Below, piece after piece: positions 1 to 64,000 of a DNA stretch of 64,000 bases. The position numbers and the translations under genes were made by a program. The notes beneath the pieces were generated by a model. That model did not search any database. It saw only the letters and a list, made by a program, of their open reading frames with translations, and was not told the DNA's origin. Positions within the stretch are counted from its first letter, which is position 1. Every line of letters starts with the position of its first letter. Source of the stretch: Deltaproteobacteria bacterium (GTDB taxonomy: Bacteria; Desulfobacterota; Binatia; HRBIN30; JACQVA1); the NCBI GenBank assembly GCA_016178705.1, contig JACOST010000013.1:62001-126000 (forward strand), in the 5' to 3' direction.

Positions 1-233
1 GGTAGCGCAGGTGCGGTGCACGTACCGATGAAGTGCACCGGTTCAAGCTGGGCGCCGGCACGATCGTGGACGCGACGTCATTCGGCGGCGTACAGCAGTT
101 CACCGGCGACCTAGGTTTTCGCGATCGTCTCGCTCAGCGTAGACAGCACCCCGCGCGAATGCCACGACCGCCACCGATTGTCGGCGCAATGAGGGAGCGT
201 AGAAGAATGTTGCTCGAGATGAAGAGAATTGTC
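1..233. other. Upstream region without a supported gene
   Basis: A short open frame can be read on the plus strand from about position 33 to 242, but it has no recognisable motif, no ribosome-binding site and no family resemblance. The minus-strand frames here run antisense to the next gene. I see nothing supportable except the promoter-like sequence that follows. Confidence 0.4.
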
Positions 234-263
234 TTGACATAGTACGACACGACGAACTATGTG
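234..263 (+). promoter_or_regulatory. Candidate sigma-70 promoter of the 1827-residue protein gene
   Basis: A perfect -35 hexamer TTGACA at 234-239 is followed after 18 bases by TATGTG (258-263), a weak -10 match. It lies about 40 bases upstream of the GTG start at 302, which has a strong AGGAGG ribosome-binding site. The assignment rests on sequence match only. Confidence 0.4.
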
Positions 264-301
264 CGCGCCTCCCGCGACAACGCGCGAGAGCAGGAGGGGC
301 A

Positions 302-3300
302 GTGCGCAGTCACCGGATCGATGCGAGCACTCAACGGGTGACCGCCGGCCGTAGCCGAGTCGCATTGCGTGTGCTCATCATCGCCGCGCTGGCCGCTGCG
401 CTCGTGGCGGTGATCGCGCCGATAACTGCTCACGCCGTGGTGGTGCAACCCGAAGAGCTTCCTACCTGCGATAGTAGCGCACCGCCGTGCGAGCTGGCCG
501 AACTCCGTGGGGAGATGACTTCGGTTGCACAACTCGCCAACGGGCAACGGGTGCTGGTGAGCGATCAGTTACCCCGTAATTGGCAAGACGCGCAGGGACA
601 TTGGCAACGTGGCGTCCGTCAGTTTCACGCCGACGGCAGCGATGACCTGGCCGATCAATGGCCGGGATTCGTCGTGCGTTACTCGGCGATTGAGGGCGAT
701 GCGCAGACCCTCGGTGTCGTCTCGTACGCACTGCGCGACGCGACGGGTGGGATGACCTGGTTGGTCGGGCGCCCCGCGGTAGACGCGAACCCGACGTCGA
801 CGATTGTGGCCGGCGGTCTGGCGTGGACGCTGATGCTCGACCGCGACGGGCAACACTGGACGAGCGAAGCGGTGAATGCGCCGCGCGGTGTCACCACTGT
901 GGACTGGCCGTACGAGCTGAGCGGGATGTGGGAGCCGTTCACCGTCGACCCCGACGGTGACGCCGTGAACTCGTTCTGGCGTGTCTCGCAGCCACGGATC
1001 GTCGGCGCGGACGGCACCGAGGTCCCATGTACGTGGCAAGCGGCGATCTTCCCCCAACGCTTGGTCATGGCGTGCGATGACTCGTCGTTGCCCGAGACCG
1101 CACTGCCGTACGTGATCGATCCGGTGTTCGGCCCTGGCAATCCGGGTACATGTGCTGAGGACGCTGCGAATGGCGAAGCCACGGCGTGGGGTGGGGAGAC
1201 TCATGCTCTGAGCAGCGACAATTTGTGGGCAACGGCGTTGGTGGCGCCGGGGAACACATCCCGTTTCCTCAAGTGCACCAACTTTGGCATTGGTCCCGGG
1301 AATCTGCCCTACGACGCGACGATCACACAGACCCTCGTGCGCGTGGAACGGCACTGCCAGGCGGCGGCGACTTGTCAGACCAATGCGATTCGTCTGGTCA
1401 AGGACGGTATCGTACAAGCCACCGAGCACGTCGACGATCCGACGGCCGACTGGCCCGCCACCACGGACGCGACGAAAGACTATGTCTTCACCGACAACGC
1501 GTTGAACCCATGGGACTGGACGCAAACGGGCGCGGGCGTCGCCATGGCGGTGCACAACCAAGCCACGTCGTCGCGCTATGCCTACGTCGACGTGATGCAG
1601 TTGCAACTCACGTACACGGCGCCTTCCACCTCGAACGGGATCGGATGGGAGAGCGACACGATGGAGGCGGGTCAGTCGGGAGTTAGCATCGCGTCGTCCG
1701 GCTGCGCCAGCGGCGCGTATTGCGTCAGCCTGGTGCCCGGTGGTGGCATAGTGTGGAGCGGTGCGGGCTACGGTACAACCGGGGCGCGCGCGTCTGCCCG
1801 CTTCAAGTTGACCGCGTGGCCTGGTCCCGCCGGCGAGGCGGATATTCACTTGCTGGATCAGCCCGGTGGAATCTATGCGCGGGCGTTCGTTCGCGGCAGC
1901 GACCAGTCGCTACGACTACAGGCCAATTCGGTCGATTGCCCGACCGCCTTCAGCACCACCGTGCAGTTGAACACGTGGTACCGGCTGGAAGTGCGCGCGA
2001 CCAACGGTCCGAGCGGCGTCTTCCAGGCGTGGCTCTATGCAGAGAATGGGACGCTGCTCGAAGCGGTCACCGACTGCGCGGCGAGTTTTGCTGTCTCACC
2101 GAACTACACCGTGGGGGACTACCTCGGCACCCGCGACGCGACCGCGGCGCTGATGATCGACGACTTCTACGCGAGCTACGACGATACGCAGCCGATCGGC
2201 AACATGCGGATCGTGAACCTGCGCCCCACGGCTGACGCCACCCCGAACGCCTGGACGGCGAGCGGCTGTACGAGCGGTCACTACGATTGTCTGGATGAAC
2301 TTCCGCCTGACGGCGACCCGACACGGCTGACCAGCACGGTGACCGGTCAGCAAGAACTCTTTTCTCATACCAGCGCCGACACCGCCGGCATTACCGAGCC
2401 GATTGCGTGGGTGAAATTCTGGGACCGCGGGAACGGTCGCGTCGACACGCTGATGGACGGCAAGCCGTTTTTCGGGTGGTTGAATCGCGGCAGCAACTAC
2501 ACCACGACGTTTCGGGATCCCACCACAGTGCGCCCTTACGACGCGGCGCCGTGGACGCCGGCCACGCTCGATGCGACCCAAATCGGCGTTGCGGTCTACG
2601 ACACCACCACCTCACCGATCAAGGAGACGGCGCTCGGGTTGATGGTGGCGTACGCCGCGCCGACCGCTACGCTGACCGCAACGCCGACGAGCACGACGAC
2701 CAATACGGCAACGCAAACGTACACGGTGACGAACACGCCGACCCGCTCGTACACGCAGACGAATACGGCGACGCGGACCAATACCGTGACCGTCACCGCG
2801 ACCGTCACAAATACGCCGACGCGGACCTACACGCAGACGAATACGGCCACGATCACGAACACCGCGACACGGACCTACACACTGACGAGTACGCCGACGG
2901 ATGCGCCAACGGACACCCCGACTGCTACGGTGACGCCGACCGACACACCGACTCCAACTCCGACCGACACACCGACCGCCACCGCGACTCCGACTGACAC
3001 GCCAACTCAAACGCCAACCGACACCCACACGGCTACCGCGACCCCGACCGATACGCCCACCGCGACTCCATCGGACACTCCGATCGCAACACCACCCGCG
3101 ACACCAACCGAAACGCCGACGGCGAGCCCAACGGCGAGCGAGACGCCCACGAGCACCGCGACGCCCGCCGCGCTGCTGTCGTGCGCGCAGAGCGATCTTG
3201 GCAACGCAATCCCAATCGAGGTACCCGGCAGCACGGCCGGGCAGTCGAACGCGATGGTCGGCGCGAGTTGTGGCGATTTCAACAATCAGGCGCCGGACTT

Positions 3301-5785
3301 CACCTACCAGTGGATCGCGCCCGAGAGCGACACCTATACGTTCACTCTGGCGGCGTTGACCTTCGATGCCATTCTCTCGATCCGCGGCACGGCGTGCGAC
3401 GGCGCAGAACTGGGTTGCAAAGCCAACTTCACCGACCCTGAGTCGGCAACGCAATTTGATCCGATCACCTTGACGTTGAACGCTGGCCAGATGCTCGCGA
3501 TTACCGTCTATGGCTCCGGGAGTCAGAGCGGGAGCTATCAGTTGATCATAAACGCTTCACTACACCCGACCGTGACCCCGACCCCGACCCCAACGGTGAC
3601 TCCGACCCCGACGCCTGGCGACTGCTGCGAGGCTAACACAACGGCCGGTTGCGATGATTCGACCTGTGCCGCGTGCGTGTGCGAGTTGGACTCCTTCTGC
3701 TGCACCTCGCAATGGGACGGGCTGTGCGCCGTCGAGGCCAGTGACGGGTGCACGCTGATCTGCACGTGCGCGATGGGCACACCGACACCTGGTGGCGTTG
3801 CGACCGCTACGCCGGCACCGCCAACACCGACACCGACCGCTGGACCTCCGGGAGACTGCTGCGTCGAGAATCTCAGCCCAAGTTGCGATAACTCGGCGTG
3901 TGCATCGTGCGTCTGCGCCCTCGACTCGTTCTGCTGCGACGTGCAGTGGGACAATGCCTGCGCTGCTGAGGCCGGCGACCAATGCGCCGCCACGTGTTCA
4001 TGCGCAGGGCAGCCAACCCCAACTCCCGACCTGGGTTGTGTGCAGACTGATCTGGGCAGTACGGTTCCAGTATCCGTGACCGGCACGACCGTCGGTGGAG
4101 CCAATGCTTTGGGCGGCGCGGCATGCGGCGAGGGCGGTGACACCGCTCCGGACTTCACTTATGAATGGACCGCGCCGGCCGACGGTGCCTATGTGATCGA
4201 AACACTCGGCTCCGCATTCGACACGGTCCTGTATGTCCGCGATGGGGTGTGCAACGGTCGCGAACTCGCCTGCAATGACGATACGAACGGCAGCATGCAG
4301 TCGCAGATCAACGTCCAGCTCGTAGCGGGTCAGACGGTGATCATCGTGGTCGATGGATTCGGCGACGCCGCGGGCACGTTCCAGCTCTCGATTGCCGAAG
4401 CGCCCGAACAAGACCCGACTCCGACGCCAACGCCATTCGTCCCACCGACCGCACCTCGCGTTGTCATCGAAGCTCCCGCAGATGGAACCTATACGAACAG
4501 TTCACTGCTCACTGTGACGGGCACGGCATCTGCAGCCGACAGCGTCGTTGTGAACGAGGTGGGCGCCACATTGGTCGACGAAGCGTTCTCCGCGAACGTT
4601 CCGCTCGTCGAAGGCATCAACGCCATCACGGCGACCGCAACAGCCGCCAATACCTTGCCAGCGAACTATCGCATCTACGTCGTGCTCGACACTGAGCCGC
4701 CGCCGGCTCCGGTCCTCCGCCTCATTGCCATCGGCACACGCAGCAATGCTCCGGCTACGGTGCACGGCCTGCCGGGAAGCGTGGAAGCCAAGAGCTCGGT
4801 AACGGTTACCAATCAACGGACGAGCGAGAGCGCGGAGGCCGATGTGGACTCGGATGGGGAATTTGCGGCGACGCTCGCCGCGCAGAACGGAGACGACCTC
4901 TCGATCGTGGTGACGGACCGCGCCGGCAATAGCGGTCCTCCGGGCATGCTGCACGTAGGGACGTTGAGCGTCGCCATCACCACGCCCGGCGATGGAGCCA
5001 ATGTGGCCGGTGGACCGATTGCGGTTCACGGGACGATCCCCACCGCGCCGAATATCGGAGTCGTGGTGAACGGGCTGAGTGCCCTGGTCGAAAGTGGGAC
5101 GTTCATCGCTCCCAGCATTCCTATCGTACTGGGCAGCAACGAAATTACGGCGACCGCCACCAACCTGCGCGGTGATAGCGCGACCACCAGTGTAACGATC
5201 ACGGCTCAATCCGCGACGACGGGGTTGACGCTGTCGGCCACACCGAACAACGGCCCGGCGCCGTTGTTCGTGACGTTCAGCTATCAATTCAGCGGTGCGA
5301 TGCAGACCCTCAGCATCGACTTCAACGGTGACGGTGTCGCCGATTTCACTACCGCCAACGCCGAGCGGGCGTTGCACTACGTGTACTCGGCGCCGGGTAC
5401 CTACGAGGTGCGGTTGAGTATCACGGATAGTCAAGGACAGCTCTCGGTCGCCACGACAGACGTGCAGGTCGTTGATCCGGCGACGATGGATGCGCTGTTC
5501 CAGAGCATCTGGACCGCCATGACCAGCGCGCTGGCGGCAGGAGACAAAGAGGCAGCGCTGGGGTTCCTGACGTCGAGTGCGCAAGAGAAGTACGGGCCGG
5601 TGTTCGAGGCGCTGCTGGCAAACATGCCAAGCATTGTGGCCTCGTATTCGCCCTTGCAGCGCGTGTCGCTGGCACCTGAAATCGGCGAATACGGCGTCAA
5701 CCGCACCATCGACGGGCGCGACCGCATCTTCTTGGTCTATTTCCTCCACGGAAGCGATGGCGTGTGGCGCATCGAAGCGATGTGA
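302..5785 (+). CDS. Large modular secreted protein with Thr-Pro stalk, PPC-like, Cys-rich and PKD domains
   Basis: This GTG-started protein of 1827 residues has an AGGAGG ribosome-binding site just upstream. Residues 1-45 form a signal peptide ending in a THA cleavage site. About 455-635 resembles a LamG-like beta-sandwich. About 795-955 is a Thr/Pro/Ala stalk. Two modules resembling pre-peptidase C-terminal (PPC) domains lie near 960-1087 and 1243-1367, with two copies of a Cys-rich module (DCC...SFCC...WD..C) between them. Ig-like repeats and a PKD domain (about 1640-1730, with DFNGDGVADF) follow. The last 95 residues form a separate globular domain with no family I can name. It is probably displayed on or shed from the surface. 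No catalytic motif is visible, so the function is unknown. Two lipoprotein/secreted genes follow closely. Confidence 0.85.
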   Translation: MRSHRIDASTQRVTAGRSRVALRVLIIAALAAALVAVIAPITAHAVVVQPEELPTCDSSAPPCELAELRGEMTSVAQLANGQRVLVSDQLPRNWQDAQGHWQRGVRQFHADGSDDLADQWPGFVVRYSAIEGDAQTLGVVSYALRDATGGMTWLVGRPAVDANPTSTIVAGGLAWTLMLDRDGQHWTSEAVNAPRGVTTVDWPYELSGMWEPFTVDPDGDAVNSFWRVSQPRIVGADGTEVPCTWQAAIFPQRLVMACDDSSLPETALPYVIDPVFGPGNPGTCAEDAANGEATAWGGETHALSSDNLWATALVAPGNTSRFLKCTNFGIGPGNLPYDATITQTLVRVERHCQAAATCQTNAIRLVKDGIVQATEHVDDPTADWPATTDATKDYVFTDNALNPWDWTQTGAGVAMAVHNQATSSRYAYVDVMQLQLTYTAPSTSNGIGWESDTMEAGQSGVSIASSGCASGAYCVSLVPGGGIVWSGAGYGTTGARASARFKLTAWPGPAGEADIHLLDQPGGIYARAFVRGSDQSLRLQANSVDCPTAFSTTVQLNTWYRLEVRATNGPSGVFQAWLYAENGTLLEAVTDCAASFAVSPNYTVGDYLGTRDATAALMIDDFYASYDDTQPIGNMRIVNLRPTADATPNAWTASGCTSGHYDCLDELPPDGDPTRLTSTVTGQQELFSHTSADTAGITEPIAWVKFWDRGNGRVDTLMDGKPFFGWLNRGSNYTTTFRDPTTVRPYDAAPWTPATLDATQIGVAVYDTTTSPIKETALGLMVAYAAPTATLTATPTSTTTNTATQTYTVTNTPTRSYTQTNTATRTNTVTVTATVTNTPTRTYTQTNTATITNTATRTYTLTSTPTDAPTDTPTATVTPTDTPTPTPTDTPTATATPTDTPTQTPTDTHTATATPTDTPTATPSDTPIATPPATPTETPTASPTASETPTSTATPAALLSCAQSDLGNAIPIEVPGSTAGQSNAMVGASCGDFNNQAPDFTYQWIAPESDTYTFTLAALTFDAILSIRGTACDGAELGCKANFTDPESATQFDPITLTLNAGQMLAITVYGSGSQSGSYQLIINASLHPTVTPTPTPTVTPTPTPGDCCEANTTAGCDDSTCAACVCELDSFCCTSQWDGLCAVEASDGCTLICTCAMGTPTPGGVATATPAPPTPTPTAGPPGDCCVENLSPSCDNSACASCVCALDSFCCDVQWDNACAAEAGDQCAATCSCAGQPTPTPDLGCVQTDLGSTVPVSVTGTTVGGANALGGAACGEGGDTAPDFTYEWTAPADGAYVIETLGSAFDTVLYVRDGVCNGRELACNDDTNGSMQSQINVQLVAGQTVIIVVDGFGDAAGTFQLSIAEAPEQDPTPTPTPFVPPTAPRVVIEAPADGTYTNSSLLTVTGTASAADSVVVNEVGATLVDEAFSANVPLVEGINAITATATAANTLPANYRIYVVLDTEPPPAPVLRLIAIGTRSNAPATVHGLPGSVEAKSSVTVTNQRTSESAEADVDSDGEFAATLAAQNGDDLSIVVTDRAGNSGPPGMLHVGTLSVAITTPGDGANVAGGPIAVHGTIPTAPNIGVVVNGLSALVESGTFIAPSIPIVLGSNEITATATNLRGDSATTSVTITAQSATTGLTLSATPNNGPAPLFVTFSYQFSGAMQTLSIDFNGDGVADFTTANAERALHYVYSAPGTYEVRLSITDSQGQLSVATTDVQVVDPATMDALFQSIWTAMTSALAAGDKEAALGFLTSSAQEKYGPVFEALLANMPSIVASYSPLQRVSLAPEIGEYGVNRTIDGRDRIFLVYFLHGSDGVWRIEAM
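2686..3165 (+). repeat. Degenerate Thr-Pro-encoding tandem repeat
   Basis: About 480 bases of imperfect short tandem units (acn-ccn-acn with ACG, GCG and CCG codons) encode the Thr/Pro stalk of the host gene. The same codon pattern recurs in the genes at 17696, 25245, 47811, 53039 and 61089. It makes long spurious open frames on both strands and could support slippage or recombination between genes. Confidence 0.8.
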
Positions 5786-5799
5786 GGAGAGAACGAGTC

Positions 5800-6408
5800 A
5801 TGTCGAAGCATCTGTTGCTCGGATGGCTGGTCGCGCCCCTGATCGTGCTCGGCTTCAACGGCTGCGCCCCGCCCGTATACGTCGCGAAATCCATTCGCGG
5901 CAGAGTCGTTGACGCCGAGACGCAGCAGCCCATCGAAGGCGCGGTAGTCGTGGCGGACTGGATTCTTCTCACCAACGTGGTGGGATTTGGCAAGCACGAT
6001 CAGCGCATGAAGATCTCGGAGGCCGTCACCGACGCGAACGGCGTTTACCTAATCCCCTGTTGGGGGCCGCGTCTACGGCCTCCGTTCAACGCGTTTGACT
6101 ACCTCGATCCGCGATTGATCGTGTTCAAGAGTCGCTATGAGCCTGTTGTCATGGACAACACTCTTTCCGACTGGCGATGGATGGTCCGCGCATCGCGCTG
6201 GGATGGCGAGACGTTGAAGCTCGCGCCCTTCCGCGGAAATTCAGATGACCGATTGGATCAGCTCGATCGAATATTGACGGGACCGCGCGGTAAGTCGGCC
6301 TCCACACCAAACTTCTACCGCGAGATCCTAAAGGAAGAGCCGCTCATTGGCATAGCGGGCAAACCGTTTTTTCGCAATGTAAGAGAACTTTTGGAAGAGG
6401 GTTTGTGA
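5800..6408 (+). CDS. Lipoprotein with carboxypeptidase-regulatory-like domain
   Basis: The ATG at 5800 is preferred over an earlier in-frame ATG at 5764, because 5764 lies inside the preceding gene and 5800 has a GAGGAGAG ribosome-binding site. The 202-residue product begins with a lipoprotein signal ending in the lipobox FNGC (Cys22). About residues 28-90 resemble a carboxypeptidase-regulatory (transthyretin-like) fold: IRGRVVDAETQQPIEGAVV, then TDANGVY. The rest has no recognised family. It starts 15 bases after the large secreted protein and ends two bases before the phospholipase-like gene, so all three are probably co-transcribed. The function is unknown; it is likely a periplasm-facing or surface lipoprotein. 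Confidence 0.8.
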   Translation: MSKHLLLGWLVAPLIVLGFNGCAPPVYVAKSIRGRVVDAETQQPIEGAVVVADWILLTNVVGFGKHDQRMKISEAVTDANGVYLIPCWGPRLRPPFNAFDYLDPRLIVFKSRYEPVVMDNTLSDWRWMVRASRWDGETLKLAPFRGNSDDRLDQLDRILTGPRGKSASTPNFYREILKEEPLIGIAGKPFFRNVRELLEEGL

Positions 6409-6409
6409 G

Positions 6410-8200
6410 ATGCATCCGAGATACCTCTGCGCGTTTTCAATCTTCGCTTGGGTGCTGACTAGGGGCGTCGCGTATGGGTACGAACTCGAGACGCACAGTC
6501 AGGCAAGTGCCAAGTCGTTCGATGCATCCGCACTGAATCCGGCCCATTCGGACTATCTAAGTCAGCTGGGCATGGACGCTCTCAACGATCGCTTCGAGGC
6601 AAGCTTGAGCAATACCAGGGACAATGACGGATCCGCCAAGGGCTGGCTTCGCCAAGGCGCGAGAGACGAGGATGACTACAATGTTGCATCGCAGCAACCG
6701 ATCCGCGTTCGGAATCACTTCTTCAATCCCCTCACCAACAGCGGCCTTGCAAGCGGTAAGCCAGCCTCCTACTGGGGCATCGAATTCGGCAAAAACATCT
6801 CGGGGCAGGACTACTCCTTCAAGGATGCGCGCGGCTACTTCTACGACGCGCTCACCACTCAACAGCCGACGGGCCCAACCGGCCGCGAGCACTACTGGGC
6901 ACAAACCTTCTACGCGCTCGGTCACGTCATTCATCTCATTCAGGACATGGCGCAGCCCCAGCACACCCGCAACGACACCCACCTGCTGGCATGGGTAGCA
7001 AGCAGGTTCAACCCGGCGCGCGCGACCCTCCGGTTCTATGAACAGTACGCTGACGCTCGGGCCACATCAGTAGGGTTACCGTATGCGGGCTACGAGCCAG
7101 CGTATCGCGATGCCGACACGAGCACGTTCACCCTCCCGCTCGACTTCTGGCATCGGGTCGGCGGCAAAGGGATGGCCGACTACTCGAACCGCGGCTTCGT
7201 CAGCGCTGACACCAACTTTTGTGCGGCCAACCCATCCGTCTCGTGCGCGGGCAGCACCATCCCGCCTTCCTTTCTTCAGCCCTACGATATTCTCCCCCAC
7301 CCGGGGTTTCCCGATCCCAGTGGTCAGAGCGCGACGGTCATCACAGAGAGCATCCGAAGTCTTCCGCCGGCACTATATGGGGGATCTCTATCATCGAACG
7401 TAACCGGTGACATCGATTTCATAGAGACGGAGGTCCACGACGCCTACACCGGTCAGAGGCAGCAGGCCAGAACGAGCACCTACTCGATCTTCGATCCGGA
7501 TCTGCAGGCGGCCAATCAGCAGCTCACGTTCACGCTGAATCGCTACAACTTCGATGACGCACTTGCCCTGCTCATCCCGCGCGCGGTCGGCTACAGCGCC
7601 GGCATGATCAACTACTTCTTCCGCGGCGCCTTCTCGATCTATTCGCTCGATGGTAGTGACCGAGGACCGTTCTTTGTCCGCAACTCCACTGCCGAACCGA
7701 TGAACGGGTCGTTCCAGATGTACTGGGATGACGCAGCCGGTAACCGTCAACCAGTGGGGCTACCCCAAATGATTCCGGTGGCGGCACATAGTGAGAGCCC
7801 ATTCGAGTTTGCCTTTGCCCCCGATCCGACCGTCAGTGACTACACGGTCGTCTTTCAAGGCAAGCTGGGCGACGAGAGTGGAGCCGTTGCCGCTAGCCGG
7901 ACATGGATGAACTCCTCACCGATCGTTGTCATGAACCTACCTGCAGGTGCTGTGGCCACCGATCCGCAGAATGACCTCGTCGCCTACCAATGGACCATCG
8001 AGTGCGGTACGGAGTTCTCCGACGGAACCATCCTCTTGTACTATCCACATTTGACCAACGCCTCTGGTTCGCTAAGCGGAGGCGGGGCGTCTATCCCGGC
8101 ACCGGGATTTCAAGTTCCCAGCACCATCCACGAATGCTGCTTGGACATCCAAGTAACCGACAGCCAAGGAGGCGCGGGCTTCGGCCACGGTTGCGAATAG
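6410..8200 (+). CDS. Secreted zinc-dependent phospholipase C-like protein
   Basis: The 596-residue product has a short N-terminal signal peptide (about 1-23). The region 25-330 resembles the all-helical zinc-dependent phospholipase C/S1-P1 nuclease fold. Candidate metal ligands are His29, His103 (RNHFFNP), and the run His172, His175, Asp179 and His185 in the GHVIHLIQDMAQPQH segment, which matches the HxxHxxxD...H pattern of the family. The C-terminal 200 residues look like beta-sandwich material and have no named family. It starts two bases after the lipoprotein gene, behind a GAAGAGG site. Phospholipid or phosphodiester hydrolysis is expected from the family but not proven; some relatives are non-enzymatic. 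Confidence 0.7.
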   Translation: MHPRYLCAFSIFAWVLTRGVAYGYELETHSQASAKSFDASALNPAHSDYLSQLGMDALNDRFEASLSNTRDNDGSAKGWLRQGARDEDDYNVASQQPIRVRNHFFNPLTNSGLASGKPASYWGIEFGKNISGQDYSFKDARGYFYDALTTQQPTGPTGREHYWAQTFYALGHVIHLIQDMAQPQHTRNDTHLLAWVASRFNPARATLRFYEQYADARATSVGLPYAGYEPAYRDADTSTFTLPLDFWHRVGGKGMADYSNRGFVSADTNFCAANPSVSCAGSTIPPSFLQPYDILPHPGFPDPSGQSATVITESIRSLPPALYGGSLSSNVTGDIDFIETEVHDAYTGQRQQARTSTYSIFDPDLQAANQQLTFTLNRYNFDDALALLIPRAVGYSAGMINYFFRGAFSIYSLDGSDRGPFFVRNSTAEPMNGSFQMYWDDAAGNRQPVGLPQMIPVAAHSESPFEFAFAPDPTVSDYTVVFQGKLGDESGAVAASRTWMNSSPIVVMNLPAGAVATDPQNDLVAYQWTIECGTEFSDGTILLYYPHLTNASGSLSGGGASIPAPGFQVPSTIHECCLDIQVTDSQGGAGFGHGCE

Positions 8201-8504
8201 GCTTCCTCGGAAAAGTGCCATCGGGGCCATCGAATCGCTTCCGCCGCAGTGAGCCTCGCCTCGATCCCCGAGAATGGAGAGAGAGAGAGACTTTCTCCCT
8301 AGCAGATCGCGCTGGCAATATGGGTCGGCCGCGGCACCGGGTCTTCCGGAGCGCTCCACCGTCACGGCGCGGGGCCCGCCCTTGAAGTCTGGATAAAGGT
8401 GGAACGGCGGTGCGAGACGCATCCGCTCCTCGTTGAGTTTCTCGGCGCCCTCGACCATATGATGACGCCATGGTTCGGGACTGCCGCTCCGCAATGGCCT
8501 CTGC
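8201..8504. other. Intergenic region
   Basis: These 304 bases lie between the phospholipase-like gene and the transporter. They contain a short GA-rich run near 8276-8292. No convincing gene, terminator or promoter is visible; open frames here are continuations or antisense readings of neighbours. Confidence 0.4.
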
Positions 8505-9701
8505 GTGAAGGGCTCACACTACCCACGACCCGCAGTAGCCCACATCCGTCGCACGCTGGCGTGCGCTCGGTTGAATCGCCACGAGATCGCGGGATCGCTC
8601 GGCGATCTCGGGACGTTCCTGCCGCTGCTCGTCGGCATGGCGGCGCAGAACGGGCTCAACTTTGCCACCGCGCTGTTCTTCGCGGGGCTGTTCAACATCC
8701 TCACCGGGCTCACGTTCGCGATCCCGATGGCGGTGCAGCCGATGAAGGCGATCGCGGCGGTGGCGATCACCGAAGGGCTGAGCGCGCCACAGATCGTGGC
8801 AGCCGGCGCGACGGTCAGTGCGGTGGTGTTGGTGCTCGGCCTCACCGGATGGATCGATTGGCTCAACCGAGCGATTCCCAAGCCGGTGGTGCGTGGCCTG
8901 CAACTGGCGCTGGGCTTGTCGCTGGTGATGAAGGGTTTGCAAATGATCGCGCACACCAACCTGTGGCTTGGTGCCGACAGCTACATCACCGGCGCGGGCG
9001 CGGCGATCATCGTGCTGGCGTTCTTCTTCTCGTCGCGGGTTCCCGCGGCGCTGCTGTTGTTCCTCGGCGGGCTGATGCTCGCGGTATGGCGCGCGCCGGC
9101 AGTGGTTGAGTCGATCGGGATTCATCTCGCCCTACCCTCGTGGTCCCCGCCGCAGTGGGCGGACTTCGTGCGCGCGTTTCTGCCTGCCGCAATGCCACAG
9201 ATTCCGCTCACGACTTTGAACTCGGTGATCGCGGTGTGCGCGTTGTCGGCGGATTTATTTCCTGCGCGCCGAGCCACCCCGCGCGCGGTGGCCATCTCGG
9301 TCGGGCTGATGAATCTGGCGTCGATGGGATTCGGCGGCATGCCGCTGTGCCACGGGGCCGGCGGTTTGGCTGGCCAGTACCGCTTCGGCGCGCGCACCAA
9401 CGGCGCGATTTTGTTTCTCGGCGGCGTCAAGCTGATCGTCGCCGTACTGTTCGGCACCTCGCTGATGGCGCTCTGCCAAGTGTTCCCGGCCAGCGTGCTC
9501 GGCGTCATGCTGGCCTTCAGCGGTCTCGAGCTGGCGTTGGTGACGCGCGATCAAGTCACACGCAACGATGCCTTCACGATGCTGCTGACCACCGGTGCGT
9601 GCCTCGGCTTGGACAACATCGCGCTGGGGTTCACGCTCGGCCTCATCCTCGCGTGGGGTCTGCAACTCGCCCCAGCGGCCGCCGAACACGATCGCAACTG
9701 A
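8505..9701 (+). CDS. MOT1-type molybdate/sulfate transporter (SulP superfamily)
   Basis: This 398-residue polytopic membrane protein has the signature of MOT1 molybdate transporters. GSLGDLGTFLPLLVGM lies near residue 32, followed by AIPMAVQPMKAIAAVAI and, later, a second repeat with GGMPLCHGAGGLAGQYRFGARTNG. Those two motif blocks mark the two halves of the fold. About ten to twelve membrane helices can be read. The C-terminal STAS domain of ordinary SulP sulfate transporters is absent, as expected for MOT1. The start is a GTG at 8505 without a clear ribosome-binding site, and a later start is possible. Molybdate uptake is the family role. It may relate to the ethylbenzene-dehydrogenase-like protein downstream, whose relatives accompany molybdoenzymes, but no molybdoenzyme is encoded in the window. 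Confidence 0.8.
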   Translation: MKGSHYPRPAVAHIRRTLACARLNRHEIAGSLGDLGTFLPLLVGMAAQNGLNFATALFFAGLFNILTGLTFAIPMAVQPMKAIAAVAITEGLSAPQIVAAGATVSAVVLVLGLTGWIDWLNRAIPKPVVRGLQLALGLSLVMKGLQMIAHTNLWLGADSYITGAGAAIIVLAFFFSSRVPAALLLFLGGLMLAVWRAPAVVESIGIHLALPSWSPPQWADFVRAFLPAAMPQIPLTTLNSVIAVCALSADLFPARRATPRAVAISVGLMNLASMGFGGMPLCHGAGGLAGQYRFGARTNGAILFLGGVKLIVAVLFGTSLMALCQVFPASVLGVMLAFSGLELALVTRDQVTRNDAFTMLLTTGACLGLDNIALGFTLGLILAWGLQLAPAAAEHDRN

Positions 9702-9795
9702 TCGCTGCTTGATCCGCGGCATTTCAAGTTCCGTACCGCCCGCCACCGGTTGTCGGGCGCAACGATCACATCCGACCATTCTGATTCGTGGGACT

Positions 9796-9815
9796 TGAAC
9801 AACCCCTATTGTTCA
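9796..9815. promoter_or_regulatory. Perfect 7-bp dyad upstream of the stress protein gene
   Basis: TGAACAA and TTGTTCA are exact inverted arms separated by six bases. The dyad lies about 110 bases upstream of the chosen start of the universal stress protein gene. The size and symmetry fit a dimeric regulator site, but no second copy is seen in the window and the bound protein is unknown. Confidence 0.3.
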
Positions 9816-9923
9816 TGCGAATGGGAAGCGTCCCCGAGTCGAGAGGGCGGCAACCCAACATTTGCGCTGTCGCAGGCTTGGCAACGAATTTGGGATGAAG
9901 TTTGTGCGTATGAGGCGGGGAGT

Positions 9924-10376
9924 GTGACAGCCATCGGGTTTAGCCGCATTCTTTTACCGGTCGACTTCTCCATCCACGGCGAAGCGGCGGCGGCTTATGC
10001 GGCGTGGTTCGCCCAGGTATCGAATGGCACCGTTCATCTGGTTCACGTGATCGCAAACCCCGCCGATCCGCTCTACGAGCCGCAGGAGGTGGCGTACTGG
10101 GTCATGGTCGAACATGCCCAGACCAAGGCCGCGGCGATGCTCGAGCGCGCCGCAACCCAATCTCTGCCGGCAAACTGTGCGCACGAATGCCTCGTGCTGC
10201 AGGGGGATCCAGCCGACAAACTGATCGAGGCCGCGAAGCGCATCCAGCCCGATGTGATCGTCATGGCGACGCACGGTCGTTCGGCACTCGCCCACCTCAT
10301 GATGGGCAGCGTGGTTGAGAAGATCGTGCGACACGCGCCGTGTCCAGTGTTTGTGACGCGCCGCGCCCCGGAGTGA
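9924..10376 (+). CDS. Universal stress protein (UspA family)
   Basis: The GTG at 9924 is chosen because the region upstream (in frame from 9750) has no homology-like character, while GAGGCGGGGA sits seven bases before this GTG. It gives 150 residues, the usual single-domain Usp length. The fold begins with FSRILLPVDFS and ends with DVIVMATHGRSALAHLMMGSVVEKIVRHAPCPVFV. The ATP-binding motif is normally GxxG-x9-G(S/T); here the second Gly is Ala (THGRSALAH), so nucleotide binding may be altered. The protein is cytoplasmic with a stress-response role. It precedes the electron-transfer operon by 21 bases and could be co-transcribed with it. Confidence 0.85.
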   Translation: MTAIGFSRILLPVDFSIHGEAAAAYAAWFAQVSNGTVHLVHVIANPADPLYEPQEVAYWVMVEHAQTKAAAMLERAATQSLPANCAHECLVLQGDPADKLIEAAKRIQPDVIVMATHGRSALAHLMMGSVVEKIVRHAPCPVFVTRRAPE

Positions 10377-10397
10377 CGACGCGAGGAGGACAGCCCT

Positions 10398-11279
10398 ATG
10401 CGGCTTTGCACAAAAGTCGAGCGATATCTCCGCTCGTCATTCCGGCGAAAGCCGGAATCCAGGATCGAGCCTCACGCCCACGCCTGGATACCGGCCTTCG
10501 CCGGTATGACGGACCGATTGCCTGGGTCTCTTGTGCAAAGTCCGCCGATACGGAGAACCGCACGTGCACTGCTACTCGGTTGTCTTCTAGCCACCGCACC
10601 AGCCATGGCGACCGGGTACGACGAGGGGCCGGTCGAGCACGGCGGTACAATCACCGGGCAGGTGCGCGTGATAGGGGAAATCCCCGCACTACCGCCGCAA
10701 CCGGTCTTCAAACAATTCGACACCTGCGGCACCACGATCACGGACGAACGACTGGTCACCGGACCAAACGGGGCGGTGCGATTCGCGGTCGTTTCGCTCG
10801 AAGGGATCAAGTCCGGCAAGCCGATCGCCTACGAGCAGCCGGTGAAGCTCGACAACGAAAAGTGTGCCTTCGTCCCGCACGTCGTGAGCGCGAGCCTCGG
10901 CCAAAAGTTGGAGATTCACAATAGCGATCCGTTTCTGCACGACGCGCACGCGTTCTTGGGCTCACGCACGCTGTTCAACGTGGCGATTCCGAAGGGCCGC
11001 ACGGCGACCCGGTCGCTCGTCGATGCCGGTCTCGTGCACATCAACTGCAACGTCCGCCACACGTGGATGCATGCGTACATTTTCGTGGCCGACAATCCGT
11101 ACCATGCGGTGACCGATGGCGCCGGGCAGTTTCGCATCACCGACATCCCGCCGGGCAAGTACACACTTCGCGTCTGGCACGAGATGTTGGGCAATAGCGA
11201 TCGCGAGGTGACGGTAGAAGCCGGCGGTAGCGTCGCGGTCGACTTCGAGCTGCGCGCGACAGCGGCCGAGACACCGTAA
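10398..11279 (+). CDS. Cupredoxin-like periplasmic protein with regulatory-like domain; N-terminus interrupted by a repeat
   Basis: The mature part has a plastocyanin-like fold: LGQKLEIHNSDPFLHDAH, then HINCNVRHTWMH, giving His, Cys, His and Met as possible type-1 copper ligands. A carboxypeptidase-regulatory-like strand set follows (GAGQFRITDIPPGKYTLRVWHE). The ATG at 10398 has a strong GAGGAGG site, but a MITE-like repeat lies immediately after its first two codons and is read through in frame (residues 3-47). The true signal peptide (RRTARALLLGCLLATAPAMA) comes after it. Translation could instead begin at the GTG at 10533, inside the right end of the repeat. It is probably a periplasmic electron carrier at the head of the cytochrome operon. 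Whether it binds copper is inferred from residue pattern only. Confidence 0.75.
   Translation: MRLCTKVERYLRSSFRRKPESRIEPHAHAWIPAFAGMTDRLPGSLVQSPPIRRTARALLLGCLLATAPAMATGYDEGPVEHGGTITGQVRVIGEIPALPPQPVFKQFDTCGTTITDERLVTGPNGAVRFAVVSLEGIKSGKPIAYEQPVKLDNEKCAFVPHVVSASLGQKLEIHNSDPFLHDAHAFLGSRTLFNVAIPKGRTATRSLVDAGLVHINCNVRHTWMHAYIFVADNPYHAVTDGAGQFRITDIPPGKYTLRVWHEMLGNSDREVTVEAGGSVAVDFELRATAAETP
10404..10540. mobile_element. MITE/REP-like palindromic element
   Basis: This 137-bp element is bounded by exact 10-bp inverted ends, CTTTGCACAA (10404-10413) and TTGTGCAAAG (10531-10540). Inside, two arms carry the GTCATTCCGGCGAAAGCCGG / CCGGCCTTCGCCGGTATGAC type palindrome, a very widespread proteobacterial repeat that is often mistranslated as IPAFAGMT. 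It has no transposase. It sits between the ribosome-binding site and the signal-peptide codons of the cupredoxin-like gene and preserves the reading frame. Confidence 0.8.
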
Positions 11280-11298
11280 ATTGGAGAAGGAGGGGAGC

Positions 11299-11601
11299 AT
11301 GAGACACACACTCGCCGCAATCACCGTCGGACTGATTGGCATGGGAACCAGTTGGGCTGCTGACGCGCCCGAGGTCTACACCAAGAAGTGCCAGGCCTGC
11401 CACAGCATCGCCGGCGTCGCCGGCCCGATGGTGAAGATGGGTGGCCCGCTCGACAGCGTCGGAACCAAGCGCGACGAAGCGTGGCTGCGTGCCTATTTCA
11501 AAGATCCGAAGTCGAAGATTCCGGAATCGAAGATGCCCAAGCTCACGCTGTCGGACGCTGAGTGGAACGCCGTGGTCGCCTACATGCTGACACTGAAGTA
11601 G
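11299..11601 (+). CDS. Monohaem class I cytochrome c
   Basis: The ATG at 11299 follows GAAGGAGGGG. The 100-residue precursor has a signal peptide cut after TSWA (about residue 20). One haem site is visible, C31QACH35, and Met79 in ESKMPKL is a good distal ligand. Size and layout are those of small soluble class I c-type cytochromes. It is periplasmic and probably shuttles single electrons between the multihaem partners. It starts 19 bases after the cupredoxin-like gene and 22 bases before the collagen-stalked cytochrome, in the same operon. Confidence 0.9.
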
Positions 11602-11623
11602 CCGAAGAAAGCGAGACGCGAAC

Positions 11624-14557
11624 ATGAACGTCCATCGGTACTGGGGTGTGAACCTCCTCATCGCTACCTGCAGCCTGTATGCGGTCGTCACGCTCAGCGG
11701 GTGCAAGGGCGACGATGGGGCAACTGGTGCTACGGGACAACAAGGTCAGCCAGGGCAGCAAGGCGCTCCCGGAACGCCGGGGCCGCAAGGTTCACCAGGA
11801 CCACAAGGTTCACCAGGAGCACAAGGTTCGCCGGGACCACAAGGACCTCCGGGTTCACCAGGCGCGCAAGGTTCACCAGGACCGCAGGGCTCACCCGGTC
11901 CACAAGGAGAACCTGGGCCACAAGGCTCGCCTGGTCCGCAGGGCTCACCTGGTCCACAAGGTCCTCCAGGGACACCGGGCACCCAGGGTCCTCCGGGTGA
12001 GCAAGGTCCGCCGGGGACGAGCCAAGGCACCGTCAGCGGTCGGATCACCAATAGTCTCACTCACGGTGGCGTCGCCGGTGCATCGGTGACGTTCAGCCCG
12101 GCCGTCTCCGGTGCCAACATCTCGACCGGAGATGACGGCAGCTACTCAGTGCAGTTGCCGATCGGCGCATACACAATCACCGTCACCAAGACGAACTACA
12201 CGTCAAAGACAACAACGGTTTCCGTGGTCGCGGGTACGAGCGCGACGGTTGACGTGGTACTGGTTCCGACCGCGCCGGTGGTGCTGAACACTTCGATGCA
12301 GGGGCAAGCACGGCCGGGCAGCACACTGACGGCTTCAGTGACCGTGACGCCGCTTGATGGATCGACCGTGCAGACGATCGCGTGGTCGCAAAACAACGGC
12401 GTCACCGTGACCCTCGGCACACCAACCGCCGCCACTACAACGGTGGAGGTACCCGGCAACGGTACGTTCAAGGACGAGTTGCTCCGGATCGTCGGCCAAG
12501 CCCAACTCGATCGGTTCGTGGTGCAAGGTCTCAACCCCTTCCAAGTGGATGAGGGCGGGCTGATCACGTTGACCGCGACCGTGACCACCTCGTCGGGTAC
12601 GTACAAACAGCAAACGCAGATTCACACCGTACTGCTCTGGGAGCCCAATCCAGGGCTTCTGAACGTACCGATCGGAGTGCCGGTATTGTTGAATGGAAAG
12701 AATCTCGGCACGGACGCGATCTACGATTGGAACTTGGCACCGCCTGCGGGTTCTAGCGCGACCTTGGCCGATCCCGCGTCGCGCAATCCGTACTTCACGC
12801 CGGACGTTGCCGGTGTCTTCACCGTGCAGGTAACAGACAAGGCAATGAGTCCAGCGGCGCCGGTTACGCTCCAAATCAGTGCGGGCAAATGGCAAGGCGC
12901 GATCACCGGCCAAGACGCCGACGGCCGTCCACTCGCGGACGCGTGCACTGTGTGCCACAAGGCCGGCGGCATCGCGCCCGACATATTCCCCGAGTGGGCG
13001 CATTCCGGACACGCGGAGATCTTCACCAACAACTTCAACACACCGGGGCACTACACCACCGACTGTCTGACCTGCCACTCCGTCGGCTGGAATCCCAATG
13101 CCACCAACGGTGGAATCGACGACGCGCTGGGTTACCCGAACTTCCTCACTCAGTTCACTTCCAACGGCACCGACTTTGTGAGTAAGCCGGGCAACTGGAC
13201 GAAGTTGTTGGCCACCATCCCCGATGTGGCCAAGCTCGCCAACGTCCAGTGCGAGAACTGCCACGGACCGAACGGGACAACGTTGCACTTCAACGGCCAA
13301 GTGGATGCGGCGCGCGTGAGCCTGTCCGCCGATGTGTGCGCGGTCTGTCACGGCGAACCCGCGCGACACGCCCGCTTCCAGCAATGGCAGGATAGTGGCC
13401 ACTCGAACTATTCGCTCGCGCTCGATGAAGCGACGGTCGAAAACCGCGGCGCCACCGCGGGCCACTGCGGGCGTTGCCATTCGGCGCAGGGATTCCTCGA
13501 GTGGATCGATCAGGGAGACCTGACCAAAGTGATTCAAGGCGCCAACGGCAATGCCACCGTGCCCGAGCTCACCGCGCTGGGGCTGACGGAGAACACCGTC
13601 CATCCGCAGACCTGCACGACCTGCCACGATCCGCACGCGGAAGGCACGACCTCGGGCAAGCCGAACAACGCGACGGTTCGCATCATGGATAACACCTCGC
13701 TGCTACCGGCTGGCTTTGCCGCCTTGGGTGTCGGCCGCGGCGCCATTTGCATCACCTGCCACAACACGCGTAATGGTGCGCACAACGACGAGGTCGGCAA
13801 ACCGACGAACTACACGGCCCCACACACGCCAGCGCAAGGCGACGTCCTCATGGGACAGAACGCCTACTTCGTGCCCATCGGTGTCCGTTCACCACACTCC
13901 TTCATCAAGGACACCTGCACGACCTGCCACATGGAGCTCACTCCACCGCCGGCGGAGTTCAGCTTCAGCGGCGCGGGCACGAATCACACCTTCACGCCGA
14001 GCTTGACGATCTGCGTGCAGTGCCACGGTGTCTTCGATGGTGGCACGCTACAGGAGAGCGCGGAGCTGGAGATCAAGGCCTTGGCCGCCACTATGTCGAA
14101 GTACCTGCTGGCGAAGATCACAGCGGCAGGGACGATCTTCATTCAGGATTACACGCCGCACACGCTCAACGGCGTCACCTACGATCTGAAGAGCGGAAAA
14201 GTACAGGTTGCGGCCAGCAACGTCGACGCGGTCGTCGAACCGACTGAGCCGCACGGGCAGCAGGGGTTCGTCGTGAAGTTCAAGAGTCTCGTGAACTTCA
14301 CCTACAGCCCACCGGGGCAGACTTCACACACACTCAGCCTCACGCAAGCCGCGGTGCAGCTCGGTGACTTCACGACCGATGGAACGACCAAGGTGATCCC
14401 CGCGGACAACGTGCTGGTTCGAGCCGGCTGGAACTACTTCCTCATCCACGGCGACAACAGCAAGGGGGTCCACAATCCTTCGTTCACCTTCGGATCGCTC
14501 TCGGCCGCCAAAGCCGCACTCGAAGACGCGCTGGAAGTGGAGGTACCGCCAATCTGA
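11624..14557 (+). CDS. Nine-haem lipoprotein cytochrome with collagen-like stalk
   Basis: This 977-residue lipoprotein has its lipobox LSGC at Cys27. Residues 32-133 are 34 uninterrupted Gly-X-Y triplets rich in Pro and Gln, a collagen-like triple-helix-forming tract. A carboxypeptidase-regulatory-like domain follows (about 136-212), then Ig-like beta-sandwich regions (about 215-430). Nine CXXCH haem sites lie between about 440 and 805: CTVCH, CLTCH, CENCH, CAVCH, CGRCH, CTTCH, CITCH, CTTCH and CVQCH. The last 170 residues have no haem motif. The arrangement suggests a trimeric stalk that holds a multihaem head away from the membrane, probably on the cell surface. The next gene encodes an outer-membrane barrel. 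I know no characterised cytochrome with this architecture; trimerisation and surface exposure are inferred. Confidence 0.85.
11717..12022 (+). repeat. Collagen-like Gly-X-Y coding repeat
   Basis: Thirty-four consecutive 9-base units encode Gly-X-Y. At the DNA level the commonest units read like ggttcaccaggaccacaa. The tract is purine-poor on one strand and opens false reading frames on both strands. Copy number is likely variable between strains, as for other bacterial collagen-like tracts. Confidence 0.9.
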
Positions 14558-14594
14558 TCGAGGCACGTTCAGCGAGGACGTGAGGGGGGATTGC

Positions 14595-15920
14595 GTGTCG
14601 CGGAGTCGATCGTGGACTGCTCTCCTGTGTGTGTACACCGCTACGCTGCTCTTGGCGGGGTCCGTGCGCGCGCAGGAACTATCCGGCAATCTCGCCTTGC
14701 TCGGACAAGTTCGTGATGGCGACCAGACCCGTCGCACCGAGGTGCCGGTCGATCTCTACAGCAACCTCAGCGTGACCGGCTTGCGTCACGGCACTCGATT
14801 CGATTCGTTCGCCCGGCTGGAGCAAGACTTCGGCATCGATCAGGGCGCTTCTGATTTCTACGAAGGCGCGCTGCGCGTGCCGGGCGCGATCCCCGGTATC
14901 GACATGACCGTCGGGCGCCAGTTCTTGAGCGAGGGGCCAACCGGAGTGTACGTTGCCGACGCCGGCAAGGTGCGCATCGACCGCGGCTGGCCGGTGTCTT
15001 TCACGCTGTTTGGCGGTGCGCCGCGCTACTTCGAGCCGACTTACTCCACCAACATCATTTCACAAGAAGAAGCGATCTGGGGGGGCAGCGTCCGCGTCGC
15101 GCAGTGGAAGAGCACGCAGTTGTCGCTTGGGTACTTCGGGCAGGCGCGCGAAGATCACGTGTTGCGTCACCTCGTCACCAGCACGGCCAGCCGCGTCTTC
15201 ACCGAGTTGCCCGGCGTGCCCAGGTTCTACGGATCGATGGCCTACGATGTCGATCATTGGAACTTCGACGAGGGCACGGGCGGTTTCGATGTCTTCTGGA
15301 CGCCGCGTCTCAAGTTCAACGTCGAGGGCACGTACTACAAGCCGCAGGACCACGAGCACACCGTGCCGAACAGCAACCTCAACCGACGCGAAGACGCGCT
15401 CTTCGAGGTGTTCGCGGCCAGCGCCCTCACCCAGTGGCGTGCCGGGATCTCGCACACGCTCACCGCGACGCTGTCGCACTTCGTCGACTACTCGTTCCAA
15501 CACTACGATCACATCGAGAGCACGCAAATCGAGAACTCGCACATCGCCAGCTCCGGCCTGGTATGGCTCCCCGGTGGCGATGGGCTCGAAACCGTGCGCG
15601 TCCAGTACTATGTCATCAGCAGCGATGCGGGTAACGTCAACGGCGGCAAGATCTCCTACCAAAGCCGCGTGTACCAAGACCTCTGGTTGCGATCGATGTT
15701 CGACGCGACGGGCTACGACAAGGAGCGCAATCAGTCAGGGACGGCGCTCAGCGGACTACTCGGCGTCGGCTTCGTCATCCTGCCCGGCCTCACGAGCGAG
15801 GTGAACTTCGAAGGCATCCACAACAACCGCTTCGCCGAGGAGTTCCGCTTCGGATTCTTCATCACCTACAACTTCCGCCACAGTCTGAAGCGCGGGGAGC
15901 AGAAAGGAGCGGCCTCGTGA
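14595..15920 (+). CDS. Outer-membrane beta-barrel, possible porin of a porin-cytochrome conduit
   Basis: The GTG at 14595 is preferred (GAGGGGGG five bases upstream) over an in-frame GTG at 14580. The roughly 441-residue product has a signal peptide ending VRAQE. The rest is made of alternating beta-strands with aromatic girdles, such as GTRFDSFARLEQDF, LSLGYFGQA, TATLSHFVDYSF and FRFGFFITYNF. It has no CXXCH and no named domain. It lies between a nine-haem lipoprotein and a seven-haem lipoprotein. This is the gene order expected of porin-cytochrome complexes, in which a barrel insulates a haem wire through the outer membrane. Sequence similarity to MtrB or OmbB is not evident by eye, so this role is inferred from context. 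Confidence 0.65.
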   Translation: MSRSRSWTALLCVYTATLLLAGSVRAQELSGNLALLGQVRDGDQTRRTEVPVDLYSNLSVTGLRHGTRFDSFARLEQDFGIDQGASDFYEGALRVPGAIPGIDMTVGRQFLSEGPTGVYVADAGKVRIDRGWPVSFTLFGGAPRYFEPTYSTNIISQEEAIWGGSVRVAQWKSTQLSLGYFGQAREDHVLRHLVTSTASRVFTELPGVPRFYGSMAYDVDHWNFDEGTGGFDVFWTPRLKFNVEGTYYKPQDHEHTVPNSNLNRREDALFEVFAASALTQWRAGISHTLTATLSHFVDYSFQHYDHIESTQIENSHIASSGLVWLPGGDGLETVRVQYYVISSDAGNVNGGKISYQSRVYQDLWLRSMFDATGYDKERNQSGTALSGLLGVGFVILPGLTSEVNFEGIHNNRFAEEFRFGFFITYNFRHSLKRGEQKGAAS

Positions 15921-16555
15921 CGCGGCGTCTGACGGTTTGCCTGCTAGCGCCGCTCGCGGCCGGATTCTTCGTGGCGGCTTGCCGGCAATATTTGCCATCG
16001 AATCGGTTGCTGCAGAAGCGCGCCAGCCCGGCCGCTCCGTCCACGGCCGACGCGCGCAACAAGTTCGATCACGCTCGCCACACTAAAGCGCTAACCAAGG
16101 CGCAGGTGACCTGTGCCGACTGCCATCGCTTCGATGCGCTGGTCGACAGTGGCAGTGAGCCGCTCGCCCGCGAGTTGTCGGCGCACGCGCAGTACCCTGG
16201 CAGCGGCGCATGCCATTTCTGCCATGGCCCGAGCGAGACGCGGAACCCGGCCGCCCCTGACACGTGCACCAGCTGTCATCAAAACCTGGCGGCGCTCCGG
16301 CCCGCCGATCACGATGTGGCCTGGGAGCGCGTGCATGGACGGGCCGCACAGGTGAACTCGGCGCCGTGCGAAACCTGTCACCGACAAGCCGAGTGCATCG
16401 ATTGCCACGAGCGCCGCGACACCATTCAGATGCGCATGCACGATCGGAATTTCCGTTCTTTCCACGGCATCGAGGCCACCGCCAATCCGATGCGCTGCAG
16501 CAGTTGCCATCGCGAGGATTTCTGCATCCGCTGCCACGAGCGGGGACAGTCATGA
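15917..16555 (+). CDS. Seven-haem cytochrome c lipoprotein
   Basis: The GTG start overlaps the stop of the barrel gene by four bases. The 212-residue product has a lipoprotein-type signal ending AAC. Seven CXXCH sites follow: CADCH, CHFCH, CTSCH, CETCH, CIDCH, CSSCH and CIRCH. About one haem site per 25 residues is the density of c7/c3-like multihaem electron carriers. Haem attachment requires the periplasm. The lipid anchor and the tight coupling to the barrel suggest it is the cytochrome that plugs or docks on the barrel. Its last codons overlap the next gene by four bases. Confidence 0.85.
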   Translation: MTRRLTVCLLAPLAAGFFVAACRQYLPSNRLLQKRASPAAPSTADARNKFDHARHTKALTKAQVTCADCHRFDALVDSGSEPLARELSAHAQYPGSGACHFCHGPSETRNPAAPDTCTSCHQNLAALRPADHDVAWERVHGRAAQVNSAPCETCHRQAECIDCHERRDTIQMRMHDRNFRSFHGIEATANPMRCSSCHREDFCIRCHERGQS

Positions 16556-17130
16556 ATTGGGCTCAACTCAGACATTGGCTAGTTCCTTCGCGGCAGCTTG
16601 GCACAACAGAGGCCCTCGATGCGTTCGCTCCGCGAACTACTCGGGCAAACGGGTTTTGCAATCGCGTGACAAGCAAACCGCTTCCCCGAGTAGCCGCACT
16701 GAGTAGAAGCCGAAGGCTTCGTATCGAAGGGCGGTGTATCGAGGGGCTACTCCGCATACGAGAGTCTTTGCATTTGAATCAGCGGCAACCTCGGGTGGTC
16801 CAGCCATGGCTGGTCGCGCTCACCGCCGCGGCGATCACCGGCTGCGGAAACTCTGGCGCTATGCAAGGCGAGAACTACGGCAACCTGCTCGACTCGCCGG
16901 CCGGTCTCGTCGTGGTTCAGGAAGAGCATCCGACGGGCTGGGGGCGCCCCGACTGCTTTGCCTGCCACAACATCATGGACATTCACACCGTCAACCGCAC
17001 CGGGTTGCCGACGTGCAGCGCGACGATCACGCAGGATTGCCTCAACCTGTCGGAGATCCAAGCCATCGTCAGCAGCCAGCTCGAATCGAGCTGCGTCATG
17101 TGTCACGGCAACAACGGAGTGAATCAGTGA
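16552..17130 (+). CDS. Dihaem lipoprotein with repeat-expanded N-terminus
   Basis: The ATG at 16552 overlaps the previous stop (ATGA) and gives 192 residues. Codons about 21-68 are a palindromic repeat read in frame, followed by a normal lipoprotein signal (VVQPWLVALTAAAITGC). Translation may therefore start later, at TTG 16774 or GTG 16795. The mature part carries two haem sites, CFACH and CVMCH, spaced by about 45 residues, in a small domain with no family I can name. Without the repeat the protein would be about 112 residues. It ends one base into the start codon of the four-haem gene. A periplasmic or outer-membrane electron carrier is likely. Confidence 0.7.
   Translation: MNWAQLRHWLVPSRQLGTTEALDAFAPRTTRANGFCNRVTSKPLPRVAALSRSRRLRIEGRCIEGLLRIRESLHLNQRQPRVVQPWLVALTAAAITGCGNSGAMQGENYGNLLDSPAGLVVVQEEHPTGWGRPDCFACHNIMDIHTVNRTGLPTCSATITQDCLNLSEIQAIVSSQLESSCVMCHGNNGVNQ
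16613..16754. repeat. Palindromic intergenic-type repeat inside a coding region
   Basis: The left arm beginning CCCTCGATGCG...CTACTCGGGCAAACGG (from 16613) is partly mirrored by CCCGAGTAG...TATCGAAGGG and TATCGAGGGGCTACTCC to the right. This is the common CCCTCGATACG/CTACTCGGG type of proteobacterial repeat. It normally lies between genes; here it is read through in frame ahead of a lipoprotein signal peptide. The exact borders are uncertain. Confidence 0.6.
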
Positions 17131-17699
17131 TGCGCATCGGCGTGTTGTGGCTTCTCTGTTCGTTGAGCGTCGCGGCGGTCGCCGGCGCCGGCGAGGATGC
17201 GGCGAGCCCGCATCACATGATTGGGCCCGATGGCCAGGCCGAGATGGAAAAGTGCAGCCTCTGTCACAACGAAGACCTGTCGCTGCAGCGTTCGAAGGTC
17301 GAGACCTGTACGCTCTGCCATCCGATCACCGTGCACAGCGGCGCCAACGAACACTTGCGAGCCGATGCGGCCGCGGTCGCCAAGCGGGTACCCGCACCGA
17401 AGGAAGGTGAGACCGCATTGCCGCTCACCGAGGACGGGCGGATCTACTGCGGCACGTGCCACGTCTTCCACGATCCGGCGATCAGCCAGGAAACAACCGT
17501 ACCCAGCGCCTGGGTGCCGGCGCCGAGTGGTCTGCCAGAGTCGGTTCGCGGCTCGATCACCAAGCGTTGGGAGGCGGCCGCCGCAGCGCGCGGCGAATCC
17601 CGTGTCGACGCGAAGTTCACCAGCCAGGGGACGCAGCGGCTGCGCTTGCCGGTGGACGACGGCAGTCTCTGCCGTCATTGCCACGAGTATTCGAAATGA
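17130..17699 (+). CDS. Four-haem periplasmic cytochrome c
   Basis: The ATG at 17130 overlaps the preceding stop by one base. The 189-residue precursor has a signal peptide (MRIGVLWLLCSLSVAAVAGAG). The haem sites are CSLCH, CTLCH, CGTCH and CRHCH. The first two are close together, the third follows a 75-residue gap and the fourth is near the C-terminus, so this is not a canonical c3 fold. It is soluble and probably periplasmic. The last codons overlap the next gene by three bases, so it is strictly co-translated with the ethylbenzene-dehydrogenase-like fusion. Confidence 0.85.
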   Translation: MRIGVLWLLCSLSVAAVAGAGEDAASPHHMIGPDGQAEMEKCSLCHNEDLSLQRSKVETCTLCHPITVHSGANEHLRADAAAVAKRVPAPKEGETALPLTEDGRIYCGTCHVFHDPAISQETTVPSAWVPAPSGLPESVRGSITKRWEAAAAARGESRVDAKFTSQGTQRLRLPVDDGSLCRHCHEYSK

Positions 17700-19807
17700 G
17701 CGTTCGACCATTCACGATCGCCGCCGCACTGTGCGCGTTGCTCGCCGTCGGCTGCGGCGATGTCGGCGCGCCGCAGTACAGTGGGGGACCGTCAGCGGGT
17801 GCCGCGGCGTACGGCCAATGCGCGCTCTGTCACGTTGCGTTGGCGGATCACATGGCCGGCACCGGCGGCCACGAGAGTCTCAACCTCAAATGTGAAACCT
17901 GCCACGCGAATCTCGAACCCGGCGAATTCGGTCCGGGCCATCGCAGCATCCCCGCCTGTGCCGATTGTCACAGCGTCGAACACACGCATCACGACCCCGC
18001 GGCGGGGACGGCGCAGCAGTGCCAGGTCTGTCACGCGCCGCATGGCAGCGACAACATCAAGCTCATCCGCGAATTGATTCAGACAACGACGGGCCCTATT
18101 CGGCCGGTCACGTTCACAAGCGAAAACGGAGTAGGCAACGGGGGCTTTGCCAGTGCGAGCAACCCAGGCAGCGGCGTATGCGAAATCTGCCACACGACGA
18201 CACGCTTCTACCGCGCGGACGGCATCGACCAGCCGCACTTCACCCTGCCCTGCATCACCTGCCACACCCACGCCAGCGGCTTCGCGACTCCATTGGCTCC
18301 TGCGACGCAAACGCCGACCACTACGCGCACAGCGACGCGTACCAGAACCTTCACACCGACGAGCACTGCAACCGAGACCCCGACCGTGACACCGAGTTTC
18401 ACTGAATCGCCCACGCCCACTGAAACCGCGAGTCCGACGCCGACCGGCCCCAGTCCGACTCCGAGCGCAACACCGACCGGACCGAGCCCGACACCGACCA
18501 ACACGCCAACCGCGACCACCACGCCGACACCCAGCGCCACGCCGAGCCCAACCGCAAGCAACACGCCGATCGTCTTGCGGGCGGTGCGTGTCAGCGCAGC
18601 GCCGTCTGGCATCGACGACCCGCTCTGGGACGGCGTGCCCCCCTTGCGCCCGAATCTCGAAAACGTTTCGACGCAACTGCTCTATGGCGACGGTCAGCTC
18701 AACATGACTCAGACCTACAACGGCGTGAGCGAGTTCAATGGCGGAGACCCGGCCGGCCTTGATCTGCGAGCCGTGCATGACGGCACCACGATCTACATCT
18801 TGGCGCAATGGAACGATGCGACCTTCAACGTCGATCGGCGGCGCTGGTTGTTCAACGGCCCCGGCGACCCGCTCAAGCCAAGTGAGTCGGCGATCGGATG
18901 GACGTCGCAGAAGAACGAAGACCGCATCGCGTTCGCCTTCGAGATCACGCCGGCGCAAAGCGAGTTCGGCACCTTCGCGCAGGTTGGTTGTGCCGCCTCC
19001 TGCCACAACACCGCCGCGGTAGGCGGACCTGATATGCGTCCGGCATCAGGCGCGGTGGACATGTGGCACTGGAAGACCGCGCGCTCCGAGCCCTTGGGGT
19101 ACGTGGACGATCAGCTATCCACCGCCGACCAGGGTCTCGCGGATGATGCCGGTACGCCGATCGAGAACCGCAACGGTGCCGCAGCGGACAACAACCGTTC
19201 CGGGCCGGCGACCGAATGGGACGGTACCACGCAAGCGCTCACGCGCTGGGACGGCCAAATGATCGCCCTCGATCCCGCCTACTTCATCCTCGAAGGTCAT
19301 CGCCGGCCGTTCACGGGCGATGCCGCCGCGGGGGATGTGGTGTACCAGGCGAACTGCGCGCTGTGTCACGGCAGCAAGGGCGAAGGCGGGATTGGGCCGG
19401 CCTTCACCGACATCGCCATCACGCGCATCCCACCCGCTGAACTGTACGCCGACAGCGCCGCTCCGGCGCATCCAGGCGCAAGCATCTTCAACAGCCTGAG
19501 CGCGCAACAGCAGACCGATGTGCTGGCGCGAGTCCGCGGCTTCGCCGGCGTGCCGGGGTACTTCCTCACTCCTCCCAGTGGCAGCGTCGCGGACGTGCGA
19601 ACGCAATCAGACGTGAGCGTCAACCTGATCACCAACACCGATCGAACGCAGTATCGGCTGCTGACGATTCGCCCGCTCAACACCGGCCACGACGACGATA
19701 CGCAGTTCACGCCGGGCAGCCAGTATCCGTTCGGTGTAGCGCTGATGGACGATGACGGGCGCAACCACATCGGCTCCAAGAAAGAAACCCTGGCGTTGGA
19801 TCCGTGA
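17696..19807 (+). CDS. Multihaem lipoprotein fused to ethylbenzene-dehydrogenase-like haem domain
   Basis: The ATG at 17696 gives 703 residues with lipobox AVGC. Residues about 41-192 hold six CXXCH sites (CALCH, CETCH, CADCH, CQVCH, CEICH, CITCH). A Thr-Pro stalk spans about 202-292. From about 295 the protein resembles the haem-b-binding gamma subunit domain of ethylbenzene and dimethylsulfide dehydrogenases (IDDPLWDGVPPL, LDLRAVHDGTTIYILAQWND, DRIAFAFEI). Within it sit an unusual CX3CH site (CAASCH, about 431) and an inserted class I-like cytochrome c segment with CALCH near 554. The rest of the domain resumes at the end. Known relatives accept electrons from type II molybdoenzymes. No molybdoenzyme is encoded nearby, so the donor or acceptor here is unknown. 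The next gene overlaps by four bases. Confidence 0.8.
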   Translation: MSVRPFTIAAALCALLAVGCGDVGAPQYSGGPSAGAAAYGQCALCHVALADHMAGTGGHESLNLKCETCHANLEPGEFGPGHRSIPACADCHSVEHTHHDPAAGTAQQCQVCHAPHGSDNIKLIRELIQTTTGPIRPVTFTSENGVGNGGFASASNPGSGVCEICHTTTRFYRADGIDQPHFTLPCITCHTHASGFATPLAPATQTPTTTRTATRTRTFTPTSTATETPTVTPSFTESPTPTETASPTPTGPSPTPSATPTGPSPTPTNTPTATTTPTPSATPSPTASNTPIVLRAVRVSAAPSGIDDPLWDGVPPLRPNLENVSTQLLYGDGQLNMTQTYNGVSEFNGGDPAGLDLRAVHDGTTIYILAQWNDATFNVDRRRWLFNGPGDPLKPSESAIGWTSQKNEDRIAFAFEITPAQSEFGTFAQVGCAASCHNTAAVGGPDMRPASGAVDMWHWKTARSEPLGYVDDQLSTADQGLADDAGTPIENRNGAAADNNRSGPATEWDGTTQALTRWDGQMIALDPAYFILEGHRRPFTGDAAAGDVVYQANCALCHGSKGEGGIGPAFTDIAITRIPPAELYADSAAPAHPGASIFNSLSAQQQTDVLARVRGFAGVPGYFLTPPSGSVADVRTQSDVSVNLITNTDRTQYRLLTIRPLNTGHDDDTQFTPGSQYPFGVALMDDDGRNHIGSKKETLALDP

Positions 19808-21327
19808 GAGCGTGTGCGGCGATGCGATTGCCCCCATCCGTTCACAACCGAGTCAGCTATCTCGGCGCTGCGCTCGCCGCACTCGAAGTCCTGCTGTTTG
19901 TCTTCTTGCTGGTGCTGGATGCCGTGAGCGGCGCGGAGCGCGCCCCGTACGCCGGGCTCGTCATCTATGTCGTCATCCCCGCGCTCCTGTTGCTTGGCTT
20001 GGTTCTCATTCCGATTGGAATGTTCTTCGAATGGCGGCGCGTGCGGCACACCGGCAGACGCTCGGTGGTCCGCTTTCCGATCGTCGATCTGAACCAGGCG
20101 GCGCAGCGCAACGCATTGCTGATTTTCTCCGGCGGCTCGATTCTCCTGCTCTTCTGCTCCGCATTTGGCAGCTTCCAAGCCTACGAAGCCACCGAGTCGG
20201 TGGCGTTCTGCGGCACGCTCTGCCACTCGGCGATGTCACCGGAGTTCACGACCTACCAGCACTCGCCGCACGCCCGCGTGCGGTGCGTCGATTGCCACGT
20301 CGGCCCCGGCGCCGATTGGTACCTGAAGGCGAAGCTGACCGGCCTCCATCAACTCTACGCGGTGGCTTTCGACAAGTACCCGCGTCCGATTCCAGCACCG
20401 ATTGCGAGCTTGCGACCCGCGCAGGACACCTGTGAACAGTGCCACTGGCCGAAGCAATTCTTCAGTTCGAAAGGCAGACGACTGACTTACTTCTTGCCCG
20501 ACGAGTCGAACTCGCGCTGGGAAGTGAATCTCCTCGTCAAAATTGGCGGCGGCAGCCGCATTGGCGGACAAGGCGAGGGGATCCATTGGCACATGAACCT
20601 CTCTAACCGAGTCGAATACATCGCCACCGACGAGCGACGACAAGAGATTCCCTGGGTGCGGATTACCGATTCGAAGACCGGCCACCAAACCGTCTACACG
20701 TCCACAGAGAAGCCGCTCGCGGATACGGAGGTCGCAGCCGCAACCTTGCACCGAATGGATTGCATGGACTGTCACAACCGGCCCGCACACCACTACCGCT
20801 CGCCGGCACAGGCGCTTAACCTGGCACTTGCCGGCGGCACCATCGATTCCACCCTGCCCTTCATCAAGAAAACCGGCGTGGAGCTCTTAGCGGCGACGTA
20901 CGACTCGACCGAGGCCGCTATGACAGGGATCGAGCAGGGGCTCGCAAAATTCTACCGAGAAAAATACCCCGAGCTACTCGCAACACGACGTGAGCTGATA
21001 AGCGGCGCGGCCACCGAGCTACAGCATTTGTATCGCGACAACGTTTTCCCGCAGATGAAGGCGCGCTGGGACGCGTATCCCGACAACGTCGGGCATCTGA
21101 TCTTCTCTGGTTGCTTCCGCTGCCACGATGGCCAGCATCAGAGCGCCGACGGCAAGGTGCTCAGTAAGGACTGCGCCACGTGTCACACGATCACCGCACA
21201 GGGAAAACCGCAGGCGATGGCGTTCGCGGAGGATCTGAAAGGTCTGACCTTTGAACATCCCGAGGACATCGGCGGGGCATGGCAGGAGATGAAGTGCGCC
21301 GACTGCCACACCGGCCAGGCACCGTAG
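19804..21327 (+). CDS. NapC/NirT-like membrane-anchored multihaem quinol dehydrogenase
   Basis: The GTG at 19804 overlaps the previous stop. Three N-terminal membrane helices (about 17-43, 51-77, 101-118) lead into a periplasmic multihaem domain of 507 residues in total. Haem sites are CGTLCH (a CX3CH variant at the membrane-proximal position), CVDCH, CEQCH, CMDCH, CFRCH, CATCH and CADCH. NapC/NirT/NrfH relatives oxidise membrane quinol at a haem next to the membrane, and the first, unusual site sits where that haem would be. It is larger than typical NapC and has extra helices. In this operon it is a candidate quinone/cytochrome interface, alongside the Rieske/cytochrome b pair. Confidence 0.85.
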   Translation: MRACAAMRLPPSVHNRVSYLGAALAALEVLLFVFLLVLDAVSGAERAPYAGLVIYVVIPALLLLGLVLIPIGMFFEWRRVRHTGRRSVVRFPIVDLNQAAQRNALLIFSGGSILLLFCSAFGSFQAYEATESVAFCGTLCHSAMSPEFTTYQHSPHARVRCVDCHVGPGADWYLKAKLTGLHQLYAVAFDKYPRPIPAPIASLRPAQDTCEQCHWPKQFFSSKGRRLTYFLPDESNSRWEVNLLVKIGGGSRIGGQGEGIHWHMNLSNRVEYIATDERRQEIPWVRITDSKTGHQTVYTSTEKPLADTEVAAATLHRMDCMDCHNRPAHHYRSPAQALNLALAGGTIDSTLPFIKKTGVELLAATYDSTEAAMTGIEQGLAKFYREKYPELLATRRELISGAATELQHLYRDNVFPQMKARWDAYPDNVGHLIFSGCFRCHDGQHQSADGKVLSKDCATCHTITAQGKPQAMAFAEDLKGLTFEHPEDIGGAWQEMKCADCHTGQAP

Positions 21328-21372
21328 ACTCAGCGCTTGGCGTCGAGACGCAGGTGACGAAGGAGTCGATTG

Positions 21373-21825
21373 ATGGATAGCGAACTCGATCGCGGAGAGC
21401 TCTCGCGGCGCAACCTGCTCGATCTCCTGCTCTCCGGGAGCCTGTTGTCATTCGCCGCCGCCGTGTTCTATCCGGTGTTGCGCTACATCACGCCGCCGCC
21501 GGTGAGCGAAGTGACCACCACGAGCGTGGTGGCCGCCAAGGTATCCGAGATCGCGCCCAACACGGGCAAAGTCTTCCGCTTCGGATCGCGGCCGGGGATT
21601 CTGGTTCAAACGGCGAGCGGCGAATGGCGCGCGTTCAGCGCGGTGTGTACTCACCTCCAGTGCACGGTCCAGTACCGGGCCGATTTGGAACACATCTGGT
21701 GCGCTTGCCACAACGGACACTTTGACCTGAGCGGAAAGAATGTCGCCGGGCCGCCACCGCGGCCACTGGATCAGTTCAACGCCACCGTGAAGGGAGACGA
21801 GGTTATTGTCACCCTCAAGACGTAG
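21373..21825 (+). CDS. Rieske 2Fe-2S protein of a bc-type complex
   Basis: The ATG at 21373 follows AAGGAG. The 150-residue protein has an N-terminal membrane anchor (about 15-37) preceded by SRRN, a twin-arginine-like start seen in Rieske proteins. Box I is C92THLQC97 and box II is C110ACHNGH. Cluster ligands are Cys92, His94, Cys110 and His113; Cys97 and Cys112 can form the usual disulfide. Box I has Gln where the common motif has Gly, which may shift potential. The gene overlaps the cytochrome b gene by about 20 bases, so the two are made together. Confidence 0.9.
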   Translation: MDSELDRGELSRRNLLDLLLSGSLLSFAAAVFYPVLRYITPPPVSEVTTTSVVAAKVSEIAPNTGKVFRFGSRPGILVQTASGEWRAFSAVCTHLQCTVQYRADLEHIWCACHNGHFDLSGKNVAGPPPRPLDQFNATVKGDEVIVTLKT

Positions 21826-22891
21826 CCCGCAACGCCCGCTCGTTGCGTGGTTCGACGAACGCCTCGGCCTCAGCGCGGCGCTCGACTTCCTGCGCCAGAA
21901 GACGGTGCCCCATCATCGCTCGTCGGTCTGGTACTACTTCGGCGGGGTCAGCCTGTTCCTGTTCGGCGTTCAGGTCGCGACCGGCCTATTGCTCCTGATC
22001 TACTACAAGCCCACGCCCGAGGCCGGTTTCGAGAGCGTGCGCTTCATCGTCGCACAGGTGCCGTTCGGTTGGTTGATCCGCTCGCTCCACAGTTGGTCGG
22101 CGAATCTGATGGTGCTGACCGTCTTCGTCCACCTCTTCAGCGTCTACTTCATGAAGGCGTATCGCCCACCGCGCGAGCTGACGTGGCTGACTGGGTTTGG
22201 ACTGCTCGGTCTGACGTTGGCCTTTGGCTTCTCCGGTTATCTCCTCCCGTGGAACGAGTTGGCGCTCTTCGCCACCAAGGTCGGTACCGATATCGTCGGC
22301 TCCGTTCCCGCGGTCGGGCACGTATTGTTGCGCTACGTGCGGGGCGGTGACGAGGTGAGCGGTGCCACGCTCACGCGTTTCTTCGGCTGGCATGTGGCGC
22401 TGCTGCCGGCGCTATTCACGGGTCTATTGGGCGTGCACCTGTTGCTCGTGCAGCGGCTTGGCATGAGCGCGCCCTTGCGGCCAACGGCGGAAACGCGCGG
22501 GATGCCGTTCTTCCCCGGCTTCATCATTCGCGATGCGATCTTGTGGCTCGGCGTACTCGGAGTGTTGTTATCGCTGTGCACATTCATGCCATGGGAGCTG
22601 GGTGTAAAGGCGGACCCCTTCGCATCGGCGCCGGCAGGCATTCGACCCGAGTGGTACTTCACGTTCCTGTCGCAGTCACTCAAGTACATCCCCAGCAACG
22701 TCCTCGGAATCGATGGTGAGGTGGTCGGCATCACGGCGTCCGGGCTCGGCGGTCTGTTCTTCTTGTTGGTTCCGTTTCTCGACCGCCGCGCGGCCCGCGG
22801 CCAATCGAGTCCGCTGTTCACTGCAATCGGCGTCCTGGTGTTGCTGTACATGGCCACGATGACGGCGCTCGCATACCTGAAGCCGTACTGA
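21806..22891 (+). CDS. Cytochrome b (b6/bc1 type)
   Basis: The TTG at 21806, with GAGACGAGG upstream, gives 361 residues. Eight membrane helices are visible. Two haem-b His pairs lie in HSWSANLMVLTVFVH and HVALLPALFTGLLGVH; the second pair is spaced by 14 residues, as in cytochrome b6. The Qo-site signature PEWY occurs in RPEWYFTFL. The N-terminal b6-like half and the C-terminal subunit IV-like half are fused in one chain. With the Rieske protein it forms the core of a quinol-oxidising complex. No cytochrome c1 or f gene is present; the adjacent nine-haem cytochrome probably takes that place. Confidence 0.9.
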   Translation: MSPSRRSPQRPLVAWFDERLGLSAALDFLRQKTVPHHRSSVWYYFGGVSLFLFGVQVATGLLLLIYYKPTPEAGFESVRFIVAQVPFGWLIRSLHSWSANLMVLTVFVHLFSVYFMKAYRPPRELTWLTGFGLLGLTLAFGFSGYLLPWNELALFATKVGTDIVGSVPAVGHVLLRYVRGGDEVSGATLTRFFGWHVALLPALFTGLLGVHLLLVQRLGMSAPLRPTAETRGMPFFPGFIIRDAILWLGVLGVLLSLCTFMPWELGVKADPFASAPAGIRPEWYFTFLSQSLKYIPSNVLGIDGEVVGITASGLGGLFFLLVPFLDRRAARGQSSPLFTAIGVLVLLYMATMTALAYLKPY

Positions 22892-22904
22892 AGGGGGCAT
22901 GGTG

Positions 22905-24161
22905 ATGCGACGAATCACAACGGTCCTCGCCCTCCTCACCGTTGTCGCAGGCGTCGCGCGAGCGGAGGAGAAGGTCGATTTGTGCGTGGCCTGTCATGCC
23001 GTATTGCCGGAGCAACTCGGCGCCCCGGTCGCGGGCATGCAGCAAGACGTGCACGCCCAATACGGCTTTTCGTGCGCTGACTGTCACGGTGGAGATCCCA
23101 GCGACATGGACCTCGCCGCGATGGCCCCCGAACGTGGCTTTCGCGGCAAGCCAACCCCGGGAGACGTGCCCAATCTGTGCGGGCGTTGCCACAGCGACGC
23201 TGAATTCATGCGGCGTTACAATCCAGCGCTGCCGACCAATCAACGCGAACGTTACTGGACCAGCGTGCACGGCAAACGACTCGCTGCGGGCGACACCAAA
23301 GTCGCCACCTGCACCAGTTGCCACGGCGTGCATGGCATCAAAGCCGGCCGGCAAGCGGACTCACCGGTCTATCGCGCCAACGTGCCGTCGACGTGTGGCC
23401 ACTGCCACTCGAAGCCAGACTACATGGCGGGCTACGACATCCCCACGGACCAAGAAGAGCGCTATCGCCGCAGCGTGCACGGCGAGCTGTTACTGCACAA
23501 GCGCGATTTGTCGGCGCCGACCTGCACCACCTGCCACGACAACCACGGCGCCTCGCCGCCGGGGCTCACTTCGATCGCCGAAGTCTGCGGCCAGTGCCAC
23601 GTGAACAACAGTACGTTCTTCATCGCGAGCCCTCACAAGCCCGCCTTCGATCAATTGCAATTGCCCGAGTGCGTGACCTGTCACAGCAATCATGAGGTGC
23701 GCCGGACCAGCGACGCCATGCTCGGCGTGACCGACGACGCGCTCTGCAGCCAATGCCACGCGAGCGACTCGAAAGGATACGTCGCCGCTCGGGACATGAG
23801 ACAGACGATCGATCACTTGAAGGATGCGATGCAGACGGCTGATGCGACGTTGCACCACGCCGAGGAACTCGGGATGGAGGTCGGCGACGCACGCTACGAG
23901 TTCCACAATACCGGCGCGCTGCTCATTCAAGCGCGCACCAGCATCCACCGTTTTTCGGCGCCCTATGTGCAAGAAGTCGCCGCCCCGGGTTTCGAGCTGG
24001 CCCAGCGCACTGAGCGCATCGCGGCGGCCGCCGCCGCTGAAGCCCAATCGCGCCGGCGCCATCTGCTCGCGCCCTTGGCGATTCTCGGCGCGTTGATGAT
24101 CCTGCTCGCGGTGAAGCTGCGCCGCATCGAGAAGGGAACCAACGGCAATACCCCGCGGTAG
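22905..24161 (+). CDS. Nine-haem membrane-anchored cytochrome c
   Basis: The ATG at 22905 is chosen because AAGGGGG lies seven bases upstream; an in-frame ATG at 22899 is too close to it. The protein of about 418 residues has a signal peptide ending ARA and nine CXXCH sites: CVACH, CADCH, CGRCH, CTSCH, CGHCH, CTTCH, CGQCH, CVTCH and CSQCH. A helical stretch without haems follows, then a C-terminal membrane helix (HLLAPLAILGALMILLAVK) with a basic tail. It follows the cytochrome b gene by 13 bases. Both its position and its anchor fit the electron acceptor of the bc complex, replacing cytochrome c1. It is the last gene of the operon. Confidence 0.85.
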   Translation: MRRITTVLALLTVVAGVARAEEKVDLCVACHAVLPEQLGAPVAGMQQDVHAQYGFSCADCHGGDPSDMDLAAMAPERGFRGKPTPGDVPNLCGRCHSDAEFMRRYNPALPTNQRERYWTSVHGKRLAAGDTKVATCTSCHGVHGIKAGRQADSPVYRANVPSTCGHCHSKPDYMAGYDIPTDQEERYRRSVHGELLLHKRDLSAPTCTTCHDNHGASPPGLTSIAEVCGQCHVNNSTFFIASPHKPAFDQLQLPECVTCHSNHEVRRTSDAMLGVTDDALCSQCHASDSKGYVAARDMRQTIDHLKDAMQTADATLHHAEELGMEVGDARYEFHNTGALLIQARTSIHRFSAPYVQEVAAPGFELAQRTERIAAAAAAEAQSRRRHLLAPLAILGALMILLAVKLRRIEKGTNGNTPR

Positions 24162-24228
24162 ACCGGTCCGCACAGAGCGGCCCCCTACGAAGATCGGAAG
24201 CTGGTTTCCACCAGCTGCCCCGGTTCTT

Positions 24229-24309
24229 GTAGGGGCGACGCATGCGTCGCCCGCTCATTGACGTGTCCACTGCGGAGACGACGGAGGGCGATGCATGCAT
24301 CGCCCCTAC
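24229..24309. repeat. Paired palindromic REP-like element
   Basis: Two arms, GTAGGGGCGACGCATGCG... (24229-24252) and ...TGCATCGCCCCTAC (24286-24309), are inverted copies, and each arm contains its own near-perfect palindrome around GCATGC. This is a widespread class of bacterial interspersed repeat. It lies between the convergent ends of the cytochrome operon and the minus-strand GST gene, where a bidirectional terminator or insulator would be useful. Confidence 0.7.
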
Positions 24310-24354
24310 GGTTCGGAGAAGATCGCATGTTACTGACGTTTGCGAGACGCGACA

Positions 24355-25131
24355 CTACGTGGCGGCTCCCTCGGAAACCGGGGACGGCTGCTCGCCTGCA
24401 ACCGACTTCAGCATCCGCGTGCCGCGCCCGTAGAGTGTTTCGAGATACTCGATGATGTCGTCCGACTCGTACAGCTCCCGGCCGGTATTGGGATCGACGA
24501 GATACGGCACTTGCATCTTGCCGGCGCGCTGCACGAGGTCTGCGCGCTTCGGGCTGCCTTTGGGGAGATTGCGGATGATATGTTCGAGATCCAACTCGCT
24601 GAGTACCTCGCGCACCTTGCGACAGTACGGCGAGCCTTCCATGTTGTAGAGCGTGAGCGCCTCGAGACGCTGCCGCCGCGGCAGACTGCGACAGCGTGAC
24701 CCGCGACCGGCGCGCACGGCGCTCGCGACAAATGATCCGAGATTGTCGATCACACTCGGGATCGGCAACGACCAGCCGGCGCGCGTACCCGCACCGTAAG
24801 TCTGGTTGAGATACGCATCGATGTCGTCCGACTCGTACATACTGGTGCCGGTGTTCGGATCGACAAGATACGGCGCTTGTACCTTTCCCCCGATCCGCTT
24901 GAGCGCATCACGCCGTAAACTGCCGTGCGCGACCGGGTGGACGACGTAGTCGAGATCCAGCTCGCAGAGCACTTCGCGAACCTTGCGGCAGTACGGACAC
25001 CCTTCGAACTCATAGAGTTCGAGCATCTGCGCTGGCTCGGGACGCCGCTCGGCAGTCACCCGCGGCGTCAGGCCGCGACCCAGGCGCACGATGGTGGCCG
25101 CAAAACTCGAAACGTCGTTGACTAAGCTCAT
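24355..25131 (-). CDS. Protein with two tandem GST-N/glutaredoxin-like domains
   Basis: The ATG at 25131 has a GAGGCG site and gives 258 residues. Two thioredoxin-fold GST N-terminal-type domains follow each other. The first (about 36-113) has the redox motif C45PYC48 in EGCPYCRKVREVL. The second (about 158-235) has S167PYC170 in EGSPYCRKVREVL. Both have the APYLVDPNTG/VPYLVDPNTG cis-Pro loop and the YESDDI motif for glutathione gamma-glutamyl binding. No all-helical GST C-terminal domain is present. It is a cytoplasmic thiol oxidoreductase or glutathione-handling protein. The dithiol/monothiol asymmetry suggests the two domains have diverged. The substrate is unknown. Confidence 0.85.
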   Translation of the reverse strand: MSLVNDVSSFAATIVRLGRGLTPRVTAERRPEPAQMLELYEFEGCPYCRKVREVLCELDLDYVVHPVAHGSLRRDALKRIGGKVQAPYLVDPNTGTSMYESDDIDAYLNQTYGAGTRAGWSLPIPSVIDNLGSFVASAVRAGRGSRCRSLPRRQRLEALTLYNMEGSPYCRKVREVLSELDLEHIIRNLPKGSPKRADLVQRAGKMQVPYLVDPNTGRELYESDDIIEYLETLYGRGTRMLKSVAGEQPSPVSEGAAT

Positions 25132-25244
25132 TGGCGCCTCCCTCAAAGCTGCCGGCACCCTACCGCCTTCCGCGACATCCCGAAAGCGAAGGGTGTTCCG
25201 CTTACTGCGACACGCGGTGTTACCGGACTTTGCGAGACGCAACC

Positions 25245-28200
25245 CTAGTCGGCGCCGACGCGGTCGTGATCAGTGACATGGCAGCGCGCCAGGGCTTGTT
25301 GCGCCCGCAGGATGGCTCGCCTTCCCAGCGAGATCGACCCGCTAACCGGTGACTCGTTCACGCCGAGACACCACGCGTTCAGATTTCCCGTGTCGCCGAG
25401 AGCGTTGTCCGAAACCGTGAGGCGCCACGCGCCGGCGGCGTCCTCGCCATCAAAGACACTCAGCGGGTTGTTCGGGATGAAGTCACCGCTGATCGCCGGG
25501 AAGGCGTCGGAACATTCGTCTTCGACCGCGGTCGGCGCCTCGTCGTCGAGCACGGCGACGATGTCCGCACCGCCACACCCGTCCGGCGGAAGAGCCGGCA
25601 GTCCTGGACGATCGATGAGTACCGCACTTGTGCCCGTGTCGACGTGAGTGAGCCGCACGACGAGATCACCAACCCAGTCGTGCGAGATGTCGACCAACAC
25701 GTTCAGATCGGTGATGCCGGCGCCGTTGGCGATGACGATGTCGGAGGCAATCCCGCTCGCGCTATTGTCCGGAATCGCGTCAGGATCGACCAGCGTATCG
25801 CATTGCGTGAATCGGTCGGCAGGCGGCGTCGGCGTTGGCGTCGGCTGCGGTGGCACGTCCGGTCCGTTGGCCTCGAGGCACCAACGGATCAGGACGCCGA
25901 CATCGCCGGTGGCTTCGTCGGCGACCGTCAGCCGCCATTGTCCGGCCAAGTGCTCGCCATCGAAGGCGCTGAGGGAAGCGGACGGCCGCAGGCGGCCGCC
26001 GATGCCGGGAGGAGAGAAGTTGCACGCGTCTTCCGCCAACGCTCCCGCCTCGTCGTCCAGAATCGTGTCGACATTCTCCGCACCGCAGCCATCGTCACTC
26101 GTCGGTTTTCCCGGTCGATCGAGCAGGACGACACGTGTTCCGGTGTCCACGTGCGTCAGCGACACCACGAGGTCACCCACCCACGTATGTTCGATCTCAA
26201 GGCGAACGTTGAGATCGGTGATGAGCGCCGTGTCGCTCAGCGTGAGCGTGTCGTTGATTCCGGTCGCGCTGCCGTCGGGAATCGCGAGCGGAGTCGCCGG
26301 CATGCTGCACGCGAGAGAGACCGTCGGTGTCTTGGTCGGAGTGAGCGTGGCCCGGGTCGCCGTGCCGGTCGCCGTCTTCGTCGGCGTTGATGTTTTGCCC
26401 ACGAACGTGGCGGTGCGGGTTGGCGAGTTCGTCGCGGTCGCTGTCTGTGTGACTGTCGGCGTCGCCGTGCGCATGCTGGTCGGCACGGGCGTAGAGGTCG
26501 CCAACACAGTGCTCGTCGCGGTCGGCGTTTCCGTCGGCAACGGCGCAACGAGGGCGAACAGCGCGCCGCACGCAAACGCGTTCGATGCGGTCGCGCCGAG
26601 ATCGGCGCCGTTGATGTCCCCATCCTCGTTTGCGTCCATCAGCGGGTGTTGCCGGCCGCCGGCGAGCCCCATGCTCGTGGCGGTCAAGTCCGCAGCCGAG
26701 ACGCGGCCGTCGCGGTTGCTGTCGCCGGGGATCGCGCTCGGCGGTTGATTTCCGAAATCCTTGTCGCTCACGCCGCCGCTGCTCGTGATATCGAGGTCGT
26801 AGGTTCCATGCCCGAGGGGGAAAGTCTGGCGGTAGCCACACTGCATCAGTTCGCGCAGCACGTGCCGGCCCGCGGTGAGCCCTTGAAAGAGATAGCGGCC
26901 GTCCGCGCCGGTCACGACACGGGCTTCACCCTCATCGAGGTGTCCGTTCTCGTTGTCGTCGGTGAAGATCGTCCAGCCGGCGAGGCCGGGATCGGTGGAG
27001 TCTCTCCGCGCGTTATCATCGCGATCCTCGAACGCCGCGCCGGGCACGTTGCCGAGGCGGAAGTTGCCGAAGTCGAGGAACTGGAACGACTGCCCCGCCG
27101 CGAGGCGGCGAGGTGCCTGCGCCGGATGGCCAGCGCGCGGCATCATCATCTCGTCACCTTCGACGACGATGTCGGGCGGGTCGGCGCTGGTCTGCACCCA
27201 GCCGGGCTGCGGCACCTCGCGCACACGATAGAATCCGGCGCCGACAACGAAGGCGTACACACCGCTCTCGTCGGTGAACTTGCACTCCTCTTCCGCCTTG
27301 GCGTCGCAGACTCCGTCGCCGCTGCGTGCGTTGTTGAGCACGCCGTCGAGGTTGTCGTCGAGGAAGATGACCCAGCCGCGCAGGCGCGGCTCGCCGACAT
27401 CGCGCTGGCCGTTGCCGTTCACGTCTTCGTACTTCATGCCGGTGAGGATGCTGGCAGGTGTTGGAGTCGCGGTCGGTGTCGGAGTTGGCGTCTCCGTTTC
27501 GGTCGGGGTCTCGGTCTCCTCGGGCGTCTCCGTGGGTGTTTCGGTGAGCTCGTCGGGTGTATGCGTCGGCGTCGGGGACTCGGTGCGTGTCGGCGTCGGG
27601 AGCTGGCGGTTCCCGAAGTTGACTTCGTAGCGCCCATCGCTCACCAGCGCGCCGGTGGTAGCATCGGGAAAATCGCGCGGGCCACCGCCAAACGGAAAGG
27701 TCTGTACCCAGCCCTCTTGATGAACCTCGCGTACCTGCGCCTGTCCCGGACCTTTGAAGATGCCCAGTGGCAAACGGAAGAAATAGTCGCCATCGACGTC
27801 CGTGACGGCGCGGCGCACGCGGCCGAAGGTATCGACGAACTCGATCTTCCAGTTGGGTAGACCGGGTTCACCGGCATCCTGCATACCGTTGCCGTTGCGG
27901 TCGTCGAACTTGCGCCCGAGGATCTTGATGTCGTGGAAGTTGCCGAAGTTGACCGTCAATGATTGCCCGCTGCGCACCGGTACTTGCGGAACGTCGTTGG
28001 GCAACACGCCGTTGGCCGGAAACGTGGGCGTCCAGCCGGTCTGCGTCACTTCGCGGATGACGTAATCCTGGTCTCCCTGCAACGAGTCGAGGGAAATCGA
28101 GATCTCATAGCGGCCATCCGGATCCGTGGTAGCGCGATGCACCTTCCCGAAGGTATCGATGTACTCGATCTGCCAGCCGAACAGCCCTGGCTCATCGGGG

Positions 28201-31200
28201 CCCATGAGACCGTCGCCATCGCGATCGTGGAACTTGATGCCCGTGAGTTTCATGTCGCGGAAATTGCCGAAGCTCACGGCGATCGCGGCGGTCGTGGCGA
28301 TCGGATAGCCTTCGGGGGGATTGGGAGACTGGCCGCTGAAGCTCCATCCCTCTTGCGGCACCTCCCCGACCTGAAAGGTCTTAGTCTCCTTCGGGAAGCG
28401 CTCCTTCGGCACGATGATGACGCAACTGCCCGTGCCGTCGGTGATGCAGGTGGCGACCTCGGCGCCGTAGGCGTCGAGGACAGCGATCTCCCAGCCGGCG
28501 AGTTCCTTCTCGTCGCCGTCGTAGTGACCGTTGCCGTTCTCGTCATCGTACTTGAAGGGCAGCACGACGATGTCGTCACCGCTGACGCGAACTTCTTCGA
28601 CGTCCGCTGGGTCGCTCCCGGGCCCGGTGAGGAAGGGCAGGCACACGTCGACGCGGATCTGACCGTTCCCGCGCTTGAGCCCGGTCGTGGTGGCGGCGCT
28701 CTGGTCGATGGTGACGACCGAATCCGGCGGGAACGTCGACTGCCACTTGGTCACGAACGGAATGTTGGGAATCCTCGTCTGCAAGCGCAGCTGGGTCACG
28801 GTGATCGTTCCCTGGAAGGGATTGTAGGTGAGCTGGATCTGGAAGTAGACGTTGCCGCCGCGGTAGGTGTTGCGATCGCCTTCCAGCACCGCTCCTGGCG
28901 GCACCACGATGTTGATGGGTACGCCGATGTCGGCCAGAATCTTGTCGAGTCCGGGGATGAGTCCCTCGATCTTCTGGCGAAACTTCGTAGCCGTGTCGCC
29001 GGTGAGATTGACCGGATCGAAGGCGAGGACCTGCGGCGGGCCGCTGGCCGCGACCGCGGTCAGCATGGCGACCGCATGCGGCGTGCGGTTGCCGCCGAGC
29101 GGCACCGTGATGGGGCTTTCGAAGCCGCCGGGCTCGTTGCGGATCTCGACCTTGTCGAGCTGGGGGCCGACGATGACGAGCACCGAATCATCGGCTTTGC
29201 CGAGGCAGAGCTTCTCGAGGTTGAGCGTCGCCTGCACGGCCGAGAGCCCGGGATTCTTGGCGGTGACGACGCCGCGGAAGAAGGGCTTGTTGACCGTGAT
29301 GCCGTCCGTGACGGAGATGACGTTGTCCTCGGTCTGCGTGCGCCCGCTCGCCTCTTCCGAATCCATCGCCGCCTTCGAGCTCACCTCGAAATCGAGGAAC
29401 TGACTGGCGATGTACGGCACGCCCTTCTCGACCGCCTTGGCGAGAACGCCGAGCGGGCCCGTCGCGGACGGGATGGCACCGATCACCGCTTGGATTGCGG
29501 TGATCAGGTTGACGTCCTCGATGATGCCGCCGAAGAAGTCGAACCTGATGCTCTTCACGCGCACGAAGCCCTCGCTGCCGATGAAGTCGGCTTCGCCGTT
29601 GCACAGTGGCCCGTGGCTGAAGAGAATCATGGGCGGATCGGCGACCTCCTTGCCGAGCGCATCGGTGATGGCGCCGGATACGAAGTTGAGGGGCGAGACC
29701 GGCTCGATCTCGAGTCCGGTCTGCTCCGCGAGCTTCATGCCCGAGATCACCAAGGCGATATTGGTGCTGGCCACTTCGACGCCGTTGCGCATGCGCACGG
29801 CGCGCAGCACGTTGACGCCGAGGCCTTCTTCGCCAGGCGTGAACTGCACGGTGGTGCCGCCGGCGCCCTGCACCACATCGAGCTTTGCCGTCTTCACCAC
29901 CGGTGCCGTCTCGCCTTCTTTCAACTCCACCACTTTCTGGACGAACTTCTTGAGAGCGGCGTCGAGAACCTTGGGCGCGACGGTGCCCCGAACCCATTGG
30001 TACTCGATGTCCGGATCGTTGCTGACGTCGTGTCCGTTGCTGTCAGTCACTTGAATCGGTACCGGCGCGTTGTCGCACAGCCCCTTACCGAGGATGAGAT
30101 ACGGGCGCAGGGTGATCGCCAGCTTGCAGGTTTTCGGGCAACCGTCACCGTCCAGTTGATTGCCGTCGTCGCAGTTTTCGTTGAAGGGCGGCTTGTCGTC
30201 GAGCACGTGGTCGCCGCACTTCGGCAGGACGCAGAGCACGCGACAGGTGTTCGGTTCGGTGTCGCTGTTACGCGCGCCGGCGTCACATTCCTCGCCGGGA
30301 TCGACGTGGCCGTCGCCGCACAGCACCGGGGTGGGCGTCGGCGTGGAACTTGGTGTCGGTGAGGTGGTGCGGGTCTTCGTGCGGGTCCCCGTCAGCGTGC
30401 TCGTCACAGTGACCGTCTGCGTCGGCGTCCGCGTTCGTGTCACTGATGGTGTCCACGTCACGGTAACCGTGAACGTCTGTGTCGGCGTGATAGTGCGCGT
30501 CGGGGTGAGGGTATGCGTGCGGGTCGGCGTGAGCGTGACCGTCGCCGTTGGGCCGACGTTGTTCGGGGCGATCTTGCTGACGAACACATCGTCGCCGCCA
30601 CTGTTGTCCTGCGTCGGAAGGCCGGCGCGAGGAAAGTCCGTCGATGACGAGTTGCCGACGACGTACGCGTTCCCCGCCGCGTCGATGGCGATGCCGTTTC
30701 CGAAGTCGGTGCCGTTGCCGCCGAGATAGGTCGAGAAGAGTAGATCCGCATGGCTGTGTCCTTCCGGCCGGACCCAGCTCACGAAGGCGGCGCTGCCGCA
30801 GATACTGAGCATGCCGCCGACGACGCAGTCGGCACCCTGGATCGCCTCCTGCACCGGAAAGTCCGGCCAGACGGTCTGGCCGGTGACGTAGGCAACGCCA
30901 TCGGACCGAACGGCGATCCCGCGCACTTGGCCTGCGCCCAGGTAGGTCGAGTAGAGCAATGCCGACCCGGTCTCGTTGAGAACGGCGAGGAAGGTTGTTG
31001 GAACCGCAAATCCACCGACGATGTGAGGGGCGACGGTGTTGAAGGGCATCGCTGGCGGGGGCGGGAATGGCAGGTCGACAGAACTGGTCGAACCGGCAAT
31101 GTAGGCCCGCCCAGTTGGCCCGACCCCGATCCGAAGGTAGTTGCCTTCGAACTCGCTGCCCGTACCGCCGTAGAGAGTCGAGTAGACCGGCGCGCCGGAC

Positions 31201-32813
31201 GGGCTCAGCTTCACGACGAACGCGTCCGCCTTACCCTGCGTGCCGGCCACATGGGTCTGAAAGCTCCCCATGGTGGTCGCAAAGTCGATCGAGTTCGTAA
31301 TGCCCGACGCGTACACATTGGGCGGTGTCTGCGCATCGACGGCGACGCCATAGACCTCGTCGTCGAGCCCTCCGCTGACGTACGTCGCCCAGAGCGTCGC
31401 GCCGTCCGGCCCGAGCTTGGCGACGAAGCCATCCGGGGGAGGGGACGTGTCGTCGTTCTCGCCAATGCGCTGCGGCTGCCACGCGCCACCGGTGGTCGGA
31501 AAGTTGCCGTGGGGGTAGGTGATGCCGCCGACGTAGGCGTTGCCGGAGCCGTCGACCGCGATGGCGAATCCCTTATCGAGCTCGGTGCCGCCGAGCAGGC
31601 GCGAGTAGACGATGCTGTCTCCGGCGGGGCTCAGTTTGACCACGAAGACGTCATCGTAGCCTTTGCCTTTGTCCTGCCCGGGGAAGTCCGTGGCGCAGAC
31701 CCATCCGGTCACATACGCACTGCCGGCCGCATCGACCGCGATGCTTTCGCCGAACGCTTCTACCGAGAACACGCATCCCTTGGCTCCATTGAGCATCGTT
31801 TGGTAGACGAGATGATCGCCCGCCGGATTGAGCTTAGCGACGAACGCGACGTTGTGGGAGTTGTTTGGGTCCGGGCCGATCGGCGTCGTTCCGGTGATGT
31901 AGGCATTGCCCTGCGTATCGACGACGATACCGGCGCCGACGTCGAAGTGGGCGCCGCCGAAATAGTAGCCCGAGTAGATCAACACAGGGTCGATGACGAG
32001 CGGCTGCGTGGGATCATAAGCGCCGAGCGCGAATGCGATCTCGGTTCGTCCTGAATCGGCAGCGGTGCTCGTCGGATCGAGTGCGGCCGCGGCGAGAACG
32101 AATCGCGCCGCAACCGGACGACGGGTGCCACTGATGTCCTGGTACGCCACCGGAGCCTTGAAGGTGAGGTCGCCGTCGGCGAGATGGAGGACGAGGTTGC
32201 CGGTGTCGTCGATGCGCACGACTCCGGCGGTCGCTTCAGAGCCCACGCCATCGACGACGGAGAGTCGGATCCGTCGCGGATCGGCGCCGGGCGCGACGAC
32301 GAAGTCATACTCGAGTTGTCGCTGGTTGCCGTAGAAGACGAGATCGATCCCGGGATAGACGCCCCCGTAGGCGACGCGGCCGAAGTTGGGAATGTCGGTC
32401 TGCCACTGAAGCGGGTCATTGCCGATGAAGTAGTTGGTCGTACCCGGCTGTTGGTTGAGGCCCGTGATTTTTGGCGCGAGGTCGGCGCCGGCGAAACGAA
32501 TGCGAGCCGTTTGCCACCGGTTCTCGCCATCGCCTTCGGCAACCGCGCGATGCGATGGCCGCGACACGAGCACGCCCTTGGCTGTGAGGCTCAACGTGTA
32601 GCCGGGGCCGCGGGAAAGAAACGCAACGTCACCGGACGCCTGCCCTTGGTTCGGTTCAAAGGTTAGCGGCAGCGTGCCGTAGCGGGTCGACACCGACTGC
32701 GTCGAAACCGCAGGCGAAGCAGGCGCGGCGGCGGGTTCGCCGAGACCGCCGAGCGCGAGCGCGGCGATGCAGGATATCGACGTGAACAGCGCTACGCAGT
32801 GCGTGCGAGACAT
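25245..32813 (-). CDS. Giant secreted beta-propeller / SdrD-B / P-domain protein with dockerin-like module
   Basis: The ATG at 32813 has a GAGGAG site and a signal peptide; upstream in-frame codons lie in the intergenic leader. The 2522-residue product contains, in order: a DUF7948-like N-terminal domain (LTFEPNQGQ...); SBBP-type beta-propeller repeats to about 750 (recurring GNAYITG/GNAYVGG); a Thr-Pro linker; a Myxococcus-type Cys-rich repeat (CGDGHVDPGEECD...DDGNQLDGDGC, about 831-893); an unassigned 500-residue region; five SdrD-B/Cna-B-like domains (DxNGNGxxDxGE) from about 1418 to 2018 with a second linker; a dockerin-like pair of EF-hands (about 2023-2085); a third linker; and two proprotein-convertase P-domains (about 2170-2315 and 2338-2490). 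It looks like a calcium-rich surface adhesin. No catalytic residues are seen. Confidence 0.85.
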   Translation of the reverse strand: MSRTHCVALFTSISCIAALALGGLGEPAAAPASPAVSTQSVSTRYGTLPLTFEPNQGQASGDVAFLSRGPGYTLSLTAKGVLVSRPSHRAVAEGDGENRWQTARIRFAGADLAPKITGLNQQPGTTNYFIGNDPLQWQTDIPNFGRVAYGGVYPGIDLVFYGNQRQLEYDFVVAPGADPRRIRLSVVDGVGSEATAGVVRIDDTGNLVLHLADGDLTFKAPVAYQDISGTRRPVAARFVLAAAALDPTSTAADSGRTEIAFALGAYDPTQPLVIDPVLIYSGYYFGGAHFDVGAGIVVDTQGNAYITGTTPIGPDPNNSHNVAFVAKLNPAGDHLVYQTMLNGAKGCVFSVEAFGESIAVDAAGSAYVTGWVCATDFPGQDKGKGYDDVFVVKLSPAGDSIVYSRLLGGTELDKGFAIAVDGSGNAYVGGITYPHGNFPTTGGAWQPQRIGENDDTSPPPDGFVAKLGPDGATLWATYVSGGLDDEVYGVAVDAQTPPNVYASGITNSIDFATTMGSFQTHVAGTQGKADAFVVKLSPSGAPVYSTLYGGTGSEFEGNYLRIGVGPTGRAYIAGSTSSVDLPFPPPPAMPFNTVAPHIVGGFAVPTTFLAVLNETGSALLYSTYLGAGQVRGIAVRSDGVAYVTGQTVWPDFPVQEAIQGADCVVGGMLSICGSAAFVSWVRPEGHSHADLLFSTYLGGNGTDFGNGIAIDAAGNAYVVGNSSSTDFPRAGLPTQDNSGGDDVFVSKIAPNNVGPTATVTLTPTRTHTLTPTRTITPTQTFTVTVTWTPSVTRTRTPTQTVTVTSTLTGTRTKTRTTSPTPSSTPTPTPVLCGDGHVDPGEECDAGARNSDTEPNTCRVLCVLPKCGDHVLDDKPPFNENCDDGNQLDGDGCPKTCKLAITLRPYLILGKGLCDNAPVPIQVTDSNGHDVSNDPDIEYQWVRGTVAPKVLDAALKKFVQKVVELKEGETAPVVKTAKLDVVQGAGGTTVQFTPGEEGLGVNVLRAVRMRNGVEVASTNIALVISGMKLAEQTGLEIEPVSPLNFVSGAITDALGKEVADPPMILFSHGPLCNGEADFIGSEGFVRVKSIRFDFFGGIIEDVNLITAIQAVIGAIPSATGPLGVLAKAVEKGVPYIASQFLDFEVSSKAAMDSEEASGRTQTEDNVISVTDGITVNKPFFRGVVTAKNPGLSAVQATLNLEKLCLGKADDSVLVIVGPQLDKVEIRNEPGGFESPITVPLGGNRTPHAVAMLTAVAASGPPQVLAFDPVNLTGDTATKFRQKIEGLIPGLDKILADIGVPINIVVPPGAVLEGDRNTYRGGNVYFQIQLTYNPFQGTITVTQLRLQTRIPNIPFVTKWQSTFPPDSVVTIDQSAATTTGLKRGNGQIRVDVCLPFLTGPGSDPADVEEVRVSGDDIVVLPFKYDDENGNGHYDGDEKELAGWEIAVLDAYGAEVATCITDGTGSCVIIVPKERFPKETKTFQVGEVPQEGWSFSGQSPNPPEGYPIATTAAIAVSFGNFRDMKLTGIKFHDRDGDGLMGPDEPGLFGWQIEYIDTFGKVHRATTDPDGRYEISISLDSLQGDQDYVIREVTQTGWTPTFPANGVLPNDVPQVPVRSGQSLTVNFGNFHDIKILGRKFDDRNGNGMQDAGEPGLPNWKIEFVDTFGRVRRAVTDVDGDYFFRLPLGIFKGPGQAQVREVHQEGWVQTFPFGGGPRDFPDATTGALVSDGRYEVNFGNRQLPTPTRTESPTPTHTPDELTETPTETPEETETPTETETPTPTPTATPTPASILTGMKYEDVNGNGQRDVGEPRLRGWVIFLDDNLDGVLNNARSGDGVCDAKAEEECKFTDESGVYAFVVGAGFYRVREVPQPGWVQTSADPPDIVVEGDEMMMPRAGHPAQAPRRLAAGQSFQFLDFGNFRLGNVPGAAFEDRDDNARRDSTDPGLAGWTIFTDDNENGHLDEGEARVVTGADGRYLFQGLTAGRHVLRELMQCGYRQTFPLGHGTYDLDITSSGGVSDKDFGNQPPSAIPGDSNRDGRVSAADLTATSMGLAGGRQHPLMDANEDGDINGADLGATASNAFACGALFALVAPLPTETPTATSTVLATSTPVPTSMRTATPTVTQTATATNSPTRTATFVGKTSTPTKTATGTATRATLTPTKTPTVSLACSMPATPLAIPDGSATGINDTLTLSDTALITDLNVRLEIEHTWVGDLVVSLTHVDTGTRVVLLDRPGKPTSDDGCGAENVDTILDDEAGALAEDACNFSPPGIGGRLRPSASLSAFDGEHLAGQWRLTVADEATGDVGVLIRWCLEANGPDVPPQPTPTPTPPADRFTQCDTLVDPDAIPDNSASGIASDIVIANGAGITDLNVLVDISHDWVGDLVVRLTHVDTGTSAVLIDRPGLPALPPDGCGGADIVAVLDDEAPTAVEDECSDAFPAISGDFIPNNPLSVFDGEDAAGAWRLTVSDNALGDTGNLNAWCLGVNESPVSGSISLGRRAILRAQQALARCHVTDHDRVGAD

Positions 32814-32849
32814 CGCTCCTCTGGCGCGGGAAGATACCTCAGCACGATC

Positions 32850-32870
32850 AAAAAAAGCCAGGGCTCTGGC
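32850..32870 (-). terminator. Terminator-like hairpin in the leader of the giant gene
   Basis: Read on the minus strand, GCCAG-AGCC-CTGGC (32870-32857) is followed directly by seven T residues (32856-32850). It lies 37 bases upstream of the giant gene start and would act on transcripts entering that gene, so it could be an attenuator. The stem is only five strong pairs, extended by weak ones. Confidence 0.4.
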
Positions 32871-32928
32871 CTTGGACTTGGTGCGGATCACATGCGATGC
32901 CTGACGATGAGGAGGGCGCAAGGGAGCG

Positions 32929-34107
32929 ATGGAAACCGAGCAGTCGTTCATTGGCTTGCCGAGTAGCGTCTGGCGTGGCGAGCCGTTTCGAATCTTCTTC
33001 CCGCTGGGCGTGGTGCTCGCATGGGTCGGCATCGGCCACTGGCTGCTGTACGCCATCGGCGTGACCAGCAGCTACTCGTGCATGTTTCACGGCGTGGTGC
33101 AGATGCAGGCGTTCATGATGGCGTTCGCGATTGGCTTTCTGCTGACCGCGGTGCCGCGCCGCACCGGCACTCCTCCCGCTTCTGCGATCGAGATCGTGGC
33201 GCTAGCTACCGCCCTCATCACCACGACCGCGGCGGCGGTCGCCGAGCAGTGGATGATCGCCGAAGGCGCGTACGGAGCGCTGTTTGTGCTGTTGCTGCAG
33301 TTCGCCGTGCGCCGTTTCGTCGGGCGCGAAGCGGGTCGCCGGCCGCCCGCGGCGTTCGTGCTGATTCCGATAGGCGTCCTGCAGGGCATCGGCGGCGCGG
33401 TGCTGATCGCGATGTCCACCGCCAGCGATGCGCCGGCGTGGCAGTTGGGGTTCGGGCGGTTGCTGGTCGAGCAAGGCGTCTTCCTGTGCTTCGCCGTCGG
33501 CGTGGGCAGCTTGGTGCTGCCATTGCTCGCAGGCGCTGCGCCGCCGCCGGATCTCGGCTCCTCGCCGCGCGAGACCTGGCGGGCGCTGTTGTACGGCAGC
33601 GCCGGCGTCGTCATCTTCGCGAGCTTGGTGTTGGAACAAGCCGGCTGGCTGCGCGCCGCTCCATTGTTGCGCGCTGCCGTGGTTGCCTGCGGACTGCTCG
33701 CCGGCGGTGGCGCCTGGCGTGCACCCGGCAAGCCCGGCTTGCATCGCCGACTAGTGTGGCTGTCGGTGTGGCTGATGCCGTTCGGGCTGGTTGCCTCGGC
33801 GTTGTCGCCCGACTATCGCGTCCCGGCGCTTCACATTCTGTTCATTGGCGGCTTCGGCCTGATGGCGTTCGGCGTGGCAACTCACGTGGCACTCAGCCAT
33901 CTTGGTCTCGAGCAGCTCGCGCTTGGCCGGCCGCGCGCAGTCATCGTGCTGGGCGCCGGCTTTCTGCTGGCGATGGCTGGACGGGTGGCCGCCGATGCCA
34001 GCAACACCTACTTCGCGCACTTGGGATGGGCAGCGGGCTGTTGGCTCGTCGGCTCGTTGGCGTGGCTCGCCTTCTTTGCCCCGAAATTCTGGCGGCGCAG
34101 CGCGTAG
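32929..34107 (+). CDS. NnrS family membrane protein
   Basis: The ATG at 32929 follows AAGGGAG. The 392-residue protein has about twelve hydrophobic helices. The NnrS signature is present near residue 58: HGVVQMQAFMMAFAIGFLLTAVPRRTG. A later LHILFIGGFGLMAFGVATHVALSH block supplies further conserved His. NnrS proteins are haem- and copper-containing membrane proteins that relieve nitric-oxide-linked iron stress in denitrifiers. No nitric oxide reductase or regulator gene is adjacent. It is divergent from the giant gene and is followed by a hairpin and the diiron operon. Confidence 0.85.
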   Translation: METEQSFIGLPSSVWRGEPFRIFFPLGVVLAWVGIGHWLLYAIGVTSSYSCMFHGVVQMQAFMMAFAIGFLLTAVPRRTGTPPASAIEIVALATALITTTAAAVAEQWMIAEGAYGALFVLLLQFAVRRFVGREAGRRPPAAFVLIPIGVLQGIGGAVLIAMSTASDAPAWQLGFGRLLVEQGVFLCFAVGVGSLVLPLLAGAAPPPDLGSSPRETWRALLYGSAGVVIFASLVLEQAGWLRAAPLLRAAVVACGLLAGGGAWRAPGKPGLHRRLVWLSVWLMPFGLVASALSPDYRVPALHILFIGGFGLMAFGVATHVALSHLGLEQLALGRPRAVIVLGAGFLLAMAGRVAADASNTYFAHLGWAAGCWLVGSLAWLAFFAPKFWRRSA

Positions 34108-34131
34108 CGCAATCTGAACTCGGCGTCAGCT

Positions 34132-34178
34132 TTTTCATCGGCGCGAAAACCCCCTGCCGGAATTCGCGCCGATGCAAA
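34132..34178. terminator. Long hairpin after the NnrS gene
   Basis: CATCGGCGCGAA (34136-34147) and TTCGCGCCGATG (34163-34174) are perfect 12-bp arms around a 15-base loop, extended beyond one mismatch by TTT/AAA pairs. It starts 25 bases after the NnrS stop. The T-run is on the 5' side, so it is not a classical intrinsic terminator; it could still block transcription or stabilise mRNA. Confidence 0.4.
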
Positions 34179-34274
34179 GCCAGGAACGCTGCGCCCGCCA
34201 GCGCATATTACGTCGTACGCCTGGCGCGCGATGTGCTGCAACCTCCTCCAATGTGAATCGCTGACCGCTCACGC

Positions 34275-34289
34275 GAGCTGACTCAGCTC
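34275..34289. promoter_or_regulatory. Perfect palindrome upstream of the diiron operon
   Basis: GAGCTGACTCAGCTC is a perfect 7-bp inverted repeat around one base. It directly abuts the AGAGGAGG ribosome-binding site of the first diiron gene, where a bound repressor or an mRNA structure would control translation or transcription. The regulator is unknown. Confidence 0.35.
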
Positions 34290-34303
34290 AGAGGAGGAGA
34301 ACC

Positions 34304-35176
34304 ATGGCCGATTTCTTGTCCGCCTACTCGATCCAGAACTGGCTCGAGTCCTGCCCGCAAGGGTACCTGATGAACACCGAGTACGGGCACGGCTCAGGCG
34401 AACAGGAGCCCGAGCTGTTGCAGAACAACCCGGTGTTGCATGAAGACACCATCCGCACCACCGTGCAGTTGGTGGTCGGCGAGCGCTGCGCGCTGGCCGC
34501 GTCCTCTGGGCTCATCAATGCCGCCCCGGATGAAGCGAGCAAGCGATTTCTAGCAACCCAGACGCTCGACGAGGCTCGTCACGTCGAGATCTTCACGCAC
34601 CGCCTCTACGACCTCGGCGTCCGCCGGAGCGAGCGCGAGGATGTCATCAAGCGACTGGCCAATCCCAACCTGGTCAAGTTCGCCGAGATCCTGCTCGAAA
34701 AGGTCGACAAGAAGGACTTCGTCGCGGGCGTCGTCGGTCAGAACATCGTGCTCGAAGGCATGGCCTTCAGCGTCTTCGAAATGATGTACGCGATGAATCA
34801 GCCGGTGAACCCGAAGTTCGCGCACACGCTCTCCGGCACCATCGCCGACGAGCGACGTCACGTCGGCTTCGGTGAAAACCGCATCGGCACGCTGATCAAA
34901 GATCATCCCGAGAAGAAGCCCGAGGTCGAGCGTATGCAGAAGGAGATGTCGTACTACATGCTGGCGACCTTCGCCGACGCCTTCCGCAACAACCGGGCAG
35001 CGGCCGAGATGGAGCACATCGGACAAGAGCGTGTCCACGCGCAGTGGCAAGGCGTCGACCTCGGGCGGATGCAACCGGAGGAAATGGAGGATGTCCTCGC
35101 CGATACTGTGCTGAAGGAGTTCAAGACGCGTTTGGGCCGCATCGGCATCGAGTATCAGACTCCAGTCCGACCGTGA
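34304..35176 (+). CDS. Ferritin-like diiron carboxylate protein A (R2-like oxidase/oxygenase)
   Basis: The ATG at 34304 has a very strong AGAGGAGG site. The 290-residue all-helical protein has the full ligand set of ferritin-like diiron enzymes: Glu60; Glu90-x2-His93 in LDEARH; Glu151 in LEGMAF; and Glu183-x2-His186 in DERRH. This is the E...ExxH...E...ExxH pattern shared by ribonucleotide reductase R2, R2-like ligand-binding oxidases and aldehyde-deformylating oxygenases. It has no R2 tyrosine-radical context I can recognise and no neighbouring R1 gene, so it is not the standard reductase subunit. O2-dependent oxidation of an organic substrate is the most likely role. The next gene encodes a homologous partner 11 bases away. 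Confidence 0.8.
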   Translation: MADFLSAYSIQNWLESCPQGYLMNTEYGHGSGEQEPELLQNNPVLHEDTIRTTVQLVVGERCALAASSGLINAAPDEASKRFLATQTLDEARHVEIFTHRLYDLGVRRSEREDVIKRLANPNLVKFAEILLEKVDKKDFVAGVVGQNIVLEGMAFSVFEMMYAMNQPVNPKFAHTLSGTIADERRHVGFGENRIGTLIKDHPEKKPEVERMQKEMSYYMLATFADAFRNNRAAAEMEHIGQERVHAQWQGVDLGRMQPEEMEDVLADTVLKEFKTRLGRIGIEYQTPVRP

Positions 35177-35187
35177 GAGGCGCGGCG

Positions 35188-35979
35188 ATGCCGGCGAGTC
35201 CAACCGCGGCGCCACCACGCGACATCCACGACCTTGACCCGCAGGAGTTCCTCGAAGAGGTGCACTCCTTCGAGTTCTGGTTTCAGGCGGTCGAAGGCTA
35301 CCTGTCCGGACTCACCTACGGACACCGGCCCGAGACCGCCGAGGCGCTGTTGACCGAAGTCGAGCGCGATCGTCTCATCACCGTGCTGTGCAACTACTGC
35401 GTTGGCGAGACCGCGGCGCTCGAAGGCGCCAGCGGCTTGATCGCCATCGCTCCCAATCGACTCGCCAAGATCTTTCTGTCCACTCAAGTGGCGGACGAGG
35501 GGCGCCACCTGGAAGTCTTTCAGCATCGCTTGCGCGATCTCGGCGTGAGCGATCCCGAAGCCGAAGTCCAACGGCGCGCCAGCCGCAGCCTACTCTTGTT
35601 CCGACGACGGCTGTTGGAGTTGGTGGCGAGCAAAGACTGGGAAGCGGCAATCTTCGCGCAGAACGTGATCCTTGAGTCGCTCGAGTTCGCCGTCTTCCAC
35701 AGCCACGCCCAGGACGCCGATCCGATCACGCGCGAGGTGTTGCAGAGCGTGATCAAAGACGAGCGCCGACACATCGGCTTCGGCGAAAACGAACTCGGCC
35801 GTCGACTCGCCAAGTCGCCGCACATTCGCGCCCGCATCGAGCAGGTGAAGAAGGAACTCGATCATCTCGTGCTCGACACGTTGGAAGAAACCATGCGCCA
35901 CATCGGCTTGGAACGCAGCGAGCAGGATCGGCTCGGACGCGCCTATCTCGAATCGGTCGATCGCTTGGGGTTCGTATGA
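35188..35979 (+). CDS. Ferritin-like diiron carboxylate protein B, paralogue of A
   Basis: The ATG at 35188 (GAGAGG upstream) is chosen; an in-frame GTG at 35173 that overlaps the stop of A is an alternative. The 263-residue product has the same ligand pattern: Glu74 in VGETAALEGASGL, Glu104-x2-His107 in ADEGRH, Glu163 in ILESLEF and Glu192-x2-His195 in DERRH followed by IGFGEN. The DERRHxGFGEN block is nearly identical in A and B, so they arose by duplication, yet the N-termini differ. Both keep complete metal sites, unlike pairs in which one subunit is inactive. They may form a heteromeric oxidase. The stop overlaps the start of the zinc-ribbon gene. Confidence 0.8.
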   Translation: MPASPTAAPPRDIHDLDPQEFLEEVHSFEFWFQAVEGYLSGLTYGHRPETAEALLTEVERDRLITVLCNYCVGETAALEGASGLIAIAPNRLAKIFLSTQVADEGRHLEVFQHRLRDLGVSDPEAEVQRRASRSLLLFRRRLLELVASKDWEAAIFAQNVILESLEFAVFHSHAQDADPITREVLQSVIKDERRHIGFGENELGRRLAKSPHIRARIEQVKKELDHLVLDTLEETMRHIGLERSEQDRLGRAYLESVDRLGFV

Positions 35980-36278
35980 TGCTCGACCCGATCGAACGTG
36001 AGGAACCCATCACCGCCGAGGAAGCGCGCCAGCGCTACATCCTAGAGGACACCGGCTTCGATGAGGTCCCGAAGAAGTACCGGCGCTTCTACCGCAAGTG
36101 GAAGGGTATCGGCGACGCGCTCGCGCCCAACGAAGTCATCTGTCCAGTGTGCAAGGTGGTCATCCGCTCGACCCGCGAACTGCGCCCCGGCGACCGCGTC
36201 TACTGTATGCCGTGCATGTCGCGACTGACCGTGGTGCGCACCGAGGCCGGCACGTTGGAAGCACACGTCGCATATTGA
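35976..36278 (+). CDS. Small zinc-ribbon protein of the diiron operon
   Basis: The start overlaps the end of diiron gene B by four bases; a second ATG at 35979 is equally possible. The 100-residue protein has a basic helical N-terminal half (EVPKKYRRFYRKWKG) and a zinc ribbon formed by C56PVC59 and C77MPC80. I recognise no named family. Tight coupling suggests a subunit, chaperone or metal/electron-transfer partner of the two diiron proteins; the four-Cys site could bind zinc or a rubredoxin-type iron. The CPVC/CMPC spacing is compatible with either, and the sequence alone does not decide. Confidence 0.7.
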   Translation: MMLDPIEREEPITAEEARQRYILEDTGFDEVPKKYRRFYRKWKGIGDALAPNEVICPVCKVVIRSTRELRPGDRVYCMPCMSRLTVVRTEAGTLEAHVAY

Positions 36279-36291
36279 GCCGACGATAGCA

Positions 36292-36439
36292 GCCCGTTGA
36301 AAAACCCCGCATGCTTCGAGACGCGCCTCTCGGCGCTCCTCAGCATGAGCGGTTCTTTCCGCGTGTCATAACACTTTTCCGCTCACCCTGAGGAGGCGCG
36401 AAGCGCCGTCTCGAAGGGCCCCTCGCTTTTTCAGCGGGC
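36292..36439. mobile_element. MITE-like element inserted in a PIN toxin gene
   Basis: The 148-bp element has inverted ends GCCCGTTGAAAAA (36292-36304) and TTTTTCAGCGGGC (36427-36439), with one mismatch in 13. Internal arms around GAGACGCGCCTCTCGGCGCTCCTCA and CCTGAGGAGGCGCGAAGC form a long imperfect hairpin. Near-identical CGATAGC and CGATAAGC flank it and may be the remains of a target duplication. It encodes no protein. Its right end replaces the PIN toxin gene after codon 36. Confidence 0.7.
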
Positions 36440-36549
36440 CGATAAGCCAACGCAGTCCGAATCGTTACTCGACACGGAGCAGCGCGGAGCGAGTCGCGCG
36501 GATTCAGGAGGGCGATCCAGTAGCTGGTGTCCGCGAAGACCTTCCTCAT
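36440..36549 (-). pseudogene. Truncated PIN-domain (VapC-like) toxin
   Basis: The ATG at 36549 overlaps the stop of the antitoxin gene (ATGA). The reading begins MRKVFADTSYWIALLNPRDSL, the typical N-terminus of a PIN ribonuclease with the first catalytic Asp in ADTSYW. After about 36 residues the frame enters the inverted end of the MITE and continues as repeat translation to a stop near 36340. The remaining catalytic acidic residues of a PIN domain are missing, so the toxin must be dead. No 3' remainder is recognisable on the other side of the element. Confidence 0.75.
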
Positions 36550-36767
36550 TCCTCTTCTTTGGGTGCGCCGTGAAGATAGTGGTGGAGGTTCTTCGCGAGG
36601 TCGGTAGGAACCTTCTCCCACTCGGACTCCGGAACCGAAGCGCCCAGTTCAACGATAATCTCCCAGATGGGACGGGCCGTTGAGTCAGGCTTTGGAAGCC
36701 GTGGTGTGCGCCGGTTGCGTGATTGCGGGGGAAGCGGCCGGGTCTTCTTGTGTGCCTTCGAGGCCAT
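36546..36767 (-). CDS. Orphan antitoxin-like protein of the PIN toxin
   Basis: This 73-residue protein has a basic Lys/Arg/Pro-rich N-terminus and an acidic C-terminal half ending GAPKEEE, the usual charge layout of small antitoxins that bind DNA at one end and toxin at the other. It overlaps the truncated PIN toxin start by four bases, the standard antitoxin-then-toxin order. The segment IWEIIVELGASVPESEWEKVPTDLAKNLHHYL resembles partners of PIN toxins. It is intact although its toxin is broken. Antitoxin identity rests mainly on position. Confidence 0.65.
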   Translation of the reverse strand: MASKAHKKTRPLPPQSRNRRTPRLPKPDSTARPIWEIIVELGASVPESEWEKVPTDLAKNLHHYLHGAPKEEE

Positions 36768-36979
36768 GTTGCCTTCCTACCACAGTTGTCCCTTGAATGC
36801 GCAGCGCAGGAGGGGCGAGGGGAGAGCATTGATGAGTCAGATGAGAACCCAAGAGGCGGCGGACTCTAGACCGCCCGAACTTGTGATGCCTCAAGGGTCA
36901 CGACCGCAGCCGTGTGCCCGCCGAGCGCGACGAACTCCACCTCGTACGCTCGTCATCCCCGCGGCAGCGATGTTATTTC

Positions 36980-37177
36980 CTACTCCCCGACGGCAAACTG
37001 GATCTCGCGCGCCTTCTCGACGACCTTGGATGCTTGGAGGATCTCGAAGCGAACGATGCCACCGTCGTAGCCGAAGTCCGCGATGACGCCGGGGCGTACC
37101 TCGTCACTTTCCTTGATTCGCTCGCTGCGGAGCGCGATCGTCAAGGTATCGGTTTCCTCATCATATGTGACCTTCAT
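36980..37177 (-). CDS. DUF2283 family protein (possible antitoxin)
   Basis: The ATG at 37177 gives 65 residues beginning MKVTYDEETDTLTIALR, the hallmark of DUF2283 proteins, followed by EVRPGVIADFGYDGGIVRFEILQAS. An upstream in-frame extension to 37270 lies inside the preceding gene and is rejected. The start overlaps the stop of the DUF4258 gene by four bases. DUF2283 and DUF4258 genes are often paired in this order and are thought to act as an antitoxin and a RelE/ParE-like toxin. It is a small cytoplasmic protein. Confidence 0.8.
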   Translation of the reverse strand: MKVTYDEETDTLTIALRSERIKESDEVRPGVIADFGYDGGIVRFEILQASKVVEKAREIQFAVGE

Positions 37178-37446
37178 GGCTGCACCCCTTTCAGGTACCT
37201 CGCGATCTGCGACGTTCGGTACACGGTGACCACGACCAGTTCGTCGGGCGTTTCCTCCACGATGAGACACAGTAGCATCTCTTGCTGTAGCTGGGTATCG
37301 AAGTATCGGCGCATGAAGATTCGGCGGGGCGGCTGCCCCGGCGTAACGAACTCAGGCTGCGCGAGTGCGAGGTCGGCTTGCACCCGATCGACCTCACGAT
37401 CGGCAAGATTCTTGAGGGCATGCGCTGTCCAGCGGACCGGCTTCAT
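37174..37446 (-). CDS. DUF4258 family protein (RelE/ParE-like toxin candidate)
   Basis: The 90-residue protein begins VRWTAHALKNLADREVDRVQADLAL, a typical DUF4258 N-terminus in which a strand and two helices precede the beta-sheet. It then shows MRRYFDTQLQQEMLLCLIVEETPDELVVVTVYRTSQIARY, the core of the RelE-like fold. The start codon overlaps the stop of a 25-codon ORF and the stop overlaps the start of the DUF2283 gene, so three genes are translationally coupled. The likely role is mRNA interference, inferred from fold. The adjacent helicase gene makes a defence-island context likely. Confidence 0.75.
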   Translation of the reverse strand: MKPVRWTAHALKNLADREVDRVQADLALAQPEFVTPGQPPRRIFMRRYFDTQLQQEMLLCLIVEETPDELVVVTVYRTSQIARYLKGVQP

Positions 37447-37520
37447 TCCTCCTCCTCGTCTTCCACGCCGTCCTGCCTCGTGCGGTACTTGATGTCGCAG
37501 TTGATGCAGTGCCGCGTCAT
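37443..37520 (-). CDS. 25-residue coupled ORF with CxxC motif
   Basis: An ATG at 37520 overlaps the stop of the upstream AlbA_2 remnant (TGATG), and the ORF's own stop overlaps the DUF4258 start (ATGA). The peptide is 25 residues: MTRHCINCDIKYRTRQDGVE followed by DEEEE. Cys5 and Cys8 form a CxxC pair and the tail is very acidic. It may be a leader that couples translation, or a small antitoxin-like or zinc-binding peptide. No family is recognised, and it could equally be a by-product of the broken gene upstream. Confidence 0.35.
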   Translation of the reverse strand: MTRHCINCDIKYRTRQDGVEDEEEE

Positions 37521-37724
37521 CACGCTGTCTTCCACCGGGTCTTGCAGTAGTCGACGGTTTCCTTGCTGGTCAGGCGACGGGTGGAGTTGCCGCTGCGGAT
37601 GTAGAGGTGTTCGTCGACGCCCTCCTGGTGAACAACGGACAGCACCTGGGTTGGATGGCCAGGCCGTAGTGGTTTCCGGTCGAAGAGGCGAACATCGTGG
37701 CTTTCAACCTCATAGGAAACAACG
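37520..37724 (-). pseudogene. Remnant of an AlbA_2 (Schlafen-like) DNA-binding protein
   Basis: In the same frame as the helicase gene, directly after its stop, 66 codons read SYEVESHDVRLFDRK... and later EHLYIRSGNSTRRLTSKET, then VDYCKTRW before the stop. The YIRSGNSTRRL-x-EALEY type motif marks the C-terminus of AlbA_2/ATP-binding proteins common in defence loci. The N-terminal domain is absent, so only the 3' end survives. It indicates gene loss or recombination between the helicase and the toxin-antitoxin pair. Identification rests on this one motif. Confidence 0.55.
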
Positions 37725-37726
37725 GA

Positions 37727-40700
37727 TCAGTTTCGCGTCAGGCTTCGGATATGCTGAAGCAGCTTCTCTGCCTCTCGTTCGGGATTGCTAAACCAATCCG
37801 TCGACCAGATTCGGTAGACCTCCCAGCCCCTTTCAACAAGTATCTCTTCGCGAAGTCGGTCGCGGTCGCGTGCTGACTTCGCCGAGTGATACGTTGCACC
37901 GTCGCACTCGACGGCAAGAAGATACCGACCCGGATCGCGCGGGTCTTTCACGGCAATGTCGATGAAGTAGCCGGCAACTCCCAGATTCGCCACGACCTCA
38001 AACCCTTGCGTGCGAAGACGATCGGCAACAAAGACCTCGAAGTCGGAATCCGGTGGGCGACCGGTCGGGGTACCGAGATCAAGCTGCCCAGAACTGGCGT
38101 AGGCCAGGTAATGCTTGAGTATCCCAACACCCGCTCGGCTTGTCTCGGTTGGGATCACGTCGCCGGGCTCCATCGAGGAGAAGACGACGACCTTCTCCTT
38201 GGCGCGAGTGAATAGAACGTTCAGGCGCCGATGCCCCGATGCGGAATTGATCGGGCCAAAGCGCTGGGCCACCCGACCGCCGCGTTGCTCGGGGCCGTAC
38301 ACAGTGGAAATGAAGATGACATCGCGCTCGTCGCCCTGAACGTTCTCAAGGTTCTTGACGAAGAATGGCTCAAGCGTTTCCTCCCACCGCTTGCGATAGG
38401 CCTCAGCATGCGGCTCTCGGGCAAACAGGCGGTCCATCTCCTCCGACAGTATTTCGCGCTGCGCCTGGTTAGTCGTCACGACACCGAGGGACCGCTGTGA
38501 GTGCACCGCCATAAACTCCACAGCCGCTTGGGCGACGGCTTGGACTTCGGGCACGTTCACGCTAGCCCTCGGTGTGTACAAGCCAGCCACCTTCCGGTAC
38601 TCAACTCCGTAGTCGACATGCTGCGCAATCGGTGACGGGAAGACAACCAGCTTGCCCTCGTAGAAGTGCTTGTTCGAAAAGGCGATCAGGCTTTCGTGGC
38701 GCGACCGATAGTGCCACCGCAGTTCACGCGACGGGTGAAACACCGAAACGGCAAGGTCGAGGATCGACTCGCTTTCAACGTAGTCCTCGGCTTCCTCTTC
38801 CTCCTCGCCTGGCATTCCGAGGCGCTCGAAAAAGGATGTGGGCGGCAACTGCTGGGGATCGCCAACGACGATGAGCTGGTGGCTGCGACCGATCGCACCC
38901 ACTGCCTCCTCGGGTCTCATTTGCGAGGCTTCATCGATCACCACAAGGTCGAACTGTGTTCCACCGGGACGGACGAATTGCGCGACGGAAGCGGGCGACA
39001 TCATCCAGCACAGCTTCATTTGCTGGATAGCCGCTCCGGCGCGCAGCAACAGATCACGGAGAGGGATGTACCTCTTCTGCTTGCCGATCTCGTTGTTGAT
39101 CAAATGGAGATCAGTCCACTCACGCCTGGGACCCCAGTTGACGCCTTGGGGGATCTCGGCGCGGGAGAGCTCAGACGCAAGCCTCTGTCGTTTCAAGGAA
39201 AGAAGCTTCCGGTCAAGCTCCTGGAAACGACGGCGCGCCGCCTGTTGGGTAGTGCCGGAGAAACGCTTCAGCACCGGGTACTGCTCGTATGCTTGTCGGA
39301 GAACCGTGCGATGGAACGCATGGTCGAAGGCAGTCGCAAGATGTTTGAGCGATACGTCGGCCGCTTCATAGATGTTAGTGATGGGCTTCAGCCCCATGCT
39401 CTCTGAGTCGGTTCGCAGTCCGTTGTATTCGAGCCACGTCGTCAGCTCGTCGGTTGCAGAAAGTGCCCTCTGAATGCACGAGGTCAAGTTTGCAAGCGGC
39501 GCGCTGTCCGGGGCATCCGTGCCGAAGAAGACGTCGCAGTTGAGATTGCCAGCGCGCCTAGCCCTGTCCCGAGCCCGCGACTCCCGCTCTAGCCTATCAA
39601 TCAGGGCGTTGCGCAAGTTCTTCAACCCGGGGAGATGGTTCGTGAGGTCGTCCGCGAACAACCTGTCGAGCCAGCGTCTCGGGAGGGCCATCCCACGAAG
39701 GGTGCGAGCGAGTCGTAGGGTACGGGAGAGACGCTCGTGGTCTGTGTCGAATCCGCGAAAATGCTCGCTGAGGAGATGGTTCCCAGGGAGATCGCCTTCC
39801 AGACGCCCCCTTATCTCAGCCAAAAGCGTTAGCTGTTCTGCCAGCTCTGGCAGGCGCTCCGTCATGACGTCGTCCTTCAAACCGGCAGCTTTGAGCATGT
39901 GGTGGAACTGCTCTGCCCGCTCCGCAACTCCGAGACTTGTCTCGACCATCGTCACCAGCTCGGGGTCCTCGCGCGCAGTTGTATCGTCGGCGTCGAGCTT
40001 TGAAAGGAAAGAACGCAGGCCGGAAACCAGAGCGTCGTGGGCCTCAGCTTGGACCGCATCGAGGTTTGCAAGGTCAGCCGTGCGGAGGAATCTTTGAGCC
40101 TCAGCATTTCCAGGTGCCGGGCCCGGAAAGCAGGATTCCACTCGGCGAGCGAAGTCGTTCACTGCGAGTAGACCATCGAAATCGGTGGCGACCCCGTCAA
40201 ACTCCGCGCCGCAGATGGTCCGGATCCGATCGTTCTCTTGAAATTTCCGAAGCTCGACAAGGTAGTCGACCAGTTCTTCGAGTTCCCTCGCCATTTCCGA
40301 CACGGTCTTCTTGCTGTGGATCTTCCGGGTTCCGCGCCACACTCGACGGGCCCGCTTGAACTTGCGACTGAACAGACGGGCGAAAAGGCCCGCCGATCGC
40401 AGCGAAGCGGCGCAAGCGCGGTACTCCTCCGGATTGTCATCATCGCCGACAACGAAGATCTCCGCGAGTTCCTTCCGATGCCGTTTCAAAATCAGCGCTC
40501 GCTCCGCTGCGTGTTCGAGGACTTGCCGTGAGGCCTCATTGAAAAGGGCGGTACGCCGCTTGATGAGCACGTGGCGCGGCGTGGACCGCAGCATGCTGAT
40601 CGCGTCAAGGAGATGAGTCAGAGAGGACTTGGCAAGCGGTACTCGGACGCCCGCAACCTCGAAGAGGTGCTTAGCGACCGCGGTCTGGACCTCCGCGAGT

Positions 40701-42952
40701 CTGGCCAGACTCCGGTAACGCTCGGCAAGCGCAGGGAGGGCTTCAACCCTCTCGGCGAACACTCGATTGCCTACCGTGAGTTTCCGTCGCTCATCCTCAA
40801 GCGCGCGGATCGTCTCGCATGCGGGAAGGCGTTCTGCAAGCGTGTCAAAATCGGCCAAGAGGGTCCGCGTAACTTCGACGTAGTGGTGCAACTCCCCAAG
40901 AAACTTCTCAAGTGCGCCGAGCGACTCATCACCCGTCAACTTCGGCAGCACATCGGCTGCGATTTCATCGCCAGCCTCTGGCAGTACCGTGATGACCTCC
41001 GCGAGGCGCCGAACTGCACTGACATTGAGAGGCGGCGACAATCCGAAGCCGACCTCCACTTGTTTCGCTTCGATCTCCAGCGCAGCCAGTTCGTCATGCC
41101 ATTCCTGCAAGGCCTGAATCAGTTCCTGTTGCTCAAATGGAGACAGACCGGCTCCGTTCACACCGACCCACGGGTGCTCGCGGGGCGTAGCGCTACTGAG
41201 GGAGGCCACGTGCTCTTCAAGTTTGATGAGCGCTCCGCGACAAGCATCACGATCTGCCGCAGTAAGGTACTGTGCACGTTCAAGCACCAGGCCATCGAGG
41301 GCGGCCGGCAGGCCGAGTTCCTTCGCTCGTATCCCTGTGCGAGCGGCTGCCCAGAAAAAGTCGTGGAGGGTCTTCCCACTCTGACCAAAGGGCTGGTTCA
41401 ATAGTTCGACGTAGCGCGTGAGCCGTTTCCGCAGCTGCTCGTGCTCCTCAATCGCGTCATTCAGTTTCGCCGGTTGGCGAAGCGGCCGAAGTTCAAGACG
41501 CCTCTGCAGAGACTCGAGCACGTCCTTTCGCCGCACCTTGGTGGAGTGGAGTTCGAGACAGAACTCCCCGAGACCAGCATCATCCAGTCGCTTCTTGACG
41601 ACTTCAAGTGCGGCCATCTTCTCCGCGACGAAAAGCACCTTCTGCCCTTTCGCGAGGGCTGCGGCGATGAGGTTGGTAATCGTCTGGCTCTTCCCCGTTC
41701 CCGGTGGACCCTTGATTGCGAGGTTCTTGCCGTCCATCGCGTCAGCGATCGCGGAGAACTGCGAAGAGTCTGCATCGGTAATCAGAAGGGGAACTTTGGC
41801 GGCGATTTGCGGCTGATCCACCTCGTAGTCCTCCGCATACAACGCGCCGCTTTCCTCCGAGCCGCCAAGGAGTTCGACTAGAACCGGATGCAGGTGGAGA
41901 CCCTTGTCATTCGGCCAGCGCTTCGGGTCGAGATCGTGGTACATGGCGAGCCTGCCAAACGCGAAAAGGCCGACGGTTAAGAAACGACGGACGCGCCAGC
42001 GCTTCCTCTCTTTGATGGCGTCGTCGGCCTTTGCGAGGTAGCTCTCAACTGTGTCCTCTTCGCCAAGTTCTGGCAGCATCAGACCGAAATCGCGGAGCAG
42101 CCGTTCCTTGAGTGTAAGGTTTATCTCGCTCTCGTCGCCGGTGGAGGAAATGGAATAACGATAGGTCCGCCTGATGAGGGTTCGTTCCATCTCCAGCGAG
42201 TGCAGGAGGAGCGGGGCGAAGAACCGCTGGTCGCTGTTGTCAGATTCGTACCACTCAAGATAGCCGAACGCCGCAGACAAGACGTTGATCCCCATCTCTG
42301 ATAGCGAGATGCGGGCACCGTCACGAATCCCCGAAAGCTTGCGTTCCATTTGATCGGGAAAGTGCAACGTCTGGATGAAGTCGTTGAGGTGAGAATCCTT
42401 GTGCTCCTCGCCTCCTCCAGACTGAGGCAGATCGTAAGAGGGGTCAAAGCCGTTGGCTCGCGCGTACTCCGCAGGTGACAGGCTCTCGCGTGTCGGGCGC
42501 GGCTGCCAGTCAAGCTGCTGGCGCACCCGGTCCTTCAAGGCACGCTCGATCCGTTGCGCCTGCGCGGACGACTCCTCGACCTCACGCAGCTGCTCAAGAG
42601 CGCCAAGATACTCCTCGTCGCTCATGCGCGCCGCTTCAAATGCCAGAAGAAATTCGTCAGACCTCTCGTCCTCTGGTTCGTCCTCGGGCTCAGGCAGAGC
42701 CGCAAACGTGAGTTTGCGGCCATCGAGAAGCTTTCCGTAGATGATGTGGGGCAGCTCGTCGATGATGCGCACGTGGGTGCGTGCACGATCGGAGAATCTG
42801 AAGTTCAGCAGTCGGCTATTGTTGCGGAGATCCAGGAGCCGCCTCCTGAGGTCCGCGATTAGCTTTTCCGCCACTTCGCGGCGAGCCGAGAGACGCGGAC
42901 TCACGTGGTCCGCTGCAGTGGTCTCCTCTTTCCGAGTCTCGTTCTGAGTCAT
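37727..42952 (-). CDS. DUF4011 helicase with C-terminal Vsr/MTES_1575-like endonuclease (predicted defence protein)
   Basis: The ATG at 42952 gives 1741 residues; a TTG at 42973 is an alternative. The N-terminal DUF4011 region contains LIADLRRRLLDLRNNSRLLNF. A superfamily I helicase core follows, with Walker A GPPGTGKSQT near residue 414, a large helical insertion, Walker B VVIDEASQM near 1334 and GDPQQLPPTSFF after it. The C-terminal helicase motifs include NLENVQGDERDVIF. The last 120 residues are a PD-(D/E)XK-type nuclease (FEVFVADRLRTQGFEV, YFIDIAV, ECDGATYH). Single proteins with this architecture are predicted anti-invader effectors. No methylase is nearby, so target discrimination is unknown. 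Its neighbours are toxin-antitoxin genes and a broken AlbA_2 gene. Confidence 0.85.
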   Translation of the reverse strand: MTQNETRKEETTAADHVSPRLSARREVAEKLIADLRRRLLDLRNNSRLLNFRFSDRARTHVRIIDELPHIIYGKLLDGRKLTFAALPEPEDEPEDERSDEFLLAFEAARMSDEEYLGALEQLREVEESSAQAQRIERALKDRVRQQLDWQPRPTRESLSPAEYARANGFDPSYDLPQSGGGEEHKDSHLNDFIQTLHFPDQMERKLSGIRDGARISLSEMGINVLSAAFGYLEWYESDNSDQRFFAPLLLHSLEMERTLIRRTYRYSISSTGDESEINLTLKERLLRDFGLMLPELGEEDTVESYLAKADDAIKERKRWRVRRFLTVGLFAFGRLAMYHDLDPKRWPNDKGLHLHPVLVELLGGSEESGALYAEDYEVDQPQIAAKVPLLITDADSSQFSAIADAMDGKNLAIKGPPGTGKSQTITNLIAAALAKGQKVLFVAEKMAALEVVKKRLDDAGLGEFCLELHSTKVRRKDVLESLQRRLELRPLRQPAKLNDAIEEHEQLRKRLTRYVELLNQPFGQSGKTLHDFFWAAARTGIRAKELGLPAALDGLVLERAQYLTAADRDACRGALIKLEEHVASLSSATPREHPWVGVNGAGLSPFEQQELIQALQEWHDELAALEIEAKQVEVGFGLSPPLNVSAVRRLAEVITVLPEAGDEIAADVLPKLTGDESLGALEKFLGELHHYVEVTRTLLADFDTLAERLPACETIRALEDERRKLTVGNRVFAERVEALPALAERYRSLARLAEVQTAVAKHLFEVAGVRVPLAKSSLTHLLDAISMLRSTPRHVLIKRRTALFNEASRQVLEHAAERALILKRHRKELAEIFVVGDDDNPEEYRACAASLRSAGLFARLFSRKFKRARRVWRGTRKIHSKKTVSEMARELEELVDYLVELRKFQENDRIRTICGAEFDGVATDFDGLLAVNDFARRVESCFPGPAPGNAEAQRFLRTADLANLDAVQAEAHDALVSGLRSFLSKLDADDTTAREDPELVTMVETSLGVAERAEQFHHMLKAAGLKDDVMTERLPELAEQLTLLAEIRGRLEGDLPGNHLLSEHFRGFDTDHERLSRTLRLARTLRGMALPRRWLDRLFADDLTNHLPGLKNLRNALIDRLERESRARDRARRAGNLNCDVFFGTDAPDSAPLANLTSCIQRALSATDELTTWLEYNGLRTDSESMGLKPITNIYEAADVSLKHLATAFDHAFHRTVLRQAYEQYPVLKRFSGTTQQAARRRFQELDRKLLSLKRQRLASELSRAEIPQGVNWGPRREWTDLHLINNEIGKQKRYIPLRDLLLRAGAAIQQMKLCWMMSPASVAQFVRPGGTQFDLVVIDEASQMRPEEAVGAIGRSHQLIVVGDPQQLPPTSFFERLGMPGEEEEEAEDYVESESILDLAVSVFHPSRELRWHYRSRHESLIAFSNKHFYEGKLVVFPSPIAQHVDYGVEYRKVAGLYTPRASVNVPEVQAVAQAAVEFMAVHSQRSLGVVTTNQAQREILSEEMDRLFAREPHAEAYRKRWEETLEPFFVKNLENVQGDERDVIFISTVYGPEQRGGRVAQRFGPINSASGHRRLNVLFTRAKEKVVVFSSMEPGDVIPTETSRAGVGILKHYLAYASSGQLDLGTPTGRPPDSDFEVFVADRLRTQGFEVVANLGVAGYFIDIAVKDPRDPGRYLLAVECDGATYHSAKSARDRDRLREEILVERGWEVYRIWSTDWFSNPEREAEKLLQHIRSLTRN

Positions 42953-43167
42953 CCGGCGTCCGAGTTCAAGCAACCGACGCGAAAGTTGGCACGGTTGAAA
43001 ACCCGCACGGTCTCTTGGGAGGCCGGGCGGAGTCGCTGCTCGATGTTGTCAAAGATGCGCGGCAATCACGTTCTCCTTACTCACACGACGGCAGTCCCTT
43101 ACCACAGGTGTTGCCCTGGAGGACACGAGTTGGACAGGAAACGGTCAGTCGCAACCGACGACGCCCG

Positions 43168-43674
43168 TCACCCGCTCGCGTCGACCAACTCGTAGCCGCC
43201 GCGCGCCAAGGCGCGACGTGTGGCGTCCATTATCTGCGGGCCGTCGACGTGCTTGGCGACCGGCACATCCGGCGCCTTTCGCAATCGCTCGACGATCGCG
43301 TCTAGTTCTCCGCCGGCGAGTTGTTCGCAGACCTCGTAGAGGCCGCTCGGACCTTCCTCGATGATGTTGTGCTGCTCGAAGATGACCCGCAACGTGGCGA
43401 TGATCTGCGGTGTCGGGCTCGGCACCATCAAGGCTGCGATCGCACCATGATCGCGGCGAAGCGTGGCCGCGACCGGCAACGGCTCACCGCCACGCCAGCG
43501 TTGCGCCGCGGGCAGCAGTATCTTCTCTTCCATGCCGATGTGCTTGAGCAGCCCGGCGCGGAATTCTGCGTAGGGCACCGGGTCGATCACGCCGGGGCGC
43601 GCGGTCGCGTTCGCCAGCAACGCTTCGAGCCGTCGATGGTCATCGGCGAGGAAGCGATACAGCGGTCCGGACAC
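43168..43674 (-). CDS. Hemerythrin HHE domain protein
   Basis: The GTG at 43674 gives 168 residues. The four-helix hemerythrin ligands are complete: His13 (DDHRRLE), His45 and Glu49 (KHIGMEE), His76 (RRDHGAI), His102 and Glu106 (EQHNIIEE). The C-terminal 45 residues (APDVPVAKHVDGPQIMDATRRALARGGYELVDAS) form a short extra segment. Proteins of this type bind a diiron centre and sense or store O2 or handle NO. It follows the DAHP synthase gene by 30 bases in the same direction, so co-transcription is likely although the link is not obvious. Confidence 0.85.
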   Translation of the reverse strand: MSGPLYRFLADDHRRLEALLANATARPGVIDPVPYAEFRAGLLKHIGMEEKILLPAAQRWRGGEPLPVAATLRRDHGAIAALMVPSPTPQIIATLRVIFEQHNIIEEGPSGLYEVCEQLAGGELDAIVERLRKAPDVPVAKHVDGPQIMDATRRALARGGYELVDASG

Positions 43675-43704
43675 CAGCGTTCCTGCGCCAATGCAGATGA
43701 AACA

Positions 43705-44823
43705 CTAGCTCGGTCGCATCTGCTCGCGCAGCTTGCAGCGCTCGAGGTACGTGCGCCGCACCAGTTCGGCGTCGCGCACGAAGTGTTCGAGTTCATTGAT
43801 CAGCAGTGCCTGCGGCCCGTCACACAGCGCCTGCTCGGGACGCGGATGGAAGTCGACCAGCACCATGTTGGCGCCGGCAATGATCCCCTGAGCGGTCACA
43901 TGCAGGATATCCAGCAGACCGTCGGGCGCGGCTTCTTTCTTGCCGACCGAGTGCGACGGATCAATGCACACCGGCACGCGCGTCAGCCGGCGCACCACCG
44001 GCACGTGGGCGAAGTCGACGAAGTTGCGGTGCGGGTCGCCGAGGTTGGTCTTCATGCCGCGCAGGCAGAAGACGATGCGATGATTGCCGCTGGTGGCGAT
44101 ATACTCGCAGGCGTTGAGCGACTCGTCGAGCGTGATGCCCATGCCGCGCTTGAACATCACCGGGAAGTCGTGTTGCTGCCCGACGGTCTTGAGTAACTCG
44201 AAGTTCTGCGCGTTGCGGGTCCCAATCTGCAGCATCACGCCAGTCGGATCGCCCGCGGCCTTGAGCGCGTCGCGAATCTCGTCGACCTGCGACTCGTGGG
44301 TGATTTCCATCGCCACGACTTTGATCCCGTACTTGCCGGCGAGCTCGAACAAGTACGGCAGGCAGGCCTTGCCGTGCCCCTGGAAGTCGTAGGGGCTGGT
44401 GCGCGGCTTGTACGCACCGGCCCGCGTGGTGGTGATGCCGAGGCCTTTGAGCGCACGGAACATCAGCTCGGTGTTCTCGGGAGAGTCGACCGCGCACAAT
44501 CCCGGAAAGAGATGGAAGGTGTCTTGACCGAAGTGCACGCCGTTGTACTCGAACCCGATCGCCTCGGCCTGGCCCTGGTGTCGGCCGATCGCGCGATAGC
44601 GCTCTCGGATCCGTATCACCTTCTCGACCGCTGGAAACTCTTCGAACGGTTCGAGCGGAATCGTGCTGGTCGAGCCGAGCAAGTAGATCTCCGTCAACAC
44701 GCGCAACGCGCCTTGAATCTTGCGCACCTCGGCGTGGACATCGGGGTAGCGCGCGGCCATTTGAATCACCTGCTTGACCTCGGGTGACTCCGGCAGGACG
44801 TCGTCCTTCATTACAATGATCAT
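43705..44823 (-). CDS. aroF: 3-deoxy-7-phosphoheptulonate (DAHP) synthase, type I-beta with N-terminal regulatory domain
   Basis: This enzyme condenses phosphoenolpyruvate with erythrose 4-phosphate in the first step of the shikimate pathway. The 372-residue protein starts MIIVMKDDVLPESPEVKQVI, the ferredoxin-like regulatory domain of the Thermotoga-type enzymes (about 1-75). The TIM barrel follows. Substrate and metal motifs are GAYKPRTSPYDFQGHG, LQIGTRNAQNFELL, FKRGM and IDPSHSVGKK, with VDFHPRPEQALCDGPQAL near the end. FQGHG replaces the usual FQGLG. It is cytoplasmic. The N-terminal domain usually gives feedback control by aromatic amino acids. Neighbouring genes are unrelated to aromatic synthesis. 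Confidence 0.9.
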   Translation of the reverse strand: MIIVMKDDVLPESPEVKQVIQMAARYPDVHAEVRKIQGALRVLTEIYLLGSTSTIPLEPFEEFPAVEKVIRIRERYRAIGRHQGQAEAIGFEYNGVHFGQDTFHLFPGLCAVDSPENTELMFRALKGLGITTTRAGAYKPRTSPYDFQGHGKACLPYLFELAGKYGIKVVAMEITHESQVDEIRDALKAAGDPTGVMLQIGTRNAQNFELLKTVGQQHDFPVMFKRGMGITLDESLNACEYIATSGNHRIVFCLRGMKTNLGDPHRNFVDFAHVPVVRRLTRVPVCIDPSHSVGKKEAAPDGLLDILHVTAQGIIAGANMVLVDFHPRPEQALCDGPQALLINELEHFVRDAELVRRTYLERCKLREQMRPS

Positions 44824-44911
44824 GCGGCACTCCAGTCTTCGGTGTGCTGATTAGGGCTCTTCGCCGCCGGAGGCAAGCTGGGCGACCGCCCGCAGACGGT
44901 CATCTCGCCGG

Positions 44912-45340
44912 CTATTTCGGCGAAGCGGTGGTCGGCGGTTGGACGAAGTCGACGCTGTCGAGCATGAGGAAGCGCGCGTTGGGGTCGAGACGCACGTAGC
45001 CCTTGATCGTGACTTGTTGGCGCGGGGAGACGGAGACGAAGCGCTTGATCGCGGTGTTCTGACCGCCAATCTGAAATTTCACCTTGTACGGCGCGACGGC
45101 CGCGTCGATATCGAGTGATGTGGTGGGGCCACTCAAGACGCTCAGCTTGAGCACGGATAGTTGGTATTTCTCGCCTTCGTAGACAACGACCCACGAAAAC
45201 TCCGGCCGGATCCCTTCCACCTGCTCGCCGACGTAGGCGACCATGCGCACCGGAATCGGTCCCCCTTGGCGCGGCCGCGCCTCGCTCGCACTTGCAGCCA
45301 GCAGCGTCAGCACGCAGACAATCCGAAAAGTCTTCGACAT
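44912..45340 (-). CDS. Secreted protein of unknown function
   Basis: The ATG at 45340, with CTGGAG upstream, is chosen over in-frame starts further up because a signal peptide (MSKTFRIVCVLTLLAASASEA) begins there. The mature part has about 120 residues, is rich in Val and Tyr and is probably all-beta (VRMVAYVGEQVEG, SWVVVYEGEKYQLSVLKLSVLSG, APYKVKFQIGG). No domain is recognised. It lies between the FecR gene (94 bases upstream) and DAHP synthase (88 bases downstream) on the same strand, and may be the last gene of the FecR/TPR-barrel set. Confidence 0.65.
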   Translation of the reverse strand: MSKTFRIVCVLTLLAASASEARPRQGGPIPVRMVAYVGEQVEGIRPEFSWVVVYEGEKYQLSVLKLSVLSGPTTSLDIDAAVAPYKVKFQIGGQNTAIKRFVSVSPRQQVTIKGYVRLDPNARFLMLDSVDFVQPPTTASPK

Positions 45341-45433
45341 CTCCAGTTCCCCCCTCCGACGGTTCTCCAACGACCGCGATCCGGACGCAAGGGGCGGACA
45401 ACACCGCAACGGTTCGGTCGGATGGAGCGCGGA

Positions 45434-46318
45434 CTAGAAGTCCACACCGACTTGGCCGGCTTGGCTCCGGACGATCGGCAAGGATTGATTCACCAGATCG
45501 CTGGGGTCACGCAGTCGTTCGCGTTCGGAGATCGCCTCCGCGCGAGTCAGCGGCGCGTCGGGATTCGCCGGCGCGGCGGGCGGGAGCGGCAGGGTGCCAA
45601 CGCGGTCTTCGGGTGGCAACGCGGCCCCGGTCAGCAGCGGGTGATCGACCGTCTGGCTTTCCGGTAAACCGGCGCCGACGAACTCGAGCCCCTCGAGGTA
45701 CAGGCGGAAGGCGTCATCGTCGAGACGACGGGGCGCAGTTGGAAACTGTCCCCGCGCCACCGTGGCCAACTCGCGCTCGGTAACAAAGACGACATGCCCG
45801 GCGCGATCGAGGACGCTATGAACCCGCGCACGGCCACCGACGCCAACAACCTCACTCACGTCCGCAACTGGATCGAAGCGCAGCACGAACTCGGTGCCGC
45901 GGACGCCCACGATCGCATTCGGACTCTCGATCTCGTAGGACGAACCCGGCTGCTGGTAGCCGTCGTTCACAATCGCGCGGACCTTGCCGCGGAGAATCCG
46001 CATCAGCGAGCGGAACACGCCCGGCTCCGGATCGAAGACCAGTTGATCGACGATCAGTTCCGTGTTGTCACCGATGATCAGCACGCTCTCGTCCCGGAAG
46101 ACAACTCGCATGCGTCCCGGCGAGCCGGTGCGCAGCTGATCGCCTTGCTCGACCGCTGCGCCGATGGTTGCGGGCGACCACTCGCCGCCGCGCCCAACCT
46201 CCGCCTGCCCTTCGAGGTCGGCAATGGTGCCAACCTGCGTGCCAACGGTCTGCGCGGCCACGCGCACGGCGAGGCACAAGAATAGGCACATCAACAGGCC
46301 ACGTCGCATGGGTCGCAT
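45434..46318 (-). CDS. Secreted FecR-domain protein
   Basis: The 294-residue protein has a signal peptide (about 1-22, ending VAAQ). Residues about 28-150 match the FecR-type beta-helical domain: VGTIADLEGQAEVGRGGEW, GAAVEQGDQLRTGSPGRMRVVFRDESVLIIGDNTELIV, ILRGKVRAIV, then YEIESPNAIVGVRGTEFVLRF. The rest is unassigned and Pro-rich. It has no membrane helix of the classical FecR sensor type, so it is probably a structural or assembly protein. It begins two bases after the TPR-barrel gene and is co-transcribed with it. A second ATG three codons downstream is possible. Confidence 0.85.
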   Translation of the reverse strand: MRPMRRGLLMCLFLCLAVRVAAQTVGTQVGTIADLEGQAEVGRGGEWSPATIGAAVEQGDQLRTGSPGRMRVVFRDESVLIIGDNTELIVDQLVFDPEPGVFRSLMRILRGKVRAIVNDGYQQPGSSYEIESPNAIVGVRGTEFVLRFDPVADVSEVVGVGGRARVHSVLDRAGHVVFVTERELATVARGQFPTAPRRLDDDAFRLYLEGLEFVGAGLPESQTVDHPLLTGAALPPEDRVGTLPLPPAAPANPDAPLTRAEAISERERLRDPSDLVNQSLPIVRSQAGQVGVDF

Positions 46319-46320
46319 GG

Positions 46321-47814
46321 CTAGAATCTCGCTCGTAACGACACCGAACCGATGTTCCGGTTGTAGTTGAAGTCGGGATCGTTCGAGTCGTTGAACGTAC
46401 CGAAATACCCCAGCAGCCCACTCACGTGTGGAGTGATCGGATACTCCACCACGGCGGTAATGTCATGTTCGTTGTCGACCCGGCCGTTGCTCGCGCCGTC
46501 GTAGTCTTCGTGGCGGTAGGCGTAGAACAGATCGCTGCTGAATCCATACGGGAACGTCCAGCCCAGCCCGGTCATGACCTCGTTGCCATCGTAACCGTAG
46601 CGGTCACCCTGCGAATGGCTCGGATCGTTGCGATCGAACTGATAGCCGAACAACACGTAGCGCCCGACCGCACCGAGGGCGAAGATCTCACGGATCGCAG
46701 GTGCGTAGTCGATGGAACTATTCTGGGTCTCAAACGGCTGCTGTAGGAAGTCCTGCCACCGCAACCGAAAGGCAAACTGCGTGCGGCCAAAATCGCCGCT
46801 GGGCACTTCTAGCCAGGGCGACGCAGTGACGGCGGACAGGAAGCGCGTAGTGTCGAGCAGGTAGAAGTCGTAGTACGCGAGGAAGCCCGCGCGCGCTTCG
46901 CCGAACGCCCCAACGAGTTGCAAGGTTGGCCGGTGGTCTTGCAGATCGAACTGGGTCAGGTTGAAGTACAGGCTCTGGTAGAAGTCGTACCCAAGAGACA
47001 GTTGCACCTGTTGCCCGCGCCACACCACGGCATTGCCACCGACGGATGCGAACGCACTTCCATCGGCTTGCCGCGTGATACCCGCCGCCGTCGCGATCGC
47101 GTCGTCCGTCGGAGCCAAGACCACGTTGCTGTCGTACTGAAAGCCAGCTTCCGCGAAGACTTCGGTAGCCGGTCGCTCGCCGGCGCGCAGTCGCCGCAGC
47201 AGCGCGGCGGCTTCCCGACCCATTTCTGAATTGGGGCTCTCGGCAGCGACTGCGTCGAAGTGACGTTCGGCCCCGGGCCAATTCGAATCTTGGTAGTCGG
47301 CGATGCCTTGATAGTAGTGGACCGGCACAGCCAGGGCGGGATCGTGCGCGAGCGCCCGCTGCCATTGCGCGCGCGCGGCCCGTCGATCGCCGAGACGGAG
47401 ATGGGCGATGCCGAGGAACAACGAGGCAGAGGCTTCTGCCTCGGGAATGCGCTGCCCGCGTTCGAGTAGCGGAATGGCTTCCGCGGGGTCGCCGGCCTGC
47501 ACCAGCGCCACTCCCAACTCGAGCGCCGCTTGATCCATGTCGGGACGCACGTGTAGCACCGCCCGTAGATCAGCCACCGCGGCGGCGTGGTTGCCCAGGC
47601 GACCAAAGGTGACGCCGCGATAGTATCGGGCGTACACGTCCTCCGGGTCGGCGCGTGCCGCCTGCTCGAACAACGTGAGCGCCGCGGCGTAGTTGTGGGC
47701 GTGGAAGGCAACCAATCCTTGCGAGTAGACGCGCTCCGACTCTTCCGAGCCGAACGCCGTGGCACCGTTCAAGAGACACAGGGCGATCAAAAGAAAAATG
47801 ACTCGCCGCCTCAT
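46321..47814 (-). CDS. TPR plus outer-membrane beta-barrel protein (Slam-like architecture)
   Basis: The 497-residue protein has a signal peptide (about 1-22). Periplasmic TPR repeats follow to about residue 205 (GLVAFHAHNYAAALTLFEQAARADPEDVYARYYRG and repeats). Then comes a barrel of amphipathic beta-strands, starting VFAEAGFQYDSNVVL and ending IGSVSLRARF with a terminal Phe, the Bam recognition signature. A TPR domain joined to a C-terminal barrel is the layout of surface lipoprotein assembly modulators (Slam). The adjoining gene, which overlaps by four bases, encodes a lipoprotein. Whether it exports that lipoprotein is inference; Slam-specific sequence motifs were not checked. Other TPR-barrel families exist. 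Confidence 0.75.
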   Translation of the reverse strand: MRRRVIFLLIALCLLNGATAFGSEESERVYSQGLVAFHAHNYAAALTLFEQAARADPEDVYARYYRGVTFGRLGNHAAAVADLRAVLHVRPDMDQAALELGVALVQAGDPAEAIPLLERGQRIPEAEASASLFLGIAHLRLGDRRAARAQWQRALAHDPALAVPVHYYQGIADYQDSNWPGAERHFDAVAAESPNSEMGREAAALLRRLRAGERPATEVFAEAGFQYDSNVVLAPTDDAIATAAGITRQADGSAFASVGGNAVVWRGQQVQLSLGYDFYQSLYFNLTQFDLQDHRPTLQLVGAFGEARAGFLAYYDFYLLDTTRFLSAVTASPWLEVPSGDFGRTQFAFRLRWQDFLQQPFETQNSSIDYAPAIREIFALGAVGRYVLFGYQFDRNDPSHSQGDRYGYDGNEVMTGLGWTFPYGFSSDLFYAYRHEDYDGASNGRVDNEHDITAVVEYPITPHVSGLLGYFGTFNDSNDPDFNYNRNIGSVSLRARF

Positions 47815-49544
47815 GGCGCCCCCGCGGTGACGACCACCTCGCCGGCGCGACAGCCGGCCGGGAACACCTGCTCGAGTGGATCGACATACTGACCACCAAG
47901 GCAGCGAAGGACGACGCGACTGCCCGGTGGAACTCCCGCGTCAATCGCCACCCGGCACGTATAGACCACGCTGTCGTCGGCGATTGGGTTGAGCGTCACC
48001 AACGCCGCGCTGACTCCCTGGCAATCGGTGGCGGGCTGACAACCCGACGGACGGAACGCAAAATCGGCGACCAGGCCTGCGCTCGCGGTGCAATCAGGTG
48101 ATCCGGCTGCCGTGGCCGCGATCGCGACGCCGGCACCGGCGGGTTCACTGATGATCTGATTCTGCGTACCGAGCACGGCGGTCCCGAGAGTCAGGAGCCG
48201 CACGGCTACAGTGACACGCGAGTCGGGTGCGCCGGTGACCGAACCCACTGCGATCGTCACGATGGCCGGGGTCTCCGTGGGCGTGCGCGTCGGCGTGAGC
48301 GACGGAGTGCGAGTGGGAGTTTGCGTGGGCGTCGTCGTTGGCGTGGCGGTGGGTGTGGCAGGGGCAGTGGCCGTCGATGTGTGAGTAGGCGTGGCGGTTG
48401 GTGAAGTGGTGAACGTCGCGGTGAAGCTATGTGTTGGGGTGACTGTAGGGGTCCGTGTTGGCGTTAGAGTCGGCGTCGCAGCCAGAGTGGCCGTGAGGGT
48501 GTTCGACGCAGTAAAGACCGGAGTCGGGCTTGCGGTCGGCGTGGTCGTGGGCATTGAGGTGAGTGTAGTGCTCGGGGCAAGCGTAGCGCTCGCAGTCGGC
48601 GTCGCCACAGGCTCCGTCGGTGTCGCCGTGCCGTCCACTACCGCGAACGGGTAGAAAAAGTTCAGTGCCCGCGCCGGCGACGCGAGGTTGCGCGCTTGAG
48701 CCTGCAGTGTGGCGTCGCCGCTCACGATCTCGACCGGTTCGCCTTCGACGATGAATCCACTCACCTGCAACGCACTGCCCGCACTGCACGGCTGCGCGGA
48801 GCCGTCCGCGCATGGGACCAGCGTACGCAGCCTGACAGCGGACTCGCTCCCACCATCGGGCGTCACAGCGAGCGCAATCGAGTTCGCATCGACTCCCGTG
48901 ACGGCATCGGCGACGGTGAGCTGAATCGATACCGGCCGCACTGCGGAGCCGTGCGGGACCGGCTGCGCCGTCACCACGAACGGGACGGCGGGAATATCGA
49001 TTGAGCCGACTTCAGTGAGCGCTCCGGGTGCGACATCGAAGCTCTTCGCATCGCTCTCAAAACTCGGCGAAGCGAGACGAGTCGGATCGCACGGCAGCCC
49101 GACATCGACCGGATCGGTTGCGCACTGCGTATTGTCCTCGCCGGCCACGGGAGCGAAATCTGTCGCGAACCCGGCGACGGAGATCACCGCCGCGCCATTG
49201 GCGATGCTGTCGAGCACGACACGCCGTGCCGGCAGTGACGACGATACGGCAAGACAGCACCGTCCCTTCTGCGTGTCGAGCACGATGCGCACGGTCCGTA
49301 CCGACGGTGGAATCTGCGTACCGAAGCCGCCGTCGGCGGCGCGCTCGCGCATCGGTGCACCGCTGACGAAGGCCGCCGTGCCGTCGGCCGCACGCGGCTG
49401 CTCCCACAAGGCGTGCAAGCTAATCCGGCCACGATCTTCGCGCCCGGGCGCGCCGCCGCCCCCGCAGGCGCTCAGCCCCAGCGCCGTCGCACTGGTGAGC
49501 AGCGTGAGCGTTGTCATGAGTCGAATGTGTCGAGCCACCAGCAT
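47811..49544 (-). CDS. Lipoprotein with Thr-Pro stalk and cohesin-like C-terminal domain
   Basis: The ATG at 49544 is preferred (it lies before the hydrophobic run and lipobox LSAC); ATG 49517 is an alternative. The 577-residue protein has a beta-rich N-terminal region with several Cys and a GVDANSIALAVTPDGG segment. A Thr-Pro stalk follows (nt about 48640-48250). The C-terminal 140 residues read VTIAVGSVTGAPDSRVTVAVRLL...TQNQI, then SVVYTCRVAIDAGVPPGSRVVL and GEVVV. That pattern resembles cohesin domains (VGxxxGxxGxxVxVxV ... YTCxVxI ... G). A lipid-anchored, stalk-borne cohesin-like module is the expected form of a surface receptor for dockerin-tagged proteins. Cohesin assignment is by pattern only. 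It overlaps the TPR-barrel gene by four bases. Confidence 0.7.
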   Translation of the reverse strand: MLVARHIRLMTTLTLLTSATALGLSACGGGGAPGREDRGRISLHALWEQPRAADGTAAFVSGAPMRERAADGGFGTQIPPSVRTVRIVLDTQKGRCCLAVSSSLPARRVVLDSIANGAAVISVAGFATDFAPVAGEDNTQCATDPVDVGLPCDPTRLASPSFESDAKSFDVAPGALTEVGSIDIPAVPFVVTAQPVPHGSAVRPVSIQLTVADAVTGVDANSIALAVTPDGGSESAVRLRTLVPCADGSAQPCSAGSALQVSGFIVEGEPVEIVSGDATLQAQARNLASPARALNFFYPFAVVDGTATPTEPVATPTASATLAPSTTLTSMPTTTPTASPTPVFTASNTLTATLAATPTLTPTRTPTVTPTHSFTATFTTSPTATPTHTSTATAPATPTATPTTTPTQTPTRTPSLTPTRTPTETPAIVTIAVGSVTGAPDSRVTVAVRLLTLGTAVLGTQNQIISEPAGAGVAIAATAAGSPDCTASAGLVADFAFRPSGCQPATDCQGVSAALVTLNPIADDSVVYTCRVAIDAGVPPGSRVVLRCLGGQYVDPLEQVFPAGCRAGEVVVTAGAP

Positions 49545-49678
49545 GCGAAACGGTCCGCCCCTGTACTCTTCATGGCGTTCCGCTGTCAAGAAGAAAAAAA
49601 CGACACGTGAGGGTTTACAACTGACCGTGAGTTGCGCTACAGGCCCGCGACGTTGTCAGCTCTGAACTGCACGCAAGC

Positions 49679-50755
49679 ATGCGAATCATCAAAGACAAAC
49701 TGCGGAGCGACACGCCTCGTTCGCGACCAACTGCGGCGCGCCTATGCGCCCTCGCACTGCTCATCGTGCAGGCGGCCGGGCGCGCCGCGGCTCAGCCGAC
49801 GACGGAAGCCACGGCATCGATACTGGTATTTCCGAAAGTGCTCGCGTCGGCCGCGCGCGAAACCCTGATTCAGATTACCAACACCTCCAACTCGCTGGCC
49901 TTGGCGCGCTGTTTCTATGTGAACGCGGCAAGTTCAACCGTGTCCGCGTTCACCATCACCCTGACCCGGCAACAGCCGACTCATTGGGTCGCCTCATTGG
50001 GGCGACCGCTCGATCCCACGGATCCGCAATGTTCGTCAACGAGCAACGCGTGCAACGCCGCCGGCCTCGATCCCGGCTCCGTGCCGGCGTTCGCTGCAGA
50101 TTTCCAAGGGGAGTTGCTGTGTGTGCAAGTGTCCGCCAGCGGCGAGCCCATTGGCGGCAACAGCTTGAGCGGCCAGGCGACGCTGACGGACCTGAACACG
50201 GGCGACATCACGCAATACAGCGCGGTCGGCCTGAAAGGCACCGCGTTCGCCGGGTCGACCGGCAATACACTCCCGCTCGACAACTCACAGTTCATTTCTG
50301 GCCAGTACGACGCATGCCCGAACAGTTGGAACCTGAATCACTTCGCGGCCGGCGCCGTCGACGATCTCGCTGGTGCCGGGTCCGACGTGCAGACCGAGAT
50401 CACGGTGATTCCTTGTACGCAGGATCTGAGCGGATTTGCGCCGACCGGGATCACGCTACAGTTTTCGATAACCAACGAGTTCGAGCAACTGTTCATGGCC
50501 ACGACAATCGCTACGGGCTTGGTGACGGTCTCCCTCGCCAGCATAGACGCTGGGCTTACACTCGCCAACCTCGGCACGCCGACCGCCCGGACGCAGATCA
50601 CACCGACGGAGCAGGGCGTCATCATCGTTGGTGAGGAGATCCGGACGTCGCCAGGCCCCGGCCCCATCTCGACCTCGGCCGCCGTCAACTTGCATCACGA
50701 AGGGACGCGCCGCAATGGTGTGGCGCCGATCGACGTGATCGTGCTGCCGAACTGA
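49679..50755 (+). CDS. Secreted family protein, tandem paralogue 1
   Basis: This 358-residue secreted protein (signal ending GRAAAQ) belongs to an unrecognised family with four copies here. Shared landmarks are: ASILVFPKVLASAARETLIQITN near the mature N-terminus; a single Cys strand (ARCFYVN); an HW-type strand (PTHWVASLG); FQGELLCVQVSASGEP; TQYSAVGLKG; CPNSWNLNHFAAGA; VIPCTQDL; QFSITNEFEQ; and a C-terminal SAAVNLHHEGTR...IDVIVLPN. Paired Cys and all-beta content suggest an extracellular beta-sandwich. No enzyme motif is seen. It is divergent from the cohesin-like lipoprotein gene, with a shared 134-base promoter region. The downstream paralogue begins seven bases after its stop. Confidence 0.75.
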   Translation: MRIIKDKLRSDTPRSRPTAARLCALALLIVQAAGRAAAQPTTEATASILVFPKVLASAARETLIQITNTSNSLALARCFYVNAASSTVSAFTITLTRQQPTHWVASLGRPLDPTDPQCSSTSNACNAAGLDPGSVPAFAADFQGELLCVQVSASGEPIGGNSLSGQATLTDLNTGDITQYSAVGLKGTAFAGSTGNTLPLDNSQFISGQYDACPNSWNLNHFAAGAVDDLAGAGSDVQTEITVIPCTQDLSGFAPTGITLQFSITNEFEQLFMATTIATGLVTVSLASIDAGLTLANLGTPTARTQITPTEQGVIIVGEEIRTSPGPGPISTSAAVNLHHEGTRRNGVAPIDVIVLPN

Positions 50756-50762
50756 CTCTCGA

Positions 50763-51890
50763 ATGGACCTGCGAATGCCTCCCCGAGTGCTCCTGACGGT
50801 CGTGAGTGTGCTGCTCCTCGGACCGTTCAGCGCACACATCGGCCGCGCCGAAATTGCCGCCGACCAGGCGGCCGCAGTGGTGATCTTCCCGTATGTCTTC
50901 GTCGACTCGGCCAACGGCAGCGACACCCTGCTCCAGTTGAGTAACGCGGACACAAGCGGGCTCGACCTGCAGTGCTTCTACGAGAACCTCAACGGGCACT
51001 GCAGCGACTCTTTCGCCATCTGCCAACGCGACGATGAGTGTGCACCGACGGGAATCTGTCTGGCCGGGTACTCAGAGAACAACTTCCGGATTCATCTCAC
51101 TCCTGGTCAACCGATCAGTTGGCGCGCGAGTCAGGGTGCATTTCCCTTGCCCTGCGATGCCGCCGCCAGCGGGCCGTGCGGCCCAGGAAACGACTTCAAC
51201 ACCGGGTTCATTCCTTCGCCCACCGAGGATCCGTTCACCGGCGTGCTGCGTTGCATCGCGGTCGACGGATCGGATCTGCCCGTGGAATCGAACGTCATCG
51301 AAGGCGTGGCGACGATCGAGCACTTCCAAAGCTCGCCGGCGGTGCGGTTCGATCAGGCGAAGTACAACGCGATCGGCATCCGCGCGATCGCCGGTGCCGG
51401 TGATGGTGATCCAATGCTCAATATCGGCGGCGCCGCAGCCGAGTACGACGGGTGTCCCGGCGTCACCGTGGTCACCCATCTGTTTGAAAACGCGCGCGCG
51501 CCTGCGACCGCGACCAGCACCGTGCAGACCACACTCGTGCTGGTACCGTGCAGTGTAGACTATGTGTCGCAGACGCCGGCAACGGTGTCCGTGCTGTACA
51601 CCGTCTTCAACGAATTCGAACAGCGGCTGAGCACCACCAAGCAATTCACCGGTGCGCAGGTGCTGCCGCTGTCCGGGATTCACGCCACTTTGTTCGACGT
51701 GGCGACGCAAGGCACGTTGAGCGGCCAAACCCGCATCAGGCCTTTCGCCGGTGGCGGGGTGTTCGTCCTCGCGCTCGAGCGCCACACGGACGACGTGGAT
51801 GCCACGCTGGTTTCGACGGCCGCCGTCAACCCGCACCACGCCGGTGCGCAAGGATCCGGCGACTCGATCGTGCTGCCATTCATGCCGTAG
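50763..51890 (+). CDS. Secreted family protein, tandem paralogue 2
   Basis: The 375-residue product has a signal peptide (cleavage near IGRAEIAA) and the family landmarks: AAVVIFPYVFVDSANGSDTLLQLSN, LQCFYEN, QPISWRASQG, FTGVLRCIAVDGSDLP, KYNAIGIRAI, CPGVTVVTHLFENA, VPCSVDY, VFNEFEQRLS, AAVNPHHAGAQGSG and a terminal IVLPFMP. An extra Cys-rich insertion near CSDSFAICQRDDECAPTGICL is absent from paralogue 1 but present in paralogue 4. It is part of a four-gene run with spacing of 4-7 bases, so all four should be one transcript. The function is unknown. An ATG four codons downstream is an alternative start. Confidence 0.75.
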   Translation: MDLRMPPRVLLTVVSVLLLGPFSAHIGRAEIAADQAAAVVIFPYVFVDSANGSDTLLQLSNADTSGLDLQCFYENLNGHCSDSFAICQRDDECAPTGICLAGYSENNFRIHLTPGQPISWRASQGAFPLPCDAAASGPCGPGNDFNTGFIPSPTEDPFTGVLRCIAVDGSDLPVESNVIEGVATIEHFQSSPAVRFDQAKYNAIGIRAIAGAGDGDPMLNIGGAAAEYDGCPGVTVVTHLFENARAPATATSTVQTTLVLVPCSVDYVSQTPATVSVLYTVFNEFEQRLSTTKQFTGAQVLPLSGIHATLFDVATQGTLSGQTRIRPFAGGGVFVLALERHTDDVDATLVSTAAVNPHHAGAQGSGDSIVLPFMP

Positions 51891-51897
51891 GAACGCG

Positions 51898-53034
51898 ATG
51901 TCGCTTGTCGAAACAATCTTGTGCCGCCGATTCGCTCGCGGGCTGATCTTCGTGGCATTGAGCCGTTGCTTCCTGGCGACACCAAGCCACGCCCAGGTCA
52001 CCCTCGAGCGAGCCGCGTCGATGCTGATTTTTCCCCACGTCGTTGTGAGCGCACAGCAGGATACGATCATTCAGCTCTCGAATACCTCCGCGTCAACCCT
52101 CAATGCGATCTGTGTATACGTGGATGGGTCCTTGACCCATCCGACGTTTCCCCAAAGCCCGGCGAATCCGCCGACGTGCTCACCAACGTTCTTCGACATC
52201 ACCCTCTCGGGCAATTCAGGCCAGGGTAAGCAAGCCACGCATTGGACCGCGTCACTCGGAAGGCGGGTCGATGCTTTGAGTGACAATTTCCTCTGCACCC
52301 ACTCGAACCCGCCGGATTGCGACGGCGCGGGTTTCGATCCCGGGCTCGTGCCACCGGCGCCGCTAGGTTTCGACGGCGAGCTGATCTGCTTCACTGTCGA
52401 TGCCAGCGGAGTCCCGATTGCGAACGACGGCCTGACCGGAGACGCAACGATCAAAGACCTGACCAGCGGCGACCTGGCGCAGTATCTTGCGATCGGCCTA
52501 CCTGGGACGATCAACAACAACGGCGACGGCGTGCTCTGTATCGGCTCCGGCGTGAGCGCCACCTGCCCATCAGGCGCCGAGTATCTCGCCTGCCCCGACA
52601 CCTGGATTCTCAATCACGTTGCCAGTGGAACGGAAGACCCGCTAGTGGGTTCCGGCTCATCCGTCAGTACCAGCCTCACCATCGTTCCGTGCGGGCGCGA
52701 CTTCACCGCCACGAGCGCCGCAAACGTCAGCGTCCAGTTTCAGGTGACCAACGAATTCGAGGCGACGCTGTCGGCAACTACGACGGTAACGTGCTTTGCG
52801 AACAGCCGGCTGGAAGACATCAACCCGTCCTTCACTCGGCCCATCATCGGTTCGGACTACGTGCAGACCCGCATCCGGGCCACAGGAGGGCGGGGGATCG
52901 CCGTCGTGGCGCAAGAGTTTCGCGATAGCGGCGGCGCACAACCGGTGACTGCCACCGCAGGCTTCAGTGCGCACCACGAGGGCCAAGCCGCGGGGCAGGA
53001 CATCATCATCCTGCCGCCGACGCTGACACCGTGA
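51898..53034 (+). CDS. Secreted family protein, tandem paralogue 3
   Basis: The ATG at 51898 starts seven bases after the previous stop and gives 378 residues with a signal peptide ending PSHAQ. An in-frame reading upstream lies within paralogue 2 and is rejected. Landmarks match paralogue 1 closely: ASMLIFPHVVVSAQQDTIIQLSNTS, ATHWTASLG, FDGELICFTVDASGVP, LAQYLAIGLPG, CPDTWILNHVASG, VPCGRDF, QFQVTNEFEA and GFSAHHEGQAAG...DIIILPP. Paralogues 1 and 3 share the shorter CFYVN-to-HW segment; paralogues 2 and 4 share the Cys-rich insertion. This suggests a two-gene unit that was duplicated. Its role is unknown. Confidence 0.75.
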   Translation: MSLVETILCRRFARGLIFVALSRCFLATPSHAQVTLERAASMLIFPHVVVSAQQDTIIQLSNTSASTLNAICVYVDGSLTHPTFPQSPANPPTCSPTFFDITLSGNSGQGKQATHWTASLGRRVDALSDNFLCTHSNPPDCDGAGFDPGLVPPAPLGFDGELICFTVDASGVPIANDGLTGDATIKDLTSGDLAQYLAIGLPGTINNNGDGVLCIGSGVSATCPSGAEYLACPDTWILNHVASGTEDPLVGSGSSVSTSLTIVPCGRDFTATSAANVSVQFQVTNEFEATLSATTTVTCFANSRLEDINPSFTRPIIGSDYVQTRIRATGGRGIAVVAQEFRDSGGAQPVTATAGFSAHHEGQAAGQDIIILPPTLTP

Positions 53035-53038
53035 CGAG

Positions 53039-55222
53039 ATGAGCCCGTTGCGAACTTCGCGGTTGCACGTGTGGGGGCTGACGCTGCTGATCTGCGTGGT
53101 CGCCCGAGCGGGCTACGCGCAGCTCGCGTCGGAGCCCGCCGCCTTGGTGGTGTATCCCTACATCGTCGTGAACAGCGCCGCGGGCCAAGATACGTCCCTC
53201 CAGTTAAGCAATAGCCTCACGTCGGCCGCCGCGGTCGACGTGCGCTGCTTTTACGAGAACGACACACGGCACTGCGCTAGCGGCGGTGCGCTCTGCACAA
53301 CCAATGCTGACTGCGGTGCCGGCGGTTCGTGTGTACTGAACTGGCAGGCGATCGAGTTTGTCGTTCGACTGACGCCCAATCAGCCCATCGGTTGGCAAGC
53401 GAGCGCCGGCTTGCCGCTGCTGCCTTGCGACGCGGGCAGCGGCGGGCCATGCGGAGCAGGCGGCGACTTCAATACCGGTTCGATTCCTCCCCTGCCGGAA
53501 GACCCGTTCGTCGGGGCGCTACGCTGCTTCGTCGTCGATCCGACGGGGAAGCCATTCGGGAGCAACGCGCTGACGGGAACGGCGACACTCGAAACGTACG
53601 TGGCCGGTTCGCCGCCGATGCTCGATGAGGCGAAGTACGGCGCGATCGGGATCCCGGCGATCAGCAGCGGGCCAATCGCCAGCGTTGGGCTCGTGCTCGG
53701 TGGCGCTGGCGTCGACTACAACGCATGCCCACGCACGGTGCTCCTCAACCATGTTTTCGATGGTGCGCTGGAGCCGGCCGCACGGGCCAGCACGATCGAC
53801 ACGTTGCTGGTGCTCTTGCCGTGCGGTGCCGACCTGGTTTCCAATCTGCCGGGAGCGGCCATCGCGCAGTTTCTCGTCTACAGCGAGTTCGGTACCCGTT
53901 TCAGCACGTCCAGAAGTGTCACTGGCCAGTTCGTTAGCAAGCTTTCCAACATCGATACGACGAACAGCAACGCGAGCGTCTTCAGCGTTAAGGTCTCGGG
54001 AACGTTCGCCGGTCTCTCCGAGATCACCGGTATCGGCGGCGGGCTGCTAGCGCTAGCGATCGAGCGCCATCGTGACTTGATCGATCCGACGCGCGTCACC
54101 TCCGATGCCCATCTGGCTCACGGCACTGGAATTCGGGCGACTCCTGATCGTATCGTCCTGTTCTCGCCGACGCCGACCTTCACGCCCACGCGGACACCAA
54201 CGGTCACTCGCACCCCGACTCGCACTCACACGCCGACGCGAACACCGACCGCGACCCGAACGTTCACCAACACCCGCACCGCTACCTCGACGAGAACCCC
54301 GACGAGAACCCCGACCACAACCCCCACGCACACGCCGAGCTCAACACCGACGGTGACGCCCACCAACACAGAGACACCCACAACAACCGCAACCGTGACA
54401 CCAACACGCACGCCAAGCGCCACTCCCACCGCAACGCCCACGCGCACTCCGACTCACACCCCCTCGCCCACACCGACGCGCACGCCAACCACGACCCACA
54501 CACCGACCCGTACGCCGACAGTTTCTCCCACGCAGACGCCGACACGCACCCCCACTGCCACTGCGACGGCGACACCCACCCGCACCGCAACCCCGACCCT
54601 CACGTCGACGCGCACATCCACGGCCACAACGACTCCCACGTTCACACTCACATCGACCAACACGGTCACCGCGACGGTTACGCGGACTCCCACCGCCACC
54701 ATCACATCGACGGCGACCCCATCGGGTCGCCCGACCACCTCGGCATCGGGAACACCGACGGAGACTACGACCGTCACGCCAACGCGAACCGCAACCGTGA
54801 CCCCGACTCACACGCCTAGCGCGACCGCGTCCCGGACGGCGACGCCGACTCGAACGCCGACACCGACGGCAACTCCCTCCACGACGCCGACAGCGACGCC
54901 CACGCGCAGCGCGACACCAACCAGATCAGAAACCGCGACACCGACAGCGACGAGCAGCGCGACGCACACGGCGACTCTCACCCCGACCGCTCCGGAAACG
55001 CGGACGCCATCGCCAACGCCCTCGGCGCCTCCACCCGCTTGCGTCGGCGACTGCGATGGCGACCTCGTCGTCACACAGGAGGAAGCCCAGCACTGCTTGC
55101 AGATCGCCAACGGCGCCGCCCTCGCCGGTTGCGCTGCCTGCGATCGTAACGGCGACGGGGTAGTCGATCTCGGTGAAGCGCTGCGCTCGCTTCGTAACGC
55201 GACCAACGGCGGCTGCCAATAG
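53039..55222 (+). CDS. Secreted family protein, paralogue 4, with Thr-Pro stalk and dockerin-like tail
   Basis: The 727-residue protein starts four bases after paralogue 3. Residues about 26-375 repeat the family domain ([82 protein letters not shown]). A Thr-Pro stalk of about 290 residues follows (378-666). The tail [25 protein letters not shown]...[26 protein letters not shown] is a duplicated EF-hand in the arrangement of dockerin domains. It is the only family member with a stalk and tail, so it may be the anchored member of a complex or the one that joins a cohesin-bearing scaffold. Confidence 0.8.
54171..55035 (+). repeat. Long Thr-Pro-encoding tandem repeat
   Basis: About 865 bases of imperfect units encode the stalk of paralogue 4, mostly (Thr-Pro-Thr-Arg/Ala) with ACG, ACC, CCG and CGC codons. 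It is the longest such tract in the window and resembles those at 2686-3165 and 48250-48640. It creates long valine/arginine-rich false frames on the minus strand. Confidence 0.85.
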
Positions 55223-55351
55223 CGCACGGCAACCCGTCGCTGCGCCGACAGCTCAGACGGCGCCGCCTCTCCTCTCAACCCCGAAGAAGTGATACGAGCG
55301 ACCGCACGCGTCGCCGTGGGTTCAAGGGCGCGGAGGGAATACTTGCCGACA

Positions 55352-56131
55352 ATGAGCGCTCGCAAGCGTAGCCAGAGTTGGGTGGTGCGGACGTTCCGCA
55401 GCAAAATCCGTCCGATCTTTTCGCGTCGGCTGGCAAATCTCGCGGCCGCCGTCGTTCCCCACCTCTACATGTTCTACATGCGGTTGGTGTGGGCGACTAG
55501 CCGTATCGAGGGGCGCGACTTCGTCCGGCTCAAGCAGATCAGCAAGGACCACAACGGCGCCGTCGCCTTGCTGTGGCACGAAGAGGTCATGACAGTCGCC
55601 TTCGGGTACTACTACCTCGGCCTTCGCGGGCACACGTTGGCGAGCTTGGGCGAATCGGGCGAATTGATCACCCGCATGCTGAAGCTGTGCAACTTCGTCG
55701 TCTTCCGCGGCGGCTCGACCACCGGCCGCTCACGCCGGCGCGAAGGCACGCTCCAAGAGCTGATCGATCACATGCAGACACACGACGACGTGATCTATGG
55801 CCTGACCGTCGACGGCTCGAAGGGCCCGCCCTATCGCCTGAAGACCGGCGGCATCATCATCGCACGGGATTGCGGCAGGCCAGTGGCTCTCGTGCGCACG
55901 TGGTACAAGCGCTGCCTGCGCTTGGCAACCTGGGATCGCATGGCCATCCCCCTGCCCTTCAACGTGATCCGCTACTACCTGCGCGGCCCGTTCATGGTGC
56001 CCGCGAGCGCGTACACCGACGAAGGCCTCGAACAGTTCCGGCTCGAAATGGAAAACAATCTGATCGACCTCGCCGCGCAAAGTTACGTCGACATGGGACA
56101 AGCACGGCCGGCGAATTTGGTGAAGCGATAG
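55352..56131 (+). CDS. DUF374 lysophospholipid acyltransferase-like protein
   Basis: The ATG at 55352 is chosen; a GTG at 55289 would add 21 residues. The 259-residue product has a hydrophobic N-terminal stretch and the DUF374 signatures: VALLWHEEVM (acyltransferase-type His), ESGELITRML, VFRGGSTTGRSRRREGTLQELIDHM, and DGSKGPPYRLKTGGIIIARDCGRPVA. The GSTTGRSRR loop matches the conserved RGSS-like block. The family is related to lipid A and glycerolipid acyltransferases and acts at the inner membrane. The convergent glycosyltransferase-9 gene next door supports an envelope lipid or LPS role. Confidence 0.85.
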   Translation: MSARKRSQSWVVRTFRSKIRPIFSRRLANLAAAVVPHLYMFYMRLVWATSRIEGRDFVRLKQISKDHNGAVALLWHEEVMTVAFGYYYLGLRGHTLASLGESGELITRMLKLCNFVVFRGGSTTGRSRRREGTLQELIDHMQTHDDVIYGLTVDGSKGPPYRLKTGGIIIARDCGRPVALVRTWYKRCLRLATWDRMAIPLPFNVIRYYLRGPFMVPASAYTDEGLEQFRLEMENNLIDLAAQSYVDMGQARPANLVKR

Positions 56132-56163
56132 AGAACACAAACGGCGAGCGCCCGCCCTCGTCG

Positions 56164-57201
56164 CTACCCATCATCCCGCCCGGCCCGCCGATGGAGGAAG
56201 GGCGCGGCGGCGTCACACACCTGCTCGACGGTGGCGGTCGCCACCGGATCGGACTGCTCGAGCCCCGTCGGCGCAGACACCACGATTTGATCCGGATCGT
56301 TCGCGCTGTCGGTCCACAAACGCTCAGCTCCGGTCCGAATGATCACCACGGTCGGACAGCCGGCGGCGGTGGCGATGTGCTTGGCGCCACCGTCGTTGCC
56401 GATCCAGACATGGCAACGTTCGTACATCGCCGCGAGTTCCTGAATGGTCGTCGCACCATAGTCCCACAGGGCGGGGCGTTCCTGCATGCGGGCCACGACC
56501 GCGCGCACTTGCTCGACCTCATCCGCAGCGGCGGTCAACACCAGTTGCGCCCCGTGCGCGCGGACCAAACAATCCGCCACCGCAGCGTAACGCTTCGGCA
56601 ACCACTGCTTGTCGCGCACTTTCGCCGCGGCCGAGATCGCAACGATCGGTCGATCGGAACGAATGCCCGCTTGCGTGAACAACGCAGCGGCCCGTTCGCG
56701 GTCTGCTTCCGAAACGGCCAACGCGAGACGCACGTCCGCCGGCGCCGGGACGCCGATGACCGCCGCTACCCGCGGGAATTTGCGCGCGACGTAAATCGGA
56801 TCGTTCCACCCAGGCACGAGGCGATTGTAGATTCGGTCACGGGGGCGGAGTTTTTCCCAGCCGACGCGGACCCGCACGCCAGACGTGAGAACAAGCAGAG
56901 CGCTGCGCGGGCTGCTCTGCAGATCGAGGACCGCATCGTATCGGGCCGCGCGGCAGGTCGCGATCGCGCGCAGCCAGGAGACCATCCCGTGCTCCAACAC
57001 CAGCACCCGATCGATGTGCGGATTGTTGATCAAGACCTGATCGAAGCCGGCGAGCGTCAGGACATCGAGCCGGGCGGCGGGGTACGCCTGACGAATCGCG
57101 CGCAACGTCGGCGTTAGCAGCAGCACATCGCCAAACCGACGCAGCCGAATAACCAGGATGCGTGCTGATGGCGCGAGAGCGGGGCCAGAGATGGACGTCA
57201 T
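56164..57201 (-). CDS. Glycosyltransferase family 9 (heptosyltransferase-like)
   Basis: The ATG at 57201 gives 345 residues; a GTG at 57231 is also possible. The N-terminus ILVIRLRRFGDVLLLTPTLRAIRQAYPAARLDVL is typical of ADP-heptose:LPS heptosyltransferases. The C-terminal half has VAISAAAKVRDKQWLPKRYAAVAD and the conserved WIGNDGGAKHIATAAGCPTVVIIRTG block. The usual DSG motif is NDGG here. It transfers heptose-like sugars onto the LPS core or another glycan at the inner face of the membrane. Convergent with the DUF374 gene, 32 bases apart. Confidence 0.85.
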   Translation of the reverse strand: MTSISGPALAPSARILVIRLRRFGDVLLLTPTLRAIRQAYPAARLDVLTLAGFDQVLINNPHIDRVLVLEHGMVSWLRAIATCRAARYDAVLDLQSSPRSALLVLTSGVRVRVGWEKLRPRDRIYNRLVPGWNDPIYVARKFPRVAAVIGVPAPADVRLALAVSEADRERAAALFTQAGIRSDRPIVAISAAAKVRDKQWLPKRYAAVADCLVRAHGAQLVLTAAADEVEQVRAVVARMQERPALWDYGATTIQELAAMYERCHVWIGNDGGAKHIATAAGCPTVVIIRTGAERLWTDSANDPDQIVVSAPTGLEQSDPVATATVEQVCDAAAPFLHRRAGRDDG

Positions 57202-57533
57202 CGACGGTGTCCGCGAGTGATGCCCCGGCACATGGAGGACACGGGCATGGTGGGAGACAACAGGAAGCCACGCGCGGGGTCAAGGGGCGCGTCCGAGGCG
57301 CATGATTGGCACGCGCAGCCGGACTACACTGCGCGCCGCGCGATGTTCGACCCAAACTCGGTCCAGCAGAAGGCAAGGCCAGCAGGACAAGAGCGCGAGC
57401 GGCGTGATCACGGCGCGACCCGCCGGCCGTTCCCTTTTTCCCCGCTGTCCGATCCGTCGGCGGAAGTGGACACGGCAGACGGGCGCCCATTGGGCGAATT
57501 GCGCTCCGCACGTCCCTCGGCACGTCTCACGGA
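57202..57533. other. Intergenic region
   Basis: About 330 bases separate the divergent glycosyltransferase and methyltransferase genes. Open frames can be read on both strands, but they are basic and low in complexity and lack a supporting motif. The only signal I see is the promoter-like pair that follows. Confidence 0.4.
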
Positions 57534-57563
57534 TTGACAGCCGAGGGCGCACGGTGGTCTAAC
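57534..57563 (+). promoter_or_regulatory. Candidate sigma-70 promoter of mddA
   Basis: TTGACA (57534-57539), an 18-base spacer and TCTAAC (57558-57563, four of six to consensus) lie 37 bases upstream of the mddA start, which has GGAGG in between. The -35 match is perfect and the -10 is moderate. Confidence 0.45.
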
Positions 57564-57600
57564 GGCGACCACAACAAGCGAGCAACGGAGGTTGGTGGCC

Positions 57601-58380
57601 ATGACGACGGGAACCTCGATGACGGCGCAGCGCCCGGCTGGCGCTGTCGCCCGAGCGCTGACGCTGCTATACGGCGTCGGCTCCTATCTCTTCTTCTTCT
57701 GTACGTTTCTCTACCTGATCGGCTTCGTCGGGAACTGGGTCGTACCGAAGGGCATCGACGACGGCACCCTCGCCGCATCGGCTGGCGCGGCCGTCGCTGC
57801 CAATGTCCTGCTTCTTGGCCTCTTCGCTGTGCAGCACACGATCATGGCGCGCCCCGCGTTCAAGGAGATCTGGACGCGCTGGGTGCCGTGGCATGTCGAG
57901 CGCAGTACGTTCGTCTTACTCTCGACCGCGATCCTCGCGGTCATGGCTTGGCAATGGCGGCCGCTGCCCCAGCCTGTGTGGCGCTTCGAGAGCCCGCTGG
58001 CCGCCGGCGTCCTCGCGGCCGCCTCGCTCGCCGGCTGGGGGATGGTGCTGGTGTCGACGTTTCTCATCGACCACTTCGATCTCTTCGGCGTCAAGCAGAC
58101 GGTTTCCTACGCACTGGGACGTCCACTCGAACCTCCCAGGTTTAGGGAGCGCCTCTTCTACCGCTGGGTGCGGCACCCGCTCATGCTCGGGTTCCTGATC
58201 GCTTTCTGGGCGACACCCACGATGAGTCGGGGGCATCTCCTCTTCGCGGTGGTGACGACCCTCTACGTGCTGATTGCGATCCAGATCGAGGAACGGACGC
58301 TCGTGTACCTCCACGGAGAGCAGTACCGCAGCTACCAACGACGCGTGCCGATGCTCCTACCGTTCGGCCGCCGCCAGTAG
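57601..58380 (+). CDS. mddA: Methanethiol S-methyltransferase
   Basis: This membrane enzyme transfers a methyl group from S-adenosylmethionine to methanethiol, making dimethyl sulfide. The ATG at 57601 has GGAGG nine bases upstream and gives 259 residues with five or six helices. The MddA pattern is clear: LLYGVGSYLFFFCTFLYLIGFVGNWVVPKGID, LFAVQHTIMARPAFKEIWTRWVP, ERSTFVLLSTAILAVMAWQWRPLP and STFLIDHFDLFGVKQ. The isoprenylcysteine methyltransferase-like SAM site is RHPLMLGFLIAFWATP...EERTLVYLHGEQYRSYQRRVPMLLP. It is a monocistronic gene with its own promoter-like element. The family also includes NnrU-like proteins, but this protein matches MddA better. Confidence 0.85.
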   Translation: MTTGTSMTAQRPAGAVARALTLLYGVGSYLFFFCTFLYLIGFVGNWVVPKGIDDGTLAASAGAAVAANVLLLGLFAVQHTIMARPAFKEIWTRWVPWHVERSTFVLLSTAILAVMAWQWRPLPQPVWRFESPLAAGVLAAASLAGWGMVLVSTFLIDHFDLFGVKQTVSYALGRPLEPPRFRERLFYRWVRHPLMLGFLIAFWATPTMSRGHLLFAVVTTLYVLIAIQIEERTLVYLHGEQYRSYQRRVPMLLPFGRRQ

Positions 58381-58538
58381 GCCTGACAGCCGATCATCAA
58401 GGTCGTTACCACTGTCGATCGAACAAGATCTCGATTGACGACCGCTCGACTCAGTGGCACTAAGAACACCGCATGCGCGATACGACCCTCCATCTCACTT
58501 GGAGCGGCGCGGTGAACTGCCGAGCGACATCCAATTAA

Positions 58539-59966
58539 ATGGACCCGCAAGACACCTTCGTCGAGAAGTTCGTCACCTTCCGCAAACTGGTTTCTCCCAA
58601 TCAGCTTCAGCAGGCCAAAGCGCTGATTGCGCGCAGTCCCGACAAATCGCTGTTGCAGTGTCTGATGGAGTTGGGGTTTGTCAGCGAGACCGACTCCAAG
58701 TCCACCCTGCAACTGTACGAGAAGAGCCTCCGAGATCAGCCGCGAACAACCGTCGCACAACCGGCACAGCGCGCCCAGACACCCACCGCCGCGACACCCG
58801 TCGGCACGGCCTCCGCCGCGGTGGAAGCGCCGCCCGCAGCGGTCACGATACCTGAAACCGACTCTGCGAGAATCGCCGCCTTCAGTCACCTGCATGACTA
58901 CCTGGACTACGCGCGCGAAGTCGGCGCCTCCGACCTGCACATCAACGTCGGCTATCCGCCGATCATTCGCAAACACGGCCGGCTGCTCCCGCTTTCCAAG
59001 ACCTTGCTCGGCTCCGCAGAAACGGAGAAGCTGCTGTTTCAAATCTTGACTGACGAGCAAGCGCAGCGCACTCGCGAGGACAAGTCCCTCGACTTCTGTT
59101 ACCGGGCGCCTGACCAAGGCCGTTACCGTAGTTGCATCCTGAAGCAGCGCATCGGATGGGACGGTTCGTTCCGCGTCGTGCAATCGCAAGTGCCCTCCTT
59201 CGAGCAACTCGGGCTGCCGGAGCAACTGCGGCGCTTGACCGAGTTCAACCAGGGGCTTGTGCTGATCACCGGCCCCAATGGCTGCGGGAAGTCCACCACC
59301 CTGGCCGCCATGGTGGAGTTGGTCAACCAGAACCGCGACGATCACATCATCACGATTGAAGATCCGGTGGAGTTCAACTTCGTCCCCGTCAAATGTCAGA
59401 TCAATCAGCGAGAAGTCGGCGCACATACTAAGAGTTTTTCGGCGGCGCTGCGCGCGGCGCTGCGCGAGGATCCCGACGTGATCGTCATCGGTGAACTGCG
59501 CGATCGCGAGACTGTCTCACTGGCGATCACGGCCGCCGAAACTGGGCACTTGGTTTTCGGCACCATGCACACGACCTCAGCGGCGCGCACCATCGACCGC
59601 GTCCTCGATGTCTTTCCCGCCGACGAGCAGCCGCAGATCCGCAGCATGATTTCCGAGTCCATCAGAGGGATCGTCTGCCAGCAGCTCATTTTCCGAAAAG
59701 ACGGCACCGGGCGCGCAGCCGCGCTCGAAATCTTGCTGAACACGCCGGCGGTCAGTAACCTCATACGGGAACGCAAGCTGTTCCAGATTCCCTCGACCAT
59801 CCAGACCTCAAAGCAACAAGGCATGGTCTTACTCGACAACTCCTTGCTGGAATTGGTCAACGCCGGCGTCATCGACGGAGTCGAAGCCTACTACGCCGCC
59901 GACAGCAAGAGTTCCTTCCTGCAGTGGGCGCCGAAGATCGATGGCTTGGCCGCCGAGGGATCGTGA
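58539..59966 (+). CDS. PilT/PilU-like type IV pilus ATPase with N-terminal extension
   Basis: This 475-residue secretion-type ATPase has a 110-residue N-terminal extension: a helical segment resembling the start of GspE/PilB (FRKLVSPNQLQQAKALI..., CLMELGFVSE) and an Ala/Pro/Thr linker. The PilT core starts at about 118 (YLDYAREVGASDLHINVGYPP). Walker A is G245PNGCGKSTT, differing from the usual GPTGSGKS. The Asp box ITIEDPVEF, Walker B DVIVIGELRDRET and His box MHTTSAARTIDRVLD follow. The C-terminal AIRNLIREGK element is SNLIRERKLFQ. It would drive pilus retraction or a related filament. The stop overlaps the start of the second ATPase by one base. Confidence 0.85.
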   Translation: MDPQDTFVEKFVTFRKLVSPNQLQQAKALIARSPDKSLLQCLMELGFVSETDSKSTLQLYEKSLRDQPRTTVAQPAQRAQTPTAATPVGTASAAVEAPPAAVTIPETDSARIAAFSHLHDYLDYAREVGASDLHINVGYPPIIRKHGRLLPLSKTLLGSAETEKLLFQILTDEQAQRTREDKSLDFCYRAPDQGRYRSCILKQRIGWDGSFRVVQSQVPSFEQLGLPEQLRRLTEFNQGLVLITGPNGCGKSTTLAAMVELVNQNRDDHIITIEDPVEFNFVPVKCQINQREVGAHTKSFSAALRAALREDPDVIVIGELRDRETVSLAITAAETGHLVFGTMHTTSAARTIDRVLDVFPADEQPQIRSMISESIRGIVCQQLIFRKDGTGRAAALEILLNTPAVSNLIRERKLFQIPSTIQTSKQQGMVLLDNSLLELVNAGVIDGVEAYYAADSKSSFLQWAPKIDGLAAEGS

Positions 59967-61027
59967 TGCCCGCCATTGATCAGTGGTTCGATGCGATGTT
60001 GGCGGCCGATGGCTCGGACTTGCATCTCGCCGAAGGACAGCCGCCCAAGATCCGCCGCAACGGCCGGCTAGAGCAACTGGACTATCCCGCGCTGACGGCG
60101 GATACGATGCACGCCTACCTCAAAGAGATTTGTAGCGCGGAGCGCTGGCAGCAATTCCTCGACAGCGGCGATCTGGATTTCGCTTACGCCTTTGGTGAGA
60201 AGGCCCGCTTCCGCTCGAACTACTTCAACCAATCGCACGGCATGGGCGCTGTCTTCCGAACCATCCCGAGCAAGATCAAAACTCTCGACGACTTGAAGCT
60301 GCCGGCGGTTTTGAAGACGTTCAGTCTGTTGCGCTCGGGCCTCGTACTGGTGACCGGCCCCACCGGTTCAGGCAAGTCCACAACACTGGCGGCGATCATC
60401 GACTTGATCAACGAAACCAGCGCCCGGCACATCCTGACCATCGAGGAGCCGATTGAATTCGTGCACCCGAACAAGATGTCGATCCTCTGCCAGCGCGAGG
60501 TCGGCATCGACGTGTCCTCGTTTGCCGATGGGCTGAGAACCGCCGGCCGGCAGGATTGCGACGTGATTCTCGTGGGTGAAATGCGCGACTACGAAACCAT
60601 CTCGATGGCGGTCAGCGCCGCATCGACTGGGTCGTTGGTGTTCGGGACCTTGCACACGAGCTCCGCGGTGAAGACCGTCGACCGGATCATTGACGCCTTT
60701 CCTTCCGGGCAGCAAGCGCAGATCCGCAGCATGCTCGCCGATTCTCTCAAGGGCGTATGCGCCCAGATCCTCCTCAGAACCGCCGATGGCAACGGGCGGC
60801 TCGCTTGCAATGAAATACTCCTCTCGAGTGGAGCGCTGGCGAATTCCATTCGCGAAGGCAAGACGCCGAACATTCGGAACATCATCCAAGGCGGCAAGAG
60901 CCAGGGGATGCAGTTGATGGACGACGCGATCCAAAAATATCTGAGCGAGCAGAAGATCACCGGCGAAGAAGCCTACATGAAGGCCACCGAGAAATCGCGC
61001 TTCATCCAGCACGCGCAGCGCGCGTGA
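59966..61027 (+). CDS. pilT: Type IV pilus retraction ATPase PilT
   Basis: The ATG at 59966 overlaps the previous stop by one base and gives 353 residues, the normal PilT length. The N-terminal domain opens PAIDQWFDAMLAADGSDLHLAEGQPPKIRRNG. The ATPase has canonical GPTGSGKSTT, TIEEPIEFVH, DVILVGEMRDYETI and LHTSSAVKTVDRIIDAFP. The C-terminal NSIREGKTPNIRNIIQGGKSQGMQLMDDAI matches PilT well. One change is AGRQDCDVILVGE where most PilT read REDPDVILVGE. With the upstream PilT/PilU-like gene it forms the common pilT-pilU arrangement in reverse order. No other pilus genes are in the window. Confidence 0.9.
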   Translation: MPAIDQWFDAMLAADGSDLHLAEGQPPKIRRNGRLEQLDYPALTADTMHAYLKEICSAERWQQFLDSGDLDFAYAFGEKARFRSNYFNQSHGMGAVFRTIPSKIKTLDDLKLPAVLKTFSLLRSGLVLVTGPTGSGKSTTLAAIIDLINETSARHILTIEEPIEFVHPNKMSILCQREVGIDVSSFADGLRTAGRQDCDVILVGEMRDYETISMAVSAASTGSLVFGTLHTSSAVKTVDRIIDAFPSGQQAQIRSMLADSLKGVCAQILLRTADGNGRLACNEILLSSGALANSIREGKTPNIRNIIQGGKSQGMQLMDDAIQKYLSEQKITGEEAYMKATEKSRFIQHAQRA

Positions 61028-61088
61028 TCCACCCATTCTCCCCTAGTCCATCGCGCTCTCCTCACCCGCATCAAACCGGAGCGCGCCA

Positions 61089-61922
61089 TCAGAGCTGGGC
61101 AGCGGTCGCGCAGTCGCTCATCGCCCGATTCAGCGCGGCGATCAGGTCATCGACGGTAACCGCGTCGTCCGAATTGGCGTCGAACGATGGGCAGACGTCG
61201 ATGGCTGTGATGCCGAGCGCGATGTTGACGCCCAGGATCAGCTCGTCCACCTTGACAGCGCCGTCCTGATCGCAGTCGCCAACGCAACGGACCGGCGTGG
61301 GCGGCGTCGCCGACGGCGGAGCGGTTGGTGAGGAGGTCGGTGTCGGCAGCTCCGGTGACGGCGACATTGTCGGCGAAGGGGTCGGTGTGGGCAACGCGAC
61401 GCTTCGCCGCAGGACGAGGTCAGCGCACTGGTAGTAGATGTCGTTCCCCGGCGTCACGTACGGCGGCTTGTCGTACATCACTTGAATCAACTGAAGCGTG
61501 CAGCGATCGCACTCGATGTCGGGCAAAGTGATCTGCGCGCCACTCACCCCGCCGTACGGCGTATCGGCGATGCCGTCGAGGAGCACCGAGTCGTTCGAGT
61601 ACAACTCGATCTTGGGAGAAGTCGTACTGCAACCGTTCAAGCACTTCGGATCAACGAAGCCGTTGTCCCCTTCGGCGTCGAACGAGAGGCGGAAATGTCC
61701 CGGATGATTCACGTACTCGTCCCACACGACCGTGATCGAAGCCCCCGGCTCGAGCACGGTCACGTGGCTGGTGCGCGCTCCGCCGGCAATGCCGCAGGGG
61801 CCGGACTTGAGCACGTTGTCACCGTAGCGCGACGGCGGGTAACGAAGGCCGACGTGAGCCGCGGCGGGCGTTGCGAGCGCAACGGCGAAGCCAAAGGCGA
61901 CCAATTGGAGAAGCGCCTTCAC
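61089..61922 (-). CDS. Secreted polysaccharide-monooxygenase-like protein with dockerin-like tail
   Basis: A GTG at 61922 gives a clean signal peptide (VKALLQLVAFGFAVALATPAAA), so the mature protein begins with His23, the hallmark first ligand of the copper His-brace in lytic polysaccharide monooxygenases; an ATG at 61988 would extend the N-terminus. The domain reads HVGLRYPPSRYGDNVLKSGPCG..., then DEYVNHPGHFRLSF with the likely second ligand, paired Cys and ITLPDIECDRCTLQLIQVMYD. It resembles SCE4755-type monooxygenase-like proteins. A Pro/Thr linker leads to a dockerin-like pair (CVGDCDQDGAVKVDELILGVNIALG...FDANSDDAVTVDDLIAALNRAMSDC). Oxidative polysaccharide cleavage is likely but unproven. 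Convergent with pilT. Confidence 0.75.
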   Translation of the reverse strand: MKALLQLVAFGFAVALATPAAAHVGLRYPPSRYGDNVLKSGPCGIAGGARTSHVTVLEPGASITVVWDEYVNHPGHFRLSFDAEGDNGFVDPKCLNGCSTTSPKIELYSNDSVLLDGIADTPYGGVSGAQITLPDIECDRCTLQLIQVMYDKPPYVTPGNDIYYQCADLVLRRSVALPTPTPSPTMSPSPELPTPTSSPTAPPSATPPTPVRCVGDCDQDGAVKVDELILGVNIALGITAIDVCPSFDANSDDAVTVDDLIAALNRAMSDCATAAQL

Positions 61923-61998
61923 GCGTCGACTGTATGGACTCGGGCGAGCTTTCGCAATCGACGTTGCGCGTGACGCCCTGTCGTTCATTCAGCACTCT

Positions 61999-62061
61999 GC
62001 ATTCCGCACTCCCCATTCCCCATTCCCCATTCCCCATTCCGCATTCCGCATTCCGCATTCC
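61999..62061. repeat. 7-bp tandem repeat (CATTCCC/CATTCCG)
   Basis: A run of 7-base units, first CATTCCC-type and then CATTCCG-type, lies upstream of the divergent monooxygenase-like gene and the small unknown gene. Such GGAATG-like arrays are common, length-variable intergenic repeats. It could change spacing between the two promoters. Confidence 0.8.
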
Positions 62062-62132
62062 AAAGACCCTTGCCCTTTGGTGCGGCGCCTGCGATCGTGC
62101 GCTACACAAGCTCACACGCGAAGGAGACAGCG

Positions 62133-62399
62133 ATGCCAGCCGTTAGCAACAAGACTCACAAGCCCCTGAGCGTTCCGCTGCCCGGCGGCAAGACGTTGCA
62201 TCTCGGCCCGGGAAAAACGGGACAGATTTCCGCGAAGGCCGTCGAGGATCAGCGTCTCAAGAAACTCGTCGACGCCGGCGAGATCGAGATCATCGACAAG
62301 GACGATGCTCGACTCGGCACGGGATCGAGTGGCGGCAATCGGGGTCGAGGCCCCATGCTCGGCCACACCGCAGGCAGCCACCGGAGCGGTGACCGCTGA
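62133..62399 (+). CDS. Small protein of unknown function
   Basis: The ATG at 62133 has an AAGGAGA site. The 88-residue protein has an ordered first half (HKPLSVPLPGGKTLHLGPGKTG, then AVEDQRLKKLVDAGEIEIIDKDD) and a Gly/Ser/Arg/His-rich flexible tail (SSGGNRGRGPMLGHTAGSHRSG). The first part resembles small conserved proteins, sometimes phage-associated, with a PLPGGKxLHLGPGKxG motif, whose function is unknown. No signal peptide or membrane segment is present. It is a single gene between repeats, with no close partner on its strand. Confidence 0.7.
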   Translation: MPAVSNKTHKPLSVPLPGGKTLHLGPGKTGQISAKAVEDQRLKKLVDAGEIEIIDKDDARLGTGSSGGNRGRGPMLGHTAGSHRSGDR

Positions 62400-62590
62400 A
62401 CTGCGCCGGGAGATGCGAGTGCTCGCGGGCCGATGGAGTTGAGGATGGAGGATTTACCCGGCTACGAGATTGAGGGAATACTGAGCGCGGACATGCCCCC
62501 GCACGGCCCCGCCGTATGCCGAGGGGGCGCGAAGTGAAAGTCTAGAAGCGTGCGCCCCGTCTGGCGTATGCAAAGAGGATAGTCTGGAAC

Positions 62591-64000
62591 TCAGTGTCCC
62601 AAAACCCGAAGCCGATGCGGATCAAAGATCCCGAAGCGTGGATCCTGACTTAGCGGCGGCATGTAGTCCCCAGTGCCCAACGGCTCTCGGTACTGCTTCC
62701 ACCCTCGATCACTGATCCCCATGATGCCGCCGTCTCTGCAGATTTCCAGGTTCTCCTTGAGGCGCCCGCAGGACGCCCCAAATGCAATTCTCCCCTGGAT
62801 CTCCCGCAGTACATCCTGCTCCTTGAGACCTCTTTCCCCCATTATCCTAGCTTTCTCGTTCGTGGCGACCCCGGCTCTGCCGCCAATCTCAAATGCTATT
62901 GCCGCCACGGAATCCGCGTCCGTACATAGGACATCCCCGATATAGAGCTGCATACCGACATATCCGTTGATCAGCCTGTTGCCGCGACGGATCCGGAGCC
63001 GGCCGCGGATCTCGGTGACGTGCGCCACGACCAGCGGCTCGAGACCTGTGCGGTCGACGAGGTTCACCGGATCGTTGGCCGCGTATTCGTACAGGTTGAC
63101 GCCGCCGTTGAAGCCATCCGGGGCTTTGGTGGTCCAGCGCCCGGACGGTGGATCGTAGTCGCGCGCACCGAAGCGGACGAGCCCAGTATCGGGATCGTAC
63201 AACCCGCCGGCGAAGCCGAACGGCACGCGCGTGAAGCCGCCCGCCACCACGTCCCCGGTCACCCGTCCAAACTCATCGTGATTCATTCTCTGGACGATGG
63301 AGCCGTCAGTCGTGTTGATCACCAGCCGAAGGCTTCCTAGGTGGTCGGTGATGATCCGGTAGGTGATGCCACCCTGCACGACGTAGTCGGGGACGTTGGC
63401 GTGCGTGGCGTAGACGAAGCGACTGACGAGCGCGCTGTCGCCATCCAACTCGGCTACGATCTGGAGCGCGCCATCCCAGAGGAAGCCACCGTTGAGCACA
63501 CCGTTGATCTTCTTGCCGATGCGACGATTGCGGCCATCGATCACGTAGTCGATCCGCGTCGCATCGGGCAGTACTACCCGGGTGAGATTGCCCAGCTCGT
63601 CGTAGGTGTACTGCGTGGTCGCGGCATCCTCTGTCTTGCTGACGAGATCGCCGGTGTTGTTGTACACGTAGCTCGTCGCGCCGTACTGAGTCATTCGGTC
63701 CTGCGCGTCGTATTGCGTCGTCGAGACATCGCCCAGCGGCCCACTATAGCTGGTCCGACTGCTGTTGACGTCGTAGGTGAAGCTGATCGGCGTGGCGTTC
63801 TTGTTCGCCGTCAGCAAGCGGCCGGCGAGGTCGTACGTGTACATGAAGGTGTCGGTGGTGCCGGCGATGGACTCGATCTTCCGTGTGATGCGCCCGATCC
63901 CGTCGCGGGTGTACTGGGCTCGATAGACGTCGCTGCCGTTGTAGTGCACCCGATAGTCGGTCGGCTCGGCGTGGGTATTGTAGATCCAGCTATCGGTGAC
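62591..64000 (-). CDS. RHS repeat protein (5'-truncated by window end) with FecR-like C-terminal domain
   Basis: The frame is open to the right edge, so only the last 469 codons are present. YD-repeats (YTYDELGNLTRVVLPDATRIDYVIDGRNRRIGKKING) lead to the RHS core signature DPDTGLVRFGARDYDPPSGRWTTKAP...NLYEYAANDPVNLVDRTGLEP. RHS proteins encapsulate a variable C-terminal toxin after this core. Here the tail of about 150 residues begins VVAHVTEIRGRLRIRRGNRLINGYVGMQLYIGDVLCTDADSVAAIAFEIGGRAGV, a FecR-like fold rather than a known nuclease or deaminase. No immunity gene is evident immediately downstream. It is secreted or surface-exposed; its role is uncertain. Confidence 0.85.
   Translation of the reverse strand, partial: VTDSWIYNTHAEPTDYRVHYNGSDVYRAQYTRDGIGRITRKIESIAGTTDTFMYTYDLAGRLLTANKNATPISFTYDVNSSRTSYSGPLGDVSTTQYDAQDRMTQYGATSYVYNNTGDLVSKTEDAATTQYTYDELGNLTRVVLPDATRIDYVIDGRNRRIGKKINGVLNGGFLWDGALQIVAELDGDSALVSRFVYATHANVPDYVVQGGITYRIITDHLGSLRLVINTTDGSIVQRMNHDEFGRVTGDVVAGGFTRVPFGFAGGLYDPDTGLVRFGARDYDPPSGRWTTKAPDGFNGGVNLYEYAANDPVNLVDRTGLEPLVVAHVTEIRGRLRIRRGNRLINGYVGMQLYIGDVLCTDADSVAAIAFEIGGRAGVATNEKARIMGERGLKEQDVLREIQGRIAFGASCGRLKENLEICRDGGIMGISDRGWKQYREPLGTGDYMPPLSQDPRFGIFDPHRLRVLGH

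Follow-up and report, generated by a model that had tools for sequence, protein, structure and literature searches.

The 64,000-nucleotide stretch of DNA analysed here (the window) contains a gene for a lipoprotein in which a lipobox is followed by an unbroken Gly-X-Y tract, a transthyretin-like domain, Ig-like regions and a head with nine CXXCH haem motifs, and genes for a barrel and several multihaem proteins lie directly downstream (Table 1). This protein is probably the outer-surface cytochrome of a porin-cytochrome conduit, with a nonahaem head of the OcwA/NrfA type that would be held off the outer membrane on the Gly-X-Y stalk and the Ig-like spacers. All nine CXXCH motifs start within residues 441–797, and the head also comprises long C-terminal helices and a beta insert.

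Table 1. Features of the nonahaem lipoprotein and of the surrounding gene cluster, in window positions
Feature	Position	Strand	Basis
Collagen-stalked nonahaem lipoprotein, whole gene, 977 aa	11624..14557	+	ORF and domain search
Signal peptide with lipobox LSGC, Cys27	11624..11704	+	Sequence
35 Gly-X-Y triplets, residues 29-133	11708..12022	+	Sequence, Pfam, codon count
Transthyretin-like / CarboxypepD_reg domain, residues 137-213	12032..12262	+	Pfam and model
Ig-like regions, residues about 217-421	12272..12886	+	Model; supportive
OcwA/NrfA-type nonahaem head, residues 422-977	12887..14554	+	Motifs, profile, model
Monohaem cytochrome c, directly upstream	11281..11601	+	Domain search
Outer-membrane barrel, about 22 strands, 446 aa	14580..15920	+	Model, conservation
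Seven-haem cytochrome, lipobox-like N-terminus by eye	15917..16555	+	Motifs, conservation
Two-CXXCH protein, conserved cluster	16552..17130	+	Conservation
Four-haem cytochrome, conserved cluster	17130..17699	+	Conservation, domain search
Seven-CXXCH protein, Pro/Thr-rich linker, ethylbenzene-dehydrogenase-type domain	17696..19807	+	Conservation, domain search
NrfH/NapC-like six-haem membrane cytochrome, putative quinol link	19804..21327	+	Domain search
Rieske protein and cytochrome b	21370..22891	+	Domain search
Nine-CXXCH cytochrome	22899..24161	+	Motifs, domain search

The original prediction of a lipobox followed by a perfect Gly-X-Y run, and of nine CXXCH sites in one chain, was borne out by the sequence; the run comprises 35 triplets after Cys27, or 34 without the final GTS. 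Starting with Gly26 of the lipobox, which shares the register of the tract, and up to residue 133, every third residue is a glycine, which gives 36 in one register with zero breaks. The Collagen model PF01391 matched with an E-value of 3.1e-17 and a score of 62.5 bits (cut-off 27.2), which places the tract far beyond chance. The X and Y residues are variable, and the underlying DNA is made of diverged repeats of 18, 45, 54 and 63 bp with 69–82% matches. The 36 glycine codons were GGT (14), GGA (8), GGG (7) and GGC (7), with GG invariant and the third base free, and all four GGN codons were also used in nine of eleven other stalks of relatives, the remaining two using three. Since the runs were defined by glycine, the informative point is this freedom of the third base and not the retention of glycine itself. 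The tract looks to be under selection for glycine, and an origin by chance or as a repeat artefact was rejected on its glycine codon use. An antisense ORF with a Gly-rich pattern (11746–12060) was put down to the repeat of the tract as read on the opposite strand.

The physical reason for a glycine at every third residue is the triple helix. Hence, the retention of 36 of 36 glycines while all four GGN codons occur favours this fold, and we lean towards reading the stalk as a collagen triple helix. If wholly folded, the 35 triplets would be 30 nm long, as computed with the rise of 0.286 nm per residue of the collagen helix. No trimerisation domain was identified in the protein, which counts against a trimer, and runs as short as the 5–8 triplets of some relatives would hardly form stable helices.

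The carboxypeptidase-regulatory-like domain that had been predicted after the stalk remained below the Pfam cut-off (28.4 bits against 32.2 for the CarboxypepD_reg-like model), yet it was recovered in an AlphaFold model of residues 137–977 (24-sequence input, pLDDT 81, pTM 0.68), where residues 137–213 matched carboxypeptidase transthyretin-like domains with Z scores of 13.1–14.9 and rmsd of 1.1–1.5 over 77–78 residues (Z 14.8 for 5aq0). The Ig-like regions of the same prediction were also matched by Ig-like chains in the model, mostly with Z below 9, and their assignment is to be taken as supportive. Misassembly of the gene is unlikely because its downstream neighbours are conserved in relatives; in G001, a genome of the same family, the barrel and the seven-haem protein are 66% and 69% identical to those of the window, respectively. 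A promoter scan returned 0 sites (shuffles averaged 0.8).

As judged by profile and model, the head is of the OcwA/NrfA type and not of the MtrC/OmcA type. A profile built from 32 heads (31 relatives plus the window sequence) matched OcwA with an E-value of 1.4e-21, the multihaem cytochrome 6qvm with 1.4e-17 and NrfA with 7.7e-14, and octahaem nitrite reductases were also among its relatives. The alignment to OcwA covered the haem-free C-terminal motif DGS-G-HN, and a narrower head profile matched OcwA with 3.2e-6. A single-sequence search with the window protein did not find OcwA and returned only eight-haem nitrite reductases, with E-values of 0.05–0.06. VIA-align superposed the model (range 286–831) on OcwA 6i5b with Z 14.0 and rmsd 4.0 over 332 residues at 23% identity, a score that mostly helical models may reach without kinship according to the warning of the tool, so the profile outweighs the model as evidence. 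The long C-terminal helices of the head model span residues 671–699, 794–808 and 816–837. Ig-like and other beta proteins fill the 50 Foldseek matches listed for the head model, so that this list speaks neither for nor against a cytochrome, and OcwA surfaced with VIA-align. OcwA has open (high-spin) sites at haems 2 and 5; the head model contains no haems, and ten histidines outside the CXXCH motifs were conserved at 86% or more in the 24-sequence alignment.

An MtrC/OmcA-type head had been suggested by PF22113 (MtrC/MtrF domain II/IV), which the window protein matched with 46.9 bits against a cut-off of 30. This match is not specific, since the nine-CXXCH neighbour at 22899 also passes the cut-off. 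The TIGR03507 model (OmcA/MtrC) gave no row for the window protein at E-values up to 1, and nine haem motifs were counted against ten in the OmcA/MtrC family. This candidate was rejected on the absent TIGR03507 match together with the matches to OcwA.

The number of triplets, whose conservation among relatives had been put forward as a check, is not conserved. From 127 relatives 80 were kept, and a 36-row tree was built with 33 of the 80 loci, to which the window and two second copies were added. A run of at least six in-register glycines was present in 12 of the 20 readable members of the clade of the head (6, 6, 6, 8, 8, 10, 17, 19, 19, 19, 20 and, in the window, 36) and absent in the other eight, with five of the 25 clade rows (L021, L022, L026, L028 and L030) left out of the count for a truncated, unclear or masked N-terminus. 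At least three stalk changes are needed on the tree for the 20 readable rows. L021, which with a head 69% identical is the closest relative, is among the rows left out, and of two heads 59% identical to that of the window one lacks the tract (L024) and the other has a run of 3 (L029). Close homologues without the tract, named beforehand as evidence against the proposal, were thus found in part. The N-termini of L037 and L041 were read by eye as dockerin-like.

Stalks of the same kind were also found on a second head family. Among 30 OmcA/MtrC-family decahaems from 148 genomes of the class, six carry them, with runs of 44, 43, 32, 18, 16 and 12 glycines (two in G001, one in G008, two in G014 and one in G098); five were over the TIGR03507 cut-off also when scanned as proteins and the sixth, of G098, by genome search. 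The N-terminus of one of the 30, from G135, was left out of the reading for its broken frame. Pro/Thr-rich or dockerin-like stretches, as read by eye, occupy the position of the stalk in decahaems. The stalk is, to go by these counts, a modular part of variable length, and it resembles a lengthened version of a linker present in a classic surface cytochrome, as Shewanella MtrF starts with five triplets. The claim that no characterised cytochrome has this plan is weakened by MtrF and by the six decahaems of the class.

In the 36-row tree the window pair had a support of 93/95, no starred set of at most half of the rows held this pair, and long branches were flagged. The nearest relatives by tree path after CTSoil_040 belong to Chloroflexota, and transfer of the head from this phylum is possible, in view also of the mere three genomes of the class in which the nonahaem family was found. 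Several relatives showed arrangements of their own. L057:9770-11098, from Chloroflexi, has a stalk of 8 glycines in register and, close behind it, no more than five CXXCH motifs, and may be either a stalk on the second half of a head or an assembly fault. Tandem pairs of collagen-stalked nonahaem genes occur in two Myxococcota-labelled genomes (L036:3351-9820 and L039:8720-15441). In L029, L030, L041 and L057 the nonahaem gene is preceded at a short distance by an NrfH-like gene and the barrel of the window is unmatched, which may represent another electron route to this type of head. Beside the 44-triplet decahaem of G001, the locus L101:2152-7057 contains what by eye are genes for molybdopterin oxidoreductase-like, iron-sulfur and NrfD-like subunits.

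The nonahaem stop codon and the start of the barrel gene are separated by 22 bp. The product of the barrel gene is a predicted outer-membrane barrel, modelled with 22 strands (pLDDT 78) and with matches to other such barrels, and the seven-CXXCH gene that follows is kept beside the barrel in relatives and encodes a putative periplasmic partner. Further downstream, the protein encoded at 17696–19807 matched PF09459 with an E-value of 1.8e-24, an unusual fusion of haem motifs and an ethylbenzene-dehydrogenase-type domain within a conduit cluster. Elsewhere in the window (61986–62061) a 7-bp tandem repeat (CATTCCC-like) is present in about nine copies.

The barrel was found in 15 of the 148 genomes of the class, its own included (E up to 1e-10). 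An OmcA/MtrC-family decahaem lies directly upstream of it in eight of the 14 others (G004, G005, G006, G007, G008, G010, G012 and G014); a small gene stands between the two in G146, the decahaem is located elsewhere in the stretch fetched in G019 and G102 (whose contig begins at the barrel), and none was seen within the stretch fetched around the barrel in G001, G103 and G112. The genome of the window has zero OmcA/MtrC-family decahaems over the TIGR03507 cut-off. The nonahaem family was found in three of the 148 genomes (E up to 1e-20), namely that of the window (G000), G014, where it lies on a short contig of its own, and G100, which is not one of the 15 genomes with the barrel. The simplest reading of this distribution is that the outer head of a porin-cytochrome conduit was swapped in the lineage of the window. 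Such an exchange cannot be dated, because in the same-family genome G001 the contig carries no cytochrome gene ahead of the barrel.

The nine decahaems that precede a barrel have no Gly-X-Y run of four or more, and the five collagen-stalked decahaems of G001, G008 and G014 had no barrel match in the stretch fetched. Stalk and conduit thus coincide in the window only, and this counts against the conduit reading given above. Alternatively, the protein could work by itself at the surface as an enzyme of the NrfA/OcwA type, for instance in reducing nitrite or hydroxylamine, and neighbour the conduit by chance. This would agree with the nitrite reductases among the profile relatives and with OcwA itself, for which slow reduction of nitrite and activity on hydroxylamine are described (PMC6703420). 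Such a role is nevertheless improbable, since the barrel gene is only 22 bp away and the nonahaem gene occupies the slot held in relatives by an OmcA/MtrC-family decahaem. Even less credit can be given to the tract as part of an adhesin that binds a surface or matrix, with the haems secondary. The tract has matches to the SclA, SclB and Lcl models that fall far short of the cut-offs, and the collagen-bearing extracellular part of Bucl8 is described as binding fibrinogen in the portion of the report available (PMC7682875). However, the matches to SclA, SclB and Lcl mirror the Gly-X-Y repetition alone, and the tract is membrane-proximal with nine haem motifs beyond it.

If the protein is the outer cytochrome of the conduit, electrons would pass between the quinol side (the NrfH-like protein and the Rieske/cytochrome b pair) and the nonahaem head by way of the seven-haem protein inside the barrel. 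The head would be exposed at the surface, contact the seven-haem partner and exchange electrons in either direction with something outside. The stalk would be a length-tunable spacer that reaches past surface polysaccharide, and its variable length points to a spacer or tether and not to a precise ruler. Electron tunnelling between haems has a range of about 1–2 nm, so a stiff upright rod of 30 nm would leave the head out of reach of the barrel; the stalk may bend, lie flat or partly unfold for docking, or extracellular carriers may bridge the gap. A flexible single-chain tether on which the head swings between barrel and partner, with Gly-X-Y tracts exchangeable for other low-complexity linkers (Pro/Thr-rich or dockerin-like), would avoid this difficulty of direct transfer, and would also suit the range from none to 36 in-register glycines within one clade, the other stretches read by eye at the same place in decahaems, and an MtrF with merely five triplets. 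We consider it less likely, because a tether does not need a glycine at every third residue, yet none of the 36 has been lost while the third base of their codons varies freely. A folded triple helix would make three heads share one stalk. The resulting scaffold, with three OcwA-type heads (27 haems, as first proposed) on a stalk of ~30 nm, three lipids anchored beside the conduit and a length tuned by repeats, in a class where stalks occur on two cytochrome families, is put forward tentatively, its chances being somewhat below even. Trimers exist among octahaem relatives, e.g. HAO and MccA, although no description of an MccA homotrimer was found in the open-licence literature. OcwA forms a mixture of monomer and dimer and is a dimer in the crystal, according to the accessible part of the report (PMC6703420), and this counts against a trimer in the window protein.

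Each part of this system is already known: bacterial surface proteins may carry collagen-like tracts, and both OcwA-type nonahaems and porin-cytochrome conduits have been described; the collagen-like proteins of Burkholderia and the multihaem cytochromes of Binatota have been treated in the literature. In open-licence papers no description was found of a cytochrome with a collagen tract, of a porin-cytochrome conduit in Binatia, or of these parts in combination and of such stalks on two head families. One important question is how surface cytochromes get past polysaccharide to their electron partner. A stalk with countable repeats that is present or absent among close relatives puts distance within reach of experiment. 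That an OcwA-type head has apparently taken the place of an MtrC-type one on a conserved conduit suggests a replaceable outer unit, and ties the OcwA-type surface reductase to the porin-cytochrome system.

Long Gly-X-Y tracts with a variable number of repeats, as in the window, are found on the surface proteins Bucl8, SclA/SclB and Lcl, which have no haem and serve in efflux or adhesion, whereas the window protein has nine haem motifs. The tract of Bucl8, an outer-membrane protein, comprises 6–38 repeats and, when produced recombinantly, folds into a triple helix, as stated in the accessible part of the report (PMC7682875). PgcA of Geobacter sulfurreducens is a lipid-attached extracellular cytochrome with 29 PTX repeats and no unusual structure by CD, to judge from the part of the source available (PMC5732950). 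Its three haems lie among the repeats, in contrast to the window protein, in which the Gly-X-Y stalk is placed ahead of the haems.

The cluster of the window shares with MtrCAB and OmcA-MtrC-MtrF the plan of an outer multihaem lipoprotein, a barrel and a periplasmic multihaem protein. The five triplets of Shewanella MtrF (3pmq chain) are GSD GDD GSP GEP GKP at residues 26–40, and the stalk of the window is seven times longer; members of the OmcA/MtrC family have ten haems, whereas the head of the window has nine and no TIGR03507 match over the cut-off. The stalked decahaems of the class have the same order of lipobox, 12–44 in-register glycines and multihaem head, but their head family is unrelated to the nonahaem head. 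OcwA is a nine-haem surface terminal reductase of a Gram-positive bacterium, with NrfA, c554 and MccA as kin (PMC6703420), and has been placed in a nonahaem subclade otherwise of Gram-negative bacteria (PMC7829351), both as given in the accessible parts of these reports. OcwA of Thermincola potens (6i5b) has nine haems like the head of the window, and its PDB chain starts about 17 residues before the first matched CXXCH, with neither stalk nor Ig-like part, whereas the window protein has both. OcwA also differs in having no barrel partner known to us and in its Gram-positive host.
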